This document shows positions 1 through 64,000 of a stretch of DNA of 64,000 bases, in pieces; positions within the stretch are counted from its first letter, which is position 1, and every line of letters starts with the position of its first letter. The translations under genes and the position numbers were made by a program. Origin of the DNA: Haloarculaceae archaeon (lineage in GTDB: Archaea > Halobacteriota > Halobacteria > Halobacteriales > Haloarculaceae); the NCBI GenBank assembly GCA_007122455.1, contig SKTU01000011.1, positions 1 to 64,000 of the forward strand, in the 5' to 3' direction. The notes below the pieces were generated by a model that worked only from the letters and a program-made list of their open reading frames with translations, did no database searches and was not told the DNA's origin.

Positions 1-485
1 CGTCGGTTGGCGTCCGTCGGCGAGTACACCGCGACGTCCGCGATGTCGCGGACTGCCGCGGTCGCGAGCAACTGCGCTCGGGCCTGGGTACCGCTGCCGA
101 CGATGCCGACCCGTTCGGCGTCCTCGCGAGCCAAGGCGTCGACGGCGACGCCGCCCGCGGCGGCGGTCTTGTAGGGGTTCAGCAGTGCACTGTCGACGAT
201 CGCCAGCGGATCACCCGTCTCCGCGTCCATCACGTAGCTCAGGGCGACCCACTCCGCGCCGCCGAAGCCGTGGGCGTGGAGGTAAAGCCCTGCCGTCTTC
301 GGGAAAATCACTCCGTAGAACATGAAGAACGGATCGGGCGTGCCGTCGTAGAGTTTGGTCGTCGGCTCCGTCACCGCGCCCTCGCCGTGCTCTCGGTAGC
401 CACGTCTGGCGGCCGAGATGCACGCCGGGATCGTGACGAGCGATCGGGCTTCCTCGCCGGGGACGTAGCGGACGGTCTCGTCCAT
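1..485 (-). CDS. ornithine cyclodeaminase / alanine dehydrogenase family protein (3' part missing)
   Basis: Only the N-terminal 161 or so residues lie in the window; the gene runs off the left edge. The protein starts MDETVRYVP at 485 and reaches a Rossmann-like GIVGSGTQARAQ motif typical of the ornithine cyclodeaminase/mu-crystallin family, which uses NAD(P) to deaminate or reduce amino acids and imino acids. The preceding segment (VDSALLNPYKTAAAGGVAVD) resembles the family's conserved T-A-A/S substrate region. Which amino acid it uses cannot be told. The arsenic operon 3' end lies 106 bp upstream on the same strand, so it probably has its own promoter. Confidence 0.8.
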   Translation of the reverse strand, partial: MDETVRYVPGEEARSLVTIPACISAARRGYREHGEGAVTEPTTKLYDGTPDPFFMFYGVIFPKTAGLYLHAHGFGGAEWVALSYVMDAETGDPLAIVDSALLNPYKTAAAGGVAVDALAREDAERVGIVGSGTQARAQLLATAAVRDIADVAVYSPTDANR

Positions 486-591
486 GCGCTCACGCCTCCC
501 GTAGTTTCGACTCGATGCAGGTTCGTCCTGTGCCGGTGGCCCGTACCGTTCGTCCGTTACCCATGGTACCGTGGGTCGTCCCGACGGGAAG

Positions 592-1035
592 TTAGCTCTG
601 TCGGCGCCGCTGTAGCTCGTCGACGAGGTCGCGTACGTACCGTTCGATCCGATCGCGGATGTCGGCGACTTCCGCCGGGGGCCTGTCGTCGGGATCGTCG
701 AGATCCCAGTCGCGCGATTCACCGGCCCAACCGGCCGGACAGACGTCGTCGGCTGCACACCCCATCGTGATCACGTAGTCGCTGCGCTGTATCTCCTCGA
801 AGGCCACGTCCCGTGGCGATCGATCGGAGATGTCGATCCCGATCGTCGCCATCGATTCGACGACTTCCGGGTGGACGTTGTCCGCCGGCTGTGTCCCCCC
901 GGTCAGGATCTCGACGTCGTCCTCGAGGTCGCGAGTTTCGATCTCCCGTCTGGCAAACGCGTCGGCCATCTGTGAGCGGCCGGCGTTCTGAACGCAAACG
1001 AAGGCGATTCGGAGTGGATCTCTCTCGGTCGTCAT
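592..1035 (-). CDS. arsC: arsenate reductase, low-molecular-weight phosphatase type
   Basis: This 147-residue protein has the LMW-PTP P-loop C14-V-Q-N-A-G-R20-S (CX5R) and a WDLDDP acid-loop segment near residue 110. Two further Cys, C93 and C99, sit where thioredoxin-coupled arsenate reductases carry their relay cysteines. It would reduce arsenate to arsenite in the cytoplasm for export by the Acr3 pump encoded upstream. It is the last gene of the arsR-acr3-uspA-arsC operon; its start overlaps the UspA stop by 4 bp (ATGA type), which suggests translational coupling. A plain tyrosine phosphatase is less likely given the operon and the extra Cys pair. Confidence 0.88.
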   Translation of the reverse strand: MTTERDPLRIAFVCVQNAGRSQMADAFARREIETRDLEDDVEILTGGTQPADNVHPEVVESMATIGIDISDRSPRDVAFEEIQRSDYVITMGCAADDVCPAGWAGESRDWDLDDPDDRPPAEVADIRDRIERYVRDLVDELQRRRQS

Positions 1036-1946
1036 TGTGGATCCGTCGCCGGTTCGTTCTCCGATCGGATCGTCACGACCGGAACCGGTGCTCTGCGAAC
1101 CACCGCGTCGGCGACGCTTCCGACGATCAGCCGTTCGATGCCGCCGCGGCCGTGCGTCCCCATCACGATCCCCCCGACTCGCGCTTCCGTGGCGTAGTCG
1201 ACGATCTCCTCGGCCGGCCGTCCCTCCCTCGTCACCGTGACGCAGTCGACGCCCCGGTTCCGCGCTTCGGTGACGAGGGCCTCGAACGGATCGTCGGTCC
1301 GCGCTGTGGGCCGGTCGTTCGCCTCGGCGTCGTCGAACAGCTCCTCGAGTTCCTCCGTCGCCTCAGCGTCGACGACGGAGAGGAGGTGAACGGTCGCGCC
1401 GAGCTGTGCCGCGAGCTCCACTCCGCGAGTGGCGGCCGCCTCTGCAGGTGCGCTCCCATCCGTCGGGAGGAGAACCGAGTCGATCGGTGACGCCTCCCGT
1501 TCGGCGTCGACGACTGCCGGATTGAGCGTGATCACCGGAACGGACGCGGTTCGGACGACCTTGTCGGCCACGCTCCCCATTACCGCCCGTGCGACGCCCC
1601 CGCGACCGGACGTCCCGATGACGATCCCGTCGATCTCCCCCTCGTCGGCGTAGTCGGCGATCTGCGTGGCCGGGATCCCCTCGCGGATCACGGCCGTCGC
1701 GTCGAGCCCCCGCTCGGCGGCCTCCCGTTGGAGCGACGTGGCCCGGTCGTTCGCCGCGTTCCGGAGTCGTTCGCGAATGTGTGGCGAATCGCCGGAGTAG
1801 CCGGCACCCGTCGCGAGACTGCTGTCCGCGACCGAGAGAACGTGAACCGCCGCTTCGAGCTGTGCTGCGAGGTCGAATCCGCGTCGCGCTGCGGCCTCGG
1901 CCGGTTCGCTGCCGTCAGTCGTGATCAGGAGTGTTTCGAATGGCAT
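1032..1946 (-). CDS. tandem universal stress protein (UspA x2)
   Basis: This 304-residue protein holds two UspA domains (about 1-145 and 155-295). Each begins with a strand and T-D-G-S/E-A-E-A-A (ITTDGSEPAEAAARRG and LPTDGSAPAEAAATRG) and ends with the ATP-binding G-x2-G-x9-G-S loop (GTSGRGGVARAVMGSVADK and GTHGRGGIERLIVGSVADA). Intact ATP loops in both halves suggest nucleotide binding. It lies inside the arsenic operon, 15 bp after acr3 and overlapping arsC by 4 bp, so it is probably induced by arsenic. Its precise role is unknown. Confidence 0.88.
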   Translation of the reverse strand: MPFETLLITTDGSEPAEAAARRGFDLAAQLEAAVHVLSVADSSLATGAGYSGDSPHIRERLRNAANDRATSLQREAAERGLDATAVIREGIPATQIADYADEGEIDGIVIGTSGRGGVARAVMGSVADKVVRTASVPVITLNPAVVDAEREASPIDSVLLPTDGSAPAEAAATRGVELAAQLGATVHLLSVVDAEATEELEELFDDAEANDRPTARTDDPFEALVTEARNRGVDCVTVTREGRPAEEIVDYATEARVGGIVMGTHGRGGIERLIVGSVADAVVRRAPVPVVTIRSENEPATDPQ

Positions 1947-1961
1947 GGGTATGTATCGGTA

Positions 1962-3149
1962 TCAGTCGTCCTCCGCCGTGGAATCGGCGGCTGGGTCCTC
2001 GGCGACGGCGGCCGACGGTGCATCGATCTGACCGGTTTCGTAGCCGGCCCAGTCGAACTTCTCCTGGAAGTAGATGGCGACGTTGACTAACGCGAGTAAC
2101 ACGGGAACCTCGATGAGCGGGCCGACGACGGTCGCGAAGGCGACGCCGGAACCGACGCCGAAGATGGCGACGGCGACGGCGATCGCGAGTTCGAAGTTGT
2201 TCGACGCGGCGGTGAAGCCGATGGCGGTCGTCGTCGAGTAGTCCGCACCGATCCCACGACCCATCGCGAAGCTCACGAGGAACATCACGACGAAGTAGAT
2301 CGTCAGCGGCACCGCGAGCCACAGCACGTCGGTCGGCCGGGCGATGATGTTGTCCCCTTGCGTTGCGAACATCACGACGACAGTGAAAAGCAGCGCGATC
2401 AGCGTAAACGGGCTGATCTTCGGAACGAACTGCTCTTCGTACCACTCCTCACCCTTCGAGCGGACGCCGCCGAGTCGGGTGAGGATGCCGCCTGCGAAGG
2501 GGATCCCGAGGAAGATCGCGATCGCCCAGAACACCTGTTCGACGGTGATGTCGAACGCTTCGATGCCGGCGACCATCGCGTCCAATCCGAGCACCGGCGG
2601 CAGAAAGAGCGCGAAAAACCAGATGTACACCCCATAGGTGACGATCTGGAAGACGCTGTTGAACGCGACGAGGCCGGCGGCGTACTCGTTTGAACCCTCC
2701 GCGAGGTCGTTCCAGACGAGCACCATCGCGATACAGCGCGCCATCCCGATGAATATCAATCCGAGGAAATACTCGGGACGGGCGGGGAACCACGGGACGA
2801 TCCCGCTGAAGAAGATCATCGCGAGCAGAAACATCAGCGTCGGTCCGATGAGCCAGTTCTGTAGCAGGCTGAGGCTGAGTATTCGCCACTTCCGGAATAC
2901 CGTCGGGAGCTGGCGGTAGTTGACCTTCGCGAGCGGCGGGTACATCATCAGGATGAGCCCGATTTCGACGAGGTGATACTGCTGGATCGGCTCGGTGATC
3001 GACGGTGCGACGTAGCCGAGTCCGACACCGATCGCCATCGCTCCGAATATCCAGACGGTGAGGTACTTGTCGAGGAAATCCATCGACCGGGGATCCCCGC
3101 AGTCGGGGCAGCCACACTCCGGTCCGTGTTCGTGCCCGACGTCACTCAC
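1962..3149 (-). CDS. acr3: arsenite efflux transporter Acr3
   Basis: This 395-residue polytopic protein has about ten membrane segments. It carries the ACR3-family PPLAKVNY motif (residues 71-78), the conserved Cys in GMARC139IAMV, and the TAASNNFELAIAVA segment with the conserved Glu. Acr3 exports arsenite (and often antimonite) by exchange with protons. The N-terminus is unusual: a short His/Cys cluster (H7, H-G-P, C12-x-C14-x2-C17) before the first membrane helix that could bind metal. The start overlaps the arsR stop by 8 bp, so the two are co-transcribed. Confidence 0.93.
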   Translation of the reverse strand: MSDVGHEHGPECGCPDCGDPRSMDFLDKYLTVWIFGAMAIGVGLGYVAPSITEPIQQYHLVEIGLILMMYPPLAKVNYRQLPTVFRKWRILSLSLLQNWLIGPTLMFLLAMIFFSGIVPWFPARPEYFLGLIFIGMARCIAMVLVWNDLAEGSNEYAAGLVAFNSVFQIVTYGVYIWFFALFLPPVLGLDAMVAGIEAFDITVEQVFWAIAIFLGIPFAGGILTRLGGVRSKGEEWYEEQFVPKISPFTLIALLFTVVVMFATQGDNIIARPTDVLWLAVPLTIYFVVMFLVSFAMGRGIGADYSTTTAIGFTAASNNFELAIAVAVAIFGVGSGVAFATVVGPLIEVPVLLALVNVAIYFQEKFDWAGYETGQIDAPSAAVAEDPAADSTAEDD

Positions 3150-3537
3150 CGTCGACCACCTGTCGTTCGGCGGTGTCGAACAGGCTCTCGGCGAGAGGCG
3201 TCGAGCTGTAGTAGCGCCAGTTTCCCTCCTTGCGCCGGGTCAGGAGGCCGACGTCGACCAGATCCGAGAGCGCGTGGCTGACGGCGCTCTCGCTGACGTC
3301 GACGAACGACTCGAGCTCGCAGACGCAGAGATCGTCGTCCGCGGCCGCGAGCGCCCGGGCGAGGCGGTAGCGCGTCTCGTTGCCCAGCACGGCGAAGACC
3401 GGGCGAACCGGATCGTCGTCGAACGTCTCTCCCGCCAGCGACTGTAGTTCGTCGAGTCGGCGTTCGACGTCCTCCTCACAGCAGTCGTCGAGTTTCTCGG
3501 CGAGGAGCCGCTGGATTCGAGGCTGCGTCTCTCCCAT
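3142..3537 (-). CDS. arsR: ArsR-family metalloregulator
   Basis: This 131-residue winged-helix repressor is the first gene of the arsenic operon. The recognition region VSESAVSHALSDLVDVGLL (81-99) is typical of ArsR/SmtB. C71-V-C73-E-L follows the ELCVCDL As(III)-binding motif on the helix before it, and C19-C20 could supply a third thiolate. Binding As(III) should release it from DNA. An inverted repeat 11-26 bp upstream of the start is a plausible site for autoregulation. The next gene, acr3, overlaps it by 8 bp. Confidence 0.9.
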   Translation of the reverse strand: MGETQPRIQRLLAEKLDDCCEEDVERRLDELQSLAGETFDDDPVRPVFAVLGNETRYRLARALAAADDDLCVCELESFVDVSESAVSHALSDLVDVGLLTRRKEGNWRYYSSTPLAESLFDTAERQVVDGE

Positions 3538-3547
3538 CGAGATCTAC

Positions 3548-3563
3548 TTGAAAGCCAGTTCAA
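3548..3563 (-). promoter_or_regulatory. candidate ArsR operator
   Basis: TTGAA-6 nt-TTCAA inverted repeat, located 11-26 bp before the arsR start codon. In a leaderless haloarchaeal promoter this falls between the TATA-like region and the transcription start, where a bound repressor would block initiation. The match is based on symmetry and position only. Confidence 0.4.
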
Positions 3564-3793
3564 TTAGCCCTTTCGATGTGAACGGGAATTCAGATAGAGT
3601 GTGGCGCCTAGCGAACGTCGACTCACCGGTGCTGACGCCGCCGCTTCGGCGTCCTCCGTGATTCATACGGATTATCTCGCCGACCGGATATTTCGTGGTC
3701 TCCGATACTCCCTATCAATCTGTCCTCGGTCCGTGCACTCGCCGCTCCTCGATCGAGAGATCACGCCATATGCACGGAAACGAGTTGATAACG

Positions 3794-5059
3794 CTACGGC
3801 CTGTCGGTGTCCGGCTCGGTCGCCAGCACGTCGGCGATCGTCTCCCGCTCTCGGATCACCCGGGAGGTGTCGCCGTCGACCGCGACCTCCGCCGGCCGCG
3901 GCCTGGTGTTGTAGTGACTCGCCATCTCGTAGCCGTAGGCGCCGACGATCCCGACCGCCAGGCGGTCGTCGCGCTCGACCCGCGGGAGTGGCCGGTCGGT
4001 ACAGAAGACGTCCGAACTCTCACAGATCGGTCCGGCGACGGTCGTGGGCACGTCCTCGCCGTCGCCGTTCAGGGGTCGGATCGGGTGGTAGGCGTCGTAC
4101 ATCGCCGGCCGCAGGAGGTCGGTCATTCCCGCATCGACGCCGACGACCGTCGACCCCGGCGTCGGCTTGACGGTGTTGACTTCGGTCAGAAGGACGCCGG
4201 CGTCGGCGACGACGTATCGGCCCGGTTCTACGGCGAGGTTCGGAGCTCCCTTCGGATCGTCCAGGGCGTCGGCCAGTTCCCTCCGCGTCGCCGCCGCGAC
4301 GGCCGAAAGGTCCAGCGGGGGCTCCGTCTCTCGGTAGGGGACGCCGAACCCCCCGCCGACGTCGACGTATTCGAGGTCGATGTCCGAAAGCGAGGTCGCA
4401 AGGGCGCCCATCCTGGCCACGAGCTCACGGTGTCGGTCCAGTTGATCGGCGTCGATGCCCGAGCCGGCGTGGGCATGGATTCCAACGACGTCGAAGCGGC
4501 TTGTCGCCTCCCGGACGACCGATTCGGCCCGGTCGTACGGCACGCCGAACGTCGCGTCCGCGCCGGTCCGGACCTTCTCGTGGTGGCCGGCGCCGACGCC
4601 GGGGTTGACGCGGACGCAGAGCCGCCCGTCGTAGCCGCGCTCGGCGAGCCGGTCCAGCGTGTCGACCGCGCCGGCCGTGATCGTCAACCCGGTGGCTTCC
4701 GCCCGGATCGCCAGGACGCGATCCAGATCCCGAGCCGGCGGATTGACTGCCGTGTAGTGAAGTCGATCGCCGGGGAAGCCGGCGCGGCGTGCCCGGACGA
4801 CTTCGCCCGCTGAGGCGCACTCGACGCCCAGGCCAGCGTCCTTGACCGTCTCTAGGACGGCGCCGGCGGCGTTGGCCTTCGCCGCGTACCGAACGTCGGC
4901 GTCCGGAAAGGCCGAACGGAGCCGCGCACAGTTCTCCCGGATTCGCGCCAGATCGATGACGTACAGCGGCGTCCCGTGGGTCCTTGCGAGTTCGGTCAGC
5001 CGTCCGTCGTCCCAGTCGGCGAGCCGCCGGACGGGCGGCGCGTCGGTCGTTCCGCTCAT
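3794..5059 (-). CDS. lysA: diaminopimelate decarboxylase
   Basis: This 421-residue fold-III PLP enzyme makes the last step of lysine synthesis, meso-diaminopimelate to L-lysine and CO2. The PLP Lys is in RYAAK61ANAAG. Further family motifs are HAHAGSGI, DVGGGFGVPY, EPGRYVVADAG, and the CESSDVF segment that carries the active-site Cys. The start at 5059 (MSGTTDAPPVRRL) is chosen because 55 extra in-frame residues upstream are not protein-like and would run under the divergent D-aminoacylase start. The two genes share a 91 bp divergent promoter region. Confidence 0.93.
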   Translation of the reverse strand: MSGTTDAPPVRRLADWDDGRLTELARTHGTPLYVIDLARIRENCARLRSAFPDADVRYAAKANAAGAVLETVKDAGLGVECASAGEVVRARRAGFPGDRLHYTAVNPPARDLDRVLAIRAEATGLTITAGAVDTLDRLAERGYDGRLCVRVNPGVGAGHHEKVRTGADATFGVPYDRAESVVREATSRFDVVGIHAHAGSGIDADQLDRHRELVARMGALATSLSDIDLEYVDVGGGFGVPYRETEPPLDLSAVAAATRRELADALDDPKGAPNLAVEPGRYVVADAGVLLTEVNTVKPTPGSTVVGVDAGMTDLLRPAMYDAYHPIRPLNGDGEDVPTTVAGPICESSDVFCTDRPLPRVERDDRLAVGIVGAYGYEMASHYNTRPRPAEVAVDGDTSRVIRERETIADVLATEPDTDRP

Positions 5060-5150
5060 ACCGGCTCCTGGGTACCGATCACCAACACCGTTCCGATGCC
5101 GGGGGCTTTTTGTTCCGTACCCTCCCTGATGGCTGGTAGCGAGACTCACT

Positions 5151-6743
5151 ATGGTCGACATCCTGTTCACCGACGCACGTATCGTCGACGGCACCGGTGC
5201 GCCCTGGTTCCGCGGCGCCGTCACGGTCGAGGGCGACCGGATCGAGGGCGTCTACCGCGGCCGGCAGACCCGTCCCGACGCCGATCGGACGATCGAACTC
5301 GACGGCGCGGTTCTCTGTCCCGGCTTCGTGGACACCCACTCCCACTCGGATCTGGAGTTGTTCCGGGATCCCGCGCTCGAACCGAAGGTACGCCAGGGCG
5401 TCACCACCGAAATCCTGGGCCAGGACGGCTTCTCGCTGGCCCCCGTCGCCGACGAGAACCGGACGGAGTGGGAACGCCAGGTGCGGGCCCTGGCCGGCGA
5501 CGTCGATCGCGAGTGGGACTGGAACACGATCGAGGGGTATTACGACGCTCTGGAGTCGACGGGTATCGGCCCCAACGCCGCCACGCTCGTCGGCCACGGG
5601 ACGGTCCGTCACGAGGTGATGGGAATGGCGGACCGCGAGCCGACCGAAGCGGAATTGGAGGAGATGGTCGATCTCGTGGACGCGGCGCTGGACCGCGGCG
5701 CGATCGGCTTCTCGACGGGACTGATCTACACGCCCCAGACCTACGCCGACACCGCGGAGGTCGAGCAGCTCGCCGGCGTGCTGGCACCCTACGGCCGGCC
5801 GTTCGTCGCCCACATCCGCAGCGAGCGGAGCCGGATCTGGGCGGCGATGGACGAGTTCGTCGACATCGGCGCACGCCAGGGGGTCCCGCTTCATCTCTCG
5901 CACTTCAAGATGGGCCCGCCACAGCACGGTCGCGCCGAACGGGGCATCGCGCTCCTAGAGACCGCACGGGATCGCGGCGTCGACATGACGGCGGAGGTGT
6001 ATCCCTACACCGCCGGGAGCACGCAGTTGAGTTACGTCCTGCCGCCCTGGGTTCACGCCGAGGGCGCCGAAAAGGCCCTGGAGTACGTCGCCGAGGAGGA
6101 ATCGCGGCGCCGGATCCGCCGGGACATCGAGGACCACCGCATCGACGGTTGGGAGAACCCCGGCAAGGCGTCCGGCTGGGAGAACGTCGTCGTCACTCGC
6201 GCCGAGGCGACGCCGGAGTTCGAGGGCGAATCCGTCGCGGATCTGGCCGACGAGCAGGACACCGACCCCGTGACCGCGGTCTGCGACGTGCTCCGTGCAA
6301 ACGAGATGGACGCCACCTGCGTCAACCACTTCCTGGAGGAGTCCGACGTCCGGGAGATCCTGGCCTGTGATCGGGTCTGTATCGGCTCGGACGGCATCTT
6401 CGGCGGCCGCCCACACCCACGCGTCTACGGAACCTATCCCCGCGTCCTGGGCCACTACGCCCGCGAGGAGAAGCTACTCGGCCTGGAGGAAGCCGTCAGG
6501 AAGGCTACCTCCCTGCCCGCCAGGGCGATGGGATTACACCGCAAAGGGGTCGTCCGCACCGGGCTGGACGCCGACCTGGTCGTCTTCGACCCTCGCACCG
6601 TCGGTACCGACGCAACCTACGAGACGCCCCACCGGTATCCCGAGGGGATCGACCACGTACTCGTCAACGGCGAGTTCGTCGTCCGGCACGGCGAGACGAC
6701 CGAGGCGCGCCCGGGACGGGCGATCCGAGCCGGGTTCGATTGA
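5151..6743 (+). CDS. N-acyl-D-amino-acid deacylase (D-aminoacylase), amidohydrolase superfamily
   Basis: This 530-residue zinc amidohydrolase has the metal motif HSHSDLE (about 61-67) after PGFVDTHS, a LGQDGFS segment and the later HLSHFKMG and SDGIFGG motifs of D-aminoacylases and dihydropyrimidinase-like enzymes. It would hydrolyse the acyl group from N-acyl-D-amino acids. The C-terminal part (GLDADLVVFDP, VLVNGEFVVRHGETT) is the standard amidohydrolase beta-sandwich. It is transcribed away from lysA. The family is also used on related N-acyl or N-carbamoyl substrates, so the exact substrate is uncertain. Confidence 0.85.
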   Translation: MVDILFTDARIVDGTGAPWFRGAVTVEGDRIEGVYRGRQTRPDADRTIELDGAVLCPGFVDTHSHSDLELFRDPALEPKVRQGVTTEILGQDGFSLAPVADENRTEWERQVRALAGDVDREWDWNTIEGYYDALESTGIGPNAATLVGHGTVRHEVMGMADREPTEAELEEMVDLVDAALDRGAIGFSTGLIYTPQTYADTAEVEQLAGVLAPYGRPFVAHIRSERSRIWAAMDEFVDIGARQGVPLHLSHFKMGPPQHGRAERGIALLETARDRGVDMTAEVYPYTAGSTQLSYVLPPWVHAEGAEKALEYVAEEESRRRIRRDIEDHRIDGWENPGKASGWENVVVTRAEATPEFEGESVADLADEQDTDPVTAVCDVLRANEMDATCVNHFLEESDVREILACDRVCIGSDGIFGGRPHPRVYGTYPRVLGHYAREEKLLGLEEAVRKATSLPARAMGLHRKGVVRTGLDADLVVFDPRTVGTDATYETPHRYPEGIDHVLVNGEFVVRHGETTEARPGRAIRAGFD

Positions 6744-7100
6744 CCCGGCGTCGTGTGGTGGGACGCCAGTGGTGGTTTGAGGAGCGGTGACTCCTCGTCA
6801 CGATCGGCAGCTGGTCGGCCGGTCGTCTCGGGATCCCTCGATCGGGATACTGCTGACGAATGGCTCGACACGTGGCGAGAACAACGTGGGTACTACGCAC
6901 CCGTCGAACGCGTGACCGAGATACTCGACGACACGTAGTGGTTTCATATACTGTTCGCTGTACGTTCGTGAAGAGGTTCAGTAGCCCTGGTGTCGAAGTT
7001 CGTCCGAGACGCTTCAGTAGTGGGACGTCTGTATGGACGACAGACAGCGTAGTTCTATTCCACGTCAGAATATCGTATTGAGCTTTAAGAAAGGTGCTAA
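6744..7100. other. gene-poor spacer with a possible gene remnant
   Basis: This 357 bp between the D-aminoacylase and tRNA-Thr has no convincing intact gene. A plus-strand frame ending at a stop at 6938 encodes DRDTADEWLDTWREQRGYYA followed by PVERVTEILDDT, which reads like a real protein C-terminus, but nothing convincing precedes it. It may be the tail of a lost gene. From about 6940 to 7095 the DNA is AT-richer and without features I can name. Confidence 0.4.
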
Positions 7101-7172
7101 AGCCTAGGCCGGGATTTGAACCCGGGCTCTCGTCCTTACCAAGGACGCGCTTTACCGCTAAGCTACCCAGGC
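7101..7172 (-). tRNA. tRNA-Thr(GGU)
   Basis: A complete cloverleaf of 72 nt without encoded CCA. Acceptor GCCTGGG/CCTAGGC (one G-U), D-stem GCTT/AAGC, anticodon stem CGTCC/GGACG around loop TTGGTAA (anticodon GGT), and T-stem CCGGG/CCCGG around TTCAAAT. The discriminator is U. There is no intron. Confidence 0.96.
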
Positions 7173-7201
7173 AGGCAGTTTTCCGTAGCCCGGTTGCGTT
7201 G

Positions 7202-7834
7202 TTAGTCGTTTCGATTCAACGGTCGTCCGCCATCGAGTGCCAGGGCACCGATCGCCCCGTCGACCCCGTCGAAGAAGTGATCAGCGGCTTGAAACGGGTG
7301 GTCCTCGGGGGCGATGTCGGCGGCGATTCGGGCGGCGTCGACGGGATGGCCGCCGGATGCCGTACTGCCGGCGATGAGCGCGAGTTCGAGTACGTCGGCT
7401 TCGAGGTTTCGGTCGAACGATTCGGGTCGGTCGTCGGTCTCTCGTTCGGTCTGGTCGCGCCCGAACGATCTGACGACGCCGACGGCGGCCTCGGCGGCCT
7501 CCGTGCGGGCGAGGAGGTAGAATCCCCGTGCGACGAGCACGTCGGCGGCGAGGATGTCCATGTCGGCGTCGTCCCGGTTTCCGCTGGTCCACGGGTCGGA
7601 CTGGACGAGCGCTCTCGTCAGTCGGAGCCCCTCGTAGATCAGTTGGACTCCCGCGGCGCGTTCGGCGATCGCGTCGAGATCGTCGCCGGTCGCACCGGCG
7701 CTCAGTATCGTTAACACGCCCGGGACCGTTGAGCCGGCGTCGACGTGGTCGTCGATAGTTTCGCGGAGTTCCTCGGGGACGACGTCCGCGGTCGCATCGG
7801 ACGCCGCGCGACGGACCGCGGCGACTTCTTCCAT
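7202..7834 (-). CDS. conserved haloarchaeal protein, all-helical
   Basis: This 210-residue soluble acidic protein is predicted to be mostly helical. The start at 7834 (MEEVAAVRRAASDATADVV) is chosen because upstream in-frame sequence is Arg-rich shadow. Its layout (helices ending in AADVLVARGFYLLARTEA and ADHFFDGVDGAIGALAL) recalls the halobacterial DUF7114 group, which is distantly reminiscent of polyprenyl synthetase-like helical folds. No Asp-rich prenyl synthase motif is visible, so I assign no enzyme function. It lies directly upstream of tRNA-Thr on the same strand. Confidence 0.7.
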   Translation of the reverse strand: MEEVAAVRRAASDATADVVPEELRETIDDHVDAGSTVPGVLTILSAGATGDDLDAIAERAAGVQLIYEGLRLTRALVQSDPWTSGNRDDADMDILAADVLVARGFYLLARTEAAEAAVGVVRSFGRDQTERETDDRPESFDRNLEADVLELALIAGSTASGGHPVDAARIAADIAPEDHPFQAADHFFDGVDGAIGALALDGGRPLNRND

Positions 7835-7941
7835 CGATGCTCCGTAAGGCCGGCACCGGCAAAGACCTTTGGAAACCACCCACAGCCGACGCGGCGCCGG
7901 CACCGTAACCGTTGAACGCGTCGACGTCGTAACGCGGATGA

Positions 7942-8589
7942 ATGCCCGACTGCGACTACTGCGGGGAGACGTTCGACGACGAGGGCAGCTATCTCCGGCA
8001 TCTCGAAGCGACTCACGAAGACGAGCTCGGCGCGATCGATCGTCGACGGGTCGCCGGTCTCGAGGCTGACGGCGACGGATTGCCGACGGGACCGATCGCG
8101 ATCGGCGTCGTGGTACTGCTTTCGGTCGCTCTCGTCGGTTACATCGTCTTCGCCGGCGGCAGCTCGTCCGCGGCCGCCGACGAGCCGACGCTCGACTCGA
8201 GCGTGCACACCCACGGGACGATGACGGCCGAAATCGACGGCCAGACGCTGGAGTTCTCCGAACAGCGGTTCCTCGAGAACGATCCGGCGTTCCACTTCCA
8301 CGCGGGATACTACGAGGAGTACGGCGAGCACATCTGGCACATCCACGCCCGCGGCGTGACGCTGCAGTACGCCCTCGAAACCCTCGGGATCGAGGTCGAC
8401 GACGAGGGGACCGTGCTGCGCTACGACGGCACCGAGTACGACGACGCCGACGGGGAGACGACGGTGACGATCGAGGTGAACGGCGAGGCCGTCGCGCCGA
8501 GCGAATACACGCTCGAAGGGGTCGGTCCGGAGGAGGCGGCGGCCGCCGGCGAGGGTGACGACGTGCGGATCGTCGTGACGACCGAGTGA
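7942..8589 (+). CDS. membrane protein with N-terminal C2H2 zinc finger and His-rich outer domain
   Basis: This 215-residue protein starts with a clear C2H2 finger (C4-x2-C7-x12-H20-x4-H25), then a linker, one membrane helix (about 54-75, IAIGVVVLLSVALVGYIVF) and a C-terminal domain of about 130 residues. That domain has a His cluster (HTHG near 90, HFHAG, HIWHIHARG near 130) followed by YALETLGIEVDDEGT and a small beta fold. The finger would be cytoplasmic and the His-rich domain outside. Similar haloarchaeal proteins exist (DUF7410-like), without known function. The His pattern suggests metal binding; this is inference. Confidence 0.75.
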   Translation: MPDCDYCGETFDDEGSYLRHLEATHEDELGAIDRRRVAGLEADGDGLPTGPIAIGVVVLLSVALVGYIVFAGGSSSAAADEPTLDSSVHTHGTMTAEIDGQTLEFSEQRFLENDPAFHFHAGYYEEYGEHIWHIHARGVTLQYALETLGIEVDDEGTVLRYDGTEYDDADGETTVTIEVNGEAVAPSEYTLEGVGPEEAAAAGEGDDVRIVVTTE

Positions 8590-8652
8590 CGTTCCGTCGG
8601 TTGTGGCCACCCACGACCATCGAACGCTGATCGCAGGGCACTCACGATCCGG

Positions 8653-9888
8653 TCAGGATCGGCGCGGGCTGTCGGGCGCGAGCGCGTCGTCGTAGAGCGT
8701 CACGTAGAGCTCCCTGATCTCCGCGGCGGTGGGTTTTCGCGGATTGTTCTGGGGCGATCCCGAGTCGATGGCGTCCTGGGTCATCTCGTCGACGACGTCG
8801 AGATACGCCTCCCGGGACGGGACGTCGCCGAACTCGTCCAGATAGCTGGTCAGCGTGAGGTCCTCACAGAGCTGGAGGATCCCCTCGGCGGCCTTGTCGG
8901 CGGCCTCTCGGGTGCTGTCGCTTTCGTCCGCGACGTCGAGGATGCTCGCGACGGTGGCGTACTTTCCGGGGGCCGCCATCGCGGAGAACTCGGTCACGTA
9001 GGGGAGAATGAGCGCGTTCGCGAGCCCGTGGGGGATGTGCAGCTGTGCGCCCAGCGGACGGGCCATCCCGTGTACGAGCGCGACCGACGCGTTCGTGAAC
9101 GCCTGTCCGGCCTGGAGCTGGCCGACGAGCACGTCCGCGCGGGCGTCGAGGTCGTCGCCGTTGGCCCACGCGACCGGCAATGACCGGGCGATGCGCTCCA
9201 TGGCCTGCTCGGCGAACCCGTCGGGAACGCTGTAGGCGTGGACCGAGACGTACGCTTCGATGGCGTGGGTGAGCGCGTCGATCCCGGTGAACGCGGTGTG
9301 ACTGCGCGGGAGCGACACGGTGAGTTCGGGATCCTCGATGGCGACCTCCGGGACGACGTTCTGGGAGACGATGAGGAACTTCGTCGACGTCGATTCGTCG
9401 CTGACGACGACCGAACGGGTCGCCTCGCTGCCGGTCCCGGCGGTGGTGTTGACGGCGATCAGGGGTGGCGTCGGGTTCGGAACCCCCTCGTAGCCCGCCC
9501 TGTCGACCCCGAAATCCCGGATTTCGCCGTCGTTGGTCGCGAGAATACCGACGCCCTTGCCGGTGTCGATCGAAGACCCTCCGCCCAGCGTCACGATCAC
9601 GTCGCAGTCGTGATCGGTCCACATCGCGTAGGCGTCCTCGATGTTCTCCACTGTGGGGTCGGGACGGGTGTCGGTGTAGACGACGGTCTCGACGCCGGCG
9701 TCCTCGAGCTCCGCCAGCACCGTCTTGCCGTGGAACTCGAATATCTGCTCCGTGGCCACCACGAGCGCCGTGCTCCCGTAGAGGGACGCGTACTCACCGG
9801 TCTGTTCGACCGCACCGGCCCCGCAGATCATCTTGCTCGGCGAGACGACCGTTCGCGTCTCTCGGGAGAGAACCGTGTCGTAGGTCAT
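8653..9888 (-). CDS. iron-containing alcohol dehydrogenase
   Basis: Type III Fe-dependent alcohol dehydrogenase, 411 residues from MTYDTVLSRET. Motifs: the NAD(P)-binding GGGSSIDTGKG, NTTAGTGSEATRSVVV, the metal-site helix GIDALTHAIEAYVS, and LVHGMARPLGAQ-HIPHGLANALILPYV, which together supply the Asp and His metal ligands. It interconverts an aldehyde or ketone with an alcohol; close relatives act on lactaldehyde or butanol, and the substrate cannot be called. An in-frame ATG nine codons upstream (9915) is a possible alternative start. It lies downstream of nadE on the same strand, with 87 bp between them. Confidence 0.9.
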   Translation of the reverse strand: MTYDTVLSRETRTVVSPSKMICGAGAVEQTGEYASLYGSTALVVATEQIFEFHGKTVLAELEDAGVETVVYTDTRPDPTVENIEDAYAMWTDHDCDVIVTLGGGSSIDTGKGVGILATNDGEIRDFGVDRAGYEGVPNPTPPLIAVNTTAGTGSEATRSVVVSDESTSTKFLIVSQNVVPEVAIEDPELTVSLPRSHTAFTGIDALTHAIEAYVSVHAYSVPDGFAEQAMERIARSLPVAWANGDDLDARADVLVGQLQAGQAFTNASVALVHGMARPLGAQLHIPHGLANALILPYVTEFSAMAAPGKYATVASILDVADESDSTREAADKAAEGILQLCEDLTLTSYLDEFGDVPSREAYLDVVDEMTQDAIDSGSPQNNPRKPTAAEIRELYVTLYDDALAPDSPRRS

Positions 9889-9975
9889 ACCAACGTTGTG
9901 CCGCGCTGCCTTCATTAATCCTTCTCGGGTCGAAGAACTCCTGGACGCGCCGAACCGCCCGACTGCTTCGGACCG

Positions 9976-10800
9976 CTATAGTGGCGCCGGCGCCGGCGGC
10001 ATCGATCGCTTGTGCATGCTCGTCTCGTAGAGCTCGACGACGCGGTCGATCGCCGACTCCGGAAGACCGAGCGTTCGGACCGTCGCGGCCTTCGACAGCG
10101 GGCCGTCGACGTGGAGCGCGAGAACCGCGTCCAGTTCGTCGTAGCCGAGTCCCATCTCCTCCTCGTCGGTCTGGCCCACCCACATCGCCGCCGTCGGCGT
10201 TCGCGTGACGAGGTCGTCCGGCACACCGAGATCACGGGCCAGCTGGCGCACCTGACACTTGTAGAGGTTGCCGATCGGATTGCAGTCGACCGCCTGATCC
10301 CCGTACTTGGTGAAGTAACCCGTGGCGGCCTCCGAACGATTGCCGGTGCCGAGGACGATCCGGTTCTCCGCGTTGGCGACGAAGTAGTTCAACACCGCGC
10401 GGGTCCGGACGCGAACGTTGCCGATCGCCATCCGGTCGTCGACGCCCTCGGGATAGGCGTCGGCGAACTGGTCGACGATCGGGTTGATGTCGATGACGTC
10501 GTACTGGATCCCGAGCTCCTCGGCGACGCGCTCTGCGTCCGTCTCGTCGGCGTCGGGGTTGACGGAACTCGGCATCAGGAGGCCGTGAAGCGACTCCGGA
10601 CCGAGCGCGTCGACGGTCAGATAGGCGGTCGTCGTCGAGTCGATCCCGCCGGAGAGCCCGAGCACCGCACCGTCGGCACCGGCCGCCTCGATCGTGTCAG
10701 CGATGAACGCCTGAATGTGCTCGCGACGCTCGGCGAGCTCGGCCTCCGAAAAGCGAAGGTCGACGTTCGTCCCTTCGACGAGTGGTTCGTGTTCTACCAT
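9976..10800 (-). CDS. nadE: NAD+ synthetase (ammonia-dependent)
   Basis: This 274-residue N-type ATP pyrophosphatase has the LGLSGGIDSTTTAYL ATP-PPi loop near residue 45, GTGNRSEAATGYFTKYGD (deamido-NAD/ATP site), and PIGNLYKCQVRQLARDLGVP. It amidates nicotinic acid adenine dinucleotide to NAD+. There is no glutaminase domain, so it uses free ammonia or a separate amidotransferase. A weak TATA-like TTATTA lies about 28 bp before the start, fitting a leaderless transcript. Confidence 0.94.
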   Translation of the reverse strand: MVEHEPLVEGTNVDLRFSEAELAERREHIQAFIADTIEAAGADGAVLGLSGGIDSTTTAYLTVDALGPESLHGLLMPSSVNPDADETDAERVAEELGIQYDVIDINPIVDQFADAYPEGVDDRMAIGNVRVRTRAVLNYFVANAENRIVLGTGNRSEAATGYFTKYGDQAVDCNPIGNLYKCQVRQLARDLGVPDDLVTRTPTAAMWVGQTDEEEMGLGYDELDAVLALHVDGPLSKAATVRTLGLPESAIDRVVELYETSMHKRSMPPAPAPL

Positions 10801-10937
10801 CAGGTTTCAGTGGGGGTGGTAGTGACTAATAAGCACCCGTTTCGGTGGATTTCCTGGACGAGCGTTCGGTTTCGACTACGTGGATAAACGCTACGTTCAA
10901 GTGTCACCGGCCGGTACGGCCTCTCGAAGCGACGCGA

Positions 10938-11008
10938 GCGCCGTTGGTCCAGTGGTAGGACAGTGGCTTCCCAAGCCACTAGCCCGGGTTCAATTCCCGG
11001 ACGGCGCA
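10938..11008 (+). tRNA. tRNA-Gly(CCC)
   Basis: A complete cloverleaf of 71 nt. Acceptor GCGCCGT/ACGGCGC, D-stem GTCC/GGAC, anticodon stem GTGGC/GCCAC with loop TTCCCAA (anticodon CCC), T-stem CCGGG/CCCGG with loop TTCAATT, and discriminator A. No intron and no encoded CCA. Its 3' end is the left border of the AT-richer island that follows, a common integrase target in haloarchaea. Confidence 0.96.
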
Positions 11009-11285
11009 TTTCTGCGACGAACGGACGTGAGGAGCGAAATCGTCAGCAGGATTGAACCCTGCCAGTCGCGGCGCTCGAACGAAGTGAGAGCGACCGTCTG
11101 GTTCCGGTTCAATTCCCGGACAGTGCACTCTGATCCCCTTGCTCTCCTGTGGTTTCGGCCTGTGACGAGGAAACTATGACGCCACACTCGCAGATCATCC
11201 AAATTAGAACGAATCGGACCCTCCGACGCAGTCGGGCGAGTATCGCTGTTGGACCGCCAACCCGATTCGCACGAACGAACGATGT
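11009..11285. other. non-coding stretch downstream of tRNA-Gly
   Basis: No gene is visible here. It contains a hairpin-like GCAGG-7 nt-CCTGC at about 11047-11064, a short GC-rich segment and the tRNA-end repeat at 11106-11127. The rest is unremarkable. Confidence 0.5.
11106..11127 (+). repeat. partial repeat of tRNA-Gly 3' end (candidate att site)
   Basis: GGTTCAATTCCCGGAC at 11106-11121 is identical over 16 nt to the T-arm of tRNA-Gly at 10987-11002, and the following AGTGCA resembles the tRNA end GGCGCA (two changes). Such degenerate tRNA 3' copies are left by site-specific integration. The distance to the intact tRNA is only about 120 bp, so this may mark one of several past insertions. 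Confidence 0.6.
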
Positions 11286-11465
11286 ACGAACCGGTCGGGA
11301 GATGCAGCAACCGTCACGAGAGGTGACCGCTCAACAGTCCATGCCGTTGCTTCGGACCTCCGTGATACGTATGGCCGGATTGACGTGTTCGTTCACAATG
11401 TCGGGCTTTCATCGCGCCGTCGGACGGAACCCGAAGACGGGAGCGAACTGACCATCAAGAGCTGA
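11286..11465 (+). pseudogene. short-chain dehydrogenase/reductase fragment
   Basis: A plus-strand frame ending at the TGA at 11463 encodes VHAVASDLRDTYGRIDVFVH followed by NVGLSS. This matches the classic SDR segment D-x(n)-FGRIDVLVNNAG after the Rossmann beta-4 strand. There is no nucleotide-binding start (TGxxxGIG) or catalytic YxxxK; after the match the frame ends within about 20 codons. It is a decayed piece of an oxidoreductase gene, which supports repeated insertions and deletions at this tRNA-linked site. Confidence 0.65.
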
Positions 11466-11501
11466 TGCTAAACCCTTTATTTTCCCCTTCGAAGTTCGGG
11501 T

Positions 11502-11849
11502 ATGGCTTTCGAGGAGCTGCAGACGGATGTTCGGGAATTCTGTGAGAAACGGGACTGGAGGCAGTACCATACACCGAAGGAGTTGGCGATCGGGATGGTG
11601 ACAGAATCAAGCGAGCTCTTGGAGCAGTTCCGGTTCAAAGACCACGCTGACCAATCCGAACTGCTGGCGGACCCCGATCGCAGGGAGGCAATCGAGGATG
11701 AATTGGCTGACGTTCTGTTTTTTATGCTTCGCTTCGCCGATTTATACGACATCGAGTTGGACGAGGCGTTAACGAGCAAGCTTGAAAAGAATAGATCCCG
11801 ATACCCGGCAAACGAATATAACGGACGGAATAAAACGTACGACGAGTAA
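11502..11849 (+). CDS. MazG / dCTPP1-like nucleotide pyrophosphohydrolase
   Basis: This 115-residue all-alpha NTP pyrophosphatase has the EXXE-(n)-EXXD metal motif: E35-S-S-E38, with E41, and E67-L-A-D70. The segment RDWRQYHTPKELAIGMVTES is close to the RDW-x3-H-T-P-K-N-L-A pattern of the dCTPP1 (RS21-C6) subgroup, which hydrolyses dCTP and modified (d)NTPs to monophosphates. A TATA-like TTTATTTT lies about 24 bp before the ATG. The helicase-nuclease gene starts 6 bp after its stop, so they form one transcription unit. The role in this context (nucleotide depletion or clean-up) is inferred. Confidence 0.87.
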   Translation: MAFEELQTDVREFCEKRDWRQYHTPKELAIGMVTESSELLEQFRFKDHADQSELLADPDRREAIEDELADVLFFMLRFADLYDIELDEALTSKLEKNRSRYPANEYNGRNKTYDE

Positions 11850-11855
11850 CCGCTG

Positions 11856-13742
11856 ATGCTTGTCTATGAAAGCACGAAATCCGGGTTCTTAGACGACGTT
11901 GTTGAGGGGCATTTAGTCCCGGAGATCAAACAAGGATACGAGTCAGAGGGAATCGGGATGGGCGGGGCGGGTGAGGTTCAAGCCTGGAAGAACTCTCTGC
12001 AGTACATGCATACTGTCCTGAGTGGCAGTTCAGTCCCGGACGACGCCGGCGTGGCAATCGAATTTAAAATCCCACTCACATCTCGCCGCATCGATTTCCT
12101 GGTCTCCGGCTACGACGAAGCAGACAACGCGAACGTCGTGATCATCGAACTCAAACAGTGGAATGGCGACAGTACACAGGCAGTCAACGACAAAGACGGA
12201 ATCGTGAAAACTGCTCTTGGTGGCGGCATCCGAGAAACAACCCATCCGAGTTACCAGGCGGTTTCGTATGCTCAACTGCTGAAAGACTTCAATATTAGTA
12301 TCCGCGAGAAACCGATCAATCTGCATCCACTGGCGTATCTCCACAACTTCGAACCCCTGTACAGAGAGACCCTCGACAACGAAACGTATCGCCCGTACAC
12401 CGAGCAGGCACCGCTCTACATCCGCGGAGATACGAAGAAGTTGCGTGCGTTTCTTGAATCACAGATTAATGTCGGGGATGACCGGGAAAATCTCTACGAG
12501 ATGAACGAAGGGAAGATCCGGCCGGCAAAATCCCTGCAGAACTCGCTGGTGGAGATGCTGGACGCCCGGGACGAGTTCACGCTGATCGACTCCCAGAAAG
12601 TCATCTTCGAGAAAGCCGTTGAACTGGCGAAGCAATCACGCCGTGACGGGAAAAAGCGCGTCTTGCTCGTCGACGGCGGCCCCGGAACTGGGAAAACGGT
12701 GGTGGCGATCAACGTCCTCGCGGAACTGATTCAGAGCGACATGGTCGCCCAGTACGTCTCGAAAAACCGAGCGCCACGAGAGGTCTACAAAGAAAAACTC
12801 CGAGGTGACAAACTCGTCAAAGAGATCGAACACCTCTTCACGGGTGCCGGAAGCTTTGTCGACACAGATACGGATACACTCCCAGCGTTAATCGCTGATG
12901 AGGCCCACCGACTGAACGAAGAATCAACGTTCTTCGGTCGCGGTGAAAACCAGATCATGGAGATAATCAACGCCGCCAAATTCAGCGTGTTCTTCATCGA
13001 CGAAAGCCAGCGCGTCCACATCGACGACATCGGATCCAAACAAGAAATCCACAAACACGCAACTGACCTGGGTGCTGAAATAGAGGAGTTGACGCTTGAA
13101 TCGCAATTCCGCTGCAACGGCTCAAAAGGCTACATTGCGTGGGTTGACGACGTACTACAGATCCGACGGACCGCGAACGCAGACGGGTTCGATCTGGAGT
13201 TCGACCTCCGGGTCTTCGCCTCACCCGAAGCCCTACATACGGCGATCGAAGAACAGAACGAACGGACACGTCTGTCACGGGTTGTAGCCGGGTATTGCTG
13301 GGAATGGGAGAAAGACGGCCGCTCCGACCCAGATGTGACAGACATCACGATCGGTGACTACGAGCGGAGTTGGAATCTCGACACCAGCGACCCCTGGGCG
13401 ATCGCGGAAGGCTCGATCGACGAAGTCGGCTGCATCCACACGTGCCAGGGTCTCGAATTCGACTACGTCGGCGTGATCATCGGCGAGGATCTGAAATACC
13501 GCGACGGAGAGATCGTCGTCGATCACGAAGCACGAGCGAGTACTGATCGATCGTTGTTCGGTATCAAGAAGATGTTCAAAGAGAATCCCGAGCAGGCTGC
13601 CGAGACGGCTGAAGAGCTCATCAAAAACACCTACCGGACGCTCATGACCCGTGGCATGAAAGGCTGCTACCTCTATTGCTGTGATGACGAACTCCAAAAG
13701 TATCTTAAAACACGCATCGAAAACAGTTCCATCACTCACTAA
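11856..13742 (+). CDS. PD-(D/E)XK nuclease - SF1 helicase fusion (DUF2075 / Schlafen-like helicase domain)
   Basis: This 628-residue protein has two parts. The N-terminus (about 60-190) has a restriction-endonuclease-like core: RRID80FLVSG, then VVIIE98LK100QW (D...ExK). The C-terminus is an SF1 motor of the DUF2075 type: Walker A GGPGTGK (274-280), Walker B IADEAH (D348, E349), FFIDESQ (379-385), SQFRCNG (motif with the finger Arg), HTCQGLEFDYVGVI and NTYRTLMTRGMKG. These proteins unwind or translocate on nucleic acid, and many are linked to phage defence. It sits between the pyrophosphatase (6 bp) and the exonuclease (14 bp). Its base composition is AT-richer than the core genes. Confidence 0.85.
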   Translation: MLVYESTKSGFLDDVVEGHLVPEIKQGYESEGIGMGGAGEVQAWKNSLQYMHTVLSGSSVPDDAGVAIEFKIPLTSRRIDFLVSGYDEADNANVVIIELKQWNGDSTQAVNDKDGIVKTALGGGIRETTHPSYQAVSYAQLLKDFNISIREKPINLHPLAYLHNFEPLYRETLDNETYRPYTEQAPLYIRGDTKKLRAFLESQINVGDDRENLYEMNEGKIRPAKSLQNSLVEMLDARDEFTLIDSQKVIFEKAVELAKQSRRDGKKRVLLVDGGPGTGKTVVAINVLAELIQSDMVAQYVSKNRAPREVYKEKLRGDKLVKEIEHLFTGAGSFVDTDTDTLPALIADEAHRLNEESTFFGRGENQIMEIINAAKFSVFFIDESQRVHIDDIGSKQEIHKHATDLGAEIEELTLESQFRCNGSKGYIAWVDDVLQIRRTANADGFDLEFDLRVFASPEALHTAIEEQNERTRLSRVVAGYCWEWEKDGRSDPDVTDITIGDYERSWNLDTSDPWAIAEGSIDEVGCIHTCQGLEFDYVGVIIGEDLKYRDGEIVVDHEARASTDRSLFGIKKMFKENPEQAAETAEELIKNTYRTLMTRGMKGCYLYCCDDELQKYLKTRIENSSITH

Positions 13743-13756
13743 GAACGTCTTGACCC

Positions 13757-14494
13757 ATGGGAACGCTCGTCCTTGATATTGAAACCGCAAGCCCGTTCGA
13801 AGAACCCTCCGCGAACGCGAACGACACGCAGTACTACGAATGGGTCGCCGTCGGCCTCGCCTACGCCAACGAGTTTCATGACACGCCTGAAACCGACGTG
13901 TTATTCCGTCGCGGTAGTTGGGATAGCGCCTATACGCGCGACCTCTTCGAACAGCTATTCGAATGGTGTGACACGCGAGAAATCGAGCGGCTGCTGACGT
14001 ACAACGGGACGTGGTTCGACGGCAAACACCTGCTCAACTGGGCCCGCGAACTAGACGACACGACCGACATCGAATTCCAGCAGCGAACCGAGGCCCTGTT
14101 CGAGAACCATATCGATGTCGCACTCGCCGCCGCCGACGAGTACGCCGACGAACTCTGGGACGACCAGCAGATCCTCCCAGACTGGAAAGCCTACGACCTC
14201 GCAGACATCGACAACGACAGCATCTGGTACGACGATTACGACTTCCCAGACACGTACCTCTCAGAAATTGACGGTCCAGCTGTACAGGGCAAACACATTG
14301 GACAGGTCATCGGTGAACGATACGTCGACAATGTTGATGCCGGGATCGAAGCAACCAGCGTTCATCGAGAACTTACTCGACTCCTCGAAGACTACTGTAG
14401 AAGCGACGTTGCCGACCTGATCGACCTTTACACCACACTCGGCGGTCCCGAACTCGATGACACGTACTGCCGCCCACCGGCACGGTTCAGCTGA
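13757..14494 (+). CDS. predicted DEDDy-type 3'-5' exonuclease (RNase H-like fold)
   Basis: This 245-residue protein carries the three DEDD exonuclease motifs: Exo I LVLD7IE9T, Exo II LLTYNGTWFD88GKHL, and Exo III Y213-C-R-S-D217 (Y-x3-D, the DEDDy form). This order resembles the RNase H-like domain found in YprB and in viral or CRISPR-linked exonucleases. It would trim DNA or RNA from 3' ends with two metal ions. It is the third gene of a tightly packed set with the MazG-like and helicase-nuclease genes. No polymerase domain is present. Confidence 0.82.
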   Translation: MGTLVLDIETASPFEEPSANANDTQYYEWVAVGLAYANEFHDTPETDVLFRRGSWDSAYTRDLFEQLFEWCDTREIERLLTYNGTWFDGKHLLNWARELDDTTDIEFQQRTEALFENHIDVALAAADEYADELWDDQQILPDWKAYDLADIDNDSIWYDDYDFPDTYLSEIDGPAVQGKHIGQVIGERYVDNVDAGIEATSVHRELTRLLEDYCRSDVADLIDLYTTLGGPELDDTYCRPPARFS

Positions 14495-14654
14495 ACTATT
14501 TCTCTATTGAATCCCTTCCTTGAGAGAACGAGACCGCGATTAAATTCTGTCGTTCGCAACTACTGTTCGGGGTGGGTGGATGTCAAGAACCGGGAACCAC
14601 TGATGGAGAACGTGTACATCGAATCGGAAATCAAGGAGGCGCCGTTGAACTCGT

Positions 14655-15092
14655 TTACTCCGTCGAGCCTGAACGGTATTCTTTGCACCCGCCACGAAAA
14701 CGGCTGCACTCCGAACTTCGCTCATCGACGCAGAGATTCAGATTCCGGTACTCCTCCGCGAGTACGTCGTCGAGGAGCTCGATCTCTCGGTCCCCGTAGT
14801 CGCTATTCGCGATGAAATACGGTACGAGGTACTGTTCGGCGATCCGTCGCCCGCAGAGCCCTCGTCGCTTGAATCGCAGTACTTCCTCTCGAACGTCTTC
14901 ACGGGTCGGTTCTACGCCGAGATCCGTATCGACGACGCGCCCCTGAGACAGTCCCGTGACGATGCGGTCGGGTTCGATCATCTCGTGCCCGAACGCACGT
15001 CGAGAACCGTATAAATAGTTACCCTCAGCCACTGTCACTGAACGTTTCTGAGGTGCCGGTGTATCGGGGTCCATCGTCGCTCTATCGGTCAC
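14655..15092 (-). CDS. hypothetical protein at the island edge, possibly truncated
   Basis: This 145-codon frame starts with GTG at 15092 (an ATG at 15074 is possible). The central part (REEVLRFKRRGLCGRRIAEQ, then YLVPYFIANSDYGDREIELLDDVLAEEYR) reads like a genuine helical protein. The last 25 residues (from CVDERSSEC) look like out-of-frame sequence, so the original C-terminus may have been lost when the island formed. I do not recognise the family. It follows the membrane protein at 15097-15591 by 4 bp on the same strand. Confidence 0.5.
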   Translation of the reverse strand: MTDRATMDPDTPAPQKRSVTVAEGNYLYGSRRAFGHEMIEPDRIVTGLSQGRVVDTDLGVEPTREDVREEVLRFKRRGLCGRRIAEQYLVPYFIANSDYGDREIELLDDVLAEEYRNLNLCVDERSSECSRFRGGCKEYRSGSTE

Positions 15093-15096
15093 CGAT

Positions 15097-15591
15097 TCAG
15101 TCGGTGTCGACGACGTAGAGTACGGTCAGGAAAACCAGCAGTGCGAACTCTGTCGCCTTGCTGACCATCGCGATGAGATCGCCCCGGAGATGGGCGATCA
15201 TCGATTCGACGAGCCCCACGTCCTCGTGGTGATGGGAGTCGATGTGTGGCCAAAAGGCGCCGTGGTCGAGGACGGTGTGCCAGGCGACGTACCCGAGCAG
15301 GTACGTACCGGTCAGAGCGATTCCGAGCAGGTAGACCGGGCGTTTCGCGACGCCCTTGAAGACCACGACGACGCCGGCGAAGATTCCCAGTCCCGAGAGC
15401 ACGAACAACGGCGGACGTGGGTCGTACACCGTTCCGAATTTGACGTATCGGAGTAGCTGTTCGTAGCCGTACTCCGGATGCAACAGATGGAGCCAGGCGA
15501 CGAGGATCGCGAGGGCGCCGGTACAAACCCGTACGAATCGAGTATGCCGGTCGTCGAGCGGCTTCGAAACGTCCGCGGCTTCGGCGACCAT
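15097..15591 (-). CDS. four-helix membrane protein beside the copper ATPase
   Basis: This 164-residue integral membrane protein has four predicted helices (starting at about residues 19, 54, 80 and 140) and a His-rich loop HIDSHHHEDVG between helices three and four that could bind metal. The start at 15591 (MVAEAADVSK) is the first start after which the sequence looks like protein. It is divergent from the copper P-type ATPase, with an 88 bp shared promoter region. A link to copper handling or to the nearby terminal oxidase is an inference from position; no family was recognised. Confidence 0.65.
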   Translation of the reverse strand: MVAEAADVSKPLDDRHTRFVRVCTGALAILVAWLHLLHPEYGYEQLLRYVKFGTVYDPRPPLFVLSGLGIFAGVVVVFKGVAKRPVYLLGIALTGTYLLGYVAWHTVLDHGAFWPHIDSHHHEDVGLVESMIAHLRGDLIAMVSKATEFALLVFLTVLYVVDTD

Positions 15592-15679
15592 GGTGATCGA
15601 TGTCGGCCCGCTCTCAAAACCGGTTCGGTGTTTACGACGAGTTACGATAACGGCGCAAGGCTTTCGACGCTCCGCGTGA

Positions 15680-18145
15680 ATGAGCGTGTCAATGGGTTCC
15701 TGCGATCTCTGTGACCTCCCCACGCCCGATCCGCCCGTGACGGGCGACGACGTCGATGGAGCCTTCTGCTGTCGGGGATGTCGCGCGGTCGCGGCGAAAC
15801 TCGACGAGGTCGACGAGGCTGCCGAGTCGACCGTCGATTCGCCCGGTACGGACTTCGACGACGGGGGCGTTCCGGACGACGCCCTCGAGACGTATCTCGC
15901 CGTCGATGGAATGCACTGCACGACGTGTGAGGCGTTTCTCGGGCTACACACCGACGATATCGGCGGGATTTACGCGATGGATGCCAACTACGCGATGGGG
16001 ACGGCTCGGGTCGTCTACGACCCGGAGGCCGTATCCGAGGCCGAACTCCCGGAGCTGCTGTCGGGATACGGCTACACGGTCCGGTTTCGTGACGACGACG
16101 GAGGCCCCGGAGTCGACGATGCTGCCAGGGCGCGCCAGCGCGACACCGTTGAGCGATTGATCGTCGGTGGGTTCTTCACGATGCTCGTGATGCCGTGGTA
16201 CTTCTTCTTCCTCTATCCCAGCTACCTCGGTATGGAGACTGGTTTGATCGCCGTCGACACGACGACCTCCCTCACGCTCTATCTCCCGATGGTGTTCATC
16301 GGTCTGTTCACGTCAGCCGTCCTCTTCTACACCGGCTATCCCGTACTTCGAGGTGCCTGGGTGAGCATCAAGACGCGACAGCCGAATATGGACCTGCTCG
16401 TGTCGGTCGCGGCGCTGTCGGCGTACGCCTACAGTACGGTCGCACTCGCGACCGGGAGCACCCACCTCTACTACGACGTCACCGTTGCGGTGATTATGGT
16501 CGTCACGGTCGGCCGGTACTACGAGGACCGGATTCGAAGCCGTGCGACGGACGCGATCTCGACGCTCACGACCGCCCGCGTCAGCGAGGCCGTGCGACTC
16601 ACCGCCGACGGCAGAGAAACCGTTCCCGTCGGTTCAGTCGAGCCGGGTGACCGACTCGTGGTCGCGCCCGGCGAACGCGTGCCGGTCGACGGTTCCGTCG
16701 TCGAGGGGGTGGCTGACGTCGACGAATCCGTCCTGACCGGCGAATCGCTGCCGGTGACCAAGGAGCCCGGTGACGAGATGGTCGGCGGGTCGGTCGTCGC
16801 CGACGACGCTCTCGTCGTCGAGGTCGGGCCAGACGCCGAGAGCACTGTCGACCGAATCGCGTCGGCACTGTGGGAGATCCAGAGCCGCTCGCCCGCGGCC
16901 CAGCGGCTGGCGGACGCGCTCGCAACGGTCTTCGTTCCGCTGGTGCTCGTGCTCGGGACGACCGTCGCACTCTGGCAGCTCCTGACCGGTGGCACTGTCG
17001 CCGCGGCCTTGCTCGCCGGTCTGACGGTGCTGGTCGTCTCGTGTCCGTGTGCGATGGGACTCGCGACGCCGCTCGCGATCTCCGCCGGTTTACGCGACGC
17101 ACTCGAGCGAGGTGTCGTCGTCACGAACGAGTCCGTCTTCGAGACCGCACCTGACGCCGACATCGTCGTCTTCGACAAGACCGGGACGCTGACGACCGGC
17201 GAGATGCGCGTGACCGACGTCACTGGATCGAGCGAGACGATTCGACTCGCGGCGGCAGTCGAGCGGTTCGCCAGCCACCCCGTCGCAGATGCGGTTCTGG
17301 ATGCGGCGATTCCGGATTCGGGGGGCAACCGCTCCGGAGTGGCGGCCGACGGCGGCGTCTCAGGCGTCGAAGCCGACTCGCCGGACGACCTCTCCGCCGT
17401 ACGTGAACTCCCCGACGCGCGGGAGTTCAACCGCCACCCCGGCGAAGGGGTCTCGGCGACCGTCGGTTCGCGCCGAGTCGTGGTCGGCACTCCGGATCTC
17501 GTGGAGCGAGAAGTAGGTGCGATTCCCGAGGAACTCGACGCTCGCATCGCCGAGGTCGATCGTCAGGGCGGGTTACCAGTCGTCGTCGGATGGGGCGGTC
17601 GTGCCCGTGGCGTCGTCACGATAGCGGATCGGGAGCGAGCCGACTGGGAGTCCGCGGTCGAGACGTTCGCGGACTGTGACGTCGTTGTGCTCACCGGGGA
17701 CGACGGAGCGAGCGCGGGACGGTTCCGCGACCACCAGGCTGTCGACCGAGTGTTTACCGGCGTCCCCCCGGACGGGAAGGTCGAGACCGTCCGCCGTCTC
17801 GCCGCGACGGGGACGACGGTGATGGTCGGCGACGGCACCAACGACGCGCCGGCACTGGCGGCGGCGGATATGGGAATCGCGATGGGCGACGGGACGGCCC
17901 GTGCCGCCGACGCCGCCGACGTCGTGGTCACCGACAGCGACCTCACGGCGGTCGACGACGTCTTCGCCCTCGCGACGGGGACACGTCGGCGCATCCGAGA
18001 GAACATCTGTTGGGCGTTCCTCTACAACGCGGTCGCGGTCCCGCTCGCCGTCGTCGGCCTCATCAACCCCTTCTTCGCCGCGCTGGCGATGGCCGCCAGC
18101 AGTATCATCGTGGTCACCAACTCGCGACGGACCGTGATCCGGTGA
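15680..18145 (+). CDS. heavy-metal (copper) P1B-type ATPase, CcoI/FixI-like
   Basis: This 821-residue pump has all P-type ATPase motifs: the intramembrane C455-P-C457 metal site, D499-K-T-G-T-L-T phosphorylation site, the SHPVAD nucleotide motif, and GD718GTNDAP. The N-terminus has a Cys cluster (C8-x2-C11 and C30-C-x2-C34) like the zinc-ribbon of CcoI/FixI, then an HMA domain with GMHC80TTC83. CPC with this N-terminus points to Cu(I). CcoI-type pumps supply copper for heme-copper oxidase assembly, which fits the terminal oxidase operon about 0.8 kb downstream. General copper efflux is the alternative. Confidence 0.9.
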   Translation: MSVSMGSCDLCDLPTPDPPVTGDDVDGAFCCRGCRAVAAKLDEVDEAAESTVDSPGTDFDDGGVPDDALETYLAVDGMHCTTCEAFLGLHTDDIGGIYAMDANYAMGTARVVYDPEAVSEAELPELLSGYGYTVRFRDDDGGPGVDDAARARQRDTVERLIVGGFFTMLVMPWYFFFLYPSYLGMETGLIAVDTTTSLTLYLPMVFIGLFTSAVLFYTGYPVLRGAWVSIKTRQPNMDLLVSVAALSAYAYSTVALATGSTHLYYDVTVAVIMVVTVGRYYEDRIRSRATDAISTLTTARVSEAVRLTADGRETVPVGSVEPGDRLVVAPGERVPVDGSVVEGVADVDESVLTGESLPVTKEPGDEMVGGSVVADDALVVEVGPDAESTVDRIASALWEIQSRSPAAQRLADALATVFVPLVLVLGTTVALWQLLTGGTVAAALLAGLTVLVVSCPCAMGLATPLAISAGLRDALERGVVVTNESVFETAPDADIVVFDKTGTLTTGEMRVTDVTGSSETIRLAAAVERFASHPVADAVLDAAIPDSGGNRSGVAADGGVSGVEADSPDDLSAVRELPDAREFNRHPGEGVSATVGSRRVVVGTPDLVEREVGAIPEELDARIAEVDRQGGLPVVVGWGGRARGVVTIADRERADWESAVETFADCDVVVLTGDDGASAGRFRDHQAVDRVFTGVPPDGKVETVRRLAATGTTVMVGDGTNDAPALAAADMGIAMGDGTARAADAADVVVTDSDLTAVDDVFALATGTRRRIRENICWAFLYNAVAVPLAVVGLINPFFAALAMAASSIIVVTNSRRTVIR

Positions 18146-18154
18146 GACGCGCCG

Positions 18155-18844
18155 TCAGAACGTTCTGACGTGGCGACGGAGCGTCTCCCCATCCCCGTCC
18201 CGATAGTCGACGACGAGCTCTTTCCCCGTCCTGGTTTCGTCGAGGTCGTCCGCGTGTACCTCGAACGCGAACGGTGGGTCGTCGACGGTTGCGACGACTG
18301 TTCCGCCAGAGGTAGCGACGACGTGGTCGATCCCGCGAGCGTCCTCGACGTGACAGGAGACGACGTCGTCGTCGACGTCACAGACCAGGTTGCCACGAAC
18401 CTCCCCTCGGTCCCCGTCTCCGCCGCCGAGCCCCGGGGCGAACTCGAACATCATGATCCCTGGCGTGAACGTCCCGAAAACGATCACGAGCGTGAAAAAT
18501 ATCGAGAGGTTGATCTTGCCCGAGTGCCGGTTCACCGCTCGAACGTACGGATGTTCGGCGGTTCGTCGAAGGCGTATCGAGACGGGAACGACGACGAAGT
18601 GAGTGAACGGTCCCCAGAAGAGCAGCAGGAAGCCGTACGCCATCACGTACGTGAGGAACTCCCACTCGGGTCGGACGGACAACAGGACGGCGCCGCTCGT
18701 CCAGGCGAAGAAGCCAAGAAAGATCAGTGCACCGCTCTTCAGCCACCTCCAGACTGGCGTGTTGGCGTAGTAGACGCTCAACAGGTCGCGCCACATTCGA
18801 CCGAGATACCACCGAAGCGATCTCGAAGTACGTTGATCTGACAT
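18155..18844 (-). CDS. membrane protein of the heme-copper oxidase locus
   Basis: This 229-residue protein has about three to four membrane helices (from residues 36, 64 and 112) and a soluble C-terminal domain of about 85 residues that reads as a beta-sandwich (LVCDVDDDVVSCHVEDARG to the end). It is the last gene on this strand after subunit I, 66 bp downstream, so it is probably part of the oxidase operon as an accessory or assembly factor. Other haloarchaeal ba3 loci carry small extra cba genes; I cannot equate it with one of them with confidence. Confidence 0.65.
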   Translation of the reverse strand: MSDQRTSRSLRWYLGRMWRDLLSVYYANTPVWRWLKSGALIFLGFFAWTSGAVLLSVRPEWEFLTYVMAYGFLLLFWGPFTHFVVVPVSIRLRRTAEHPYVRAVNRHSGKINLSIFFTLVIVFGTFTPGIMMFEFAPGLGGGDGDRGEVRGNLVCDVDDDVVSCHVEDARGIDHVVATSGGTVVATVDDPPFAFEVHADDLDETRTGKELVVDYRDGDGETLRRHVRTF

Positions 18845-18910
18845 CTTGAGTGTGTTGCGTAGGTGACGTGAACTCGGTAGCCGGCAGACGTCGAATGACG
18901 GGGACGGAAC

Positions 18911-20641
18911 TCAGGCGCCGATGGACCACAGCTGGACGAGGAGGAACCAGTTGAGGACGTAGAGGACGACGAACGTCGCCATGAAAATCAGGCACATTCC
19001 GAAGGTACCGCGCATGTCGACGGCGTGGACCGGCTCTCCGCCGTCCGGTTGCAGTCCGCCGTCGGGGCGCAGCCCGGCATCGTCGCCCTCGTCGAGGCGG
19101 TCGCCGAACAGCAGCGATCCGACTGCAACGAGGACGAACAGAACGCCGCCGAGTATCGCCAGCACGGCAAACACGCCGAAGAGAGACATGAGTGGTGCGG
19201 CCGCCGAGATACTGAAGTCGGTGCCGGGGATCTCTCGAACGACGCTGGAGGTCCGCCGCGGTACGCCGTAGAGGATGCCGAGGTAGATCATGGCCAGCGT
19301 CGCGATACCCATCGCGCCGGCGTAGAAGTACGGCACCAACAGGGCGAGCGTTCCGGAGAGGAAGTCCCGACGGAACATGGTCTGGATGACGAAGAAAACC
19401 AGGCCCATGAAGGCGAGGGTGGTGCCGAGGGCGACGGTGCCGTGGAAGTGCCCGACCGTCGCGAACGTGTTGTGCCACGTCATGTTGAGCTGGAGTTGAC
19501 CCATTAGGACGCCGGTGATGCCGCCGACGAAGCCGAAGAGGATGATGCTGAATATCGTCGCCGAAAACACCGGATTCCGCCACGGCGCCGACGTCAACCA
19601 GCCGAACAGCCCGCCGCCGAGACCGCGCTGACGGCGGCCGGCCTCCAGTCCTGCCGGAATGGCGAAGGCGTGTACCATGCTCGCGAACGCCGCCCCGTAG
19701 AAGGCGTACGACGTGTTGAAGAGTTTCCAGCCGACGCCGAGGCCGGGATCGACCATCAGGTGGTGGGCCGCCCCGAGGTTGATGAAGAACAGATAGAGGA
19801 TGAACGCCGACCGCGAGACCTTCTCGCTGACGACCACCGCCCCGCCGACGACGTGAGTCAGGAAGTACCACACCGTGATCATCGCCAGCAGGTTGATCTG
19901 CTGGGAGCCGTGACCGATCGTCCAGAAGAGCGTCCGATAGACGCCACTGTTGATCGTCTCGATGATGCCGAGTTTCCAGATGAGGCCGTAGCTGAAGGCG
20001 GTGATCCCGCCGAGGATGGCCTGGACGGCGATGATGCTCGTGACGAACGCACCGAAGGTGACGAGCGGGAGCGTCTCCCTCGTTCCCCAGCGCTTCTCCT
20101 TCCAGATGGTGGCGAAGAACGGCAGTGCGGCAATGGTTGCTCCGAGTAGGAAGACGATCGCGCTCGCGAAGAATCCGGTCGGGATGTTCAGCGGGACGTA
20201 GGCCGTGAGCAGCGGTGCCTCCTCGGCGCCGGAGGTCGTCCAGATGAAGTAGTTGACGCCGAGTGCGCCGGCGACCATGGTGATCCAGCCGGCTTTCGCG
20301 AGTTTCGTCAGCGGCAGTCGCCGACCGAGCACCATCGCGCCGCCGACGTAGAGGATCGCGATCTCCATGAACACCATCCAGAAGACGAGGATGTTCCAGG
20401 CGTGCATGCTGAGGTGTCGGTAGTAGTCGGCCTCGCCGATCAGTCCGATAAACTCCCAGCGCGTCAGCGCGACGGTGATGGCGAAGCTGCCACCGACGAC
20501 GAGCGCGACGACGGCCGTCAGCCCGAAGAGCTTGACGTGGTTCTCGGCCGAGCGGTGGATCTCGAGGCCGGTCACCGAGCAGGTCCGGAACCCCTCCTCG
20601 TCGTAGTCGTTGTCGAACAACTGCGTGATAGTCGACAGCAT
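18911..20641 (-). CDS. B-family heme-copper oxidase catalytic subunit I lacking the active-site Tyr (possible NO reductase)
   Basis: This 576-residue, roughly 13-helix subunit keeps the six metal-binding His: H80 (low-spin heme, SMHAW), H244 (CuB), H293-H294 (CuB, GAAHHLMVDPG), H398 (high-spin heme) and H400 (low-spin heme) in VGHFHGT. In ba3 oxidases the first CuB His begins H-P-x-V-Y, whose Tyr is cross-linked to it. Here the stretch is H244-G-S-Q-Q248, so the Tyr is replaced by Gln. NO reductases of this superfamily lack that Tyr. It directly follows the CuA subunit II gene. It could be an eNOR-like CuA NO reductase or an unusual oxidase. Confidence 0.85.
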   Translation of the reverse strand: MLSTITQLFDNDYDEEGFRTCSVTGLEIHRSAENHVKLFGLTAVVALVVGGSFAITVALTRWEFIGLIGEADYYRHLSMHAWNILVFWMVFMEIAILYVGGAMVLGRRLPLTKLAKAGWITMVAGALGVNYFIWTTSGAEEAPLLTAYVPLNIPTGFFASAIVFLLGATIAALPFFATIWKEKRWGTRETLPLVTFGAFVTSIIAVQAILGGITAFSYGLIWKLGIIETINSGVYRTLFWTIGHGSQQINLLAMITVWYFLTHVVGGAVVVSEKVSRSAFILYLFFINLGAAHHLMVDPGLGVGWKLFNTSYAFYGAAFASMVHAFAIPAGLEAGRRQRGLGGGLFGWLTSAPWRNPVFSATIFSIILFGFVGGITGVLMGQLQLNMTWHNTFATVGHFHGTVALGTTLAFMGLVFFVIQTMFRRDFLSGTLALLVPYFYAGAMGIATLAMIYLGILYGVPRRTSSVVREIPGTDFSISAAAPLMSLFGVFAVLAILGGVLFVLVAVGSLLFGDRLDEGDDAGLRPDGGLQPDGGEPVHAVDMRGTFGMCLIFMATFVVLYVLNWFLLVQLWSIGA

Positions 20642-21187
20642 TTACGGTTCCTCCACGTAGAGCGTGCCGTGCATGCCGTTGTGGCCCCGGCCACAGAATT
20701 CGTTGCAGATGACGTGGTACGTACCCGAGTCCTCGAAGGTCATCGGGACGACCCACTCGGTGTCCGGGAGGATCTGGAGGTTGATCTGCTGGCTCAGGCT
20801 GTGCTCCGGGCGGATCGAGAAGCCGTGCTGGACGTCGTACGCTCCCATGTGGATGTCGTACTCCCGCCCCGCTTCGAGGACCACGGGGAGACCGTCCCAG
20901 TTGAACCGCTGGCCGCCGATGTAGACCGAGTCTCCCGGCGGGATGATGTGTCCCTCGTCGGTCTGTTCGGCCTCCTCCTTGTACTCCTGGACCGTCTGTC
21001 GGTATTCGGCCGGCTCGACCGCGTACGTCTCACCGACAGGGTTTTGATCGCCAAAGCGGGTGAAGCCGCTCATCCAGCCGAATATGGCGAGCGACCACAC
21101 GCCCGCGATGCCGAGCCAGGTGGCTTCACGCCGATTGACCGGTTCGTCCCACCAGTTACCTTCGGGTTCGTCGAATGGTCCCGACAT
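20642..21187 (-). CDS. heme-copper oxidase subunit II with CuA site
   Basis: This 181-residue protein has one N-terminal membrane helix (about 23-42) and an outward cupredoxin domain. The dinuclear CuA ligands are complete: H121, C161, E163 (backbone), C165, H169 and M172 in CNEFCGRGHNGM. It takes electrons from a cytochrome or halocyanin-type copper protein and passes them to subunit I. It starts 3 bp after the 48-residue subunit stops, and its stop abuts the subunit I start codon. Short N-terminal single-helix subunit II is typical of B-family (ba3-like) enzymes and of CuA-containing NO reductases. Confidence 0.92.
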   Translation of the reverse strand: MSGPFDEPEGNWWDEPVNRREATWLGIAGVWSLAIFGWMSGFTRFGDQNPVGETYAVEPAEYRQTVQEYKEEAEQTDEGHIIPPGDSVYIGGQRFNWDGLPVVLEAGREYDIHMGAYDVQHGFSIRPEHSLSQQINLQILPDTEWVVPMTFEDSGTYHVICNEFCGRGHNGMHGTLYVEEP

Positions 21188-21190
21188 AGG

Positions 21191-21337
21191 TCACCTCGCA
21201 GGCACCGACAGGATATCCACCAGTCCCCATCCCACGTACGTGATGAAGAAAAAGAGGATACCAGCTACCGCCAGTAGCCATATGCGGTTGTAGAGTCGCT
21301 GCATGACCGGGATGTCCTCGGGATCTTGGTGGCTCAT
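21191..21337 (-). CDS. 48-residue single-helix subunit of the heme-copper oxidase operon
   Basis: The frame from the ATG at 21337 to the TGA at 21191-21193 encodes MSHQDPEDIPVMQRLYNRIW, then one hydrophobic helix and a short tail. It ends 3 bp before the subunit II start, which argues for translation. Single-helix polypeptides of this size (subunit IIa in Thermus ba3, CbaD-like in haloarchaea) occur in B-family oxidases. It is the first gene of the operon; an AT-rich GTTTTAAC box lies about 37 bp upstream. Confidence 0.8.
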   Translation of the reverse strand: MSHQDPEDIPVMQRLYNRIWLLAVAGILFFFITYVGWGLVDILSVPAR

Positions 21338-21598
21338 GCGGTATGAAACCAAATGTCAATGCCAGCGAGGTTAAAACTTTCCTCTATATCAACGTCTCCC
21401 TGATATTTTGTTATTCATTTATACAGGTAGAGGGCTTCACGTTCGCAGTGTTCAGCGTGACCGGCGGCAAGGGCTACGTATGGTTGATTGACACCGGTGT
21501 TGCTACACTGGCGTTCTCGAAACAGCACCTGGCGCCAGTTCGTATAGGATCGCTGAACGCTCGGCCTCCTGAATCATCAACTGCTGCATAGGGACCGC
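21338..21598. other. AT-rich intergenic region upstream of the oxidase operon
   Basis: These 261 bp contain the likely promoter of the oxidase operon (AT-rich stretch 21370-21425) and the DNA after the end of the interrupted histidine kinase gene. No gene or strong repeat is visible. Confidence 0.5.
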
Positions 21599-22073
21599 TT
21601 ACTCATCAAATTCGACACCGGTGATCTCGAATCTGGCTCCATCCTCAGACCCGGCTGTGATTTGCAATGACCACCCATGCGCTTCGATGATTTCCTGAAC
21701 GATTGCCAATCCGAACCCTGTCCCGCTATCGGAGTACGAAGATCCCCATTTGAGCAGCGTCTGGCGTTCGGTTAGCGGAACTCCTGGGCCATCGTCTTCG
21801 ACAAAAAAGCCCGTTCCATCTTCTAATAGACCGACGGTGATCGTTACGTCCTCTCCGCCGTGTTCGATGGCGTTTCGAAATAGGTTCTCGAACACTTGCT
21901 CTAGTCTGATAGCATCCCCCTGAATCGTGACGTCCGTCTCGATATCGAGGGTCGCCTCGGATTGGGCAATGGAGCTCCAGCACGTTTCGGTTAGATGTGG
22001 CAGCGATACCGGTTTCATATCGTCGATCGTCGCTCCGATTCTGGCCAGCTCGAGTACGTTCGTATTGACATCC

Positions 22074-22095
22074 TCCCGCGCCTGGAGACGCGGGA
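22074..22095 (-). repeat. right-end hairpin of the IS element (probable reRNA scaffold)
   Basis: TCCCGCG-8 nt-CGCGGGA stem-loop between the end of tnpB and the right end of the element. In TnpB systems the guide (omega/reRNA) runs from the 3' part of tnpB through this hairpin into flanking DNA, so the guide would begin at 22064 on the minus strand, TACGAACGTACTCGAG, within the kinase gene. No transcript evidence is available. Confidence 0.6.
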
Positions 22096-22127
22096 ATCCC
22101 ACGGCACCGCACCGCTGGATTGGGATA

Positions 22128-23441
22128 TTACGGTTTGCAGTCTACCATCTCGGCTTGCGGTTGGAATCCGCAGGAGAGGTCATACAGGTAGACTCCGGGC
22201 TGTGCCAACCAGCCGGTACTCCTATCCCCACCCAAATCGGGTGCAGATTCGGAGTTACTTTGCTTCAGGTCGAGTCGGATGTTCTCCGCCCCGTTCACGT
22301 CAGCGTTGAACGCCGCATCACATACCTCGCACACGTACAACCCACGTTCAACACGCTGACTATCATCTTCTTTACCACACACGCAACACGTCTTGCTCGT
22401 GTCTTGTTCAGACACCTCCACGACTTCGATACCCTCGACTTTGGCCTTGTATTCGAGGATATTCGTGAAGCGGTCGAACGCCCACCCGTGCAGGTCGAGG
22501 TTGCCGTGCTTGCCCCAGTTCTTCGACACACCGTTCTCGTCCTCACGCACGCCTTCCAGGTCCCCGACGTTGATGCGGCCAACGCCCTTCTCGACACATC
22601 TTTCAACGATGTGTTTTGCTAAGGAGTGAAAGAAGTGAGTGCGGCGTTCCGACCACGTGTGGTGCAGTCGCGTGGCTTCGTCACCACCAGAGTCGTCGCA
22701 TTTGCCGATTTCTTTCGGGAAGTAGTAGCCGTCCTGTTTCAATCGGTTGCCGGGGTACAGGTCGGCGTCTTCGGTGCTGTAGGCAACGGCAGCGAAGTTG
22801 CTGATGCCGAGGTCGATACCGGCTGTCTCGTTGCCGGGAGCGTCGGGAGTCTCGATTTCGTATTTGCAGACGAGGTGGAGATCCCATCGATCCTTCGCCT
22901 TGTCGTAGACGGCCCTGACTTGTTGTAGATTCTCGACCGTGACACCGGGGCGGGTTTCGTACTCTACAAGGATGTACTCCCACGCTTTCGGGTGTTCCTT
23001 GTGATTTGCACCCTTCGAGAGCCGAACCCGATTGTTCTTGGTATCGTGTCGAATACCGTTTTGCTTCCACGTCACCGTACTACGCGGGTGTTCTTCGTGA
23101 ACACGGCGGCCTTGGTTGTCGTAGTAGTTTTCTTTGCGGTAGCCGGGCGGATTATCCCGTTTGTCATCACTGGAGTACCACGAGTTGAAGGCTTCAGCGA
23201 GTTCCTCCAGAACCCGCTGACTGGACTGACTGTGCAGTCCCTTGTACTTTGGATGCGTCTTCAACTCGTCTTTCAACTCCTCGTGGTCGGGAATCTCGCC
23301 GGTTTCCTCCCACACGTCTCGGGAGTAGTAGTTAGCGACGTTCCAGAGTTTGCTGGCCGACCACCCGTGTCGGTCGAGCGATTCCGCGACCTGTGAGTGG
23401 TTACGGATTTCCGCTCGATAGGTGCGGTGGACTTCCAGCAT
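22128..23441 (-). CDS. tnpB: TnpB RNA-guided nuclease (IS605 OrfB)
   Basis: This 437-residue protein has an N-terminal helical region and a split RuvC nuclease. All catalytic residues are in place: RuvC I GID210LGISNF, RuvC II GDLE296G, RuvC III NAD381VNGAENI. The zinc ribbon is C352-x2-C355 and C371-x2-C374. It should be an active guide-RNA nuclease that cuts the empty donor site next to the TTAT tag and so favours retention of the element. The start MLEVHRTYRA at 23441 is preferred; seven more in-frame codons lie upstream. Confidence 0.93.
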   Translation of the reverse strand: MLEVHRTYRAEIRNHSQVAESLDRHGWSASKLWNVANYYSRDVWEETGEIPDHEELKDELKTHPKYKGLHSQSSQRVLEELAEAFNSWYSSDDKRDNPPGYRKENYYDNQGRRVHEEHPRSTVTWKQNGIRHDTKNNRVRLSKGANHKEHPKAWEYILVEYETRPGVTVENLQQVRAVYDKAKDRWDLHLVCKYEIETPDAPGNETAGIDLGISNFAAVAYSTEDADLYPGNRLKQDGYYFPKEIGKCDDSGGDEATRLHHTWSERRTHFFHSLAKHIVERCVEKGVGRINVGDLEGVREDENGVSKNWGKHGNLDLHGWAFDRFTNILEYKAKVEGIEVVEVSEQDTSKTCCVCGKEDDSQRVERGLYVCEVCDAAFNADVNGAENIRLDLKQSNSESAPDLGGDRSTGWLAQPGVYLYDLSCGFQPQAEMVDCKP

Positions 23442-23559
23442 TCTGAACGTCTGTATAATCACTTATACTCGCTTTCTTGTAAAGATTAGGATTGAGAATG
23501 GTGGAATATCCAGCTCTGTCGAAGCCTGTGGAACTGGGTCACGGAGTGACGGCGCGTAT

Positions 23560-23579
23560 CCACGGCCTGAAGGCCGTGG
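23560..23579. repeat. left-end hairpin of the IS element
   Basis: Imperfect palindrome CCACGGCC-TGAA-GGCCGTGG, 19 bp inside the left end of the element. IS200/IS605 left ends carry such a subterminal hairpin as the TnpA recognition site. Confidence 0.7.
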
Positions 23580-24663
23580 TATTTCGCCTGTTCAGCCTAT
23601 AATCCGATCCATTCTCGCCAACGCATTCGACACCCGTTCCAGTTCCTCGCTGTCATCCTTGGATCGGGCGATCTCCAAAAAGCCGTCAGCGACGTTCCAC
23701 GGGTTTCGGAGGTCATGAGCGACGACGGAAGCGAATCGATCAAGCTGATCGTTTTTCCGTTTTAGCTCCTGCGCATACTCCTTCCGCTCCGAGATGTCTC
23801 GGGTATACCCGACAATCCTAACCACTTCACCGTCTTCGGTGACCGGTTTGGCATGCGATTCCACCCACTTTTCATCCGTGCCTGCGGTATCGATTCGGTA
23901 ATCGATTTGAACGAGTTTACCATCCGAAACACGTTCCATCGCCATCGAAACCCGCTCACGGTCGTCGGGATCGATCGCCTGGAGGAAGGCTGACGGTTCG
24001 TGTTCGACCGCCTCCACCGGTTGCTCGAAGACCGTTTCGTACGCCGAATTAATGAACAGGAGCTCACTCCAATCGCCAGCGAATATATACAAGACGTCGT
24101 TAGCCTGCTCACTTAGCTCTCTGAGATATTGTTCAACTTGATCAGCTCGTTGAGCTGTCCGACGTTGTTCCACAACGGTGACGATCTTGGTTGCCAGTAG
24201 CTCGTACTGTTCCGCGACGGTCTCCTTGATCAAGTAATCCGTGACATCCGCACTAATGGCGCGGCTTGCGACCTCCTCGCTTCCGGTATCGGTAAACAGT
24301 ATGACTGGAACGCCGGAGATCTCCTCTCGAGCAGCTTCGAGAACTTCCAAACCCGTTCCATCTCCCAGCTGGTAATCACTGACTATACAATCCGTCTGAC
24401 CGTTCAACTGATCGAGTCCTTCTTCAACCGAGGTAGCCGCTTGGACACTGAGTCTATCGTTCTCACGTTCGAGATTCGTCGCAACCAACCTGGCAAAATC
24501 GGGTTCGTCATCGATGTGGATGACCCGGATCGGTTCAGACATGGATACAAACGGATCGACGTAGGTGAAAATGGTTTGTCTAGATTCGCCTTCTGTGCAG
24601 TAGAACGATCGAATCCGAGTATCGGGACGAATACGCACGTTGTATCGTCGTACGCGTCACGTC

Positions 24664-25957
24664 CTACAGTTCGTGCGTGAAGTCGACCTCGTCCTCACCG
24701 TCGTAGAACACAGTCGTCGTCCGATCGGTTCTGGCCAGCGGGGCGCCGTCCTTCAGCACCAGTGTCCGGGGGGCAACGGTTCGAATGGCGTCGAACGCCG
24801 AGACCGCGTCGTAGACGACCAGCGATCCTTCGTTGCCCTCTTTTAGCCCGTACTCGTCGGGATCCACGCCAAAGACCGCAGCGTTGTTCCGGGTCATCAT
24901 CTCCCAGAGAACCGGCGCGTCGTCGATTCGATTCATATGTGCGAAGTGTGCCAGATAGTAGACGACTTTTAACAGGTCACCATCGCCGTATGGGTTCGCC
25001 GAATCGCTGATGTCGTCCTGACCGATGGCGACGGTGACGCCGGCGTCGGATAGTTCGTCGATTCGAGTGTGGCCTCGTCGGCGTGGGTAATCGTCGTAGC
25101 GCCCCTGGAGCACGGAGTTCGATAGCGGGTTTGTAACGACACTGACGCCACTCTCGTCGAGCAGGCGGCACAGTTTGTCCGCGTAGGCGTCCGGATACGA
25201 GTGCATCGCGGTCGTGTGGCTCGCCGTTACTCGGTCGCCAATCCCTCGATCTCGGGACGATGCCGCGAGCACCTCCGTGTATCGGGAGTTCGGATCATCC
25301 GTTTCGTCGACGTGGAAATCCACGGGAAGAGCGAACGACTCCGCGACGTCGAGCGCGGTGTTGACGTGTTCGACGCCCCGCTCGCGCGTGTCCTCCCGGT
25401 GAGGCATGCCGCCGGTCGATCCCCATCTCGAACATGGTCTCGAACGTCTCGAGGAGCGTCTCGTTCCGGGCGAACCCCCTCGTTGGGATCGCGACTATTT
25501 GGATTTCGAGGTCACCGGCGAACTCCTCCCGAAGGTCCAACATCACCTCCGCGGCCATGAACGGATCCTCGTCCTCGGAGGTCGTCGACAGATGCGTTCG
25601 GATTCGCGTGATCCCGTAGGCGGCAAACCAGCTGAGAACCTTCCTTGCCTTCTCTTTGACCCCCTCTTTCGTCAGGTCTGCTCGGTTCTTTGCCCCGGTT
25701 CGCCACGCCTGTTCCAGAGTTCCCTTCTGATTCTTGTGGGGCCGCCCCTCGGTCAACGAACCGAAGACGTGCGTGTGCGGTTCGACTAGCGGCGGTGAGA
25801 CGACTCTGCCGTCGGCGTCGAAACGCTGGTCCCGATCGAAGGACTCGACGTCGCCCTCGCCTGCAGGACTGATCCGATCGATAGTGCCGTTCCGAATCTC
25901 AATATCTACCTCTTTTCGACCGGGGATCGAGCAACCAGTTACGATATAATCTGACAT
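24664..25957 (-). pseudogene. cytosine deaminase-like amidohydrolase, frameshifted
   Basis: Two overlapping frames together form one CodA-like enzyme. The 5' frame (from MSDYIVTGCSIPG at 25957) carries the metal motif EPHTHVFGS and IRTHLSTTSEDEDP; the 3' frame carries DFHVDETDDP, TASHTTAMHS, NPLSNSVLQGR and IGQDDISDS, which complete the ligand set. The break is at about 25410-25425: MFEMGID continues as GMPHREDTRERG only after a +1 or -2 shift near CGGCGGCATG. Unless this is a sequencing error, the protein is dead. It lies 70 bp after the M20 hydrolase gene on the same strand. Members act on cytosine, creatinine or related ring amines. Confidence 0.8.
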
Positions 25958-26027
25958 TTGGCTATCTATTGTCGCGTTTTGGTATAAAGCATGGTGGCAA
26001 TGCGATACTCGACCGTCCCGTCCCCGT

Positions 26028-27401
26028 TCACTCCTCGGCGACGCCGCACCAATCCAGCATCGTGAGCGCGTGGATCTGTGCGGTCTCGACGAGCGAATCG
26101 ACGTCGACGTATTCGTCGGCCGCGTGCCCGTTCGCTCCTCGCGGACCGACGCTCGGGCACGGGATGTCGTAATACCGGTTGTAGAACCGCTCGTCGTTGC
26201 CGCCGAGCCCGCCGCGGTAGTCGACGGTGCCGCCGGTCACCGCCTCGACGTCCTCACAGACCAGCTGGAAGAACTCGCTGTCGAAGTCGACTTCGTGGGG
26301 ATCCGTGCTCCAGCCGAACCACTCGAGTTCGGGCGGATTGTCCGCGAGCCACTCGTCGTCGGCGACGACGGCGGCGATCGTCTCCTCGATCTCCGTGCGG
26401 ACGTCGTCACGATCCTGATGCGCGCTCGGCGGCCAGCCGACGCGGAACTCCATCACCGCTTCACCGGGCACCGTCGAGGTCCACGACCCCGGAACGTAGA
26501 TGTCCGTCAGACTCAGGTTCGTCGTGCTTCCCTCGGCCTCGGCGTACTGGTTGATCGCGGGCTGGTAATCCTCGATCCGCTCGTTTCGGCGCTCGTGTAG
26601 CTCCTCGAGAGCCTGGTAGAGCTTGAACGCCTCTCCGACTGCGTCGACGCCGAGGAACTTGTAGGCGGTGTGGGCGGCCTTCCCCGGTACGCGAACCCGG
26701 AAGTACATCACGCCGGCGCTAGCGACGCCGACCGTCGGGATCCCGGACGGCTCCGGGATGATGGCCGCGTCGGGCTGGTAGCCACGCTCCAGCGCCGAGA
26801 GGACGCCGCCGACGCCGCCGGCCTCCTCCTCGATCGTCGTCTGGAGCGTCACGTCGCCGGCCAGCTCGATTCCCAGCGCGTCGATCGCCTCGAAGGCGGC
26901 GACGAACGCCGCGATACCGCCCTTCATGTCGTACGTTCCGCGCCCGTACAGCCGACCGTCTTCCTCGTGGGTGTCCCACGGATCGAACGTCCAATCGGAG
27001 ACTGGATCCGGCGGGACGACGTCGACGTGGCCGCTGAATGCGATCGAGCGCCCGTCGCCGGTGCCGGCTCTCGTCGCGGCGACGTTTTCGCGCCCCTCGT
27101 AGCCGTACTCCTCGTAGGGGGTCGTCTCGAAGAACGCGGGGTGGCCTGCGAGAGCGTCAGCGTCGGGTTCCCACGCGTCGACGTCGAGGTCGAGCGACTC
27201 GAATCGCTCGATCATGAGCTCCTGGGCCGGTTGCTCCTCGCCGGGGAGCGACTGTGCCGCGACGAGCTCCGAGAGGAACTCGACCAGTTCGTCCCGGTGG
27301 TTCTCGATGTGCGAGCAGACCGCGTTGCGGGTGTCTCTCCGTGTCACGGGTGACGTTGTCGGCCCGACCGGGTAAATCCCCACGAACTGCCGCTCCGTCA
27401 C
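26028..27401 (-). CDS. M20 family metallohydrolase (ArgE/DapE-like)
   Basis: This 457-residue co-catalytic zinc hydrolase has SGHVDVVPP (first His and catalytic Asp), YGRGTYDMKGG (bridging Asp), TIEEEAGGVG (catalytic Glu pair) and IIPEPSG, plus the dimerisation domain with GKAAHTAYK and the final His in PSVGPRGANGHAADEY. Such enzymes remove acyl or carbamoyl groups from amino acids. The start at 27401 overlaps the upstream gene's stop by 4 bp, which supports this start. With the dehydrogenase and deaminase-like genes it suggests a nitrogen-compound catabolic cluster; the substrate is unknown. Confidence 0.88.
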   Translation of the reverse strand: MTERQFVGIYPVGPTTSPVTRRDTRNAVCSHIENHRDELVEFLSELVAAQSLPGEEQPAQELMIERFESLDLDVDAWEPDADALAGHPAFFETTPYEEYGYEGRENVAATRAGTGDGRSIAFSGHVDVVPPDPVSDWTFDPWDTHEEDGRLYGRGTYDMKGGIAAFVAAFEAIDALGIELAGDVTLQTTIEEEAGGVGGVLSALERGYQPDAAIIPEPSGIPTVGVASAGVMYFRVRVPGKAAHTAYKFLGVDAVGEAFKLYQALEELHERRNERIEDYQPAINQYAEAEGSTTNLSLTDIYVPGSWTSTVPGEAVMEFRVGWPPSAHQDRDDVRTEIEETIAAVVADDEWLADNPPELEWFGWSTDPHEVDFDSEFFQLVCEDVEAVTGGTVDYRGGLGGNDERFYNRYYDIPCPSVGPRGANGHAADEYVDVDSLVETAQIHALTMLDWCGVAEE

Positions 27402-28576
27402 CAGCCGACGCGGAGTTTCGGTTCGATGCCGTGTCGCTCGGCGACGGCGCGATAGCCCGCGATGATCTCCTCGGTCACTGAGAGCGCCTCGTCGGGGGCG
27501 AAGCGTTTGAGATCGACGCCGAGAACGTCGTCGATCGCCTCGCGGGTCGCGTCGGTGAAGACGATCGACCCGTCGTCGTCGATCCGCTCGACGCCGTCCC
27601 GCACCAGCGCCCGACGGTTGCGCGACTCGGCCTCCTCGAGTGTGATGTCGTCGGGGAGTGCGACCTCGGCGCCGTCTCGATCGAGCCGGACGGGGTAGCC
27701 GCCCTCCAGCCCGTTCGGTGCCGGTGCGTGAACGAGGGCGCCGGAGTCGTCCAGTAACGCCTTGACGATCCGCGTCGAGACTGCCCCCGTCAGCACGCTC
27801 ACCTCCCGCGCGCTCGGCTCGTCGGCGAAGGGGAGTCCGCGCCGGTCGAGTTCGGCGTCGAGGTCGATCCCGTCCGTGACGTCGGTGCCGTCGACGAGTA
27901 CCTTCAGGTAGTACGGCATCTCGTGGGTCGTGCCGGCGAAGAGTACCTCGTGGGCCGTCGAGTGAGCCATCGACAGGTACACCTCGACGTCGCCCATCGG
28001 CACGCCGTGTTGCTCCGCCGCGATCTGTCTGATCGGCGGGACGACGTTACCCAGATTTCCCGACCCGACGAGCGGTGGATGACCGGCTCGAGCCAACGCC
28101 GGGTTGATGACGTCCGGCATCGAGACGTTCACGACGTGCGGATCGACGCCGTCGGCGGCCTCGGCGGCGCGAACCACGTTGTACGCCAGCGGGAGCTGTC
28201 CCGGGAGGATGCAGGCGTACCCCGGCCCCTCCGGTCCGAACCCGATCAATCGGTCCCGCTCCGCTTCCGGGAGCTCCTCGAACGGTGCGTACCGGAGCAG
28301 CGTCGCGGCCGTGTGAACCACGTCCGGCTCGACGCGCTCGATCGCCTCGACGACCGCGTCGAGATCCAGTAAATCGAGCTGCGAGAACTCGACCTTCGGG
28401 TTTCGACCGAGGTGGTCCGCCCTGAACCGCGCCGCGTTCGTTCGCCGCTGGCCGACGTCGGTCGCCACGTCGGTTGCGACGATCCGGTCGATACCTGGGT
28501 CGCCACAGAGGTTCTGCAGCATCTCGTAGCCGACGCCACCGATTCCCGCCATCAGGAGTGTGCGTCCGTTGCCCAT
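27398..28576 (-). CDS. saccharopine dehydrogenase-like NAD(P)-binding protein
   Basis: This 392-residue protein opens with a Rossmann fold (LLMAGIGGVGYEMLQNL; acidic end of beta-2 in VATDVATDV), then DVVHTAATLLRYAPFEE. The rest resembles the saccharopine dehydrogenase / homospermidine synthase-like superfamily, without a specific substrate motif I recognise (NVSMPDVINPAL, GSGNLGNVVPPIRQ and YLSMAHSTAHEVLFAGTTHE are possible substrate-site segments). It is coupled to the M20 hydrolase by a 4 bp overlap. It probably oxidises or reduces a product of the same pathway. Confidence 0.65.
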   Translation of the reverse strand: MGNGRTLLMAGIGGVGYEMLQNLCGDPGIDRIVATDVATDVGQRRTNAARFRADHLGRNPKVEFSQLDLLDLDAVVEAIERVEPDVVHTAATLLRYAPFEELPEAERDRLIGFGPEGPGYACILPGQLPLAYNVVRAAEAADGVDPHVVNVSMPDVINPALARAGHPPLVGSGNLGNVVPPIRQIAAEQHGVPMGDVEVYLSMAHSTAHEVLFAGTTHEMPYYLKVLVDGTDVTDGIDLDAELDRRGLPFADEPSAREVSVLTGAVSTRIVKALLDDSGALVHAPAPNGLEGGYPVRLDRDGAEVALPDDITLEEAESRNRRALVRDGVERIDDDGSIVFTDATREAIDDVLGVDLKRFAPDEALSVTEEIIAGYRAVAERHGIEPKLRVGW

Positions 28577-28619
28577 GCTAGAGAGTAGCCTCCGCTCGGC
28601 GAGTTAACTCTACTGGCGT

Positions 28620-28934
28620 CTACGGTCCGGCTTCGCTCTGGACCCGCCAGCCGCCCTCGATCCCGCAGGCCTCCCGGATCTCGTAGTCGATCTCGGTCTT
28701 CTCGGTCAGCGTCGCGCCGCCGTCGACGCGTTCGACGCGCAGCGGAACGTCGAGCGTGTCGCCACAGCAGCCGACGCCGACGAACTCCTCCCAGACGTCG
28801 CCCGCTTTGGCCGTCCCCTTCGTCCGGCGGAGAAACGTTCGAAACGACGGCTTCTCCACCTGAAACCGTCCCCAGTCGCTGAGGTCGGCCGGATAGGAGA
28901 CGACGATCCGGCGGGCGGTATTGTCGTCGACCAT
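28620..28934 (-). CDS. small conserved haloarchaeal protein
   Basis: This 104-residue soluble protein (MVDDNTARRIVVSYPADLSD) has a Cys pair GVGCCGDTLDVPLRVERV and looks like a small alpha/beta domain. Similar haloarchaeal proteins are known only as a domain of unknown function (DUF7968-like, from memory). It is divergent from the ATP-grasp gene with a 99 bp gap and lies 44 bp upstream of the saccharopine dehydrogenase-like gene on the same strand, so they could be co-transcribed. Confidence 0.65.
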   Translation of the reverse strand: MVDDNTARRIVVSYPADLSDWGRFQVEKPSFRTFLRRTKGTAKAGDVWEEFVGVGCCGDTLDVPLRVERVDGGATLTEKTEIDYEIREACGIEGGWRVQSEAGP

Positions 28935-29033
28935 AGCTCCCCTTGGCGGGCCGCGAGGAAAGCAGTGTCGCCGAGTCGGTGCGGTTCACCTCTGGTACGG
29001 GGGGCTTTTGAGGCGAGCGACCGACGAGGGGCC

Positions 29034-30263
29034 ATGGAACGGTTCGTGACGACTGACGAACTTCGCTCGGCGCTGGCGGCTGCGGAGTTCGATCGCCCGC
29101 CCGCCCTCGTCGCCAACGCACATATCACCGGGTTGAGCGTCGCCCGGTCGCTCGCGGCCGCCGACGTGCCGGTCGTCGCGATCGATCGGAGCGGTGACGG
29201 GGTCGCACCCTCCTCGAACGCCGTTGACTACGCCGGCTCGGTTCGGTACCCGCTCGCCGACGCCGACGCGTTTCGCGAGGACGTCGAGTCGATCGTCGAC
29301 GCTGCCGGCACGGAGATGGTCGCCTTCGCGTGCATGGACGAGTGGGTGCACGCCTTCGCCGAGACCGCTCCCGACGGTGTTCGACTCCCCTTCTCGGATG
29401 AGGAGACAATCGATCGAGTCCTCGACAAGGAATCGCTCTACCGCCTCGCCGAAGCGTTGGACGTTCCGTATCCGGAGACGCACCCGATCGACGAACGGTC
29501 GGCCGACGCCGTCCTCGACGCCCTGGAGTTCCCGTTCGTCGTCAAGCCAGCCAGAAAGCGGGAGTTCGAGGAGGCGATCGGAACGAACGTCCTCGAAGTC
29601 GCCGATGAGGAGGCGTTCGCGGAGATCGTCGCGACGGCTGCCGACGAGGGGATACGGATCATGGCTCAGGAGAAAGTCCCGATCGCGACGGGGCGGGATC
29701 GGTCGCTCGGCTCCTACGTCCCGCCGTCGGGGGTCGACGATGCCGTCTCGGTCGTCGGCAATCCGGTCGCCCGCCACCCCGCCTCGTTCGGCACCTCCTG
29801 TCTCGTCGAGCGCGTCGACGACCCGGAGATCGAGGCGCGCTCGATCGACGTGCTCGAGGAAACCGGCTACACGGGCATCAGTGAGGCGGAGTTCGTCTAC
29901 GACACCGATCGGGAGGAACACGTTCTCCTGGACATCAACACCCGGCCGTGGAAGTGGATTGGGCTGTGTGTCGCTGCCGGCGGTGACCTGCCGGTGGCGG
30001 CCTACGCCGACGCGACGGAACTCGACTACGAGCGTCGCGTCACCCGGGAGGCGACGTGGATATCGCTGCGGGAGTACCTCGCACGGCTCTCCGGCGGCGG
30101 ACCGGACCTGCTCTCCGCCGAACAGTGGCGTGCGCTCGCGTCCGGCCGCTTCGAGAACGATCCGCGGCTGACGACCGCGGTCCACCGTCCCTCCGATCCG
30201 GAACCGACCGTCCAGCTACTGCGAACGGAGTTCTCCGAGCGAGAGTACTACTGCGCCTGCTGA
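29034..30263 (+). CDS. ATP-grasp family carboxylate-amine ligase
   Basis: This 409-residue protein has an N-terminal Rossmann-like region (ALVANAHITGLSVARSLAAA), an ATP-grasp core with the ATP-binding FPFVVKPARKREFEE segment (about residue 170), and metal ligands near DINTRPWKWIG (E/D-x-N-x-R). It resembles carbamoyl-phosphate synthase-like and D-aspartate ligase-type ATP-grasp enzymes, with no known haloarchaeal substrate. The start at 29034 (MERFVTTDEL) is chosen over a 5' extension that overlaps the divergent gene's promoter. Its 3' end overlaps the convergent membrane protein by 16 bp. It ends in an odd CAC Cys pair. Confidence 0.8.
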   Translation: MERFVTTDELRSALAAAEFDRPPALVANAHITGLSVARSLAAADVPVVAIDRSGDGVAPSSNAVDYAGSVRYPLADADAFREDVESIVDAAGTEMVAFACMDEWVHAFAETAPDGVRLPFSDEETIDRVLDKESLYRLAEALDVPYPETHPIDERSADAVLDALEFPFVVKPARKREFEEAIGTNVLEVADEEAFAEIVATAADEGIRIMAQEKVPIATGRDRSLGSYVPPSGVDDAVSVVGNPVARHPASFGTSCLVERVDDPEIEARSIDVLEETGYTGISEAEFVYDTDREEHVLLDINTRPWKWIGLCVAAGGDLPVAAYADATELDYERRVTREATWISLREYLARLSGGGPDLLSAEQWRALASGRFENDPRLTTAVHRPSDPEPTVQLLRTEFSEREYYCAC

Positions 30264-30799
30264 ACCGGGTCCGTTCGGGAGCCGACCGCTTCGAGGAGGT
30301 AATCGGTCACGAGATCGGTCACCGGCGCCCAGCACCGATAGAGGCGACGGGCGAGTGCCGCGAGCACGGCGACGCCCGCGAGCAGGAAGGCGAGGTGGTA
30401 GATACCGCCGATCCCGAACGCCGAGAACAGCGGTTCGACGGCGGCGGCGAACCCCCGGTAGGCGATGGCGACCGCGAGGAACCCGATCAGGAGCTTCCCG
30501 GCCGCCGCGGCGTCGGCGACGGCCGCGTCCGGTCCGTCCAGCACCTGAGCGAGGACCGACTCGACGGTCGGTGCGATGCGTACCAGCCCGACCACGACTA
30601 AAAGCGTCGCGACGGCGACGAACAGTGCCGTCGGCGAGATAGAGAGCCCCGCGACCAGTCGATCGAGCGCCGGCAGCGCGGCGGCGACGACGAGCAGGAA
30701 CAGAAGCCCTGCGACGGCTACGCCGATCCCCACGATCCGGCGAACGGTCGATCGATCGGGCTCCGTGGCGAAGCGAAGCGTTCGATTGTCGTCAGTCAT
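30248..30799 (-). CDS. four-helix haloarchaeal membrane protein
   Basis: This 183-residue protein has four predicted helices (about 25-45, 55-75, 100-125 and 134-152). The N-terminus is cytoplasmic and acidic. No functional residues stand out. It overlaps the ATP-grasp gene at its 3' end, on the opposite strand. I do not recognise the family. Confidence 0.7.
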   Translation of the reverse strand: MTDDNRTLRFATEPDRSTVRRIVGIGVAVAGLLFLLVVAAALPALDRLVAGLSISPTALFVAVATLLVVVGLVRIAPTVESVLAQVLDGPDAAVADAAAAGKLLIGFLAVAIAYRGFAAAVEPLFSAFGIGGIYHLAFLLAGVAVLAALARRLYRCWAPVTDLVTDYLLEAVGSRTDPVQQAQ

Positions 30800-30845
30800 C
30801 GAGCGTGAATATCCGGTTGAGAAGCATAAGGTTCGTGGCCGTTAT

Positions 30846-31574
30846 TTATATAGGGTCGGAAAAACAGCGGTCGTAGGTACCGCTCGCGTGGATCGCCAGC
30901 AGTTCCTCGGTCGCGTCGGCGTCGAACCGGAGCGGCCGTCGCCACCACGGCCCCTTCCCGGAGTCCGCCGAGAGCTCTGTCACCAGACGGTTGGCGTCGA
31001 CGCCGGCGTCGGCCCCCGACAGCGGTATCGCCCGTTCGAACAGCGCCGAGTCGTCGGGATCACCGTAGAGGAGTACGGCGGCGTCGAACGGATCGCGCTT
31101 GACGTGAGCGTTGTTCGCGAACCGCTTCCGTCGCTCGGCCGGCAGCTCGGCGTACTCCTCGCCGCCGATCGGATCGGTCGCGAGCCGGAACGCCCCGATG
31201 AGATACGCCCCCCACTCCGGAGCCATCCAGGCCGCCGGCCGGCCGATCGTCGAGAGCGTCGCGTAGAAGAAGACGTAGTCGCCGGCCGAACAGTCCAACA
31301 GTGGCCGGGCCTTCACGCCGTGAGGATCTCCGTAGGTGTAGCGTCGACAGCCGTGAACGCCCGCGAACGTCGGATCGAGGTGGACCGGCCGATCGGCGAC
31401 GTCGCTCACGTCGGTTTCGAGATCGAGATCGGCGTACGTCGGTACGCCGGCGTCCGATCGGGTCGGTGCCTCCTCGGGGATCGGAACGTACTCGAACCGG
31501 CCGTTCTCGTCTATCGGACCACGGAACCCCGGCTCGTTGGTGTTGGCGGCGACGTTGATCGCGACGCTTCGCAC
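30846..31574 (-). CDS. Nmad3-type nucleotide modification-associated domain protein
   Basis: This 242-residue protein begins MRSVAINVAANTNEPGFRGP and then FEYVPIPE, the signature of the Nmad3 domain, a family linked by gene context to modified DNA or tRNA bases. Other conserved-looking parts are HGCRRYTYGDPHG, DYVFFYATL, WGAYLIGAFRL and FANNAHVKRD. The exact activity of Nmad proteins is unknown. It lies 6 bp after the acyltransferase gene on the same strand. It might act on a modified nucleotide or tRNA base; no other modification genes are in this window except by chance. Confidence 0.75.
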   Translation of the reverse strand: MRSVAINVAANTNEPGFRGPIDENGRFEYVPIPEEAPTRSDAGVPTYADLDLETDVSDVADRPVHLDPTFAGVHGCRRYTYGDPHGVKARPLLDCSAGDYVFFYATLSTIGRPAAWMAPEWGAYLIGAFRLATDPIGGEEYAELPAERRKRFANNAHVKRDPFDAAVLLYGDPDDSALFERAIPLSGADAGVDANRLVTELSADSGKGPWWRRPLRFDADATEELLAIHASGTYDRCFSDPI

Positions 31575-31580
31575 GGTCGA

Positions 31581-32483
31581 TCACCCGTCGGGCGGCTGGA
31601 GCTCCCGCTCGAACTCGTCGAACTGCTCGAAGTCGTCGCCGAGTTCGTACGGAATCCGTCGATCGGTGCGCCCGTCCTCGTGGTCCCCGTCGATCGGTTC
31701 GGCGACCGACTTCCACCCCGGTTTTACCCGGACGCTCTTGGCGGGCATGCCGACGGCGACGTGGTGGGCCGGTACGTCCGACTGTGCGACCGCTCGAGCG
31801 CCGAGAATCGAGTTCTCCCCGACCTTCACGCCCGCTCGAACCATCGCGTCGTACGTGACGCGGGCGTCGTCCTCGACGATCGTGTGGTAGTTCTCGATCC
31901 GCGTCTGATCGACGACGTCGTGGTCGTGGCTGTAGATGTGTGCGCCGTCGCTGATCGACACGCGGTCGCCGATCGTCAGCTTCCCGCGGTCGTCGAGGTG
32001 GACGTCGTCGTGAATCACGACGTTGTCTCCCATCTCGATGTTGTGGCCGTAGGTGAACGTGATCCCCTTGAAGAGGCGGAGCTTTTCTCCCGCCTCCGCG
32101 AAGAGGTGCCCGGCGAGCATCTCTCTGAAGCGGAGCGCGAAGGCGATGTTGTCGGCCATCGGCGTGGCGTCGAACTGCCGCCAGAGCCACTGGAGGTGTT
32201 TCGACCGTTGGAAGGCTTCCTCGTCCTTCTCGGCGTAGTACTCGCTCTCCAGCGTCGCGTTACACGGGTCGTACCCCTGCAGTCGAACCCGTTCGGCCGG
32301 CGAGACGTCGCCGCCGGCCCGCCAGCGATCGTAGGCGTCCCGGTCGCCGTGCAGGTCGACGAGAACGTCCTCGACGACCTTGCAGGTGTCCTCATCGCTC
32401 GACAGTCGACGATCGACCGTTTCGAGGAACTGCTCGAGTCCCTCCTCGGCTTCGGCCGGCAGCGAGACGTGCCGCTTTGTCAT
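31581..32483 (-). CDS. hexapeptide-repeat acyltransferase (maltose O-acetyltransferase-like)
   Basis: This 300-residue protein has a helical N-terminal half (to about 140) and a left-handed beta-helix from about 145-240 made of hexapeptide turns (NIEMGDNVVIHDDVHL, LTIGDRVSISDGAHIYSHDHDV, AGVKVGENSILGARAVAQSDV, VAVGMPAKSVRV). The catalytic His is probably in HIYSHDHD. It would transfer an acetyl or other acyl group, perhaps to a sugar. The start MTKRHVSLPAEAEEG at 32483 is the first good one. It is divergent from the aldo/keto reductase gene across a 172 bp AT-rich region with a TTATAAATA box at about 32581. Confidence 0.85.
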   Translation of the reverse strand: MTKRHVSLPAEAEEGLEQFLETVDRRLSSDEDTCKVVEDVLVDLHGDRDAYDRWRAGGDVSPAERVRLQGYDPCNATLESEYYAEKDEEAFQRSKHLQWLWRQFDATPMADNIAFALRFREMLAGHLFAEAGEKLRLFKGITFTYGHNIEMGDNVVIHDDVHLDDRGKLTIGDRVSISDGAHIYSHDHDVVDQTRIENYHTIVEDDARVTYDAMVRAGVKVGENSILGARAVAQSDVPAHHVAVGMPAKSVRVKPGWKSVAEPIDGDHEDGRTDRRIPYELGDDFEQFDEFERELQPPDG

Positions 32484-32655
32484 ACGTGTCCTCTGGGCAC
32501 CCCCGTTGTTATCGATTGCTGTTGCGTCACTCGCACACGACCGCCGTCTTGTGAATTTGACCAATAACGTTCACAACTACTTATAAATATGGACGAATCC
32601 GACCTGTCGGGACGAACCACGACCGCTAAGTGACGCCCTCACTAATCGTCGACGT

Positions 32656-33714
32656 ATGAACTATCGGACGCTGGGCGACACCGACGTCGAGGTGAGCGAA
32701 ATCGGCTTCGGTGCGTGGGTCGTCGGCACCGACTGGTGGGGCGATCGGACGGAAACGCAGGCGATCGAGATGGTGCAGCACGCCGTAGATCGCGGAATCA
32801 CGTATTTCGACACGGGCGACGTCTACGGACACGGAAACTCCGAGGCGCTGCTCGGGGACGCGCTCGCGGAGGTTCGCGACGAGGTGACGCTCGCGACGAA
32901 GATCGGGTACGACTTCTACAACAACCCCCAGGCCGGTCACGGCGAACTCCCGAAGGAGCTCACTCGGGAGTACCTCGAGACGGCGTTCGAGCGATCCCTC
33001 GATCGGCTCGGCGTCGACTCCGTCGAACTGCTACAGCTCCACAACGCCAACGTCGCGGAGGTCGACGACGACGTTCTGGAGTTCCTCGACGAACTCCGGG
33101 AGGACGGTCGCATCGACGCGATCGGCTGGGCACTCGGCCCGTCGATCGGCTGGCTCGCCGAGGGCGACGCGGCCATCGAGGCGGAGTTCGACAGCGTCCA
33201 GTTCGTCTGGAACGTCCTCGAACAGGAGGTCGGCAATCACTTCCTCGAGACGGTCGAACGAACCGGTTCCAAGACGAGTCTCGTCCCCCGCGTCCCGCAC
33301 TCGTCGGGACTGCTCAACGAGCAGGTCACCCCCGACGTCGAACTCGAGGAGGGTGACCACCGCGCCTACCGCCCCGACGAGTGGTACGAGACCGGCTGGG
33401 AGAAGGTCGAACGGCTTCGGTTCCTCGAGCGGGACGGCGAGCGGACGATGGCGCAAGCCAGCCTCCAGTGGCTGCTCTATCACGACTCGGTCGCAACGGT
33501 GACGCCGACGTTCCGGACGCGCGAGGACATCGACGCGTGGGCGACGGCGAGCGACGTTCCGCCGCTCTCTGAGGCAGAGTACGCCCGCGTCGCCGACCTC
33601 TACGAGCGGAACTTCGGCATCGATCGCGAGGACGGGATGGACGCGCTCCGATCGTCGGTCGGCGGCGACGACATCCGCTCGGCGGGCCTGAAGAAGGAGT
33701 CGGCCGGCAGCTAG
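32656..33714 (+). CDS. aldo/keto reductase
   Basis: This 352-residue TIM-barrel oxidoreductase carries the AKR tetrad: Asp and Tyr in FDTGDVYGHGNSE, Lys in TLATKIGYDF, and His in LLQLHNAN. The NADPH-binding C-terminal part shows TPTFRTREDIDAWA. It resembles the YajO/general stress protein 69 branch (MNYRTLGDTDVEVSEIGFGA). The substrate cannot be deduced. A TATA-like box lies about 70 bp upstream, so a short leader is likely. Confidence 0.9.
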   Translation: MNYRTLGDTDVEVSEIGFGAWVVGTDWWGDRTETQAIEMVQHAVDRGITYFDTGDVYGHGNSEALLGDALAEVRDEVTLATKIGYDFYNNPQAGHGELPKELTREYLETAFERSLDRLGVDSVELLQLHNANVAEVDDDVLEFLDELREDGRIDAIGWALGPSIGWLAEGDAAIEAEFDSVQFVWNVLEQEVGNHFLETVERTGSKTSLVPRVPHSSGLLNEQVTPDVELEEGDHRAYRPDEWYETGWEKVERLRFLERDGERTMAQASLQWLLYHDSVATVTPTFRTREDIDAWATASDVPPLSEAEYARVADLYERNFGIDREDGMDALRSSVGGDDIRSAGLKKESAGS

Positions 33715-33767
33715 CGCCGTCGCGACCGATCGTAACGCGGTTATGCATCGACAGTCGAGCGTGGCGT

Positions 33768-34247
33768 ATGGAGCCCATTCGTATCGTCTGGGGCACGGCC
33801 GCCGCGCCGACGAAGATGGCGTCCTACGACGCCGCGCTCGCGGCCGGCAACGTCCACAACTACAACCTCGTCTCCGTCTCCTCGGTCATCCCCGCCGGCG
33901 TCACCGTGGAGGCGGTCGGCGAGGCGCCGGATCTCGGCCCAGCCGGCGGTCGGCTCACCGTCGTCGAGGCGTGCGCGACGGTGCCGCCGGGAGCGTCCGA
34001 CGACGCCGTCGCCGGACTGGGATGGGCCCGAGATCCGAACGGCCCGGGGCTGTTTTACGAGGCGTCGGGCACCGATCGCACCGACGTTCGCGAAGCTCTC
34101 GAGTCGGGGTTGACCGCCGGGCGAGCGCTCCGCGAGTGGTCGTTCGACGAACCGGTTTACCGCGTCGTCGACGCACCCCCAGATCCGGAATCGTACACGA
34201 CAGCGGTCGTACTCGCCGTCTACGGCGATAGCGACCCGATCGTGTGA
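33768..34247 (+). CDS. pdaD: pyruvoyl-dependent arginine decarboxylase
   Basis: This 159-residue proenzyme is cleaved between Ser38 and Ser39 in NLVSVSSVIPAG, which makes a beta chain and a pyruvoyl-capped alpha chain. It turns arginine into agmatine, the entry to polyamines, and in archaea also to agmatidine on tRNA-Ile2. Length and motif match PdaD of other Euryarchaeota. It lies 53 bp after the aldo/keto reductase gene, on the same strand, with its own likely start ATGGAGCCC. Confidence 0.92.
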   Translation: MEPIRIVWGTAAAPTKMASYDAALAAGNVHNYNLVSVSSVIPAGVTVEAVGEAPDLGPAGGRLTVVEACATVPPGASDDAVAGLGWARDPNGPGLFYEASGTDRTDVREALESGLTAGRALREWSFDEPVYRVVDAPPDPESYTTAVVLAVYGDSDPIV

Positions 34248-34314
34248 CGTCTCGACAGGAGCTGCGATAGCCGACGGGTTTTTGTCGCCGCGAGCAGTAT
34301 GCGCGGTCGTCTCA

Positions 34315-34638
34315 ATGCATGGAAACACGCCGTACGCCGGTCGCGAGAAGCTGGACGTCTCGCCCGAACGCCGCCGTGCGCTCCGCCGCGAGCTAACGAA
34401 CGTAGCGACGTCGACGCGCGCGCTGTTGCCGGACGACTTTCTCGTCGGCGGGGAGATCTCCGACGGCGCCGATGGTCCGCGGGCAACGGTCGCGGTCCGG
34501 CCGCCCTCCGGCTCTGTCGTCTCGACCGGCTTCGGCTACGACGAGGACGCTGACCCGACCACGCTTGCTCAGGAACTCGCCGCCGGCGCCGTGATCGAGG
34601 CGCGTCGGTCCGCCGACGTCGCCCAGACGGCGAGCTAG
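34315..34638 (+). CDS. conserved haloarchaeal protein (DUF5811-like)
   Basis: This 107-residue protein starts MHGNTPYAGREKLDVSPERR at 34315; an upstream in-frame ATG gives a Cys-containing extension that is less like protein. It has a short helical N-terminus, a beta-rich centre (FLVGGEISDGADGPRATVAV) and a helical C-terminus. The family is widespread in haloarchaea with no known function. It follows pdaD by 68 bp and is convergent with aIF5B. Confidence 0.75.
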   Translation: MHGNTPYAGREKLDVSPERRRALRRELTNVATSTRALLPDDFLVGGEISDGADGPRATVAVRPPSGSVVSTGFGYDEDADPTTLAQELAAGAVIEARRSADVAQTAS

Positions 34639-34669
34639 CCGCGACCGTCCGTTCCCCGCACGGAAACAG

Positions 34670-36478
34670 TCACTTACCCCAGAAGGGGTCGCGCTTGCGG
34701 TGTTTCTCCAGATACAGCCGGAGCGCCTCGAGCTCGTCGGTGGGGATCTCCTCGGCCAACTCCTGCTCGAGGATCTTCGCGTGTTTCTCGGGAAGTTCGG
34801 TCCACAGCTCGTCGTCCTCGTCGATCTGCCGGCCGACCGTCGGCCCCTCGATGGAGGCGGCGACCTGCTCTCCAGTTCGGGCTACGTCGATGTCCTCGCC
34901 GGCGTCCTGTAGCGACTTCAGCTCGCCGACCCGCGTCGGCTCGTTCCCTTCCCACTTTTCGACGCGGGAGTTGCGCTTCAGCGTTCCGTTGAGAACCTCG
35001 ATCCCGACGACGGCCGGATCGGACTGTCGGAAGACGTGATCCTTCAGGATGCGGAACCGACACGGTCGCTGGATCTTGTCGAGCACCTGTTCCTGCTGGG
35101 CGCGCTCGAGGGCGGTGACGTGCTCGTCGTACTCCTCGACGAGCTGGTAGATGACGTCGTCGACGTAGAGCTCGACGCCCTGCTCGTCGGCCGCCCGCTC
35201 GGCGTCCTCGAGCACGCCGACGTTGAACCCGAGGATCGCCTCGTGTTTCGGCTCCTCCGCCGTCGAGGCGACGGCGACGTCGCGCGGCGCGATGTCGCCG
35301 ACCTCCGCCCGGACGATCGGGATCTCCGCTTCGCCGAGGGCGTCGGCGATCGCCTCCAGCGAGCCGAGCGTGTCGGCTTTCACCACGACGCCCTGCTCCT
35401 CGGTCGTCACCTCGAGTTCGGCGAGTTCGGCCTCGACCGACTCGACGACCGACTCGACGGGCCGATCGCGAACGACGCGGACGGGTGCACCGGCCATCGC
35501 CCCGTCGAGGTCGGGCGCGGCGATCTTCACGCCGGCCGCCGCCTGCACTGTCTCGACCTGCTCGAACTGCTTTTCGGTCCGTATCTCGGCGAGCGGTCGG
35601 GGTTGCAGCAGCGCTCTCACATCGGTGACGATCGGGCCGCTCGTTCCGCCGACGACGATCGTGTCGTCGGCCCGGAGCGTCCCGTCGTAGAGGACGACGT
35701 CGAGCGTCGTGCCGAACCCCCGTTCGTCGGTCACCTCGAGTACCGTCCCCGCACCCGGTCCGCCCACGTCGACCGACATGTCCTCCTTGAGATACCGCTG
35801 TGAGAGCCCCATGAGCACCGTCAGCAGGTCGGGGACGCCCTCTCCCGTCTCCGCCGAAACCGGAACGACGCCGATGTTGGCGCGGAAATTCTGGACGCGC
35901 CAGTACATGTCCGCCGAAAAGCCCGCGTCCGAGAGCTGACCGATGATCTCGTAGAGCTGTTCGTTGAGTCGGTTCTCGGCGCGGTCGCTCTGTTCCTGCA
36001 GCGTCGCCTGGATCGGGAGGTCGGGCCGCGGGTTCCACCCCGGAACCGTGTCGATCTTGTTCGCGGCGACGATGAACGGCGTCTGCGTCCGCTTGAGAAT
36101 GTCGAGCGCCTCGTGGGTCTGGGGCTGAAAACCGTCGTTGACGTCGACGACGAGGATCGCGATGTCGGCGAGCGCGCCGCCTCGGGAGCGCAGCGTCGAG
36201 AAGGAGTGGTGGCCGGGAGTGTCGATGAAGAGCAGTCCCGGGAGATCGAAGTCGGCCGGATCGACGAGGCTGCCGGCCATCTCGGAGATCGTATCGAGCG
36301 GAACGGCGGTCGCTCCGATGTGTTGGGTGATGGCGCCGGCTTCGCCGGCCGTAACCGCCGAGCCGCGGATCTTGTCGAGCAGGCTCGTTTTGCCGTGGTC
36401 GACGTGGCCGAGAACGGCAACGATCGGTGTCCGCAGTGAGCTTCCACCCGCAGCGTCGGTCGTTTCAGTGTCGGACAT
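34670..36478 (-). CDS. infB: translation initiation factor aIF5B
   Basis: This 602-residue GTPase joins the ribosomal subunits during initiation. G1 is [14 protein letters not shown] (residues 21-34), G3 is DTPGHHSF, and G4 is NKID in [12 protein letters not shown]. These are followed by domain II, an alpha/beta/alpha domain III ([20 protein letters not shown]), and a C-terminal domain IV ending KRDPFWGK. The start at 36478 ([12 protein letters not shown]) is chosen over an in-frame extension. No intein is present. It is divergent from the PRC-barrel/Nob1 pair, all three linked to translation or ribosome maturation. Confidence 0.96.
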
Positions 36479-36688
36479 AGAAGAGGTCTCCTTACGACTA
36501 CTGGCCGCTGACGGCATTTAACTCTTGCAGACTCGGCTCCCCTCGTCTTCGCGTTCGCCGAGCGAGTGACGACCCCGTGAAGAGTCGGGAGGCTGGCGCT
36601 CGCGGGCGATCGATCGGACCGAACGCGCCCGTCGACACCGATCGATCGGACCCTAACGTTGAAGCGTACGCACGGAAAAACGCCGATC

Positions 36689-36928
36689 ATGCGCGACATA
36701 CTCGCCGAGAACCTCTCGGGAATGGCGGTTCAGGGGACGAACGCGACCGAACTCGGCATGCTGTACAACGTGACGATGGATCTGAAGACCGGAAAGCTCC
36801 GGAACCTCGTCGTCGATCCGGGCGAGCGGACGGTCGACACGGAGTTCCAGACCGACGAACAGGGTCGGATCCACATCCCCGTCACCCGCGTTCGGGCGAT
36901 TCAGGACCACATCACGATCGCTACCTGA
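36689..36928 (+). CDS. PRC-barrel domain protein
   Basis: This 79-residue protein (MRDILAENLSGMAVQGTNAT) is a single PRC-barrel, the small beta-barrel fold also found in RimM and in the photosynthetic H subunit. The segment MLYNVTMDLKTGKLRNLVV is typical of archaeal members. The stop lies 3 bp before nob1, so they are translated together. The link to Nob1 suggests a part in 16S rRNA maturation, by analogy with RimM; this is inference. Ten more in-frame codons precede the chosen ATG. Confidence 0.88.
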   Translation: MRDILAENLSGMAVQGTNATELGMLYNVTMDLKTGKLRNLVVDPGERTVDTEFQTDEQGRIHIPVTRVRAIQDHITIAT

Positions 36929-36931
36929 CGT

Positions 36932-37390
36932 ATGCAGGTTCTGGACGCGTCGGCGTTTATTCACGACTACACGACTGACGATCCCATCGCGACGATTCCG
37001 CTGGTTCGCGAGGAACTGGAGGACGAGTCCGGCTACCGCTTCGACGCCCTCGAGGGATCGGGGATGCGGCTTCACATCCCGAACGCCGAGACGATAGAGC
37101 GGATCGAGCGCGCTGCCACCGAAACCGGCGACAGGGAGACGCTCTCTCGGACCGACATCCGACTGCTGGCGGCTGCCTTCGAGCTCGATGCGACGCTCGT
37201 CACCGACGACTACGCGATGCAGAACGTTGCCGACAAGCTCGAAATCGACGTTTCCGTCATCGAACAGGACGGGATCGAACGGCGGCGCAACTGGCAGTTC
37301 CAGTGTCAGGGGTGCGGTCGGACGTTCGAGAATCACCACGAGCGCTGTCCGATCTGCGGAAGCGATCTCGAGCGGAAAAATCCGAGCTAG
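36932..37390 (+). CDS. nob1: rRNA maturation endonuclease Nob1
   Basis: This 152-residue protein is a PIN nuclease with a C-terminal zinc ribbon. The PIN acidic residues are D5 (VLDASAFI), E28-E29, D94 (LSRTDIRLL), and D107-D108 (LVTDDYAM). The ribbon is CQGC-(n)-CPIC near the end. Nob1 makes the 3' end of 16S rRNA in archaea. It is coupled to the PRC-barrel gene and overlaps by 3 bp with a small convergent gene. Confidence 0.94.
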   Translation: MQVLDASAFIHDYTTDDPIATIPLVREELEDESGYRFDALEGSGMRLHIPNAETIERIERAATETGDRETLSRTDIRLLAAAFELDATLVTDDYAMQNVADKLEIDVSVIEQDGIERRRNWQFQCQGCGRTFENHHERCPICGSDLERKNPS

Positions 37391-37518
37391 TCGAGTTCTT
37401 CCAGCCCCGTCTCGACGAGCTGCTTGAGTACCTCCTGTTCGGTGAGTCCGTACTCGGCAGCCAACCCCTCCACCCGATTTGCCATCCGCTCATCGCAGAA
37501 GAGGGTATATCGATGCAT
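37387..37518 (-). CDS. 43-residue helical protein, CopG/ribbon-helix-helix-like
   Basis: The frame from the ATG at 37518 to the TAG ending at 37387 encodes MHRYTLFCDERMANRVEGLA, then AEYGLTEQEVLKQLVETGLEELD. This has the beta strand plus two helices layout of a ribbon-helix-helix DNA-binding protein: YTLFCDERMANRVEGLAAEYG (strand, helix A) and TEQEVLKQLVETGLEEL (helix B). It is convergent with nob1 and overlaps its stop by 3 bp. Its target is unknown. Confidence 0.7.
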   Translation of the reverse strand: MHRYTLFCDERMANRVEGLAAEYGLTEQEVLKQLVETGLEELD

Positions 37519-37618
37519 TGGGAACGCCTACCACGCTGGCACCCTTAAAATTCAGTCAGACGGACGACCGACGATGGACTGACAAGGCTCATGGATGCCG
37601 GCCCCGTACCGCCGCACA

Positions 37619-38359
37619 ATGTCGAGTGCCGAACGCCGATCGCCACCGCTCGCCGTCGCCGAGGCGGCCGGGTTGGGTGTGGCCGGACTGCTCGTCGGCA
37701 GCGTCGTCGCAGTGCTGCTGTACTCACTCGCGATAGGGATCGCGCCGCCGATCTCGGAGTCGCTGCCGGCACAGAACGTCCTCATGACGTTCGGTCAGGG
37801 AGTGGGGATCGTCGCCGCCGCCGTCTTCTACCTTCGGGTGAACGATCTCGGGGTTTCGTTCCTGCGGTTCGAGTGGCCCGGGGCAAAGGACGTCGGCTGG
37901 GCACTCCTCACGACGGTCGCGCTGTTCGCGCTGTTCGTGATCGGGGTGTCGATCGCCGATCTGATTGGGCTCTCCCCGACGGAACACTCCGTCGCCGACC
38001 GGGCTGAGGAGGACCCGCGCGTGCTGCTCGCGCTCGTTCCCGCCGCGGTTCTCGTCACTGGTCCAGCCGAGGAGTTGCTCTACCGCGGCGTCGTCCAGTC
38101 GCGACTGGTCACGGCGTTCGGAACCGCCACCGCCGTCGCGGTCGCGTCGGTGATCTTCGCGCTCGTGCACGTCCCGGCCTACGCAGCCGGCGCCGGTCTC
38201 GACGCGTCGCTCTTGACGACGCTGGCGCTTCTGTTCGTACTCGGCGCCGTACTGGGCGCGGCCTACGAGTACACCGGAAACCTCGCCGTTCCGATGCTCG
38301 CTCACGGCTTTTACAACGCGGTCGTCTACGGAAGTAGCTATCTCAGTGCAGTCGCCTGA
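37619..38359 (+). CDS. CPBP family intramembrane metalloprotease
   Basis: This 246-residue membrane protein (start MSSAERRSPPLAVAE) has about seven helices and the CPBP/Rce1-type motifs: EELLYRGVVQ (about 166-175), FALVHVP and HGFYNAVV near the C-terminus, which supply the Glu and His ligands of a membrane-embedded zinc. The family cleaves prenylated or bacteriocin-type peptides in other organisms; the archaeal targets are unknown. It ends one base before the pgi stop codon on the other strand. Confidence 0.88.
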   Translation: MSSAERRSPPLAVAEAAGLGVAGLLVGSVVAVLLYSLAIGIAPPISESLPAQNVLMTFGQGVGIVAAAVFYLRVNDLGVSFLRFEWPGAKDVGWALLTTVALFALFVIGVSIADLIGLSPTEHSVADRAEEDPRVLLALVPAAVLVTGPAEELLYRGVVQSRLVTAFGTATAVAVASVIFALVHVPAYAAGAGLDASLLTTLALLFVLGAVLGAAYEYTGNLAVPMLAHGFYNAVVYGSSYLSAVA

Positions 38360-39646
38360 TCACTCGATCCATCGGACTGTCTTCTCGGCGACGGCGTCGG
38401 CTTCCTCGAAGTCTCCTCCACCGAGCAGTCCGCGCGCGGCCCGCTTTCCCCACTCGACGGCCGGCTGGGTGAACGTCTCGACGCCCATCAACTCCCCGCA
38501 GAGCACGCAGGCGGCCTCCATCCCGTAGAGCAGTTCGCCGATCCCCTCGGCGTCGAGGCGATCGACCTCGATCCGGACGTTTGGCTGGCCGACCGCCGCA
38601 AGCGACGCCTCCGTCGCCTCGAACTCCGCGTCGAGCAGTTCGCCGAGCGTCTTGCCACCGAGATACGACAGTTCCTCGATGTCGGTGTCGGGGATCGCCA
38701 GGTCGTCCCGCTCGCGTGGGCGGACGAGCGTGACGAGCTTGTCCTTTCGCCCCGCCCGATAGAGCTGCAGTTGGGAGTGTTGATCGGTCGCGCCCAGTGC
38801 CCGCGCCGGCGTCTGTCCGAGTCCGTCCTTCCCCAGGCTCTCGGCCCACAGTTGGGCGAACCACTCGCCGAACGGTTCCAGCGACTCGGCGTAGGGGACG
38901 AAGGCGTTCGTGGTCACGCCGCGATTCTCCAGGGCGTACGCGACCGCACCGTAGGCGTAGGCCGGCGTCTCGAAGAGCGACGGCGACAGCGACGCTCGCC
39001 CGGCAGCGCCGCCGTCGATGACGCCGTCGACGTCGCCGCCGAGCGCCGCTGCGGGGAGCAGACCGACCGGCGACAGCGCGCTGAAGCGCCCCGGAACGCC
39101 GTCAGGAACCGGAAGCGTCGGGAGGTCGTGAGCGTCGGCCAGTTCCCGGAGCGGGCCGCTGTCGCCGGTCGTGACGATCGTTCGCTCGGTCCAATCGACG
39201 CCGGCGGCCGCGAGCGCCTCCCGCACGACGAGGAAGTTCGACAGCGTCTCGGCGGTCGTCCCCGATTTCGAGACGACGTTGACGAGCGTCCGCTCCAGCG
39301 GAAGCCGCTCGAGCAACCGGCGGTTGTATACCGGATCGACGTTGTCCAACGTGTAGTGGCCCTCCAGACCGAGTGCAGCCGTGACGGTGTCGGCGCCGAG
39401 TGCGGAGCCACCGATGCCGACTGTGAGGACGGCGTCGGGATCGAACCTCGCGAGTGCGTCTCGGATCACGGTCGGGTCGGTGTCGGACGGCAGTCCGAGA
39501 CTCGCGTAGCCGAACTCCCGGTTCGCGAGCCCGCTGTCGATCCGCTCGTGGGCCCGCCCGACTCGCTCGTCGAGTCGGTCGAGAACGGCTTCGGAGAGCC
39601 CGTGGCTATCGGCGGTCGCGATCACGTTGCCGATATCGACGTTCAT
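38360..39646 (-). CDS. pgi: glucose-6-phosphate isomerase
   Basis: This 428-residue SIS-fold enzyme has the sugar-phosphate loop LTVGIGGSALGADTVTAALG, VVSKSGTTAETLSNFLVVREAL, and the catalytic Glu region DQHSQLQLYRAGRKDK. It interconverts glucose 6-phosphate and fructose 6-phosphate; in haloarchaea it mostly serves gluconeogenesis. It is the classical PGI family, not the cupin type found in Pyrococcus. It is divergent from the membrane protein at 39729 with an 82 bp gap. Confidence 0.95.
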   Translation of the reverse strand: MNVDIGNVIATADSHGLSEAVLDRLDERVGRAHERIDSGLANREFGYASLGLPSDTDPTVIRDALARFDPDAVLTVGIGGSALGADTVTAALGLEGHYTLDNVDPVYNRRLLERLPLERTLVNVVSKSGTTAETLSNFLVVREALAAAGVDWTERTIVTTGDSGPLRELADAHDLPTLPVPDGVPGRFSALSPVGLLPAAALGGDVDGVIDGGAAGRASLSPSLFETPAYAYGAVAYALENRGVTTNAFVPYAESLEPFGEWFAQLWAESLGKDGLGQTPARALGATDQHSQLQLYRAGRKDKLVTLVRPRERDDLAIPDTDIEELSYLGGKTLGELLDAEFEATEASLAAVGQPNVRIEVDRLDAEGIGELLYGMEAACVLCGELMGVETFTQPAVEWGKRAARGLLGGGDFEEADAVAEKTVRWIE

Positions 39647-39728
39647 ACCGTATCGCCGACCGGCGCCGATAAGGTATTGGCGGTCAGCGATCGGGCCGTT
39701 TATTCGATCGCCTCCCGTACGTGCTCCA

Positions 39729-40262
39729 ATGGCTGACGACGGCTACTCGGGCGTCTTCGGTGCCTTTCCCTATGCCTTCCGGCGCAGCGACTCGCGGCTG
39801 TTCCGGTCGTACGTCCTCGTCGGCGGGCTCCTCGCCGCCGCGCTGGCGCTGTTTTTCACGTTCGCCGTCGTCGTCTCGATCGCCTCGACGCTCGGTACCG
39901 GCGAGGGGACGATCACGTTCGTCCGCTCGATCTTCGTCTTCCTCGGCCTCCTCGTCGTCGCGCCGGTCGTCGCCCCCGTGCTGTTCGTGGCCCGACGACA
40001 CCGTCGGACCGGAAGCGACGGTCGCTACGACGCGGGGCTGGCGCTGGCAGGCTACTGCTTCGTCGTCGCGACGTACGCCGGGCTGGTCGCGTCGATGCCC
40101 GCAAGCTTCGAGCTCGACGGTGAACCCGTCACGCGCCCCGAACCGTCCGGGCTGTCGGCTCCCGTCGTCGAGATCCTCTATGGGATTCCGGAGCTGTTGT
40201 CGTGGACGATCCCGTTCGCGGCGGCTATCGGCATCTACGTCGCTCACCGGCGGCTCGGTTGA
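39729..40262 (+). CDS. haloarchaeal membrane protein, about four helices
   Basis: This 177-residue protein starts MADDGYSGVFGAFPYAFRRS. The N-terminal amphipathic FGAFPYAFRRSDSRLFRSYV segment is typical of a haloarchaeal group. It has helices at about 26-50, 62-82, 98-117 and 150-172. No catalytic residues are visible. I do not recognise a function. The chosen start follows in-frame sequence that would overlap pgi. Confidence 0.75.
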   Translation: MADDGYSGVFGAFPYAFRRSDSRLFRSYVLVGGLLAAALALFFTFAVVVSIASTLGTGEGTITFVRSIFVFLGLLVVAPVVAPVLFVARRHRRTGSDGRYDAGLALAGYCFVVATYAGLVASMPASFELDGEPVTRPEPSGLSAPVVEILYGIPELLSWTIPFAAAIGIYVAHRRLG

Positions 40263-40301
40263 GCGCGAAACGCGGAAAAGGATCGAGCGCGTTCCCGAAC
40301 C

Positions 40302-40766
40302 ATGGACGAAACGGACGGTCGGTTCCTCGTCACGCACGCCGACGACGACTCGGCCGTGCTGAAGGACGTCGATCGCGGACAGGTCCACACGCTCGGCGAG
40401 AACCCCGGCGTCGAATCCGGTGACGTGATCGACGGTACGGTCGCGCCCGAGCCGCCAATGGAGGTCACCTACCGACTGGTCGACGTCGAGCGACGCCGCT
40501 CGGTCGGTATCGAACGGAGTCCGGAGCCGCCGACGACCCAGGAGCGGACGATCGCGACCGAGCAACCGGTCGGCGAGCTCACGCGCGAGGAGCGCGCCGG
40601 CGTGGGCGAGATCCACGTACTCACGGTCCCCGACGGGGAGACCGACGACGCGGTCGACGACGTCGTCGACGACGAGGCGACACTCGTCCGCGCGGCGCGA
40701 CTGGACGTCGACCGCGTCGAAGTGCGGTCGGAACCGGGCGTCGTCAGCGTCCGGTATCTCCCCTGA
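40302..40766 (+). CDS. conserved haloarchaeal protein (DUF5812-like)
   Basis: This 154-residue acidic protein (MDETDGRFLVTHADDDSAVL) has an N-terminal beta-rich domain (VHTLGENPGVESGDVIDGTV) and a C-terminal half that recalls an alpha/beta fold (GEIHVLTVPDGETDDAVDDV). It is found in haloarchaea upstream of sec genes or on its own, with no known function. It lies 50 bp before secF and may share its transcript. Confidence 0.75.
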   Translation: MDETDGRFLVTHADDDSAVLKDVDRGQVHTLGENPGVESGDVIDGTVAPEPPMEVTYRLVDVERRRSVGIERSPEPPTTQERTIATEQPVGELTREERAGVGEIHVLTVPDGETDDAVDDVVDDEATLVRAARLDVDRVEVRSEPGVVSVRYLP

Positions 40767-40816
40767 CCGATAGTGGGAAGGGAAGGCTTATTCGGCACCG
40801 TTTCACATCGGAACGC

Positions 40817-41674
40817 ATGGACGTTTCGGTACCGACGGTCGACTATGCCGACTACACCAATCGGCAACTGGTCGCGATACCGCTCGGACTGCTGGCGGTG
40901 GCGCTCGGTATTCTCGCGATCGCCACGGTGGTGACCGGCGCTCCGGTCGCGCTCGGAATCGAATTCACCGGGGGGACCGAAATGCAGATCGCTACCGACG
41001 ACTCCCCCGAGGAGATCCGCGCGACGTTCGACGGCGAGGTCCACTCGCTCACCCCGATCGCCGGACAGGCCAACACGTACCAACTGGAGTTTCAGACCGA
41101 CGACGCCGATCCGCTGATCGAGCAAGCCGAGGGGTCAGGCTACGATATCGAGTCGGTCGGCGAACGGTCGGCGAGTTTCGCGGCCGACTCACAGCAGCAG
41201 GCGATAATCGGTCTGGCAGTCGCCTTCGCCGGTATGGCGATCCTCGTCTTTCTCATGTTTCGGACGTTCGTTCCGTCGATCGCCGTCGTCGCCTCGGCGT
41301 TCTCGGACATCATGATCCCGCTCGCGCTGATGCGGCTGTTCGGGATCGAACTGACGCTCGGTACCGTCGCGGCGCTTCTGATGTTGATCGGATACAGCGT
41401 CGACTCGGACCTGCTGTTGAACAACCACATCCTCAGACGTCACGGTGACTTCTACACCTCGACGTTCCGGGCGATGCGAACCGGGGTGACGATGACGGTG
41501 ACGTCGATCGCGGCGATGATCGTGATGACGATCGTCGCCACGCTGCTCGGCGTCCCGCTGCTTCCGGAGGTCGGGATCGTGCTCGTCTTCGGACTCACCG
41601 CCGACCTGATGAACACGTATCTGCTCAACGTGAGCCTGCTTCGCTACTACAAATACGAGGGGATCGCCAAATGA
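40817..41674 (+). CDS. secF: protein-export membrane protein SecF
   Basis: This 285-residue subunit has six membrane helices and a first external loop domain. It carries LGIEFTGGTEMQI and the SecF helix-4 segment LLMLIGYSVDSDLLLNNHIL (Asp-x-Asp). With SecD it uses the ion gradient to aid late steps of Sec export. Haloarchaeal operons place secF before secD, as here. The stop overlaps the secD start by 4 bp. Confidence 0.95.
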   Translation: MDVSVPTVDYADYTNRQLVAIPLGLLAVALGILAIATVVTGAPVALGIEFTGGTEMQIATDDSPEEIRATFDGEVHSLTPIAGQANTYQLEFQTDDADPLIEQAEGSGYDIESVGERSASFAADSQQQAIIGLAVAFAGMAILVFLMFRTFVPSIAVVASAFSDIMIPLALMRLFGIELTLGTVAALLMLIGYSVDSDLLLNNHILRRHGDFYTSTFRAMRTGVTMTVTSIAAMIVMTIVATLLGVPLLPEVGIVLVFGLTADLMNTYLLNVSLLRYYKYEGIAK

Positions 41675-43254
41675 GATCACCACAGTTCAAGAAACACTGG
41701 CGCGTCTGGCTGCTCGTCCTCTTCGTCGCGCTGAGTACGTTCGCGCTGTTCGCGCCGGCCGGCGGCGACGACGCCGAAGCCGTCGAGACCGAGGAACCGA
41801 CCGCCTCACAGTTCACGAACCTCAAGTTCGGGCTCGAACTCTCCGGTGGGACGCAAGTGCGGGCACCGCTCGTCGGGATGACCGCGACCGGTCTCGAGAT
41901 GGAACCGGACGACGAGAGCCAGGTCGAAAGCGCCGTCCGGGAGCAACTCGATCTCGGCGCTGGCGACATCCGCGTCGACGCCCGAGAAGGTATCGTCGAG
42001 GTGTACGTCGACGAGCACGTCGGTGACGTGACCCGCGAGGAGTTCGCCGAGGCGCTCGGTGCCGCCGGGCTCGACGCGACGACCGGCGACGTCCGGATGG
42101 GCGTCACCGAGCAGACCCGGGACGGAACTGAGGACGGACTCAACGAGCGGATCAATCAGGGCGGACTCACCGGCGGCAGTGCGACGCAGGTGGCCGGGCC
42201 GGGCCAACATTTCATCGTCGTCGAAGTGCCCGGCGCCGACCGTTCGGAGGTCATCGAACTGATCGGCGAGCGCGGTCTCGTCGAGATCGTCGCGCTCTAT
42301 CCCAACGAGGACGGCGAGTACGAGAGTCGCTCGCTCGTCGACCAGAACGACTTCACGACCGGATCGGCCCAGCAGGAGGGCGGGGAGACGTGGGTGCCGA
42401 TCACGCTCGGCGAGCAGGCCGGCACCGACTTCGCGGCCGCGATGCGGGAACTCGGCTTCGCTCAGGACGGCGGGACGACCTGCACGTACGACGACGAGCT
42501 CTCCCTCGAGGAGAACATGGAGGAGGATCCCGGCCGATGTCTCATGACCGTCCTCGACGGGGAGGTCATCTTCGCGGCGGGCGTCTCCTCCGGGCTGGCG
42601 AGCTCCTTCGACGACGGCTCCTTCGAGAACGATCCCAGCTACCGGACGCTGACGAGCGACTTCGAGGAGGCCCGTCAGCTCGAGATCAACATCCGTGCTG
42701 GCGCGCTCCCGACGACGCTGGACATCGACAACCGCGGGACGACGTTCTTCCTGCTGCCGAGCCTCGCAGAGCGGTTCAAGCCGCTGTCGCTTCTCACCGG
42801 CGCCGCGGCGGTCGGCGCCGTCGCGATGATGGTGTTCCTCCGCTATCGGAAACCCGAGGTCGCCGCGCCGATGCTCGTCACCGCCGCCGCGGAGGTGTAC
42901 ATCCTGCTCGGCTTCGCCGCCGCCGTCGGGTTACCGCTCGATCTCTCACACATCGCCGGCTTCATCGCGGTGATCGGTACGGGGGTCGACGACCTCGTGA
43001 TAATCGCCGACGAGATCATGCAACAGGGTGAAGTCAGGACCTCGAGGGTGTTCGAGTCGCGGTTCCGCAAGGCGTTCTGGGTGATCGGTGCAGCGGCCGC
43101 GACGACGATCATCGCCATGTCGCCGCTCGCCGTGCTGTCGCTCGGTGATCTCCGCGGGTTCGCCATCGTCACCATCGTCGGCGTGCTGATCGGCGTTCTG
43201 GTCACGCGGCCGGCGTACGGGGACATCCTCCGAATCCTCGTGTTGGACGACTGA
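41671..43254 (+). CDS. secD: protein-export membrane protein SecD
   Basis: This 527-residue protein has a first helix (about 9-27), LKFGLELSGGTQVRAPL (SecD P1 start), a long external region with GQHFIVVEVPGADRSEVIEL, and five C-terminal helices with HIAGFIAVIGTGVDDLVIIA (the proton-relay Asp pair), matching SecD. It forms a complex with SecF, to which it is translationally coupled by a 4 bp ATGA overlap. The external domain is longer than in SecF and probably binds substrate as in bacterial SecD. Confidence 0.95.
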   Translation: MRSPQFKKHWRVWLLVLFVALSTFALFAPAGGDDAEAVETEEPTASQFTNLKFGLELSGGTQVRAPLVGMTATGLEMEPDDESQVESAVREQLDLGAGDIRVDAREGIVEVYVDEHVGDVTREEFAEALGAAGLDATTGDVRMGVTEQTRDGTEDGLNERINQGGLTGGSATQVAGPGQHFIVVEVPGADRSEVIELIGERGLVEIVALYPNEDGEYESRSLVDQNDFTTGSAQQEGGETWVPITLGEQAGTDFAAAMRELGFAQDGGTTCTYDDELSLEENMEEDPGRCLMTVLDGEVIFAAGVSSGLASSFDDGSFENDPSYRTLTSDFEEARQLEINIRAGALPTTLDIDNRGTTFFLLPSLAERFKPLSLLTGAAAVGAVAMMVFLRYRKPEVAAPMLVTAAAEVYILLGFAAAVGLPLDLSHIAGFIAVIGTGVDDLVIIADEIMQQGEVRTSRVFESRFRKAFWVIGAAAATTIIAMSPLAVLSLGDLRGFAIVTIVGVLIGVLVTRPAYGDILRILVLDD

Positions 43255-43301
43255 CCGTCCCGGCTTCGAAGCGTTTTCCCCCACCCAAACGAAGGGGAGG
43301 T

Positions 43302-44915
43302 ATGACCTTCCGTGACGGGACGCTCGTCGACTGGCATCCGTGGGGCGAGGAGGCCTTCTCGCTCGCCGATCGGACCGCTCGCCCCGTACTCTGTTCGCTC
43401 ACCGCACCGTGGTGTGAGTGGTGTGAGACGATGGACGAGGAGACGTACTCCGATCCGAAGATCGCTGCGAACGTCGGCGAGAGCTTCGTTCCCGTTCGGG
43501 TCGACGTCGACCGACAGCCCCGGGTTCGAGAGCGGTACAACATGGGCGGATTCCCGACGACCGTCTTCCTCACTCCCGCCGGGGAGGTGCTCTCCGGAGC
43601 GACGTACATGGGTCGGGAGGGAATGCGACAGGTACTCGACAGCGTCCGTCGATCCTGGGACGCGAAGGGGGCCTCGGCCGGGCGCGTTCCGCGAGCGCTC
43701 GGAGGGGAGGCTCCCCCCGGCGGCGAGGTGACGGCCGACATCGAGGCACACATGGTCGAGCAGGTCGCCGCCGCGTTCGACGAGGAGTTCGGCGGCTGGG
43801 GCAACGGGGCGAAGTTCCCGCTGACGGACACCGTCGCCTTCGCGCTGAAGCGGGACCGCGACCGGGCGACGCGGACGCTCGAGGCGATTCGGACGCACCT
43901 GCTGGACACCTACGACGGCGGCTTCTATCGGTACACCGAGACGAGACGCTGGGGCGAACCTCACCGGGAGAAGCTGACCGACGAGAACGCCGCCGTGGTA
44001 TCGGCGTTCACCAGCGGCTACCTCTACACCGGTGAGGAGGCCTACCGCGGCGCAGCCGAGCGGGGGATCGACTATCTGACGACGACGCTGTGGACCGGCG
44101 AGGCCTTCGCCGGCAGTCAGGCGGCGAGCGACTACTACCTCCTCGAGCCGACCGAGCGGGAGGAGACCGAACCGCCGCACGTCGACGAGACGGTGTTCGC
44201 CGACCGGAACGGGATCGCCGCGGCGGCGCTGCTCCGGTTCGCCGCCGTCACCGACCACGACGGTGCGGCCCGGTACGCCGAACGCGCGCTCGAACACGTC
44301 CTCGACGAACTCGTCGAAGACGGCCGAATCGCCCACTACGACGGCGGCGAGACGGGGTTGCTCGTCGACCACGCCCGCCTGCTATCCGGGCTCACTGCTG
44401 CGGCGCAGCTGCTCGGTCCCGACGAGTGGCTCGCCCCGGCGCGAGCCATTGCCGACGACGCGATCGATCGGTTGCAGGCCGCCGACGGTGCGTTTCTCGA
44501 CGGAGATCCGGCCGGAGCCGGGCTGCTCGATCGGCCACTCCGGCCGCTGGAGGCCAACGCCGTCATCGCCAACGGGTTGCTCGACCTGTGGGCACTCACC
44601 GGTACGGAGCGGTATCGATCGGCTGCCGGCGACGCGATCGGCGCCTTCGCCGGCGCCTACGACCGGATGGGCGTCGAAGCCGCCGAGTACGCGACGGCCT
44701 GCGCTCGCTACCACTACGATCCGCTCGTCATCAGAACGCCGCCAGCCGGCGAGGAGCTCCATCGGGCGGCGCTGCGGATCGCCGACCACGAGAAGGTCGT
44801 CGTCCCCGAGGAGCGTTCGGACGCGGTCGCGGTTCGATCCGGCGTCGAAACCGAGCCGGCGACGACGCCGGATGCGTTGCTTGAGCGGGTGGTCGAGGAG
44901 CCGCAGTTCGACTGA
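43302..44915 (+). CDS. DUF255 thioredoxin-domain protein (YyaL / SPATA20-like)
   Basis: This 537-residue protein has an N-terminal thioredoxin-like domain (about 1-115) with APWCEWCETMDEETYSD, the W-C-x-x-C site of this family, and a cis-Pro loop GGFPTTVFL. The C-terminal two thirds is an (alpha/alpha)6 barrel related to N-acylglucosamine epimerase-type folds (GGFYRYTETRRWGEPH, NAAVVSAFTSGYL). Bacterial YyaL and human SPATA20 are of this type; the function is not settled. It is shorter than many (which exceed 650 residues). Its TrmB neighbour follows after 46 bp. Confidence 0.9.
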   Translation: MTFRDGTLVDWHPWGEEAFSLADRTARPVLCSLTAPWCEWCETMDEETYSDPKIAANVGESFVPVRVDVDRQPRVRERYNMGGFPTTVFLTPAGEVLSGATYMGREGMRQVLDSVRRSWDAKGASAGRVPRALGGEAPPGGEVTADIEAHMVEQVAAAFDEEFGGWGNGAKFPLTDTVAFALKRDRDRATRTLEAIRTHLLDTYDGGFYRYTETRRWGEPHREKLTDENAAVVSAFTSGYLYTGEEAYRGAAERGIDYLTTTLWTGEAFAGSQAASDYYLLEPTEREETEPPHVDETVFADRNGIAAAALLRFAAVTDHDGAARYAERALEHVLDELVEDGRIAHYDGGETGLLVDHARLLSGLTAAAQLLGPDEWLAPARAIADDAIDRLQAADGAFLDGDPAGAGLLDRPLRPLEANAVIANGLLDLWALTGTERYRSAAGDAIGAFAGAYDRMGVEAAEYATACARYHYDPLVIRTPPAGEELHRAALRIADHEKVVVPEERSDAVAVRSGVETEPATTPDALLERVVEEPQFD

Positions 44916-44928
44916 GCGCGCCGTCCGG

Positions 44929-44942
44929 ACGTTTATAAACGT
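44929..44942 (+). promoter_or_regulatory. palindromic TATA region of the TrmB-type gene
   Basis: ACGTTTATAAACGT is a perfect 14 bp palindrome with a TATA box at its centre, 26-27 bp before the ATG at 44962, as expected for a leaderless transcript. A dimeric regulator bound here would occlude TBP. Autoregulation by the TrmB protein is a natural guess. Confidence 0.6.
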
Positions 44943-44961
44943 TCGTGCTGTTTGTCGAGTA

Positions 44962-45768
44962 ATGGCGACGCTTCGAGATCTCGGCCTCTCCGAGTACGAG
45001 GCGCGGGCCTATCGGTCGCTGCTCGAGCACAGCCCGACAACGGCCAAGGAGTTGTCGCGAACGAGCGACGTCCCGATGGGACGGATCTACGACGTACTCA
45101 ACAGCCTGGAGCAGAACGGACTCGCCCGCTCGCAGTCGGCCTCGCGGCCGAAGAAGTACGTCGCCGTCGAGCCGGACGCGGCGCTCGATCGACTGCTCGC
45201 GGACCGTCGGCAGGAACTGGCCGAGAAAGCCGACCAGTACGAGGCGATCGTCGAAGAGCTCTCCGGGGAGCTCCAGTCGCCACCCCCCGTCGACGAGACG
45301 TTCTGGACCGCCGCCGTCGGGCCGACCGAGGCGGTCGAGCTGCTCGTCGAGCGGATTGCCGCAGCCGATCGCTCCATCGTGATGGTGCTGTCGACCTACA
45401 CCGAGCAGTTCTTCGACGTCGAGGACGCCAGCCCGCTCATCCTCGACGAACTGGCCGCGGCGCTAGATCGTGGCGTCGAGATCCGCCTCCTCATGCTGTC
45501 TGATCTCGTGGTCAAGTTCCCCGAGACGGTCGGCGAGCGCTACCGCACTTCCCTCGCCGAACACGAGCGCTTCGCCGTCCGTACGGGCGAAGACGTCTCC
45601 AGCACGTTCGCGCTGGTCGACGAGGGGGAGGTCGCGATCGAGGTGCCGCACCCGCTCCAGCGTCAGGAGGCGTTCGCGATGATCGATCTCAAGGACCAGG
45701 AGTTCGCCGACGAGGTTCGCGCGGAGTTCGAGCCGCGCTGGCGTGCGGCGTCGGAGTTTTCGCTGTGA
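44962..45768 (+). CDS. TrmB-family transcriptional regulator
   Basis: This 268-residue protein has an N-terminal winged helix (about 1-70: LSEYEARAYRSLLEHSPTTA, then VPMGRIYDVLNSLEQNGL), a coiled-coil stretch (LAEKADQYEAIVEEL), and a C-terminal PLD-like TrmB effector domain (VMVLSTYTEQFF, VEIRLLMLSDLV). TrmB regulators in haloarchaea control sugar and central metabolism or sense small molecules. The start is fixed by the TATA palindrome 26 bp upstream. The ligand is unknown. Confidence 0.9.
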   Translation: MATLRDLGLSEYEARAYRSLLEHSPTTAKELSRTSDVPMGRIYDVLNSLEQNGLARSQSASRPKKYVAVEPDAALDRLLADRRQELAEKADQYEAIVEELSGELQSPPPVDETFWTAAVGPTEAVELLVERIAAADRSIVMVLSTYTEQFFDVEDASPLILDELAAALDRGVEIRLLMLSDLVVKFPETVGERYRTSLAEHERFAVRTGEDVSSTFALVDEGEVAIEVPHPLQRQEAFAMIDLKDQEFADEVRAEFEPRWRAASEFSL

Positions 45769-45799
45769 GATCGGCTCCCCGCAGCGATACCGGTGGCGG

Positions 45800-46735
45800 T
45801 TAGCTCGCGTCGCCGCGTATCTCCTCGCGTAGCTGCGCGAACTCCGCGACGCGCTCGGCGTGAGCGTTGTGCTGGTGGATCGACTCGTCGTTCGACTGTT
45901 CGATGTAGACGACGGCGTCGTCCGGGAGATCCGGGTAGCGTTCGACGATCCCCTCCGCCATCGCCCGAACGCAGTCCTCGACGAACTTCGCGTCGCTGTG
46001 GGACTGATACGTCATGTGGTCCTCGTCCGGTCGCTTTGCGAGGTTGTAGATCCGCGCGCTCATCGAGTCGCGCGCGATCCGGATCAGTTCGTTGAGATCG
46101 ACCTCCGGGGACCCGTCCGTCTCGACTGTCAGCGTCGCGTGGCCCCGCTGGGAGTGGCCCGGCTGAGGTACCTCCTCGAGGAACGCATCGATAGTCTCCC
46201 GGTCGACGTCGAGCCCGTCGAGAACGTCGCGAGCGCGCGACTCGGACATTCCCTGTGAGCAGGGACAGACGGTCATCCCGACGACGTGACAGCCGATCTC
46301 CTCGCGGGTTCCGTTCTCCGTCGCGGTCGCCGAGGCGACGATGTCCGCGGTCGCCTGCGTCGGACGGTCGCTGGCGGGCGTCCGCTCGCGGATGACGTAT
46401 TCGGCTTCCATGCGAACCTCCGCACGGCTGGTGTACTCGTGCTTTTCGAGGAGTCGCTCGGCGACGTCGCCGCAGACGTCCTCGACGCGGAGGGCGGGTT
46501 CGGAAACGGCGTCTTCGAGCATCTCGTCGACGACCTCCATGTTCCGGCTCATGTCGGCGCCCTTCCGCCAGCTCGGCAGATCGACGAACACCTCGAAGTT
46601 CGCCATGAGGACGATCGGGCGGTCGTCGTCGCGATGGAGTTTGAGGAGCTTCTCGACGCCGGTGACGCCGACCCGGTTGAGGCCGACGCTCACGTCGGGA
46701 CTCGACGCCTGTACGTCCGGCAGCTGCTGACTCAT
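45800..46735 (-). CDS. mptA: GTP cyclohydrolase MptA (GTP cyclohydrolase IV)
   Basis: This 311-residue enzyme starts [20 protein letters not shown] and carries [13 protein letters not shown] (catalytic Cys near 150), the HSQRGHATL metal His segment and [17 protein letters not shown]. It is the archaeal FolE2-related GTP cyclohydrolase, Fe(II)-dependent, that makes 7,8-dihydroneopterin 2',3'-cyclic phosphate for methanopterin/folate-type cofactors. A perfect TATA-like TATATAAA lies just 5-10 bp before the ATG, too close for a leaderless start, so the true promoter is unclear. It is first in a run with nadK and cofC. Confidence 0.92.
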
Positions 46736-46785
46736 TGCGTATATAAACGATCGCACCGGCGTTAGGACTTTCGAAAGGGGAACCG

Positions 46786-47598
46786 CTAGGCCAGCTTCCC
46801 CAGTGCCGCGAAAAATTCCAGCGGCGGCCCGGCGATCCGGACGACGTCGTCGGCCGTTTCGATTCGAACCGTCGCCGGCGGGGTCACCTCCTGTCGCGTT
46901 CTGCCGTCGGCGACGACGTACGCACGGTCGGCCGCTTCGACTCGAACCGTGATCTCCGCGTCCAGCGGAACCGAAAGCGAGGGCATCGGGCCCTCCGAGC
47001 ACATCTCCGTGAGGAGGAGCGACTGGACGTCGGGGTGGACCAGCGGACCCCCCTCGCTGAGGTTGTACGCAGTCGACCCTGTCGGCGTCGCGACGAGCAA
47101 CCCGTCGGCGTGCGTTCCCGAGTAGAGCTCCCCGTCGATGCGCGCTTCGACCCCGACACCTCCGCCGCGACCGCGCTGTGGTCCGAGAACCGTGATCTCG
47201 TTGACCGCCGCCGGCAGCATCCATCCGTCGCCGGACGCGCGCACCTGCGGGAGCTCCTGACAGCTCACGTTCCCGGCCCGGAACTGATCGACTACCCTCT
47301 GGGTCTCCTCGATCGCGTCCTCGGGCGCGACGGCGTTGAGGAAGCCGACCTCGCCGAGGTTGATTCCCATGATGGGGGTCGGCGACACCTCGCGGGCGGC
47401 GAAGAGGAACGTCCCGTCGCCGCCGATCGAGACGACGAGATCACAGTCACCGAGTTCGTCGACGGGGCGACCACGCCGACCGATCGAACTCGCGGTCGCG
47501 GCGTCGACCGAGACCGTACAGTCGACGCCGCGTCGAATCTCGGCGGCGATCTCGGCGGCGTGGGGGTTATCCTGCTGGGCGACGATCCCGACGTGCAT
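46786..47598 (-). CDS. nadK: NAD(H) kinase
   Basis: This 270-residue kinase has the family signature [11 protein letters not shown] (GGDGT at about 62-66) and [22 protein letters not shown] with the NE/D motif [10 protein letters not shown] nearby. It makes NADP+ from NAD+ using ATP or polyphosphate. It lies 50 bp downstream of mptA, and 35 bp upstream of the cofC stop. The start [14 protein letters not shown] is the first in frame. Confidence 0.93.
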
Positions 47599-47633
47599 CG
47601 GCGGTGGTTCGCCGCCGGGTGACTAAAGCCCTG

Positions 47634-48236
47634 TCACCGCCGGCTCGTTCGCACCCGCCCGTCCTCTACGACGAGGCGAACGCCCGCACGGCGAAGCCAC
47701 GTCGCCGATCGACCGTCGGCGTGTAACAGCACCTCCGCGAGATCGGACGGTTCGTCCACGTCGACCGCGAGGCGGAACGAATCGACCGTCTCGACTTCGG
47801 CACCGATTTCGGCGGCGATCTCGCGGTGATCCCGAAACGACGCGCCGTGGTAGTCGACGTAGAACTCCGGATGGTGGACGACGAGGGCGTTCGTACCGCC
47901 GCCGAGTCCGGGTGCGATCGCCACGTCCGAATCGGTGCCGAAGAGTGCTCTCAGTGCCGCCGGTGTCGCGAGCGCCAGATCGGCCATCACGACCGCGACC
48001 GGCGGTTCGAGCCGAGCGTTGACCGCGTCGGACAGCGGACGGTCGTCGACGACCGTTCGCGCCGGCAGTTCGATCGGGGCCGTCGCCACGACTGTCGGCT
48101 CGCCGCCGGCGTTTCGGACTGCGTCGAGGACATCCGCGAGCATCTCGCGAGAAAGGGCCGCCCGTTCGTCCTCGTCGAAGACGTCCGCGAGCCTCGTTTT
48201 CGGTTCGCGAGCCGCGAACGGCACGAGGACGTCCAT
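47634..48236 (-). CDS. cofC: 2-phospho-L-lactate guanylyltransferase
   Basis: This 200-residue nucleotidyltransferase begins MDVLVPFAAREPKTRLADVF, where R and K of the G/A-x-K-x-R-L loop bind GTP. It then shows VVMADLALATPAAL (metal Asp) and IAPGLGGGTNALVV. It makes lactyl-2-diphospho-5'-guanosine (or the PEP version) for coenzyme F420. The gene starts 1 bp before the stop of the following upstream gene at 48238, and is on the same strand as nadK and mptA. Confidence 0.92.
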   Translation of the reverse strand: MDVLVPFAAREPKTRLADVFDEDERAALSREMLADVLDAVRNAGGEPTVVATAPIELPARTVVDDRPLSDAVNARLEPPVAVVMADLALATPAALRALFGTDSDVAIAPGLGGGTNALVVHHPEFYVDYHGASFRDHREIAAEIGAEVETVDSFRLAVDVDEPSDLAEVLLHADGRSATWLRRAGVRLVVEDGRVRTSRR

Positions 48237-48237
48237 C

Positions 48238-48999
48238 TTACCGGAGTCTGCTCGGACCCTGCTGGCGCTTCTTGTAGAGGTAGCCGAGCCCGACGATCAC
48301 GAGCAGTGCTGCGACGCCGATCGCGGCGTAGGTGAGGAGCGTCTGCGTTCGTTCGGTTCCCGTCGCCTCGTCCTCGGCGCGCTCGGCGAGGCTGATCGCG
48401 TTCTCGAAGTTCCCGGCGTCGTACGCCGAAATGGCGCTCTCGAGCGTGCTCCGTGCCTCGTCGTCGTCAGCTCGATCGACGGCGCCGTTGGCCTGGTCGA
48501 TCCGTTCGCGGGCCTCTTTGCTATCAGCCGTGTAATGGTGGACCTGGTACTCGTCGATGTTCCCCTCGGTTCCGCCGTCACGGACGAGATCGAAGTTCGC
48601 GTACCGGAACGTCTCCACCGGTTCGTAGCTAAACGCCTCGATCTCCGGGGCCGTTCCGGTCACCCGAACGTGAACTTCCTGGGTGCTCTCGTCGATGTCG
48701 ATCTGTTCGGTGAACTCCCCGCCGTCGTAGGTGTTCTGTTCGACCTGGTTGCCGGCCTGGTCGTACTTCTGGACGGTCCACGTGACGTTCGTCATGTTCG
48801 TCTCACCGCGGAGCGTCCACGATTCGAACTCGTCGTAGAGGTTCGTCAGCTCGAAGGTCGCCTCCGTCTCGGCACCGGCTTCGACCTCCTCGGGGACGTC
48901 GTCGGACGCGCTGTCGACGGCCGCGGCCGGTGCGGCGATCAGCGAGACGGCGAGCAACCCGACGAACGCGAACGCCAGCAGCTTACTCCTCATCGTCAC
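48238..48999 (-). CDS. secreted, membrane-anchored haloarchaeal protein
   Basis: This 253-residue protein has an N-terminal signal peptide (about 5-27, ending APAAAVDS), an external domain with beta-sandwich features (VEAGAETEATFELTNLYDEF; TWTVQKYDQAGNQVEQNTYD), a helical region rich in Asp/Glu/Ala (about 170-215) and one C-terminal membrane helix with a KKRQQ tail. It overlaps the end of the upstream cetZ gene by 17 bp, so they are co-transcribed. A surface role is likely; a link to CetZ-based cell shape is only suggested by position. Confidence 0.8.
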   Translation of the reverse strand: MTMRSKLLAFAFVGLLAVSLIAAPAAAVDSASDDVPEEVEAGAETEATFELTNLYDEFESWTLRGETNMTNVTWTVQKYDQAGNQVEQNTYDGGEFTEQIDIDESTQEVHVRVTGTAPEIEAFSYEPVETFRYANFDLVRDGGTEGNIDEYQVHHYTADSKEARERIDQANGAVDRADDDEARSTLESAISAYDAGNFENAISLAERAEDEATGTERTQTLLTYAAIGVAALLVIVGLGYLYKKRQQGPSRLR

Positions 49000-50149
49000 C
49001 GTACTCTATGAGCTTCTGCAGGTCCTCCTCGCTTCCCGCCTGAAGTTCCTCGACGTTCTCCTTGGCCTCGATCGCCATCCGCTGCATCTCCTTGACGCGC
49101 GGAATGTCTGTCACGCCCGAGAGAACGACGATCGCGGCGACGCGGTTCTCGTTAGGCAGCGGATAATCCCCCGCGCGAACCTCGAGACAGCCGGTCGTCT
49201 CCTCGAGCCACTTGCGCGCTTTGTCGATCCCTTTCCGATTGAGGTGCTCCGGTGGTCCGGAGACGAGCAACAGCGCGCGCTCGGTGCTGTCGACCTCACA
49301 CTGGAGGGTGAGCTTACCGAGCGTCGCCCGGCGAACCAGGGAGGTGATCCGGTTCGTCGCGTCGCCGGATTCGCTGATCCCGTCGCCGTTGGCTCCGCGG
49401 AAGCGGTCGAGAAGGCCCCTGTCATGTCGTTCGATCTCTTCGGACGCGTAGCCGACGCTCGTGATTCCCTGCTCACCGAGGGTGTTGATGATCTCTGAGG
49501 CGTCGACGACGGATTCGGCGACGTTGTCGCCGAGCGCCTCGATCTCCCCCGCCGAGAACAGCGCGCCGAAGCGGCTGACGATTTCGGCGTTGATCTCCGA
49601 GTACCCCTCGTGGAGGCTCTCCCCGCCGCTTTTGAACGCGTCGTTGTCGAACGCGAGCAGGTTGTCGACGCTCTCGACGAACTGCTGGAACGATCGCGCG
49701 GCGTTGCGGTTGTAGATCCCCCCTTCGTCACGAGCCGGAAGAATACCGAGACCGTAGACTGGCTCGACGTAGAGCCGCTTCAGGTGTTCCGCGAGAATCG
49801 GTGCGCCGCCGCTTCCGGTCCCCCCGCCGAGTCCGGCGAGAACGAGGAACGCGTCGACTTCGCTCGTCGTCGTTCGGTCGATCGCGCTCTGTATCTCTTC
49901 CATGTCCTCTCTCGCGCACTGTTCGCCGAGCTCGGGCTCGGTGCCGGCGCCGTGGCCCTTGACCACGGACTGCCCGATGAGAACGCGGTTTTCGTTGGGG
50001 ACGAACTCGAGGCCCATCAGGTCCGCTTTCGCGGAGTTCACCGCAACCGCGTGGCTGATGATCCCCGTCCCGCGCGTGGAGTCGTACTCGAGAAACCGGT
50101 CGAGAACCTTCCCACCGGCCTGCCCGAAGCCGATCATTGCGAGTTTCAT
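48983..50149 (-). CDS. cetZ: CetZ, archaeal tubulin/FtsZ-family cytoskeletal GTPase
   Basis: This 388-residue protein starts MKLAMIGFGQAGGKVLDRFL. The GTP-binding GLGGGTGSGGAPI loop is at 107-118. The T7 catalytic loop is degenerate compared with FtsZ, as in CetZ (GESLHEGYSEINAEIVSRFG). CetZ polymerises at the membrane and controls rod shape and motility in Haloferax. The C-terminal region (after about 350) is acidic, EELQAGSEEDLQKLIEYGDDEE. It is upstream of and overlaps the secreted protein gene. Confidence 0.93.
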   Translation of the reverse strand: MKLAMIGFGQAGGKVLDRFLEYDSTRGTGIISHAVAVNSAKADLMGLEFVPNENRVLIGQSVVKGHGAGTEPELGEQCAREDMEEIQSAIDRTTTSEVDAFLVLAGLGGGTGSGGAPILAEHLKRLYVEPVYGLGILPARDEGGIYNRNAARSFQQFVESVDNLLAFDNDAFKSGGESLHEGYSEINAEIVSRFGALFSAGEIEALGDNVAESVVDASEIINTLGEQGITSVGYASEEIERHDRGLLDRFRGANGDGISESGDATNRITSLVRRATLGKLTLQCEVDSTERALLLVSGPPEHLNRKGIDKARKWLEETTGCLEVRAGDYPLPNENRVAAIVVLSGVTDIPRVKEMQRMAIEAKENVEELQAGSEEDLQKLIEYGDDEE

Positions 50150-50276
50150 AGCGTCACTTACGCTGGGTAGCGGTCCACTGGAAGGATAAGCTTTCGGCCC
50201 GCGTCCGACAGTGAGCCGACGCGATTCAGTGAACACGCACCATGTTTCTTGTGTACGTGTGTGGAATAATGTGTGC

Positions 50277-51218
50277 CTACGCTTCGTCTTCGACGCCGAG
50301 ATACGACGCGAGCGTCGTCAGTTCCTCGGGCGAGACGCCGAACGCCTCGATGTCGTTGTCCTCTATCGTGCTGTCGAGTTTCAACGAGCGGTACTGGTCC
50401 GATCCAACCCGCGGTACGCCGGGAAGGACGTCGAGCACAGCTGTGGGAACGAAATCGAGCGTCGTCATCCCGATTTTCGCCACGGCCATCGGTATCGGAA
50501 CGACGGTAGCCGATTTGCCCTCAGCCGCGTACGCGAGTTTCGCGACGTCGGCGAGTGTCAGCACTTCGGGGCCGCCGATCTCGTAGGTTTTCCCCACGTG
50601 AGAAATGCCGGTTTCGGAGGTTTCCCCTTCGATCGCGTCGGCCATCATCGGAACGAATTCACCGACGTAGATTGGTTGGAATCGGGTCTTTCCACCACCC
50701 GGGATCAGCGTCAGGTACGGCAATAGGAGTCGCTTGGTGTTGTGGACGAAATCCTCTCCGTCGCCGAAGACGACCGTGGGTCGGAAGATCACCCACTCGA
50801 GATCCGACTCCCGAACGACCGTCTCGGCCTGTCCCTTGGCACGAATGTAGGCGATGTCGCTGTTCGGATCGGCACCGAGCGCGCTCATCTGGACGATCTT
50901 CTTCACGTCGTGGGTTTCCGCGGCGCGGACGACGTTCTCCGTCCCGCCGAGATGGACCTCGAAGTGCATCTCGTTGCCCCCGGAGGGCCGAAAGAGCGGC
51001 GCAAGCGCGACGAGGTTGACGACGGCGTCCTGTCCCTCGAAGGCGGCCTCGATCGAGTCGTACGCGGTGACGTCGCCCATCACCCGCTCGACGCCGTCGG
51101 GGAGATCGGCGTTCTCCGGATTTCGCGCAAGTGCGGTCACCTCGTGGCCACGCTCGTGGAGTTCGCGACACAGCGCTTCACCGATGAATCCGGTTCCGCC
51201 GGCGACCAGAATACGCAT
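50277..51218 (-). CDS. NAD(P)-binding atypical SDR (NDUFA9-like)
   Basis: This 313-residue extended SDR has the [20 protein letters not shown] Rossmann motif and [13 protein letters not shown]; the canonical YxxxK is not conserved (the region reads [16 protein letters not shown]). It resembles the haloarchaeal complex I NDUFA9-subunit-like group. Its enzymic role is unclear; some members bind NADPH structurally. It is divergent from tmk with a 93 bp shared upstream region. Confidence 0.85.
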
Positions 51219-51311
51219 ACTCCCCTAGATGGTCGGATTCCCCATAAAGGATCGTGGCGAGGCAACCCGCTCGATCGGGGTACTCTTTGTCCCCCCTCGC
51301 CACGAACGGAT

Positions 51312-51890
51312 ATGCTCATCACGCTGGAGGGGATCGACGGGAGCGGCAAGACGACTGCCTGGGAGGCGCTCACCGATTCGATGTCGGACGCCGTCTTCAC
51401 TCGCGAGCCGACCGACTCGTGGTACGGCGACGCCGTCGACCGCTCGATCGCCGACGACGACGCCGATCCGCTCGCGGAGCTGTTCCTCTATACGGCCGAT
51501 CACGCCGACCACCTCGCTCGCGTGATCCGTCCCGCGCTCTCGGACGGCAAAATCGTCGTCTCGGACCGCTACTCCGACTCGCGCTACGCCTACCAGGGGG
51601 CGACGCTCTCCGGAACGATCAAACGTCCGATGGAGTACATCCGCGGCATCCACACGCCGTTCACTCGGCCGCCCGATCTGACGCTGTACTTCGACGTTCC
51701 CCCCGCTGTCGGTGCCGAACGGGCAGGGGCGACGAACAAGTTCGAGACGGCGGAGTATCTCGAGCGCGTCCAGGAGAACTACGAGCGGCTCATCGAGGCC
51801 GAACCCGAGCGGTTCGTCCGGATCGACGCGACTCGATCGCCGGAGGCAGTCGTCGACGCCGCCGAGGCGGCCATCGACGCGGTCAGGTAG
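51312..51890 (+). CDS. tmk: thymidylate kinase
   Basis: This 192-residue kinase has P-loop [15 protein letters not shown] (6-20), the DR(Y/H) motif [15 protein letters not shown] and the lid region [16 protein letters not shown]. It phosphorylates dTMP to dTDP. A start further upstream in the same frame gives a long poorly protein-like extension, so 51312 is used. Its 3' end overlaps the convergent membrane gene by 8 bp. Confidence 0.93.
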
Positions 51891-52191
51891 TCGGCAGTTC
51901 GACCTCGTCGGGTGCGGGCATCCAGAAGTAATCGAAGGCGACTCCCAGCGTCATCGGCAGGAGGATCGTCAGGCCGACGACGGTGTTCGGATCGCCGAGA
52001 TTCGGGCCGAGCACCGTTCCCGCGACGAGCGTGACGACGAGCAGTGCGACGGGCGTTATCAACAGCGTGTAGAGGACACTCCCCCAGTGGGTCGTCATGT
52101 AGACGCGGAACACCCGCGTCAACACGGCGGCGATCGCGGTGTTTCCACCGATGATCGCGACGAGTCCCACGGCTTCGAACACCGAGACCAT
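51883..52191 (-). CDS. small membrane protein, three helices
   Basis: This 102-residue protein has three predicted helices (about 3-22, 39-60 and 73-92) and a short C-terminal tail. There are no motifs of known function. Haloarchaeal relatives are hypothetical. It overlaps tmk by 8 bp at the 3' end. Confidence 0.7.
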
Positions 52192-52234
52192 ACCGTTCCT
52201 TCGTCGTCCGGCGCCTTTGATCTGTCTCTCGAGA

Positions 52235-52465
52235 TCACTCGAGACAGACGTACGTCTTCGTGTCGTCGACGTCCGCCAATCCGCGTATCTCGGTGGCGGC
52301 GGCGTTGATGACGTCGTATACGGCGTCGGCCTCCGCCTCGACGATGAGGTCGAAGTCGCCGGCGACGACGTTGACTTCGGTGACGTGGTTCAGTGTACCG
52401 ATCGCGTTCGAGAGCGCCTCCGCCTCCCCGGAGCCGGCTTTGACCATGATAAACGCTTTAACCAT
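52235..52465 (-). CDS. stand-alone RAM domain (Lrp/AsnC effector domain)
   Basis: This 76-residue protein (MVKAFIMVKAGSGEAEALSN) is only the ligand-binding RAM domain of Lrp/AsnC regulators, with no HTH: VVAGDFDLIVEAEADAVYDV and RGLADVDDTKTYVCLE. Free RAM proteins bind amino acids or modulate full-length regulators. The start at 52465 is preferred; nine upstream codons (MAKIMVINT) are possible. It is divergent from trkA and paralogous to the gene after it. Confidence 0.88.
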   Translation of the reverse strand: MVKAFIMVKAGSGEAEALSNAIGTLNHVTEVNVVAGDFDLIVEAEADAVYDVINAAATEIRGLADVDDTKTYVCLE

Positions 52466-52555
52466 GGTATTAATTACCATGATCTTCGCCAAAAAGTTTC
52501 GCCCGAGGTATGTTAATGGGTAACATTATTGCGTGCTCTCGACGTAGCCTCCAGC

Positions 52556-53242
52556 ATGAGATTCGTTATCGTCGGCGCCGGGAGGGTCGGAATGCGAACC
52601 GCTCGCGTTCTCGGCGAGGAGGGTCACGAGGCCGTCCTCGTCGAACGCGAGCGCAAGAAGGTCGAGCGCCTCCAACAGGAGGATTTCGACGTGATCGAGG
52701 GCGACGGCAGCGACGAGGCAACGCTCCTGTCGGCCGATCTCGAGAGCGCTGACGGCTTGGCAGCGCTCTCCGGGGATCTGGTGGTCAACTTCATCGCCTG
52801 CATGATCGGGAAGGCGAACGGCTGCAGAACCGTCCTGCGCGCCGACAGCGACGAGCGGGAGTACGTCCTCCGGAAGTACGGCGAGATGGTCGACGAGGTG
52901 ATATACCCCGAGCGGCTCGGTGCGATCGCCGCGAAGAACGCACTCGTCGGCGGTTCGGTACGCGCCGTCGCGGACGTCGCCTACAACCTCCAGCTCGTCG
53001 AGCTGACGATCACGCCGAAATCACCGATGCTCGGCTACTCGCTCCCCGAACTGGAGCTACCGGCCGACGCGCGACTGCTCGCGTTCGGGAAAGAGAGCGG
53101 CACGCTCGATCTCCCGGATCCGGACGTGTCGCTGGAGGCCGGCGATCGAGTGGTCGTGATCGCCGACTTCGACGTGCTCCGGGATGTCGAACAGCTCATC
53201 GTCGGCGAAGCCACTCACACCCGTGCACTGGGTGATGCGTGA
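52556..53242 (+). CDS. trkA: TrkA-type K+ channel/transporter regulator (RCK N and C)
   Basis: This 228-residue protein has an RCK-N Rossmann domain (VIVGAGRVGMRTARVLGEEG; E/D at the end of beta-2: VLVERE) and an RCK-C (TrkA-C) domain (about 145-225, LQLVELTITPKSPMLGYSLP, ending VVVIADFDVLRD). It would bind NAD(H) or nucleotide and gate a K+ uptake system. There is no transporter gene adjacent. Between two RAM proteins, one divergent (52465) and one overlapping by 1 bp downstream. Confidence 0.9.
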   Translation: MRFVIVGAGRVGMRTARVLGEEGHEAVLVERERKKVERLQQEDFDVIEGDGSDEATLLSADLESADGLAALSGDLVVNFIACMIGKANGCRTVLRADSDEREYVLRKYGEMVDEVIYPERLGAIAAKNALVGGSVRAVADVAYNLQLVELTITPKSPMLGYSLPELELPADARLLAFGKESGTLDLPDPDVSLEAGDRVVVIADFDVLRDVEQLIVGEATHTRALGDA

Positions 53243-53469
53243 TGGTCGTCGCCTACGTGATGGTGAAAGCCTACACGGGCGAGGCGGATCGTCTCAAGCG
53301 GGAGATCGAGTCGATAGAGGGCGTCGTGAGCGCTCACATCGTCGCCGGCGACGTCGATCTCATCGCGAAGGTCGACGTCGAGACGCCCAGGGACGTCCGG
53401 GAGATCGCCGCGACGCGGATCCAGGGGCTCGACGGCGTCGAGGACACTCACACCTACGTCGCGATGTGA
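53242..53469 (+). CDS. stand-alone RAM domain (Lrp/AsnC effector domain)
   Basis: This 75-residue protein (MVVAYVMVKAYTGEADRLKR) is a paralogue of the RAM protein at 52235-52465: compare HIVAGDVDLIAKVDVETPRD and RIQGLDGVEDTHTYVAM. Its ATG overlaps the trkA TGA (TGATG), so the two are coupled. A GTG one codon earlier is possible. With TrkA it may form a K+-linked regulator pair; binding partners are unknown. Confidence 0.88.
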   Translation: MVVAYVMVKAYTGEADRLKREIESIEGVVSAHIVAGDVDLIAKVDVETPRDVREIAATRIQGLDGVEDTHTYVAM

Positions 53470-53486
53470 GAGCGCCGAACGCGATA

Positions 53487-54140
53487 TCAGTCGCTCGCGG
53501 TTCCGCCCGTGCTGCGGGTTCGGTTCGCCCGAGATGGCGGCGGGTAGCGGTCCTCGTCGGCCGCTCGCCACCGGTCGTCCCGCGGCAGCACGCAGCGATC
53601 CCGCTCGGCGTTGACGTGACCGTACTGCTCCGGCGCGTTCGCCAGCGGGTGGGCGGGGTTGTCGCCGCTGTCGATCTGCGCTGCCCGGATCTCCGCGAAG
53701 CCGGCAACCCGTGCGCGGATACCGCGCCAGTGGTGTGCGGTCGTCTGTGGAACGGAGAACGGATGCGGCGGTCGGTCGTCCGGTCCGCTCGCGGCGATCG
53801 TCGCCCGATTCACGTTCGCCGCCAGGTCGTCGTGATCGACGAGGACGCCGATCCGGGCGTTCTCGGGCGCACGCGCGGCGAGGACGTCGAGGCCGAGGTG
53901 GAGCGCCCGGTACTCGGCGACGTTGTTGTCCGGAACCGAATCCGGTATCGAACGTCGAGCGATCCGCTCGCCGTCTCGCGTTTCGATGACGACGCCCAGC
54001 CCTCCTCTCCCGTCTCCGCGATAGGAACCGTCCGTGGCGACGTAGAAGTCGCGCCGATGGGTCCGTGGCGGGTGTGCGATGTGCGGAGTGGGTGAGTCGT
54101 CGAATAGGTTCCGCAGGTCCGGCCGTCGGTAGGCGGCCAT
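53487..54140 (-). CDS. rnhA: ribonuclease H-like protein (RNase HI family)
   Basis: This 217-residue protein has an RNase H fold from about residue 30: VATDGS (first Asp), NNVAEYRALHLGL (Glu), VDHDDLA (Asp), and a fourth Asp in IDSGDNPAHPLAN, so the DEDD set is complete. A C-terminal Arg/Pro-rich tail of about 60 residues follows. It should cut RNA in RNA-DNA hybrids. The upstream TATA box at 54162-54171 is 26 bp before the start, so the transcript is probably leaderless. Confidence 0.85.
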   Translation of the reverse strand: MAAYRRPDLRNLFDDSPTPHIAHPPRTHRRDFYVATDGSYRGDGRGGLGVVIETRDGERIARRSIPDSVPDNNVAEYRALHLGLDVLAARAPENARIGVLVDHDDLAANVNRATIAASGPDDRPPHPFSVPQTTAHHWRGIRARVAGFAEIRAAQIDSGDNPAHPLANAPEQYGHVNAERDRCVLPRDDRWRAADEDRYPPPSRANRTRSTGGTASD

Positions 54141-54161
54141 GACTCACCTTCGGCGGTCCCC

Positions 54162-54171
54162 AAATATAAAT
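54162..54171 (-). promoter_or_regulatory. TATA box of the RNase H gene
   Basis: TTTATATTTG on the minus strand, centred 26 bp before the start codon at 54140. This is the usual spacing for a leaderless haloarchaeal transcript. Confidence 0.55.
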
Positions 54172-54228
54172 CCACGGGCACGTTGTAACACCATCGCATC
54201 CGGCAGGTAGAAATGATAAACACTTACT

Positions 54229-54242
54229 TTAGACACGTCTAA
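54229..54242 (+). promoter_or_regulatory. DtxR/SirR-like metal-regulator operator
   Basis: TTAGAC-AC-GTCTAA, a near perfect 14 bp inverted repeat 8 bp before the ZIP gene start. It closely follows the TTAGGC...GCCTAA pattern bound by DtxR-family (SirR/MntR/IdeR) repressors. Location between promoter and start fits metal-dependent repression of the transporter. Confidence 0.65.
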
Positions 54243-54250
54243 TCGCTGCC

Positions 54251-55174
54251 ATGGTCGGTGGGAGAACGACGCGTACTGACGGACCGCCAAGCTGGTTGCT
54301 CGCGTTCGGTCCGTTTCTCGTCATCGGTGCGGTCGTGGCCGTCGCACTCGCGACGCTGTCGGCGTTCGAGTTCGAGTGGCTCGCCGTCACCGGAACGGCG
54401 AACGTCCTCGCGGTGCTCACCGTGATCGGCTTCATCGCCGGCATTCTCCCCGTCTTCGTCGGCATGCTGTGGTTTCCGTACGTCCGGCAGCTCGACGTGA
54501 CGTGGATTCACGCGGTGTTGGCCTTTTCGGCCGGAATTCTGGCGTTCATCGCCTTCGAGATGGGCGAGGAGGCGATCGAGTTCGCGGTCGAGGTTCCCAC
54601 GCCGATGCTCGGTGAATCGGTCGCCTTCGCGGGTGCCGTCGGCACGATCGTCTTCATGGAGCTGGTGAGCCGCTGGCGGAAGCGACGGTCGAACGTCTCC
54701 GGCGGCGACGGGCTCCGCGTGGCATATCTCGTCGCGATCGGCCTCGGTCTCCACAGCGTCGGCGAGGGCCTCGCCATCGGCAGCGCGTTCGTCCTCGGCG
54801 ACGCGGGGCTCGTCGTCCTCCTGACGGTCGGCTTCGTCATCCACAACGTCACCGAGGGTCCGGCCGTCATCTCGGCGATCGCCCGTGACCGGACGGCGCC
54901 GCCGCTGCGTCACTTCGCCGCGCTCGGTGTGCTCGCCGGCGGCGGCGTCATCGTCGGCGGCTGGCTCGGCAGTATCGTCGACTCCCCGCTGCTCGCGGCC
55001 GCCTGCTTCGCGATCGCGTTCGGCGCCATCGTGCAGGTGCTCTGGGAGATGGTCGAACTGATCCGCCGCGACGCGGGCGCGCTCGTCACTCGACGGACGG
55101 TGATCGCTTTCGTCGTCGGCGCCGTCGTGATGTTCTTCCTCGAGGAAGTCGTCGTCGACGCGTGGCTGCTGTAG
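54251..55174 (+). CDS. ZIP family metal transporter
   Basis: This 307-residue protein has eight or so helices and the ZIP signature helices IGLGLHSVGEGLAIGSAF and FVIHNVTEGPAVISAIA, each with a His/Asn and Glu in the metal path (H-x3-G-E-G; H-N-x2-E-G). It should import Zn, Mn, Fe or similar divalent metal. The long N-terminal helix (about 17-40) and the cytoplasmic loop RWRKRRSNVSG are normal for the haloarchaeal group. A DtxR-like box lies just upstream, which suggests control by iron or manganese. Confidence 0.87.
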   Translation: MVGGRTTRTDGPPSWLLAFGPFLVIGAVVAVALATLSAFEFEWLAVTGTANVLAVLTVIGFIAGILPVFVGMLWFPYVRQLDVTWIHAVLAFSAGILAFIAFEMGEEAIEFAVEVPTPMLGESVAFAGAVGTIVFMELVSRWRKRRSNVSGGDGLRVAYLVAIGLGLHSVGEGLAIGSAFVLGDAGLVVLLTVGFVIHNVTEGPAVISAIARDRTAPPLRHFAALGVLAGGGVIVGGWLGSIVDSPLLAAACFAIAFGAIVQVLWEMVELIRRDAGALVTRRTVIAFVVGAVVMFFLEEVVVDAWLL

Positions 55175-55214
55175 TGCCGCAACGCCTAACCGACGCGTTC
55201 GCGAACCGATACGT

Positions 55215-55718
55215 ATGCAGGCACGCGATATCATGACTCGCGACGTCGAGACCGTCTCATCCGACGACGACGTCAGCCACGTCCTCACCCGACTGGCCCG
55301 CGCCGACTTCGAGGGGTTTCCCGTCACCGAGGACGGGCTGTTGGTCGGCATCGTCACTCAGAGCGATCTCGTCGATCTCTTCCAACCGTCGGACCGGACG
55401 CTGTGGATTCCGGTCGGCTTCCCGCCGTTCCTCGAGTCGCTGACCTACGCGATCGACCTCTCGTGGGACGAACTCGACATCGGGATCGACCTGGTTCGGA
55501 ACGCCGGCCGACCGATACGGGAGATAATGGTCGAGGACGTCGTCTCGGTCGGTCCCGACGCGACGATCGACGAACTCCTCGCGATCCTCGCCGACGACGA
55601 GCGGGACATCAACCGCGTCCCCGTCGTCGACGGTGCCGGCGTCGTACTCGGGATCGTCGCCCGGCAGGATCTCCTCCAAGCGCTGCGGACCGAGCGAGAG
55701 CGGCGAACGAACGACTGA
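55215..55718 (+). CDS. CBS-domain pair protein
   Basis: This 167-residue protein holds two CBS motifs (about 1-55 and 95-160): ARDIMTRDVETVSSDD...FEGFPVTEDGLLVGIVTQSD and IREIMVEDVVSVGPDATIDE...RVPVVDGAGVVLGIVARQD, joined by an unusual 40-residue insert. CBS pairs bind AMP, ATP or SAM and regulate other proteins. No effector domain is attached. It lies 40 bp after the ZIP transporter and 39 bp before the EamA gene on the same strand. Confidence 0.9.
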   Translation: MQARDIMTRDVETVSSDDDVSHVLTRLARADFEGFPVTEDGLLVGIVTQSDLVDLFQPSDRTLWIPVGFPPFLESLTYAIDLSWDELDIGIDLVRNAGRPIREIMVEDVVSVGPDATIDELLAILADDERDINRVPVVDGAGVVLGIVARQDLLQALRTERERRTND

Positions 55719-55757
55719 TGTCGAAACGTTCAGGAGCACTCCCGATACAGGTTCGGC

Positions 55758-56681
55758 GTGCGCTACCGGAACGCCGCCCTGTTCTGTCTGCTGACCGCCA
55801 TCTGGGGGTCGGCCTTCGTCGCGATCAAGGCCGGTCTCGGTGATCCCGCGAACCCGGCGTACTTCTACGACGCCCCCGTCTTCTTCGCAGCGATCCGGTA
55901 CGAGATCGCCGGTCTGTTGATGCTCCCCTACGCGGCGTGGGCGACCAGCCGCTGGCGGCCGCGAGGTCGCGAGGAGTGGCTCCTCGTCGCGATCGGCGCC
56001 ACCCTCATGATCGGGGCGTACCACGCCTTTCTCTTCGTCGGCCAGCGCGGTACGACGAGCGCGGCCGCGGCAGTCATCATTTCGCTCTCTCCGGTGTTGA
56101 CCGCCGCGTTCGCCCGCGCACTTCTCCCCGACGAGCGGCTCTCGCTGCTCGGTATCGTCGGCATGGTGCTCGGACTGGTCGGCGTCGTCGTCCTCACGCG
56201 GCCCTCCCTCTCGAATCTGGTCGGCTCGCGGTTCGAGGCGTTCGTCTTCGCGGCCGCGGCGTCGTTCGCGCTCGGCAGCGTTCTGGCCCGGCGGTTCGAG
56301 ACGGGGCTCCCGATCGAGACGATGGAGGCGTGGTCGATGCTCGGCGGCGGTCTGCTGATGCACGCCGTCAGTGTCGGCCTCGACGAATCGGTTTCCGGCC
56401 TCCCGCCGCTCCGGGAAGCCACCGCGATGGTCTACCTCGTCGTCGTCTCCAGCGCCCTCGGCTTTCTGCTCTACTTCGATCTGCTCGATCGGCTCGGTCC
56501 GATCGAGATCAATCTCGTCTCCTACGTCGCCCCGCCCGTTGCGGCGCTAACCGGCTTTCTCGTTCTGGGCGAGCGGATCGACGCCGCAACCGTCGTCGGC
56601 TTTCTGATCATCGTGGCCGGGTTCGTGCTGATCAAGCGTCGGGCGATTCGTTCGGAGCTTCGGCGCCACTACCGCCGGTAG
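55758..56681 (+). CDS. EamA/DMT-family drug/metabolite transporter
   Basis: This 307-residue, ten-helix exporter has two EamA repeats (about 5-140 and 150-290; FVGQRGTTSAAAAVIISLSP and YLVVVSSALGFLLYFDLLDR). It starts with GTG at 55758, since the frame upstream has no ATG. Substrate is unknown (amino acids or metabolites in relatives). The 3' end overlaps the convergent small membrane gene by 13 bp. Confidence 0.87.
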   Translation: MRYRNAALFCLLTAIWGSAFVAIKAGLGDPANPAYFYDAPVFFAAIRYEIAGLLMLPYAAWATSRWRPRGREEWLLVAIGATLMIGAYHAFLFVGQRGTTSAAAAVIISLSPVLTAAFARALLPDERLSLLGIVGMVLGLVGVVVLTRPSLSNLVGSRFEAFVFAAAASFALGSVLARRFETGLPIETMEAWSMLGGGLLMHAVSVGLDESVSGLPPLREATAMVYLVVVSSALGFLLYFDLLDRLGPIEINLVSYVAPPVAALTGFLVLGERIDAATVVGFLIIVAGFVLIKRRAIRSELRRHYRR

Positions 56682-56911
56682 TTGTGACCGACGACCAGCG
56701 CGAGGACGTTCCCGACGAGCAGTGCGGCGAGCAGCGCGTACCCCGTGAGCGTTTCCAGCCCGCTGGCGAGCAGCCCGATCGTACAGAACGGGAGCAGGAC
56801 GGCCGCCCAGAAGGCACTCGCTTCGACCGGGGAGCGGAGCACCCCGAGCCGTGACTCCGAGGATCCAGTCGCTCCAAGCCCGGAATCGCTGGTCGATGCG
56901 GAGGAGGACAT
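56669..56911 (-). CDS. small membrane protein, two helices
   Basis: This 80-residue protein has a Ser-rich N-terminus (MSSSASTSDSGLGATGSSES) and two hydrophobic helices (about 33-50, 55-75). No known function. It overlaps the end of the EamA gene. An AT-rich palindrome 105 bp upstream may belong to its promoter region. Confidence 0.6.
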   Translation of the reverse strand: MSSSASTSDSGLGATGSSESRLGVLRSPVEASAFWAAVLLPFCTIGLLASGLETLTGYALLAALLVGNVLALVVGHNYRR

Positions 56912-57016
56912 GTTACTTAGTTCGTGGTCCTGGACTGACTAATAACCGTCAGAGCCTTCGCATCGTTTCAGAACGTTTCACGGTGACAACGGATCCGTAC
57001 CGATCGTTTATGGCAG

Positions 57017-57032
57017 TCGTATATTTATACGA
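57017..57032. repeat. AT-rich inverted repeat, possible promoter or operator
   Basis: TCGTATA-TT-TATACGA, perfect arms around a TATA-like core. It lies between two minus-strand genes (about 105 bp before the 56911 start, just after the stop of the 57055-57534 gene). It may be a promoter/operator or a terminator-like element. Confidence 0.4.
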
Positions 57033-57054
57033 ACGATTTCTCGCACCGTTTCGT

Positions 57055-57534
57055 TCAGTCGAGAGTGAGTACCGAAACCTCGTGCGGCCCTCTCGAGGTC
57101 GACAGTTCGACGGTGTCGACGATCGACTCCCGGACTGCTGCGCGCCAGCGCTCGACCGCGCGCTCGTGTCGCAGCCGGTGCGTTTCGGGGGTGTATCGCG
57201 CGTCGGGATCGTCGCGGAGTTCGTCCTCGGTGTCGTCCGGCGTCGGGAACGGGGGCGGGCTGGCGACGAGCCGCTCCGGTGAGACGTGTATCGGCGCCGG
57301 CTCGTCGTACGTCGACTCCGCGCCCTCGACGTGAATTCGGGCACGCATTCGACCGCTGTACGGTGGTGTTATCCGCACCACGACGCCGGCGTCTCGGCGG
57401 ACGTTGGCCTCGAGCGCAGTGACGACGTCGTCGACGGTGATGGCGATCGAACGAACGACGGTCGGATCGTCGGCGTCCACGTCGTTCGGGTGGGTTTCGG
57501 CGGTCAAGAGCGTGTCGCCGATCGAGGTGTGCAT
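57055..57534 (-). CDS. conserved haloarchaeal protein, beta-rich
   Basis: This 159-residue protein (MHTSIGDTLLTAETHPNDVD) has a beta-rich centre (DAGVVVRITPPYSGRMRARIHV) and a helical C-terminal part (HRLRHERAVERWRAAVRESI). It has haloarchaeal look-alikes without known function; I do not recognise a domain with confidence. The start at 57534 is the first ATG before the sequence becomes protein-like. It is divergent from the FAH gene (154 bp apart). Confidence 0.7.
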   Translation of the reverse strand: MHTSIGDTLLTAETHPNDVDADDPTVVRSIAITVDDVVTALEANVRRDAGVVVRITPPYSGRMRARIHVEGAESTYDEPAPIHVSPERLVASPPPFPTPDDTEDELRDDPDARYTPETHRLRHERAVERWRAAVRESIVDTVELSTSRGPHEVSVLTLD

Positions 57535-57688
57535 AGCTGAGTCGTACGCGGAGGATCTGTGGACCGTTCGTATTACGGGGAACTACGACTCCGTCGTGGT
57601 CGACACGAGCGAGTGTATAGCTGTCACTGCCGTAGTCAGAATTACCGCTTTCTCGGGTGTTGAAGGTAGGGTCGGATGGAGTCCGTGT

Positions 57689-58573
57689 ATGCGAATTGGA
57701 CAGTACGAGACGGCGGACGGCAAGTCCTGGTGCGGCGTGAAGGCGACCGAAGAGACTGTTATCAACCTCTCCGAAGCCGGTGCTGCCGCCGGAATCGACA
57801 TTCCTCGACTGAGTACTGACTTACTGGCCAACTGGCAGTGGCGACGCAAGGTCGAGTTGGCGGTCGAGTACGCAGAGGAAACGGGGACCGGCGTTTACGA
57901 CGCGGATAACGTCGACCGACTCCCTCCGGTTACGAACCCGGAGAAGGTGGTGTGCGTCGGTCTCAACTACCGGGACCACGCCGAAGAAGGCGACAACCCG
58001 ATCCCCGACGAACCTGTGCTCTTTTCGAAATTCCCGACGTCTGTGTCCGGTCCGGAGAGCACTATCCGCTGGGACCCGGAACTCACCCAGAAGGTCGATT
58101 ACGAGGCTGAACTAGTCGTCGTGATCGGCCGCGAGACGCGTCGAGTCAGTCGAGAGGCGGCACTCGATCACGTCGCGGGATATCTCGTCGGTAACGACGT
58201 CTCCGCCCGTGATCTTCAGCACGGCGATGGCCAGTGGGTTCGCGGCAAGAGCCTCGATAGCTTCGCGCCGATCGGTCCCGAGATCGTCACGACGGACGAG
58301 GTCGAAGATCCTCACGATCTCGATATCTGGGCCGAAGTGAACGGCGAGCGAGTACAGGACTCGACGACCGCGAACCTGATATTCGGGATCGACGAGCTAG
58401 TCTCGTTCTGCAGTCAGGCATTCACGCTCAAACCGGGTGACCTCATCTTCACCGGAACACCACCCGGTGTCGGCCTCTACCGAGAGCCGCCGGTCCTCCT
58501 CGAGGACGGCGACAGCGTAACGATCGGTATCAGTGATATCGGTGAGTTGACAAATAGCTGTGCGTATCTGTAG
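57689..58573 (+). CDS. fumarylacetoacetate hydrolase (FAH) family protein
   Basis: This 294-residue protein has the FAH family core: VVCVGLNYRDHAEEGDNPIP, then VDYEAELVVVIG (metal Glu), VGNDVSARDLQ, GQWVRGKSLDSFAPIGP (catalytic Lys) and GDLIFTGTPPGVG. Members hydrolyse or decarboxylate 2-keto acids such as fumarylpyruvate, or hydrate 2-hydroxypentadienoate, often in aromatic breakdown. The start ATG at 57689 (MRIGQYETADGKSW) is chosen; the frame upstream overlaps the divergent gene. Convergent with the HAD gene 26 bp later. Confidence 0.9.
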   Translation: MRIGQYETADGKSWCGVKATEETVINLSEAGAAAGIDIPRLSTDLLANWQWRRKVELAVEYAEETGTGVYDADNVDRLPPVTNPEKVVCVGLNYRDHAEEGDNPIPDEPVLFSKFPTSVSGPESTIRWDPELTQKVDYEAELVVVIGRETRRVSREAALDHVAGYLVGNDVSARDLQHGDGQWVRGKSLDSFAPIGPEIVTTDEVEDPHDLDIWAEVNGERVQDSTTANLIFGIDELVSFCSQAFTLKPGDLIFTGTPPGVGLYREPPVLLEDGDSVTIGISDIGELTNSCAYL

Positions 58574-58599
58574 TTAACCGAGCCCTCTGACGAGACGTC

Positions 58600-59301
58600 T
58601 CATCTCTCGAGCGTCTCGGCGAGAGACTCGATATCGGGTAGTACCAAATCCGGCTCTTCGCCGAGAAACTCTCTCGGATAGTTCTTCTCCGGTCTGTCGA
58701 GCCACACCGTCCGCATTCCGGCGTGTTTCGCTCCCCAGACGTCACGCATCGTTCCACCCGAAACGTGGAGGATACGGTTTATCGGCGTCCCCGTTCGGGC
58801 CGCACCGTGTCGGTATATCTCCGACTCGGGTTTGTAGCGCTCTATCTCGTCTGCGCTGATCGCGTCCTCGAGGAGGTCGGCTATCTCGGCCTGTTCGAGC
58901 ATCTCCTGTAGCATTTCGGGATCCCCGTTCGAGATGACGTACATCTCGTATCCCTCGTCCGCGATTCGCTCCATTCCCGGTCGAACGTCTGGAAAGATCG
59001 AAAGGTTGTTCTTGTAGACCTCTCGCCGGATGGTTTCGAGAACTTCGTCGGACACGTCGTATCCGTACGTTTCGAGCGCGAATCGGAGCGAGAGCTTCAG
59101 AATCTCGTAAAACGGCGTGTACGCGTCGATGTCGTTCGCGATCACCGTGTACATCATGTTCCGGGCTCGCCAAACCCTCGAAACCGATGGGGGGTCGTCG
59201 AGCCCGTCGACGTGTTCGGCGAGTGCCGCTTCTTGATAGTCGATGTCGACGAGCGTCGTGTAGGAGTCGAACGTGACCGTCTCTATTTCGTCGAGGTTCA
59301 T
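58600..59301 (-). CDS. haloacid dehalogenase type II / HAD hydrolase
   Basis: This 233-residue HAD protein opens MNLDEIETVTFDSYTTLVD; the nucleophile is the Asp of TFDSY. It has VISNGDPEMLQ (motif II), KPESEIYRHG (motif III Lys), and HVSGGTMRDVWGAKHAGM (motif IV is S-G-G-T where many have D). This is the layout of L-2-haloacid dehalogenases. Substrate is not certain. The FAH gene faces it. Confidence 0.85.
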   Translation of the reverse strand: MNLDEIETVTFDSYTTLVDIDYQEAALAEHVDGLDDPPSVSRVWRARNMMYTVIANDIDAYTPFYEILKLSLRFALETYGYDVSDEVLETIRREVYKNNLSIFPDVRPGMERIADEGYEMYVISNGDPEMLQEMLEQAEIADLLEDAISADEIERYKPESEIYRHGAARTGTPINRILHVSGGTMRDVWGAKHAGMRTVWLDRPEKNYPREFLGEEPDLVLPDIESLAETLER

Positions 59302-59465
59302 TGAGAGGCAATCCTCTACCAACTGCTTAACCTTTCGCCGTGTGGTAGCAATCACCTCACAACCGCGACTCGCCCCGCCTTCCTCGATATTTGTTCATCA
59401 GTATTGCCACTCTTTCATGAGGGTTGAGGGAGAGATACTTTACCGACCACGGTGGCAGGGTACGC

Positions 59466-59936
59466 ATGACGCGCGAAATCACTGCCGAACGGATCCGCTC
59501 GTGGATCGACGACGAGCTCGTAGAGAACGTCGACCGGATGCCGGACGACGCTGCGGAGTTCAACTACGTCGTCGAGATGTCGAACGTCTTCGTCCACGTC
59601 GTCCGTCGAGAGCCGGACGGTCCGATCCTCGTCGGCCAGCAGATCGAGTACGGCGACGAGATCAGATCGCGAATACGGGAGATGGATCCTTCCGATCGGA
59701 ACGACCTCGTCGCACGGATCCGAGAGACGCTCACTGCCGCGCCGGTCGTCTACGGCTTTCACGACGAGTACGGCAACAACGTCCGGTTTGCCGACGTCTA
59801 CCGCGTCTTCCTCGAACACCGGATCTACCCCGACGCAGCGAGCCAACAGATGCTGATGTCGGGGCTGGTCGACGTCTGGAAGGTGATGCGCTACCTCGAC
59901 GACATCGTCACGCTGATGGGGAGTGTCGAGGGCTGA
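59466..59936 (+). CDS. DUF2299-like small protein
   Basis: This 156-residue soluble protein (MTREITAERIRSWIDDELVE) has an alpha/beta fold that resembles DUF2299 / YbjN-like (type III secretion chaperone-like) domains: NYVVEMSNVFVHVVRREPDG and APVVYGFHDEYGNNVRFADV. No catalytic residues stand out. It lies about 100 bp upstream of the iron-sulfur/NrfD gene and could be an accessory factor, though it may be independent. Confidence 0.65.
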   Translation: MTREITAERIRSWIDDELVENVDRMPDDAAEFNYVVEMSNVFVHVVRREPDGPILVGQQIEYGDEIRSRIREMDPSDRNDLVARIRETLTAAPVVYGFHDEYGNNVRFADVYRVFLEHRIYPDAASQQMLMSGLVDVWKVMRYLDDIVTLMGSVEG

Positions 59937-60037
59937 ACGTCGGGACGTAGTTCGGATTTCGACGTCACGCGATGTCGTTTTCGACAGAGTATTTATCACC
60001 CTCTCACTTCCATGGGAAGTAGTACCACCGAATACGG

Positions 60038-61810
60038 GTGATCAGTATTACCAACTATGGATTCGTAATAGACAACCGGAGATGTATCGGGTGCCACGCC
60101 TGTACGGTCGCGTGCAAGGCCGAACACGACGATCCGATCGGCGTCAACAAGACGTGGGTGAAGTACATCGAGAAAGGTGAATTTCCGAACACGAACCGGA
60201 ACTTCTCGGTGATGCGGTGTAACCACTGTGACGACTCTCCCTGTACCGACGTCTGTCCGGTGACAGCGCTCTGGGAGCGCGAGGACGGCATCGTCGACTT
60301 CGATCCCGAGCGCTGTATCGGCTGTAAGGCGTGTATGCAGGGCTGTCCCTACGACGCGCTCTACATCGATCCCGAAACGTCGACCGCTGCCAAATGTAAC
60401 TACTGCTCCCACAGAGTCGACGCGGGCCGAGAGCCGGCCTGCGTGACCGTCTGCCCCGAGGACGCAATCATCGCGGGCGACATGGAGAACCCCGATACGG
60501 AGATCACGCGGACGATCTCCGAACAGGAGGTCCAGGCCCGAAAGCCCGAGAAGGGAACCGAGCCGAAGCTGTTCTACGTCAACGGCGACGAGGGGAGTAT
60601 CACGCCGGGCACGACCGCCCGCGAGGAGCATTACATGTGGAGCGACGCACCGAACCGCACCGAGGTTCAGGGCGGCCAGCGCGAGGACTTCGACCTCCAG
60701 CGCGCCGCCCAGTCACTGGCCGACTCCGACGTCTCGCTGTCCGGTGGCGGTGAGGGAGACGGCGACCGGGCCCGCGCAGACGGTGGCTGTGGCTGCGGCG
60801 GGAACTGTCGGTGTCGCGGGAACGGTGATCGCCGGTACGCGTCCGACGGCGGTAGCCACGCCGCGACGCCGACTGCGAGCGGTACGGCCGGTGGAGAGAG
60901 CGGGTCCAGGACCGAGCGCGCCTACGAACTGCTCCACGAGGAAGCCAGGCGCGTCTACGACGTCGGCGAGAGCCACTACCAGTCGTGGGGCTGGGAGGTG
61001 TACTCCTACACCTGGACGAAATCCATTTCGGCAGGGGCGTTCCTCCTTCCCGCGCTGTTGGTCGTCACCGGCCTCGTCGACGCCAGTGCGACGCTGATCG
61101 GGACCGCCGCGGCCGTGAGTGTGGCCTTCCTCGGACTGACAGGTGTCCTCCTCGTGCTCGATCTCGAGCAGCCTTCGCGCTTCCACTGGGTGCTGTTGCG
61201 TCCGAACTGGCGTTCGTGGCTGGTGAAGGGCGCCTACATCATCACAGCGTTCGGCGCCTTCCTCGGGGCCATCGTTCTCGGCTGGGTGCTCGGCTACGGG
61301 AGCGCGATCACTCACCCCGTAACTCTGGTCGTCGGCATCGCGCTGTCGACGGCCACAGCCGTCTACACGGCGTTCCTCTTCAGCCAGTCGAAGGGGCGCG
61401 ACCTCTGGCAGAGTCCCGCGATGCCGATCCACATGTTCACGCAGGCAGTCATCGCCGGTAGCGCGGTGACGGCCCTGCTGGGGCTGCTCGGCTACGGCGG
61501 GCTCGTGGAGCCGTCGCGGCTGTTCCTCGCCGGTGGGCTCCTCGCTCACGCCGCACTCGTCGCCTCCGAGATATTCACGCCGCATCAGACTGAGGACGCC
61601 GAAGAGGCCGCCGCACGCATCACTCGCGGGCGGTTCAGCCGCACGTTCTGGATCGGCGGTATCGTCGTCGGGATCGCACTCCCGCTCATCGCACTCGCGG
61701 TGGGCGGCGCTCCCGCTCTCGTCGCGGGTGCCGGCGTGCTCGCACTCGCTGGCCTGTTTGCCTTCGAGTACTGCTGGATAATCGCACCACAGACGATCTC
61801 ACTCGCCTAA
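60038..61810 (+). CDS. fused 4Fe-4S ferredoxin - NrfD membrane subunit
   Basis: This 590-residue protein starts with GTG, since the frame upstream closes at 60020. The N-terminal third (to about 180) has four Fe-S Cys sets (C16-x2-C19-x2-C22-x3-C26 first), like SoeB/PsrB. A linker (about 190-300) contains a Cys-rich stretch GGCGCGGNCRCRG. The C-terminal half (about 315-590) has about eight helices of NrfD/PsrC type, the quinone-reactive membrane anchor. The fusion of B and C subunits is unusual. It is 1 bp before the molybdenum subunit gene. No TAT or Sec signal, so the Fe-S part is cytoplasmic. Confidence 0.85.
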   Translation: MISITNYGFVIDNRRCIGCHACTVACKAEHDDPIGVNKTWVKYIEKGEFPNTNRNFSVMRCNHCDDSPCTDVCPVTALWEREDGIVDFDPERCIGCKACMQGCPYDALYIDPETSTAAKCNYCSHRVDAGREPACVTVCPEDAIIAGDMENPDTEITRTISEQEVQARKPEKGTEPKLFYVNGDEGSITPGTTAREEHYMWSDAPNRTEVQGGQREDFDLQRAAQSLADSDVSLSGGGEGDGDRARADGGCGCGGNCRCRGNGDRRYASDGGSHAATPTASGTAGGESGSRTERAYELLHEEARRVYDVGESHYQSWGWEVYSYTWTKSISAGAFLLPALLVVTGLVDASATLIGTAAAVSVAFLGLTGVLLVLDLEQPSRFHWVLLRPNWRSWLVKGAYIITAFGAFLGAIVLGWVLGYGSAITHPVTLVVGIALSTATAVYTAFLFSQSKGRDLWQSPAMPIHMFTQAVIAGSAVTALLGLLGYGGLVEPSRLFLAGGLLAHAALVASEIFTPHQTEDAEEAAARITRGRFSRTFWIGGIVVGIALPLIALAVGGAPALVAGAGVLALAGLFAFEYCWIIAPQTISLA

Positions 61811-61811
61811 C

Positions 61812-64000
61812 ATGGGACACGAATACAACATCAGTCGAATCGAGTCGATCGCCGAGAAGTTGGGGCTGCTGTCGGACCGGTCACGCGACACCACGAAACA
61901 GCGACAGGGGACCAGCGACCGCGTCGACCCGATCGGAAACGGGGCGCTCACCGACTATCCCGATCCCGACCAGTGGGACGACTGGACGGAGTACGAGTCG
62001 TCGGGAGAGCCCCGGAGCTACTCGCTCGTCCCGACGGCCTGCTTCAACTGCGAGGCCGGCTGTGGGCTGTTGACCTACATCGACAGGGAGAGCGGCGAAA
62101 TCCGGAAGATCGAAGGGAACCCCGAGCATCCCGGCTCCCGCGGAAAAAACTGTGCGAAGGGGCCCGCGACGGTCAACCAGATCAACGATCCGCAGCGCAT
62201 TCTCCATCCGCTGAAACGCGACGGTCCGCGCGGAAGCGGACAGTGGACGCGGGTTTCGTGGGACGACGCGCTCGCCGACATCGCCTCGCGGATGCGCGAG
62301 GCCATCGAGGATGACCGGGGCAACGAGATCACCTACCACGTCGGTCGGCCGGGCCACGAGGATTACATGGATCGAGTGATCAACGCCTGGGGTCTCGACG
62401 GGCACAACTCCCACACGAACATCTGTAGCGCCGGGGCGCGCGCGGGATACGCCTTCTGGCACAAATACGATCGGCCGAGTGCGGACTTCGCGAACGCCGA
62501 GTTCATCCTCCTGCTGTCGGCGCATCTGGAGTCGGGACACTACTTCAACCCTCACGCCCAGCGCATCATGGAGGGGATGCAGGAGGGCGGAGAACTCGCG
62601 GTGATGGATCCGCGCCTGTCGAACACGGCGGCGATGTCCGACTACTGGCTGCCGACCCAGCCCGGTAGCGAGGCCGCGGTGTTGCTCGCGATGGCGAACG
62701 TCATCCTCGAGGAGGAGCTCTACGATCGACAGTTCATGGAGCGGTGGGTGAACTGGCAGCAGTTCCTCGACGAAGCTCACCCCGACACCGAGCGGACGTT
62801 CGACGCGTACGTTCGCACGCTCGGGGATATCTACGCCGAGTTCACGCCCGCGTACGCCGAGGCCGAGAGCGGGGTCGACGCCGACCGCATCGAGAAGGTG
62901 GCGCGAAAGATCGGCGCCGCCGGGGATCGATACGCCAGCCACATCTGGCGATCGGCCGCCTCGGGCAACGAGGGCGGGTGGCAGGTCTCGCGGACGCTTC
63001 ACTTCCTGTCGGTGCTCACGGGGAGCGTCGGGACGAAGGGCGGTACCTCTCCGAACGCGTGGCACAAGTTCGATCCGCATCTGCCGAACGAACCCCCACG
63101 CCAGCGGCTCTGGGACGAGATCCAACTTCCCCGCGAGTACCCGTTCGCTCACTACGAGATGAGCCAGCTGTTGCCGTACTTCCTCAAGGAGGATCGCGGA
63201 AAGCTCGCGGTGTATTTCACGCGAGTTTTCAATCCGGTGTACACCTATCCGGACGGATTCAGCTGGATCGAGGCGCTCACCGACGAGGAGAAGGTCGAAC
63301 TCCACGTCGCGCTCACGCCGACGTGGAACGAGACGGCGTACTTTGCCGACTACGTGCTCCCGATGGGCCACAGCCCAGAGCGCCACGACATTCAGAGTCA
63401 GGAGACCCACGCGGGCACATGGGTGACGTACCGCCAGCCGGTGTTGCGCGAGTACGCCGAACGGGAGGGGACGGAGATAGAACACAGCTACGAGGCAAAC
63501 CCAGGCGAGGTGTGGGAGGAAGACGAGTTCTGGATCGAGCTGTCGTGGCTCGTCGACGAGGACGGCGAACTCGGAATCCGCGAACATTTCGAGTCGCCGT
63601 ACCGGGAGGGCGACGACGACGCCCCGGCGAAGATGACTATCGACGAGTATTACCGGTACGTCTTCGAGCAGGAGGACCGACTCGTCGACATCGCCGAGGA
63701 GCGCGACATGACGCCGCTGGAGTACATGAAACACCACGGGGCGTTCGAGGCGTCGACGAACGACTACGAACTGCACGAGACGCCGCTCGATCCGGCGGTG
63801 CTCGAGGCGGACGACGTCGTCGTCGACGAATACGGAACCATCCACCGGCTGCTCGCCGACGAGGCCGTCACGAGGAGCCGCGACGTCGCCGAGACCGACG
63901 GGCGGGGCGACCCCCCCGCCCACGACACGGTTACGTCCGATGCACTCGACGGGATCGAGACGGAGGTCCTCGGCGTCGTCGTCGACGGCGAGCCGAAACG
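61812..64000 (+). CDS. molybdopterin oxidoreductase catalytic subunit (SoeA/PsrA-like), 3' end beyond window
   Basis: The visible 729 residues begin MGHEYNISRIESIAEKLGLL. The [4Fe-4S] site is C77-x2-C80-x3-C84-x29-C114, and the Mo ligand is probably C205 in HTNICSAGARAG. It belongs to the DMSO reductase superfamily (bis-MGD). There is no twin-Arg signal, so with the fused Fe-S/NrfD protein just upstream (1 bp) it would be cytoplasmic, like sulfite dehydrogenase SoeABC, and not an outward-facing polysulfide or thiosulfate reductase. The substrate cannot be settled from the sequence alone. Confidence 0.87.
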   Translation, partial: MGHEYNISRIESIAEKLGLLSDRSRDTTKQRQGTSDRVDPIGNGALTDYPDPDQWDDWTEYESSGEPRSYSLVPTACFNCEAGCGLLTYIDRESGEIRKIEGNPEHPGSRGKNCAKGPATVNQINDPQRILHPLKRDGPRGSGQWTRVSWDDALADIASRMREAIEDDRGNEITYHVGRPGHEDYMDRVINAWGLDGHNSHTNICSAGARAGYAFWHKYDRPSADFANAEFILLLSAHLESGHYFNPHAQRIMEGMQEGGELAVMDPRLSNTAAMSDYWLPTQPGSEAAVLLAMANVILEEELYDRQFMERWVNWQQFLDEAHPDTERTFDAYVRTLGDIYAEFTPAYAEAESGVDADRIEKVARKIGAAGDRYASHIWRSAASGNEGGWQVSRTLHFLSVLTGSVGTKGGTSPNAWHKFDPHLPNEPPRQRLWDEIQLPREYPFAHYEMSQLLPYFLKEDRGKLAVYFTRVFNPVYTYPDGFSWIEALTDEEKVELHVALTPTWNETAYFADYVLPMGHSPERHDIQSQETHAGTWVTYRQPVLREYAEREGTEIEHSYEANPGEVWEEDEFWIELSWLVDEDGELGIREHFESPYREGDDDAPAKMTIDEYYRYVFEQEDRLVDIAEERDMTPLEYMKHHGAFEASTNDYELHETPLDPAVLEADDVVVDEYGTIHRLLADEAVTRSRDVAETDGRGDPPAHDTVTSDALDGIETEVLGVVVDGEPK

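Follow-up and report, generated by a model that had tools for sequence, protein, structure and literature searches.

We report that a gene cluster in a 64,000-nucleotide stretch of a Haloarculaceae archaeon contig (SKTU01000011.1; this whole stretch is referred to as the window) very probably encodes eNOR, a heme-copper nitric oxide (NO) reductase derived from the B-family, and that it would act in denitrification downstream of NirK. The initial annotation had suggested a possible CuA-linked NO reductase, a suggestion supported by a glutamine at the position of the cross-linked tyrosine, by the clade in which the catalytic subunit falls, and by linkage to NirK, and which can be refined to eNOR rather than CuANOR (also called bNOR). 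The enzyme is an ordinary member of the already described eNOR family, and the novelty lies mainly in its strong haloarchaeal linkage to NirK, in the genomes where eNOR occurs with no qNOR match, and in the conserved partner genes.

The name eNOR is due to Hemp and colleagues. The family is treated by Murali et al. (2024 PNAS, as cited in PMC11388526 and in PMC13274419) and by Schwartz et al. (2022, PMC8756737), and PMC11388526 lists it as biochemically characterised and B-family-related. It is recognised by Gln at the Tyr site together with a cupredoxin subunit II encoded immediately upstream, is known from Natronomonas and other Halobacteria, and is often misannotated as cytochrome c oxidase (PMC8756737); bacterial members have been reported too. 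The window cluster shares with it the replacement of Tyr by Gln, descent from the B-family, a cupredoxin (CuA) subunit II gene immediately upstream of that for subunit I, and occurrence in Natronomonas and other Halobacteria. No difference was found in the core enzyme, and genes for a 48-residue and a 229-residue protein are conserved alongside it.

The active site of subunit I

Subunit I aligns with the Thermus thermophilus ba3 oxidase at E = 1e-37, and the six metal-ligand histidines claimed for it in the initial annotation are all present and align with the ba3 ligands, H244, H293 and H294 binding CuB and H80, H398 and H400 the hemes. Because the segment H244-G-S-Q-Q248 falls on the H-P-I-V-Y of ba3, Q248 occupies the position of ba3 Tyr237, confirming the substitution that had been proposed. 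Every one of the 55 family sequences spanning this segment, the window protein's included, has the motif HG[ST]QQIN, whereas the B-family oxidases compared, T. thermophilus ba3 among them, have H[PA]xVYFW with the Tyr in 30/30, as had been asserted for O2-reducing members of that family; this invariance on both sides therefore excludes chance or sequencing error. Subunit I is thus not placed among the B-family oxygen reductases, having Q248 where a Tyr is expected four residues after the CuB histidine. A relocated cross-linking Tyr of the cbb3 type, the mark of the C-family, was also sought and is rejected, with Ile in 55/55 at position 287, the place on helix VII matched to the cbb3 site by spacing from the His pair.

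Other positions also separate the two groups. Residues 312, 315, 324 and 384 are fixed differently in the family (n=55) and in the B-family oxidases (n=30); Y312 and Y315, on the helix after helix VII, are invariant in the family, whereas at 312 the oxidases have Asn or Leu and at 315 Phe. Q247, N250, Y312 and H324 make up a set of active-site and channel changes fixed across the 55 family proteins. A fold search with an AlphaFold model of subunit I found ba3 structures to be nearest; with a mean pLDDT of 77.9 the model is of moderate quality, the stretch around residues 385-400 being poor, and it therefore supports the fold only.

By homology search the enzyme is present in 28 of 146 Halobacteria genomes, counting the window's own, with relatives 61-84% identical to the window subunit I before the next matches drop to ~30%. 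A scan of named genomes found archaeal relatives in Natrarchaeobius, Natronomonas, Halovenus, Halorubrum, Natrinema, Halobacterium and others, and bacterial ones in Rhodothermus MAGs, Salinivenus, Bacteroidota and one Chloroflexi fragment; the genus group of the window includes Natronomonas sp. LN261 (enzyme match on NZ_JACDNQ010000012). The Rhodothermus MAG enzymes are 61-62% identical to the window subunit I and have the four-gene order in common with it, and the characterised eNOR reportedly came from Rhodothermus marinus. In a tree built without a bNOR sequence and without that of the characterised eNOR, the family (to which the enzymes of the Rhodothermus MAGs, Bacteroidota and Natronomonas belong) and the B-family oxidases form separate clades with 100% SH-aLRT support, such that the phylogenetic check proposed at the outset places subunit I in a clade of its own, outside the Tyr-bearing oxidases.

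Subunit I and the T. thermophilus ba3 oxidase have the same fold, six metal-binding His, a CuA subunit II and part of the K-path, but differ in the motif (HPIVY in ba3, HGSQQ here), are ~30% identical, and belong to separate clades. A B-family enzyme still reducing O2 despite loss of its cross-linked Tyr would fit this nearness to ba3 in sequence and fold, the oxidase-like CuA subunit, and the homologues of heme o synthase (CtaB) near eNOR in 30/53 loci, and heme-copper enzymes can show O2 side activities. It is nonetheless very unlikely, since the Gln is invariant and accompanied by the four fixed changes listed above, Tyr-bearing oxidases are present in the window's genome besides, and co-occurrence with NirK (see below) would be unexpected for an oxidase.

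The same B-family origin and CuA-type electron entry are found in bNOR (CuANOR), both it and eNOR being NORs that derive from the B-family and have a CuA subunit II (PMC11388526), and could suggest that the enzyme is a bNOR. However, the diagnostic residue of bNOR is reported as Asn (Table A4 of PMC8756737) and bNOR has so far been reported from Bacillota only (PMC11388526), against Gln and an archaeal source here, and we judge that assignment extremely improbable. A qNOR identity is rejected: the window's genome (87% complete) gave no match to PF22085 (the NorB cytochrome c-like domain) and no qNOR was detected in it, subunit I lacks the fused cytochrome c-like domain of qNOR, and COX1 is its sole Pfam match. 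The cNOR and qNOR enzymes, which are related to the C-family and have Glu residues and non-heme iron, have the superfamily and the predicted reaction in common with the window enzyme.

As an eNOR, the enzyme would catalyse 2 NO + 2 e- + 2 H+ -> N2O + H2O. Electrons would pass from a small blue copper protein to the CuA of subunit II, then to the low-spin heme (H80/H400), and finally to the high-spin heme (H398) and CuB (H244/H293/H294). Because NO reduction takes two electrons rather than four, the cross-linked Tyr would be unneeded as a donor of an electron and a proton, and the Gln in its place may hydrogen-bond NO-derived intermediates. Protons are probably drawn from the cytoplasm through a modified K-path-like route; with regard to the one proton channel expected of an eNOR, several K-path residues are kept in subunit I (Y259, S272 and S321) and two are replaced, with H324 standing for ba3 T312 and ba3 Y244 lost.

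Partner genes of the cluster

The genes of the cluster and its immediate neighbours are listed in Table 1. The conserved core runs in the order 48-residue subunit, subunit II, subunit I, and 229-residue protein; the first three are present in 53/53 loci and the fourth in 50/53, with two of the three contigs that lack it ending nearby. Some haloarchaeal lineages have the genes more widely spaced, with a homologue of heme o synthase between subunit I and the fourth gene.

Table 1. Genes of the predicted eNOR cluster and neighbouring genes, in window coordinates
Feature	Position	Strand	Basis or remark
Small membrane protein on the far side of the ATPase, divergently oriented to it	15097..15537	minus	no named family
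Copper-translocating P1B-type ATPase, convergent with the cluster	15680..18145	plus	
229-aa product of the fourth conserved gene, with three TM helices and an Ig-like domain at its C terminus	18158..18844	minus	
Predicted eNOR subunit I, heme-copper catalytic, 576 aa	18914..20641 (stop codon 18911-18913)	minus	ORF, alignments, tree
Predicted eNOR subunit II, 181 aa, membrane anchor and CuA domain	20645..21187 (stop codon 20642-20644)	minus	ORF, CuA ligands
48-residue single-helix subunit, first cluster gene	21194..21337	minus	ORF, in 53/53 loci

The full CuA site attributed to subunit II at the outset is present, with all six ligands (H121, C161, E163, C165, H169 and M172) invariant in 54/54 homologues, and the 48-residue subunit and copper ATPase noted beside the locus both prove to be real ORFs. 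The 48-residue protein, 66.7% identical to its counterpart in a second cluster of the same genome, is probably an accessory subunit. The 229-residue protein, whose Ig-like domain has an invariant C155 and C164 and whose predicted structure has a mean pLDDT of 89.7, matches no family in Pfam or NCBIfam, and a PDB fold search returned generic Ig-like matches only, none at E <= 0.001; it is most likely a subunit or an assembly factor. The copper ATPase, which most haloarchaeal loci of high identity in subunit I encode near eNOR, on either strand, probably supplies copper. That the small membrane protein beyond it is part of the eNOR system is doubtful. Antisense ORFs inside the genes, among them those at 18378-20756 and at 15097-15951 (284 aa), were rejected as reading-frame artefacts of GC-rich DNA.

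Elsewhere in the window, the gene for a receiver-PAS-histidine kinase that adjoins the cluster (21599-24638, minus strand) is apparently split by an IS605-type TnpB gene (22128-23462) into a HisKA half (23592-24638) and a HATPase half (21599-22102). A protein with a Schlafen group 3 type helicase domain is encoded at 11856-13742 on the plus strand. From 60038 to the right edge, genes for an Fe-S/NrfD membrane protein (60038-61810) and, from ~62034, a molybdopterin oxidoreductase resemble a polysulfide or thiosulfate reductase-type operon.

NirK, qNOR and denitrification

Among the 146 Halobacteria genomes, NirK – called from matches over the curated cut-off – is found in 28/28 with eNOR and 46/118 without (Fisher p = 2e-10), and in the seven genera with both kinds of genome it is found in 20/20 with eNOR and 3/16 without (p = 2e-7), although both p-values overstate independence because the genomes are related. 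The two genes are also physically linked, with nirK lying <=10 kb from eNOR in 11 of the 28 Halobacteria genomes and in 18 of 53 named loci, Bacteroidota included; in Bacteroidota CG12 a nirK-cytochrome c fusion adjoins the eNOR cluster. Such physical proximity, seen in both archaea and Bacteroidota, supports the assignment independently. At one Bacteroidota locus (L070, 1864-4142 and 7512-8663), nirK and eNOR are flanked by genes for two small COX1-like membrane proteins and for a membrane protein of 383 aa that matches nothing in Pfam, and these flanking genes may be NO-response (NnrS-like) genes.

The association with NirK alone is no proof that eNOR handles NO, because qNOR is also present in 19 of the 28 eNOR genomes. 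In the other nine genomes with eNOR and NirK, a domain search gave no match to qNOR. These nine contradict a dedicated haloarchaeal survey, which states that haloarchaea have no NOR class other than qNOR (PMC8400030).

The window's genome has NirK and NosZ (on contigs C108 and C120, respectively) and two eNOR clusters, which have the same layout, copper ATPase included, and subunits I that are 83% identical. The second cluster is complete and lies on contig C131 (L006 3365-6570), with its own copper ATPase 69% identical to that of the window; a Tyr-bearing oxidase and a second ATPase are encoded within a few kb of it, and farther off there is a homologue of heme o synthase. Possession of two clusters could mean different roles, and since the function of the haloarchaeal branch is inferred, some other heme-copper function might be considered: the enzyme might dismutate NO, or it might sense or detoxify NO with no coupling to respiration. 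Such a function is most improbable, however, with both NirK and NosZ in the genome and a related eNOR reported as a biochemically characterised NOR in PMC11388526.

Taking eNOR as the preferred identity, we lean towards the broader view that it is the sole respiratory NO reductase in many haloarchaea, so that genomes regarded as those of 'incomplete denitrifiers' reduce NO, and that the conserved single-helix and three-TM Ig-like partners may be undescribed. Surveys of haloarchaeal denitrification have overlooked eNOR because its genes often carry the annotation cytochrome c oxidase, and its presence in about a fifth of the Halobacteria genomes (28/146) affects the NO and N2O release predicted from hypersaline environments. 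The case also shows NO reductases arising from oxygen reductases through replacement of the active-site Tyr.
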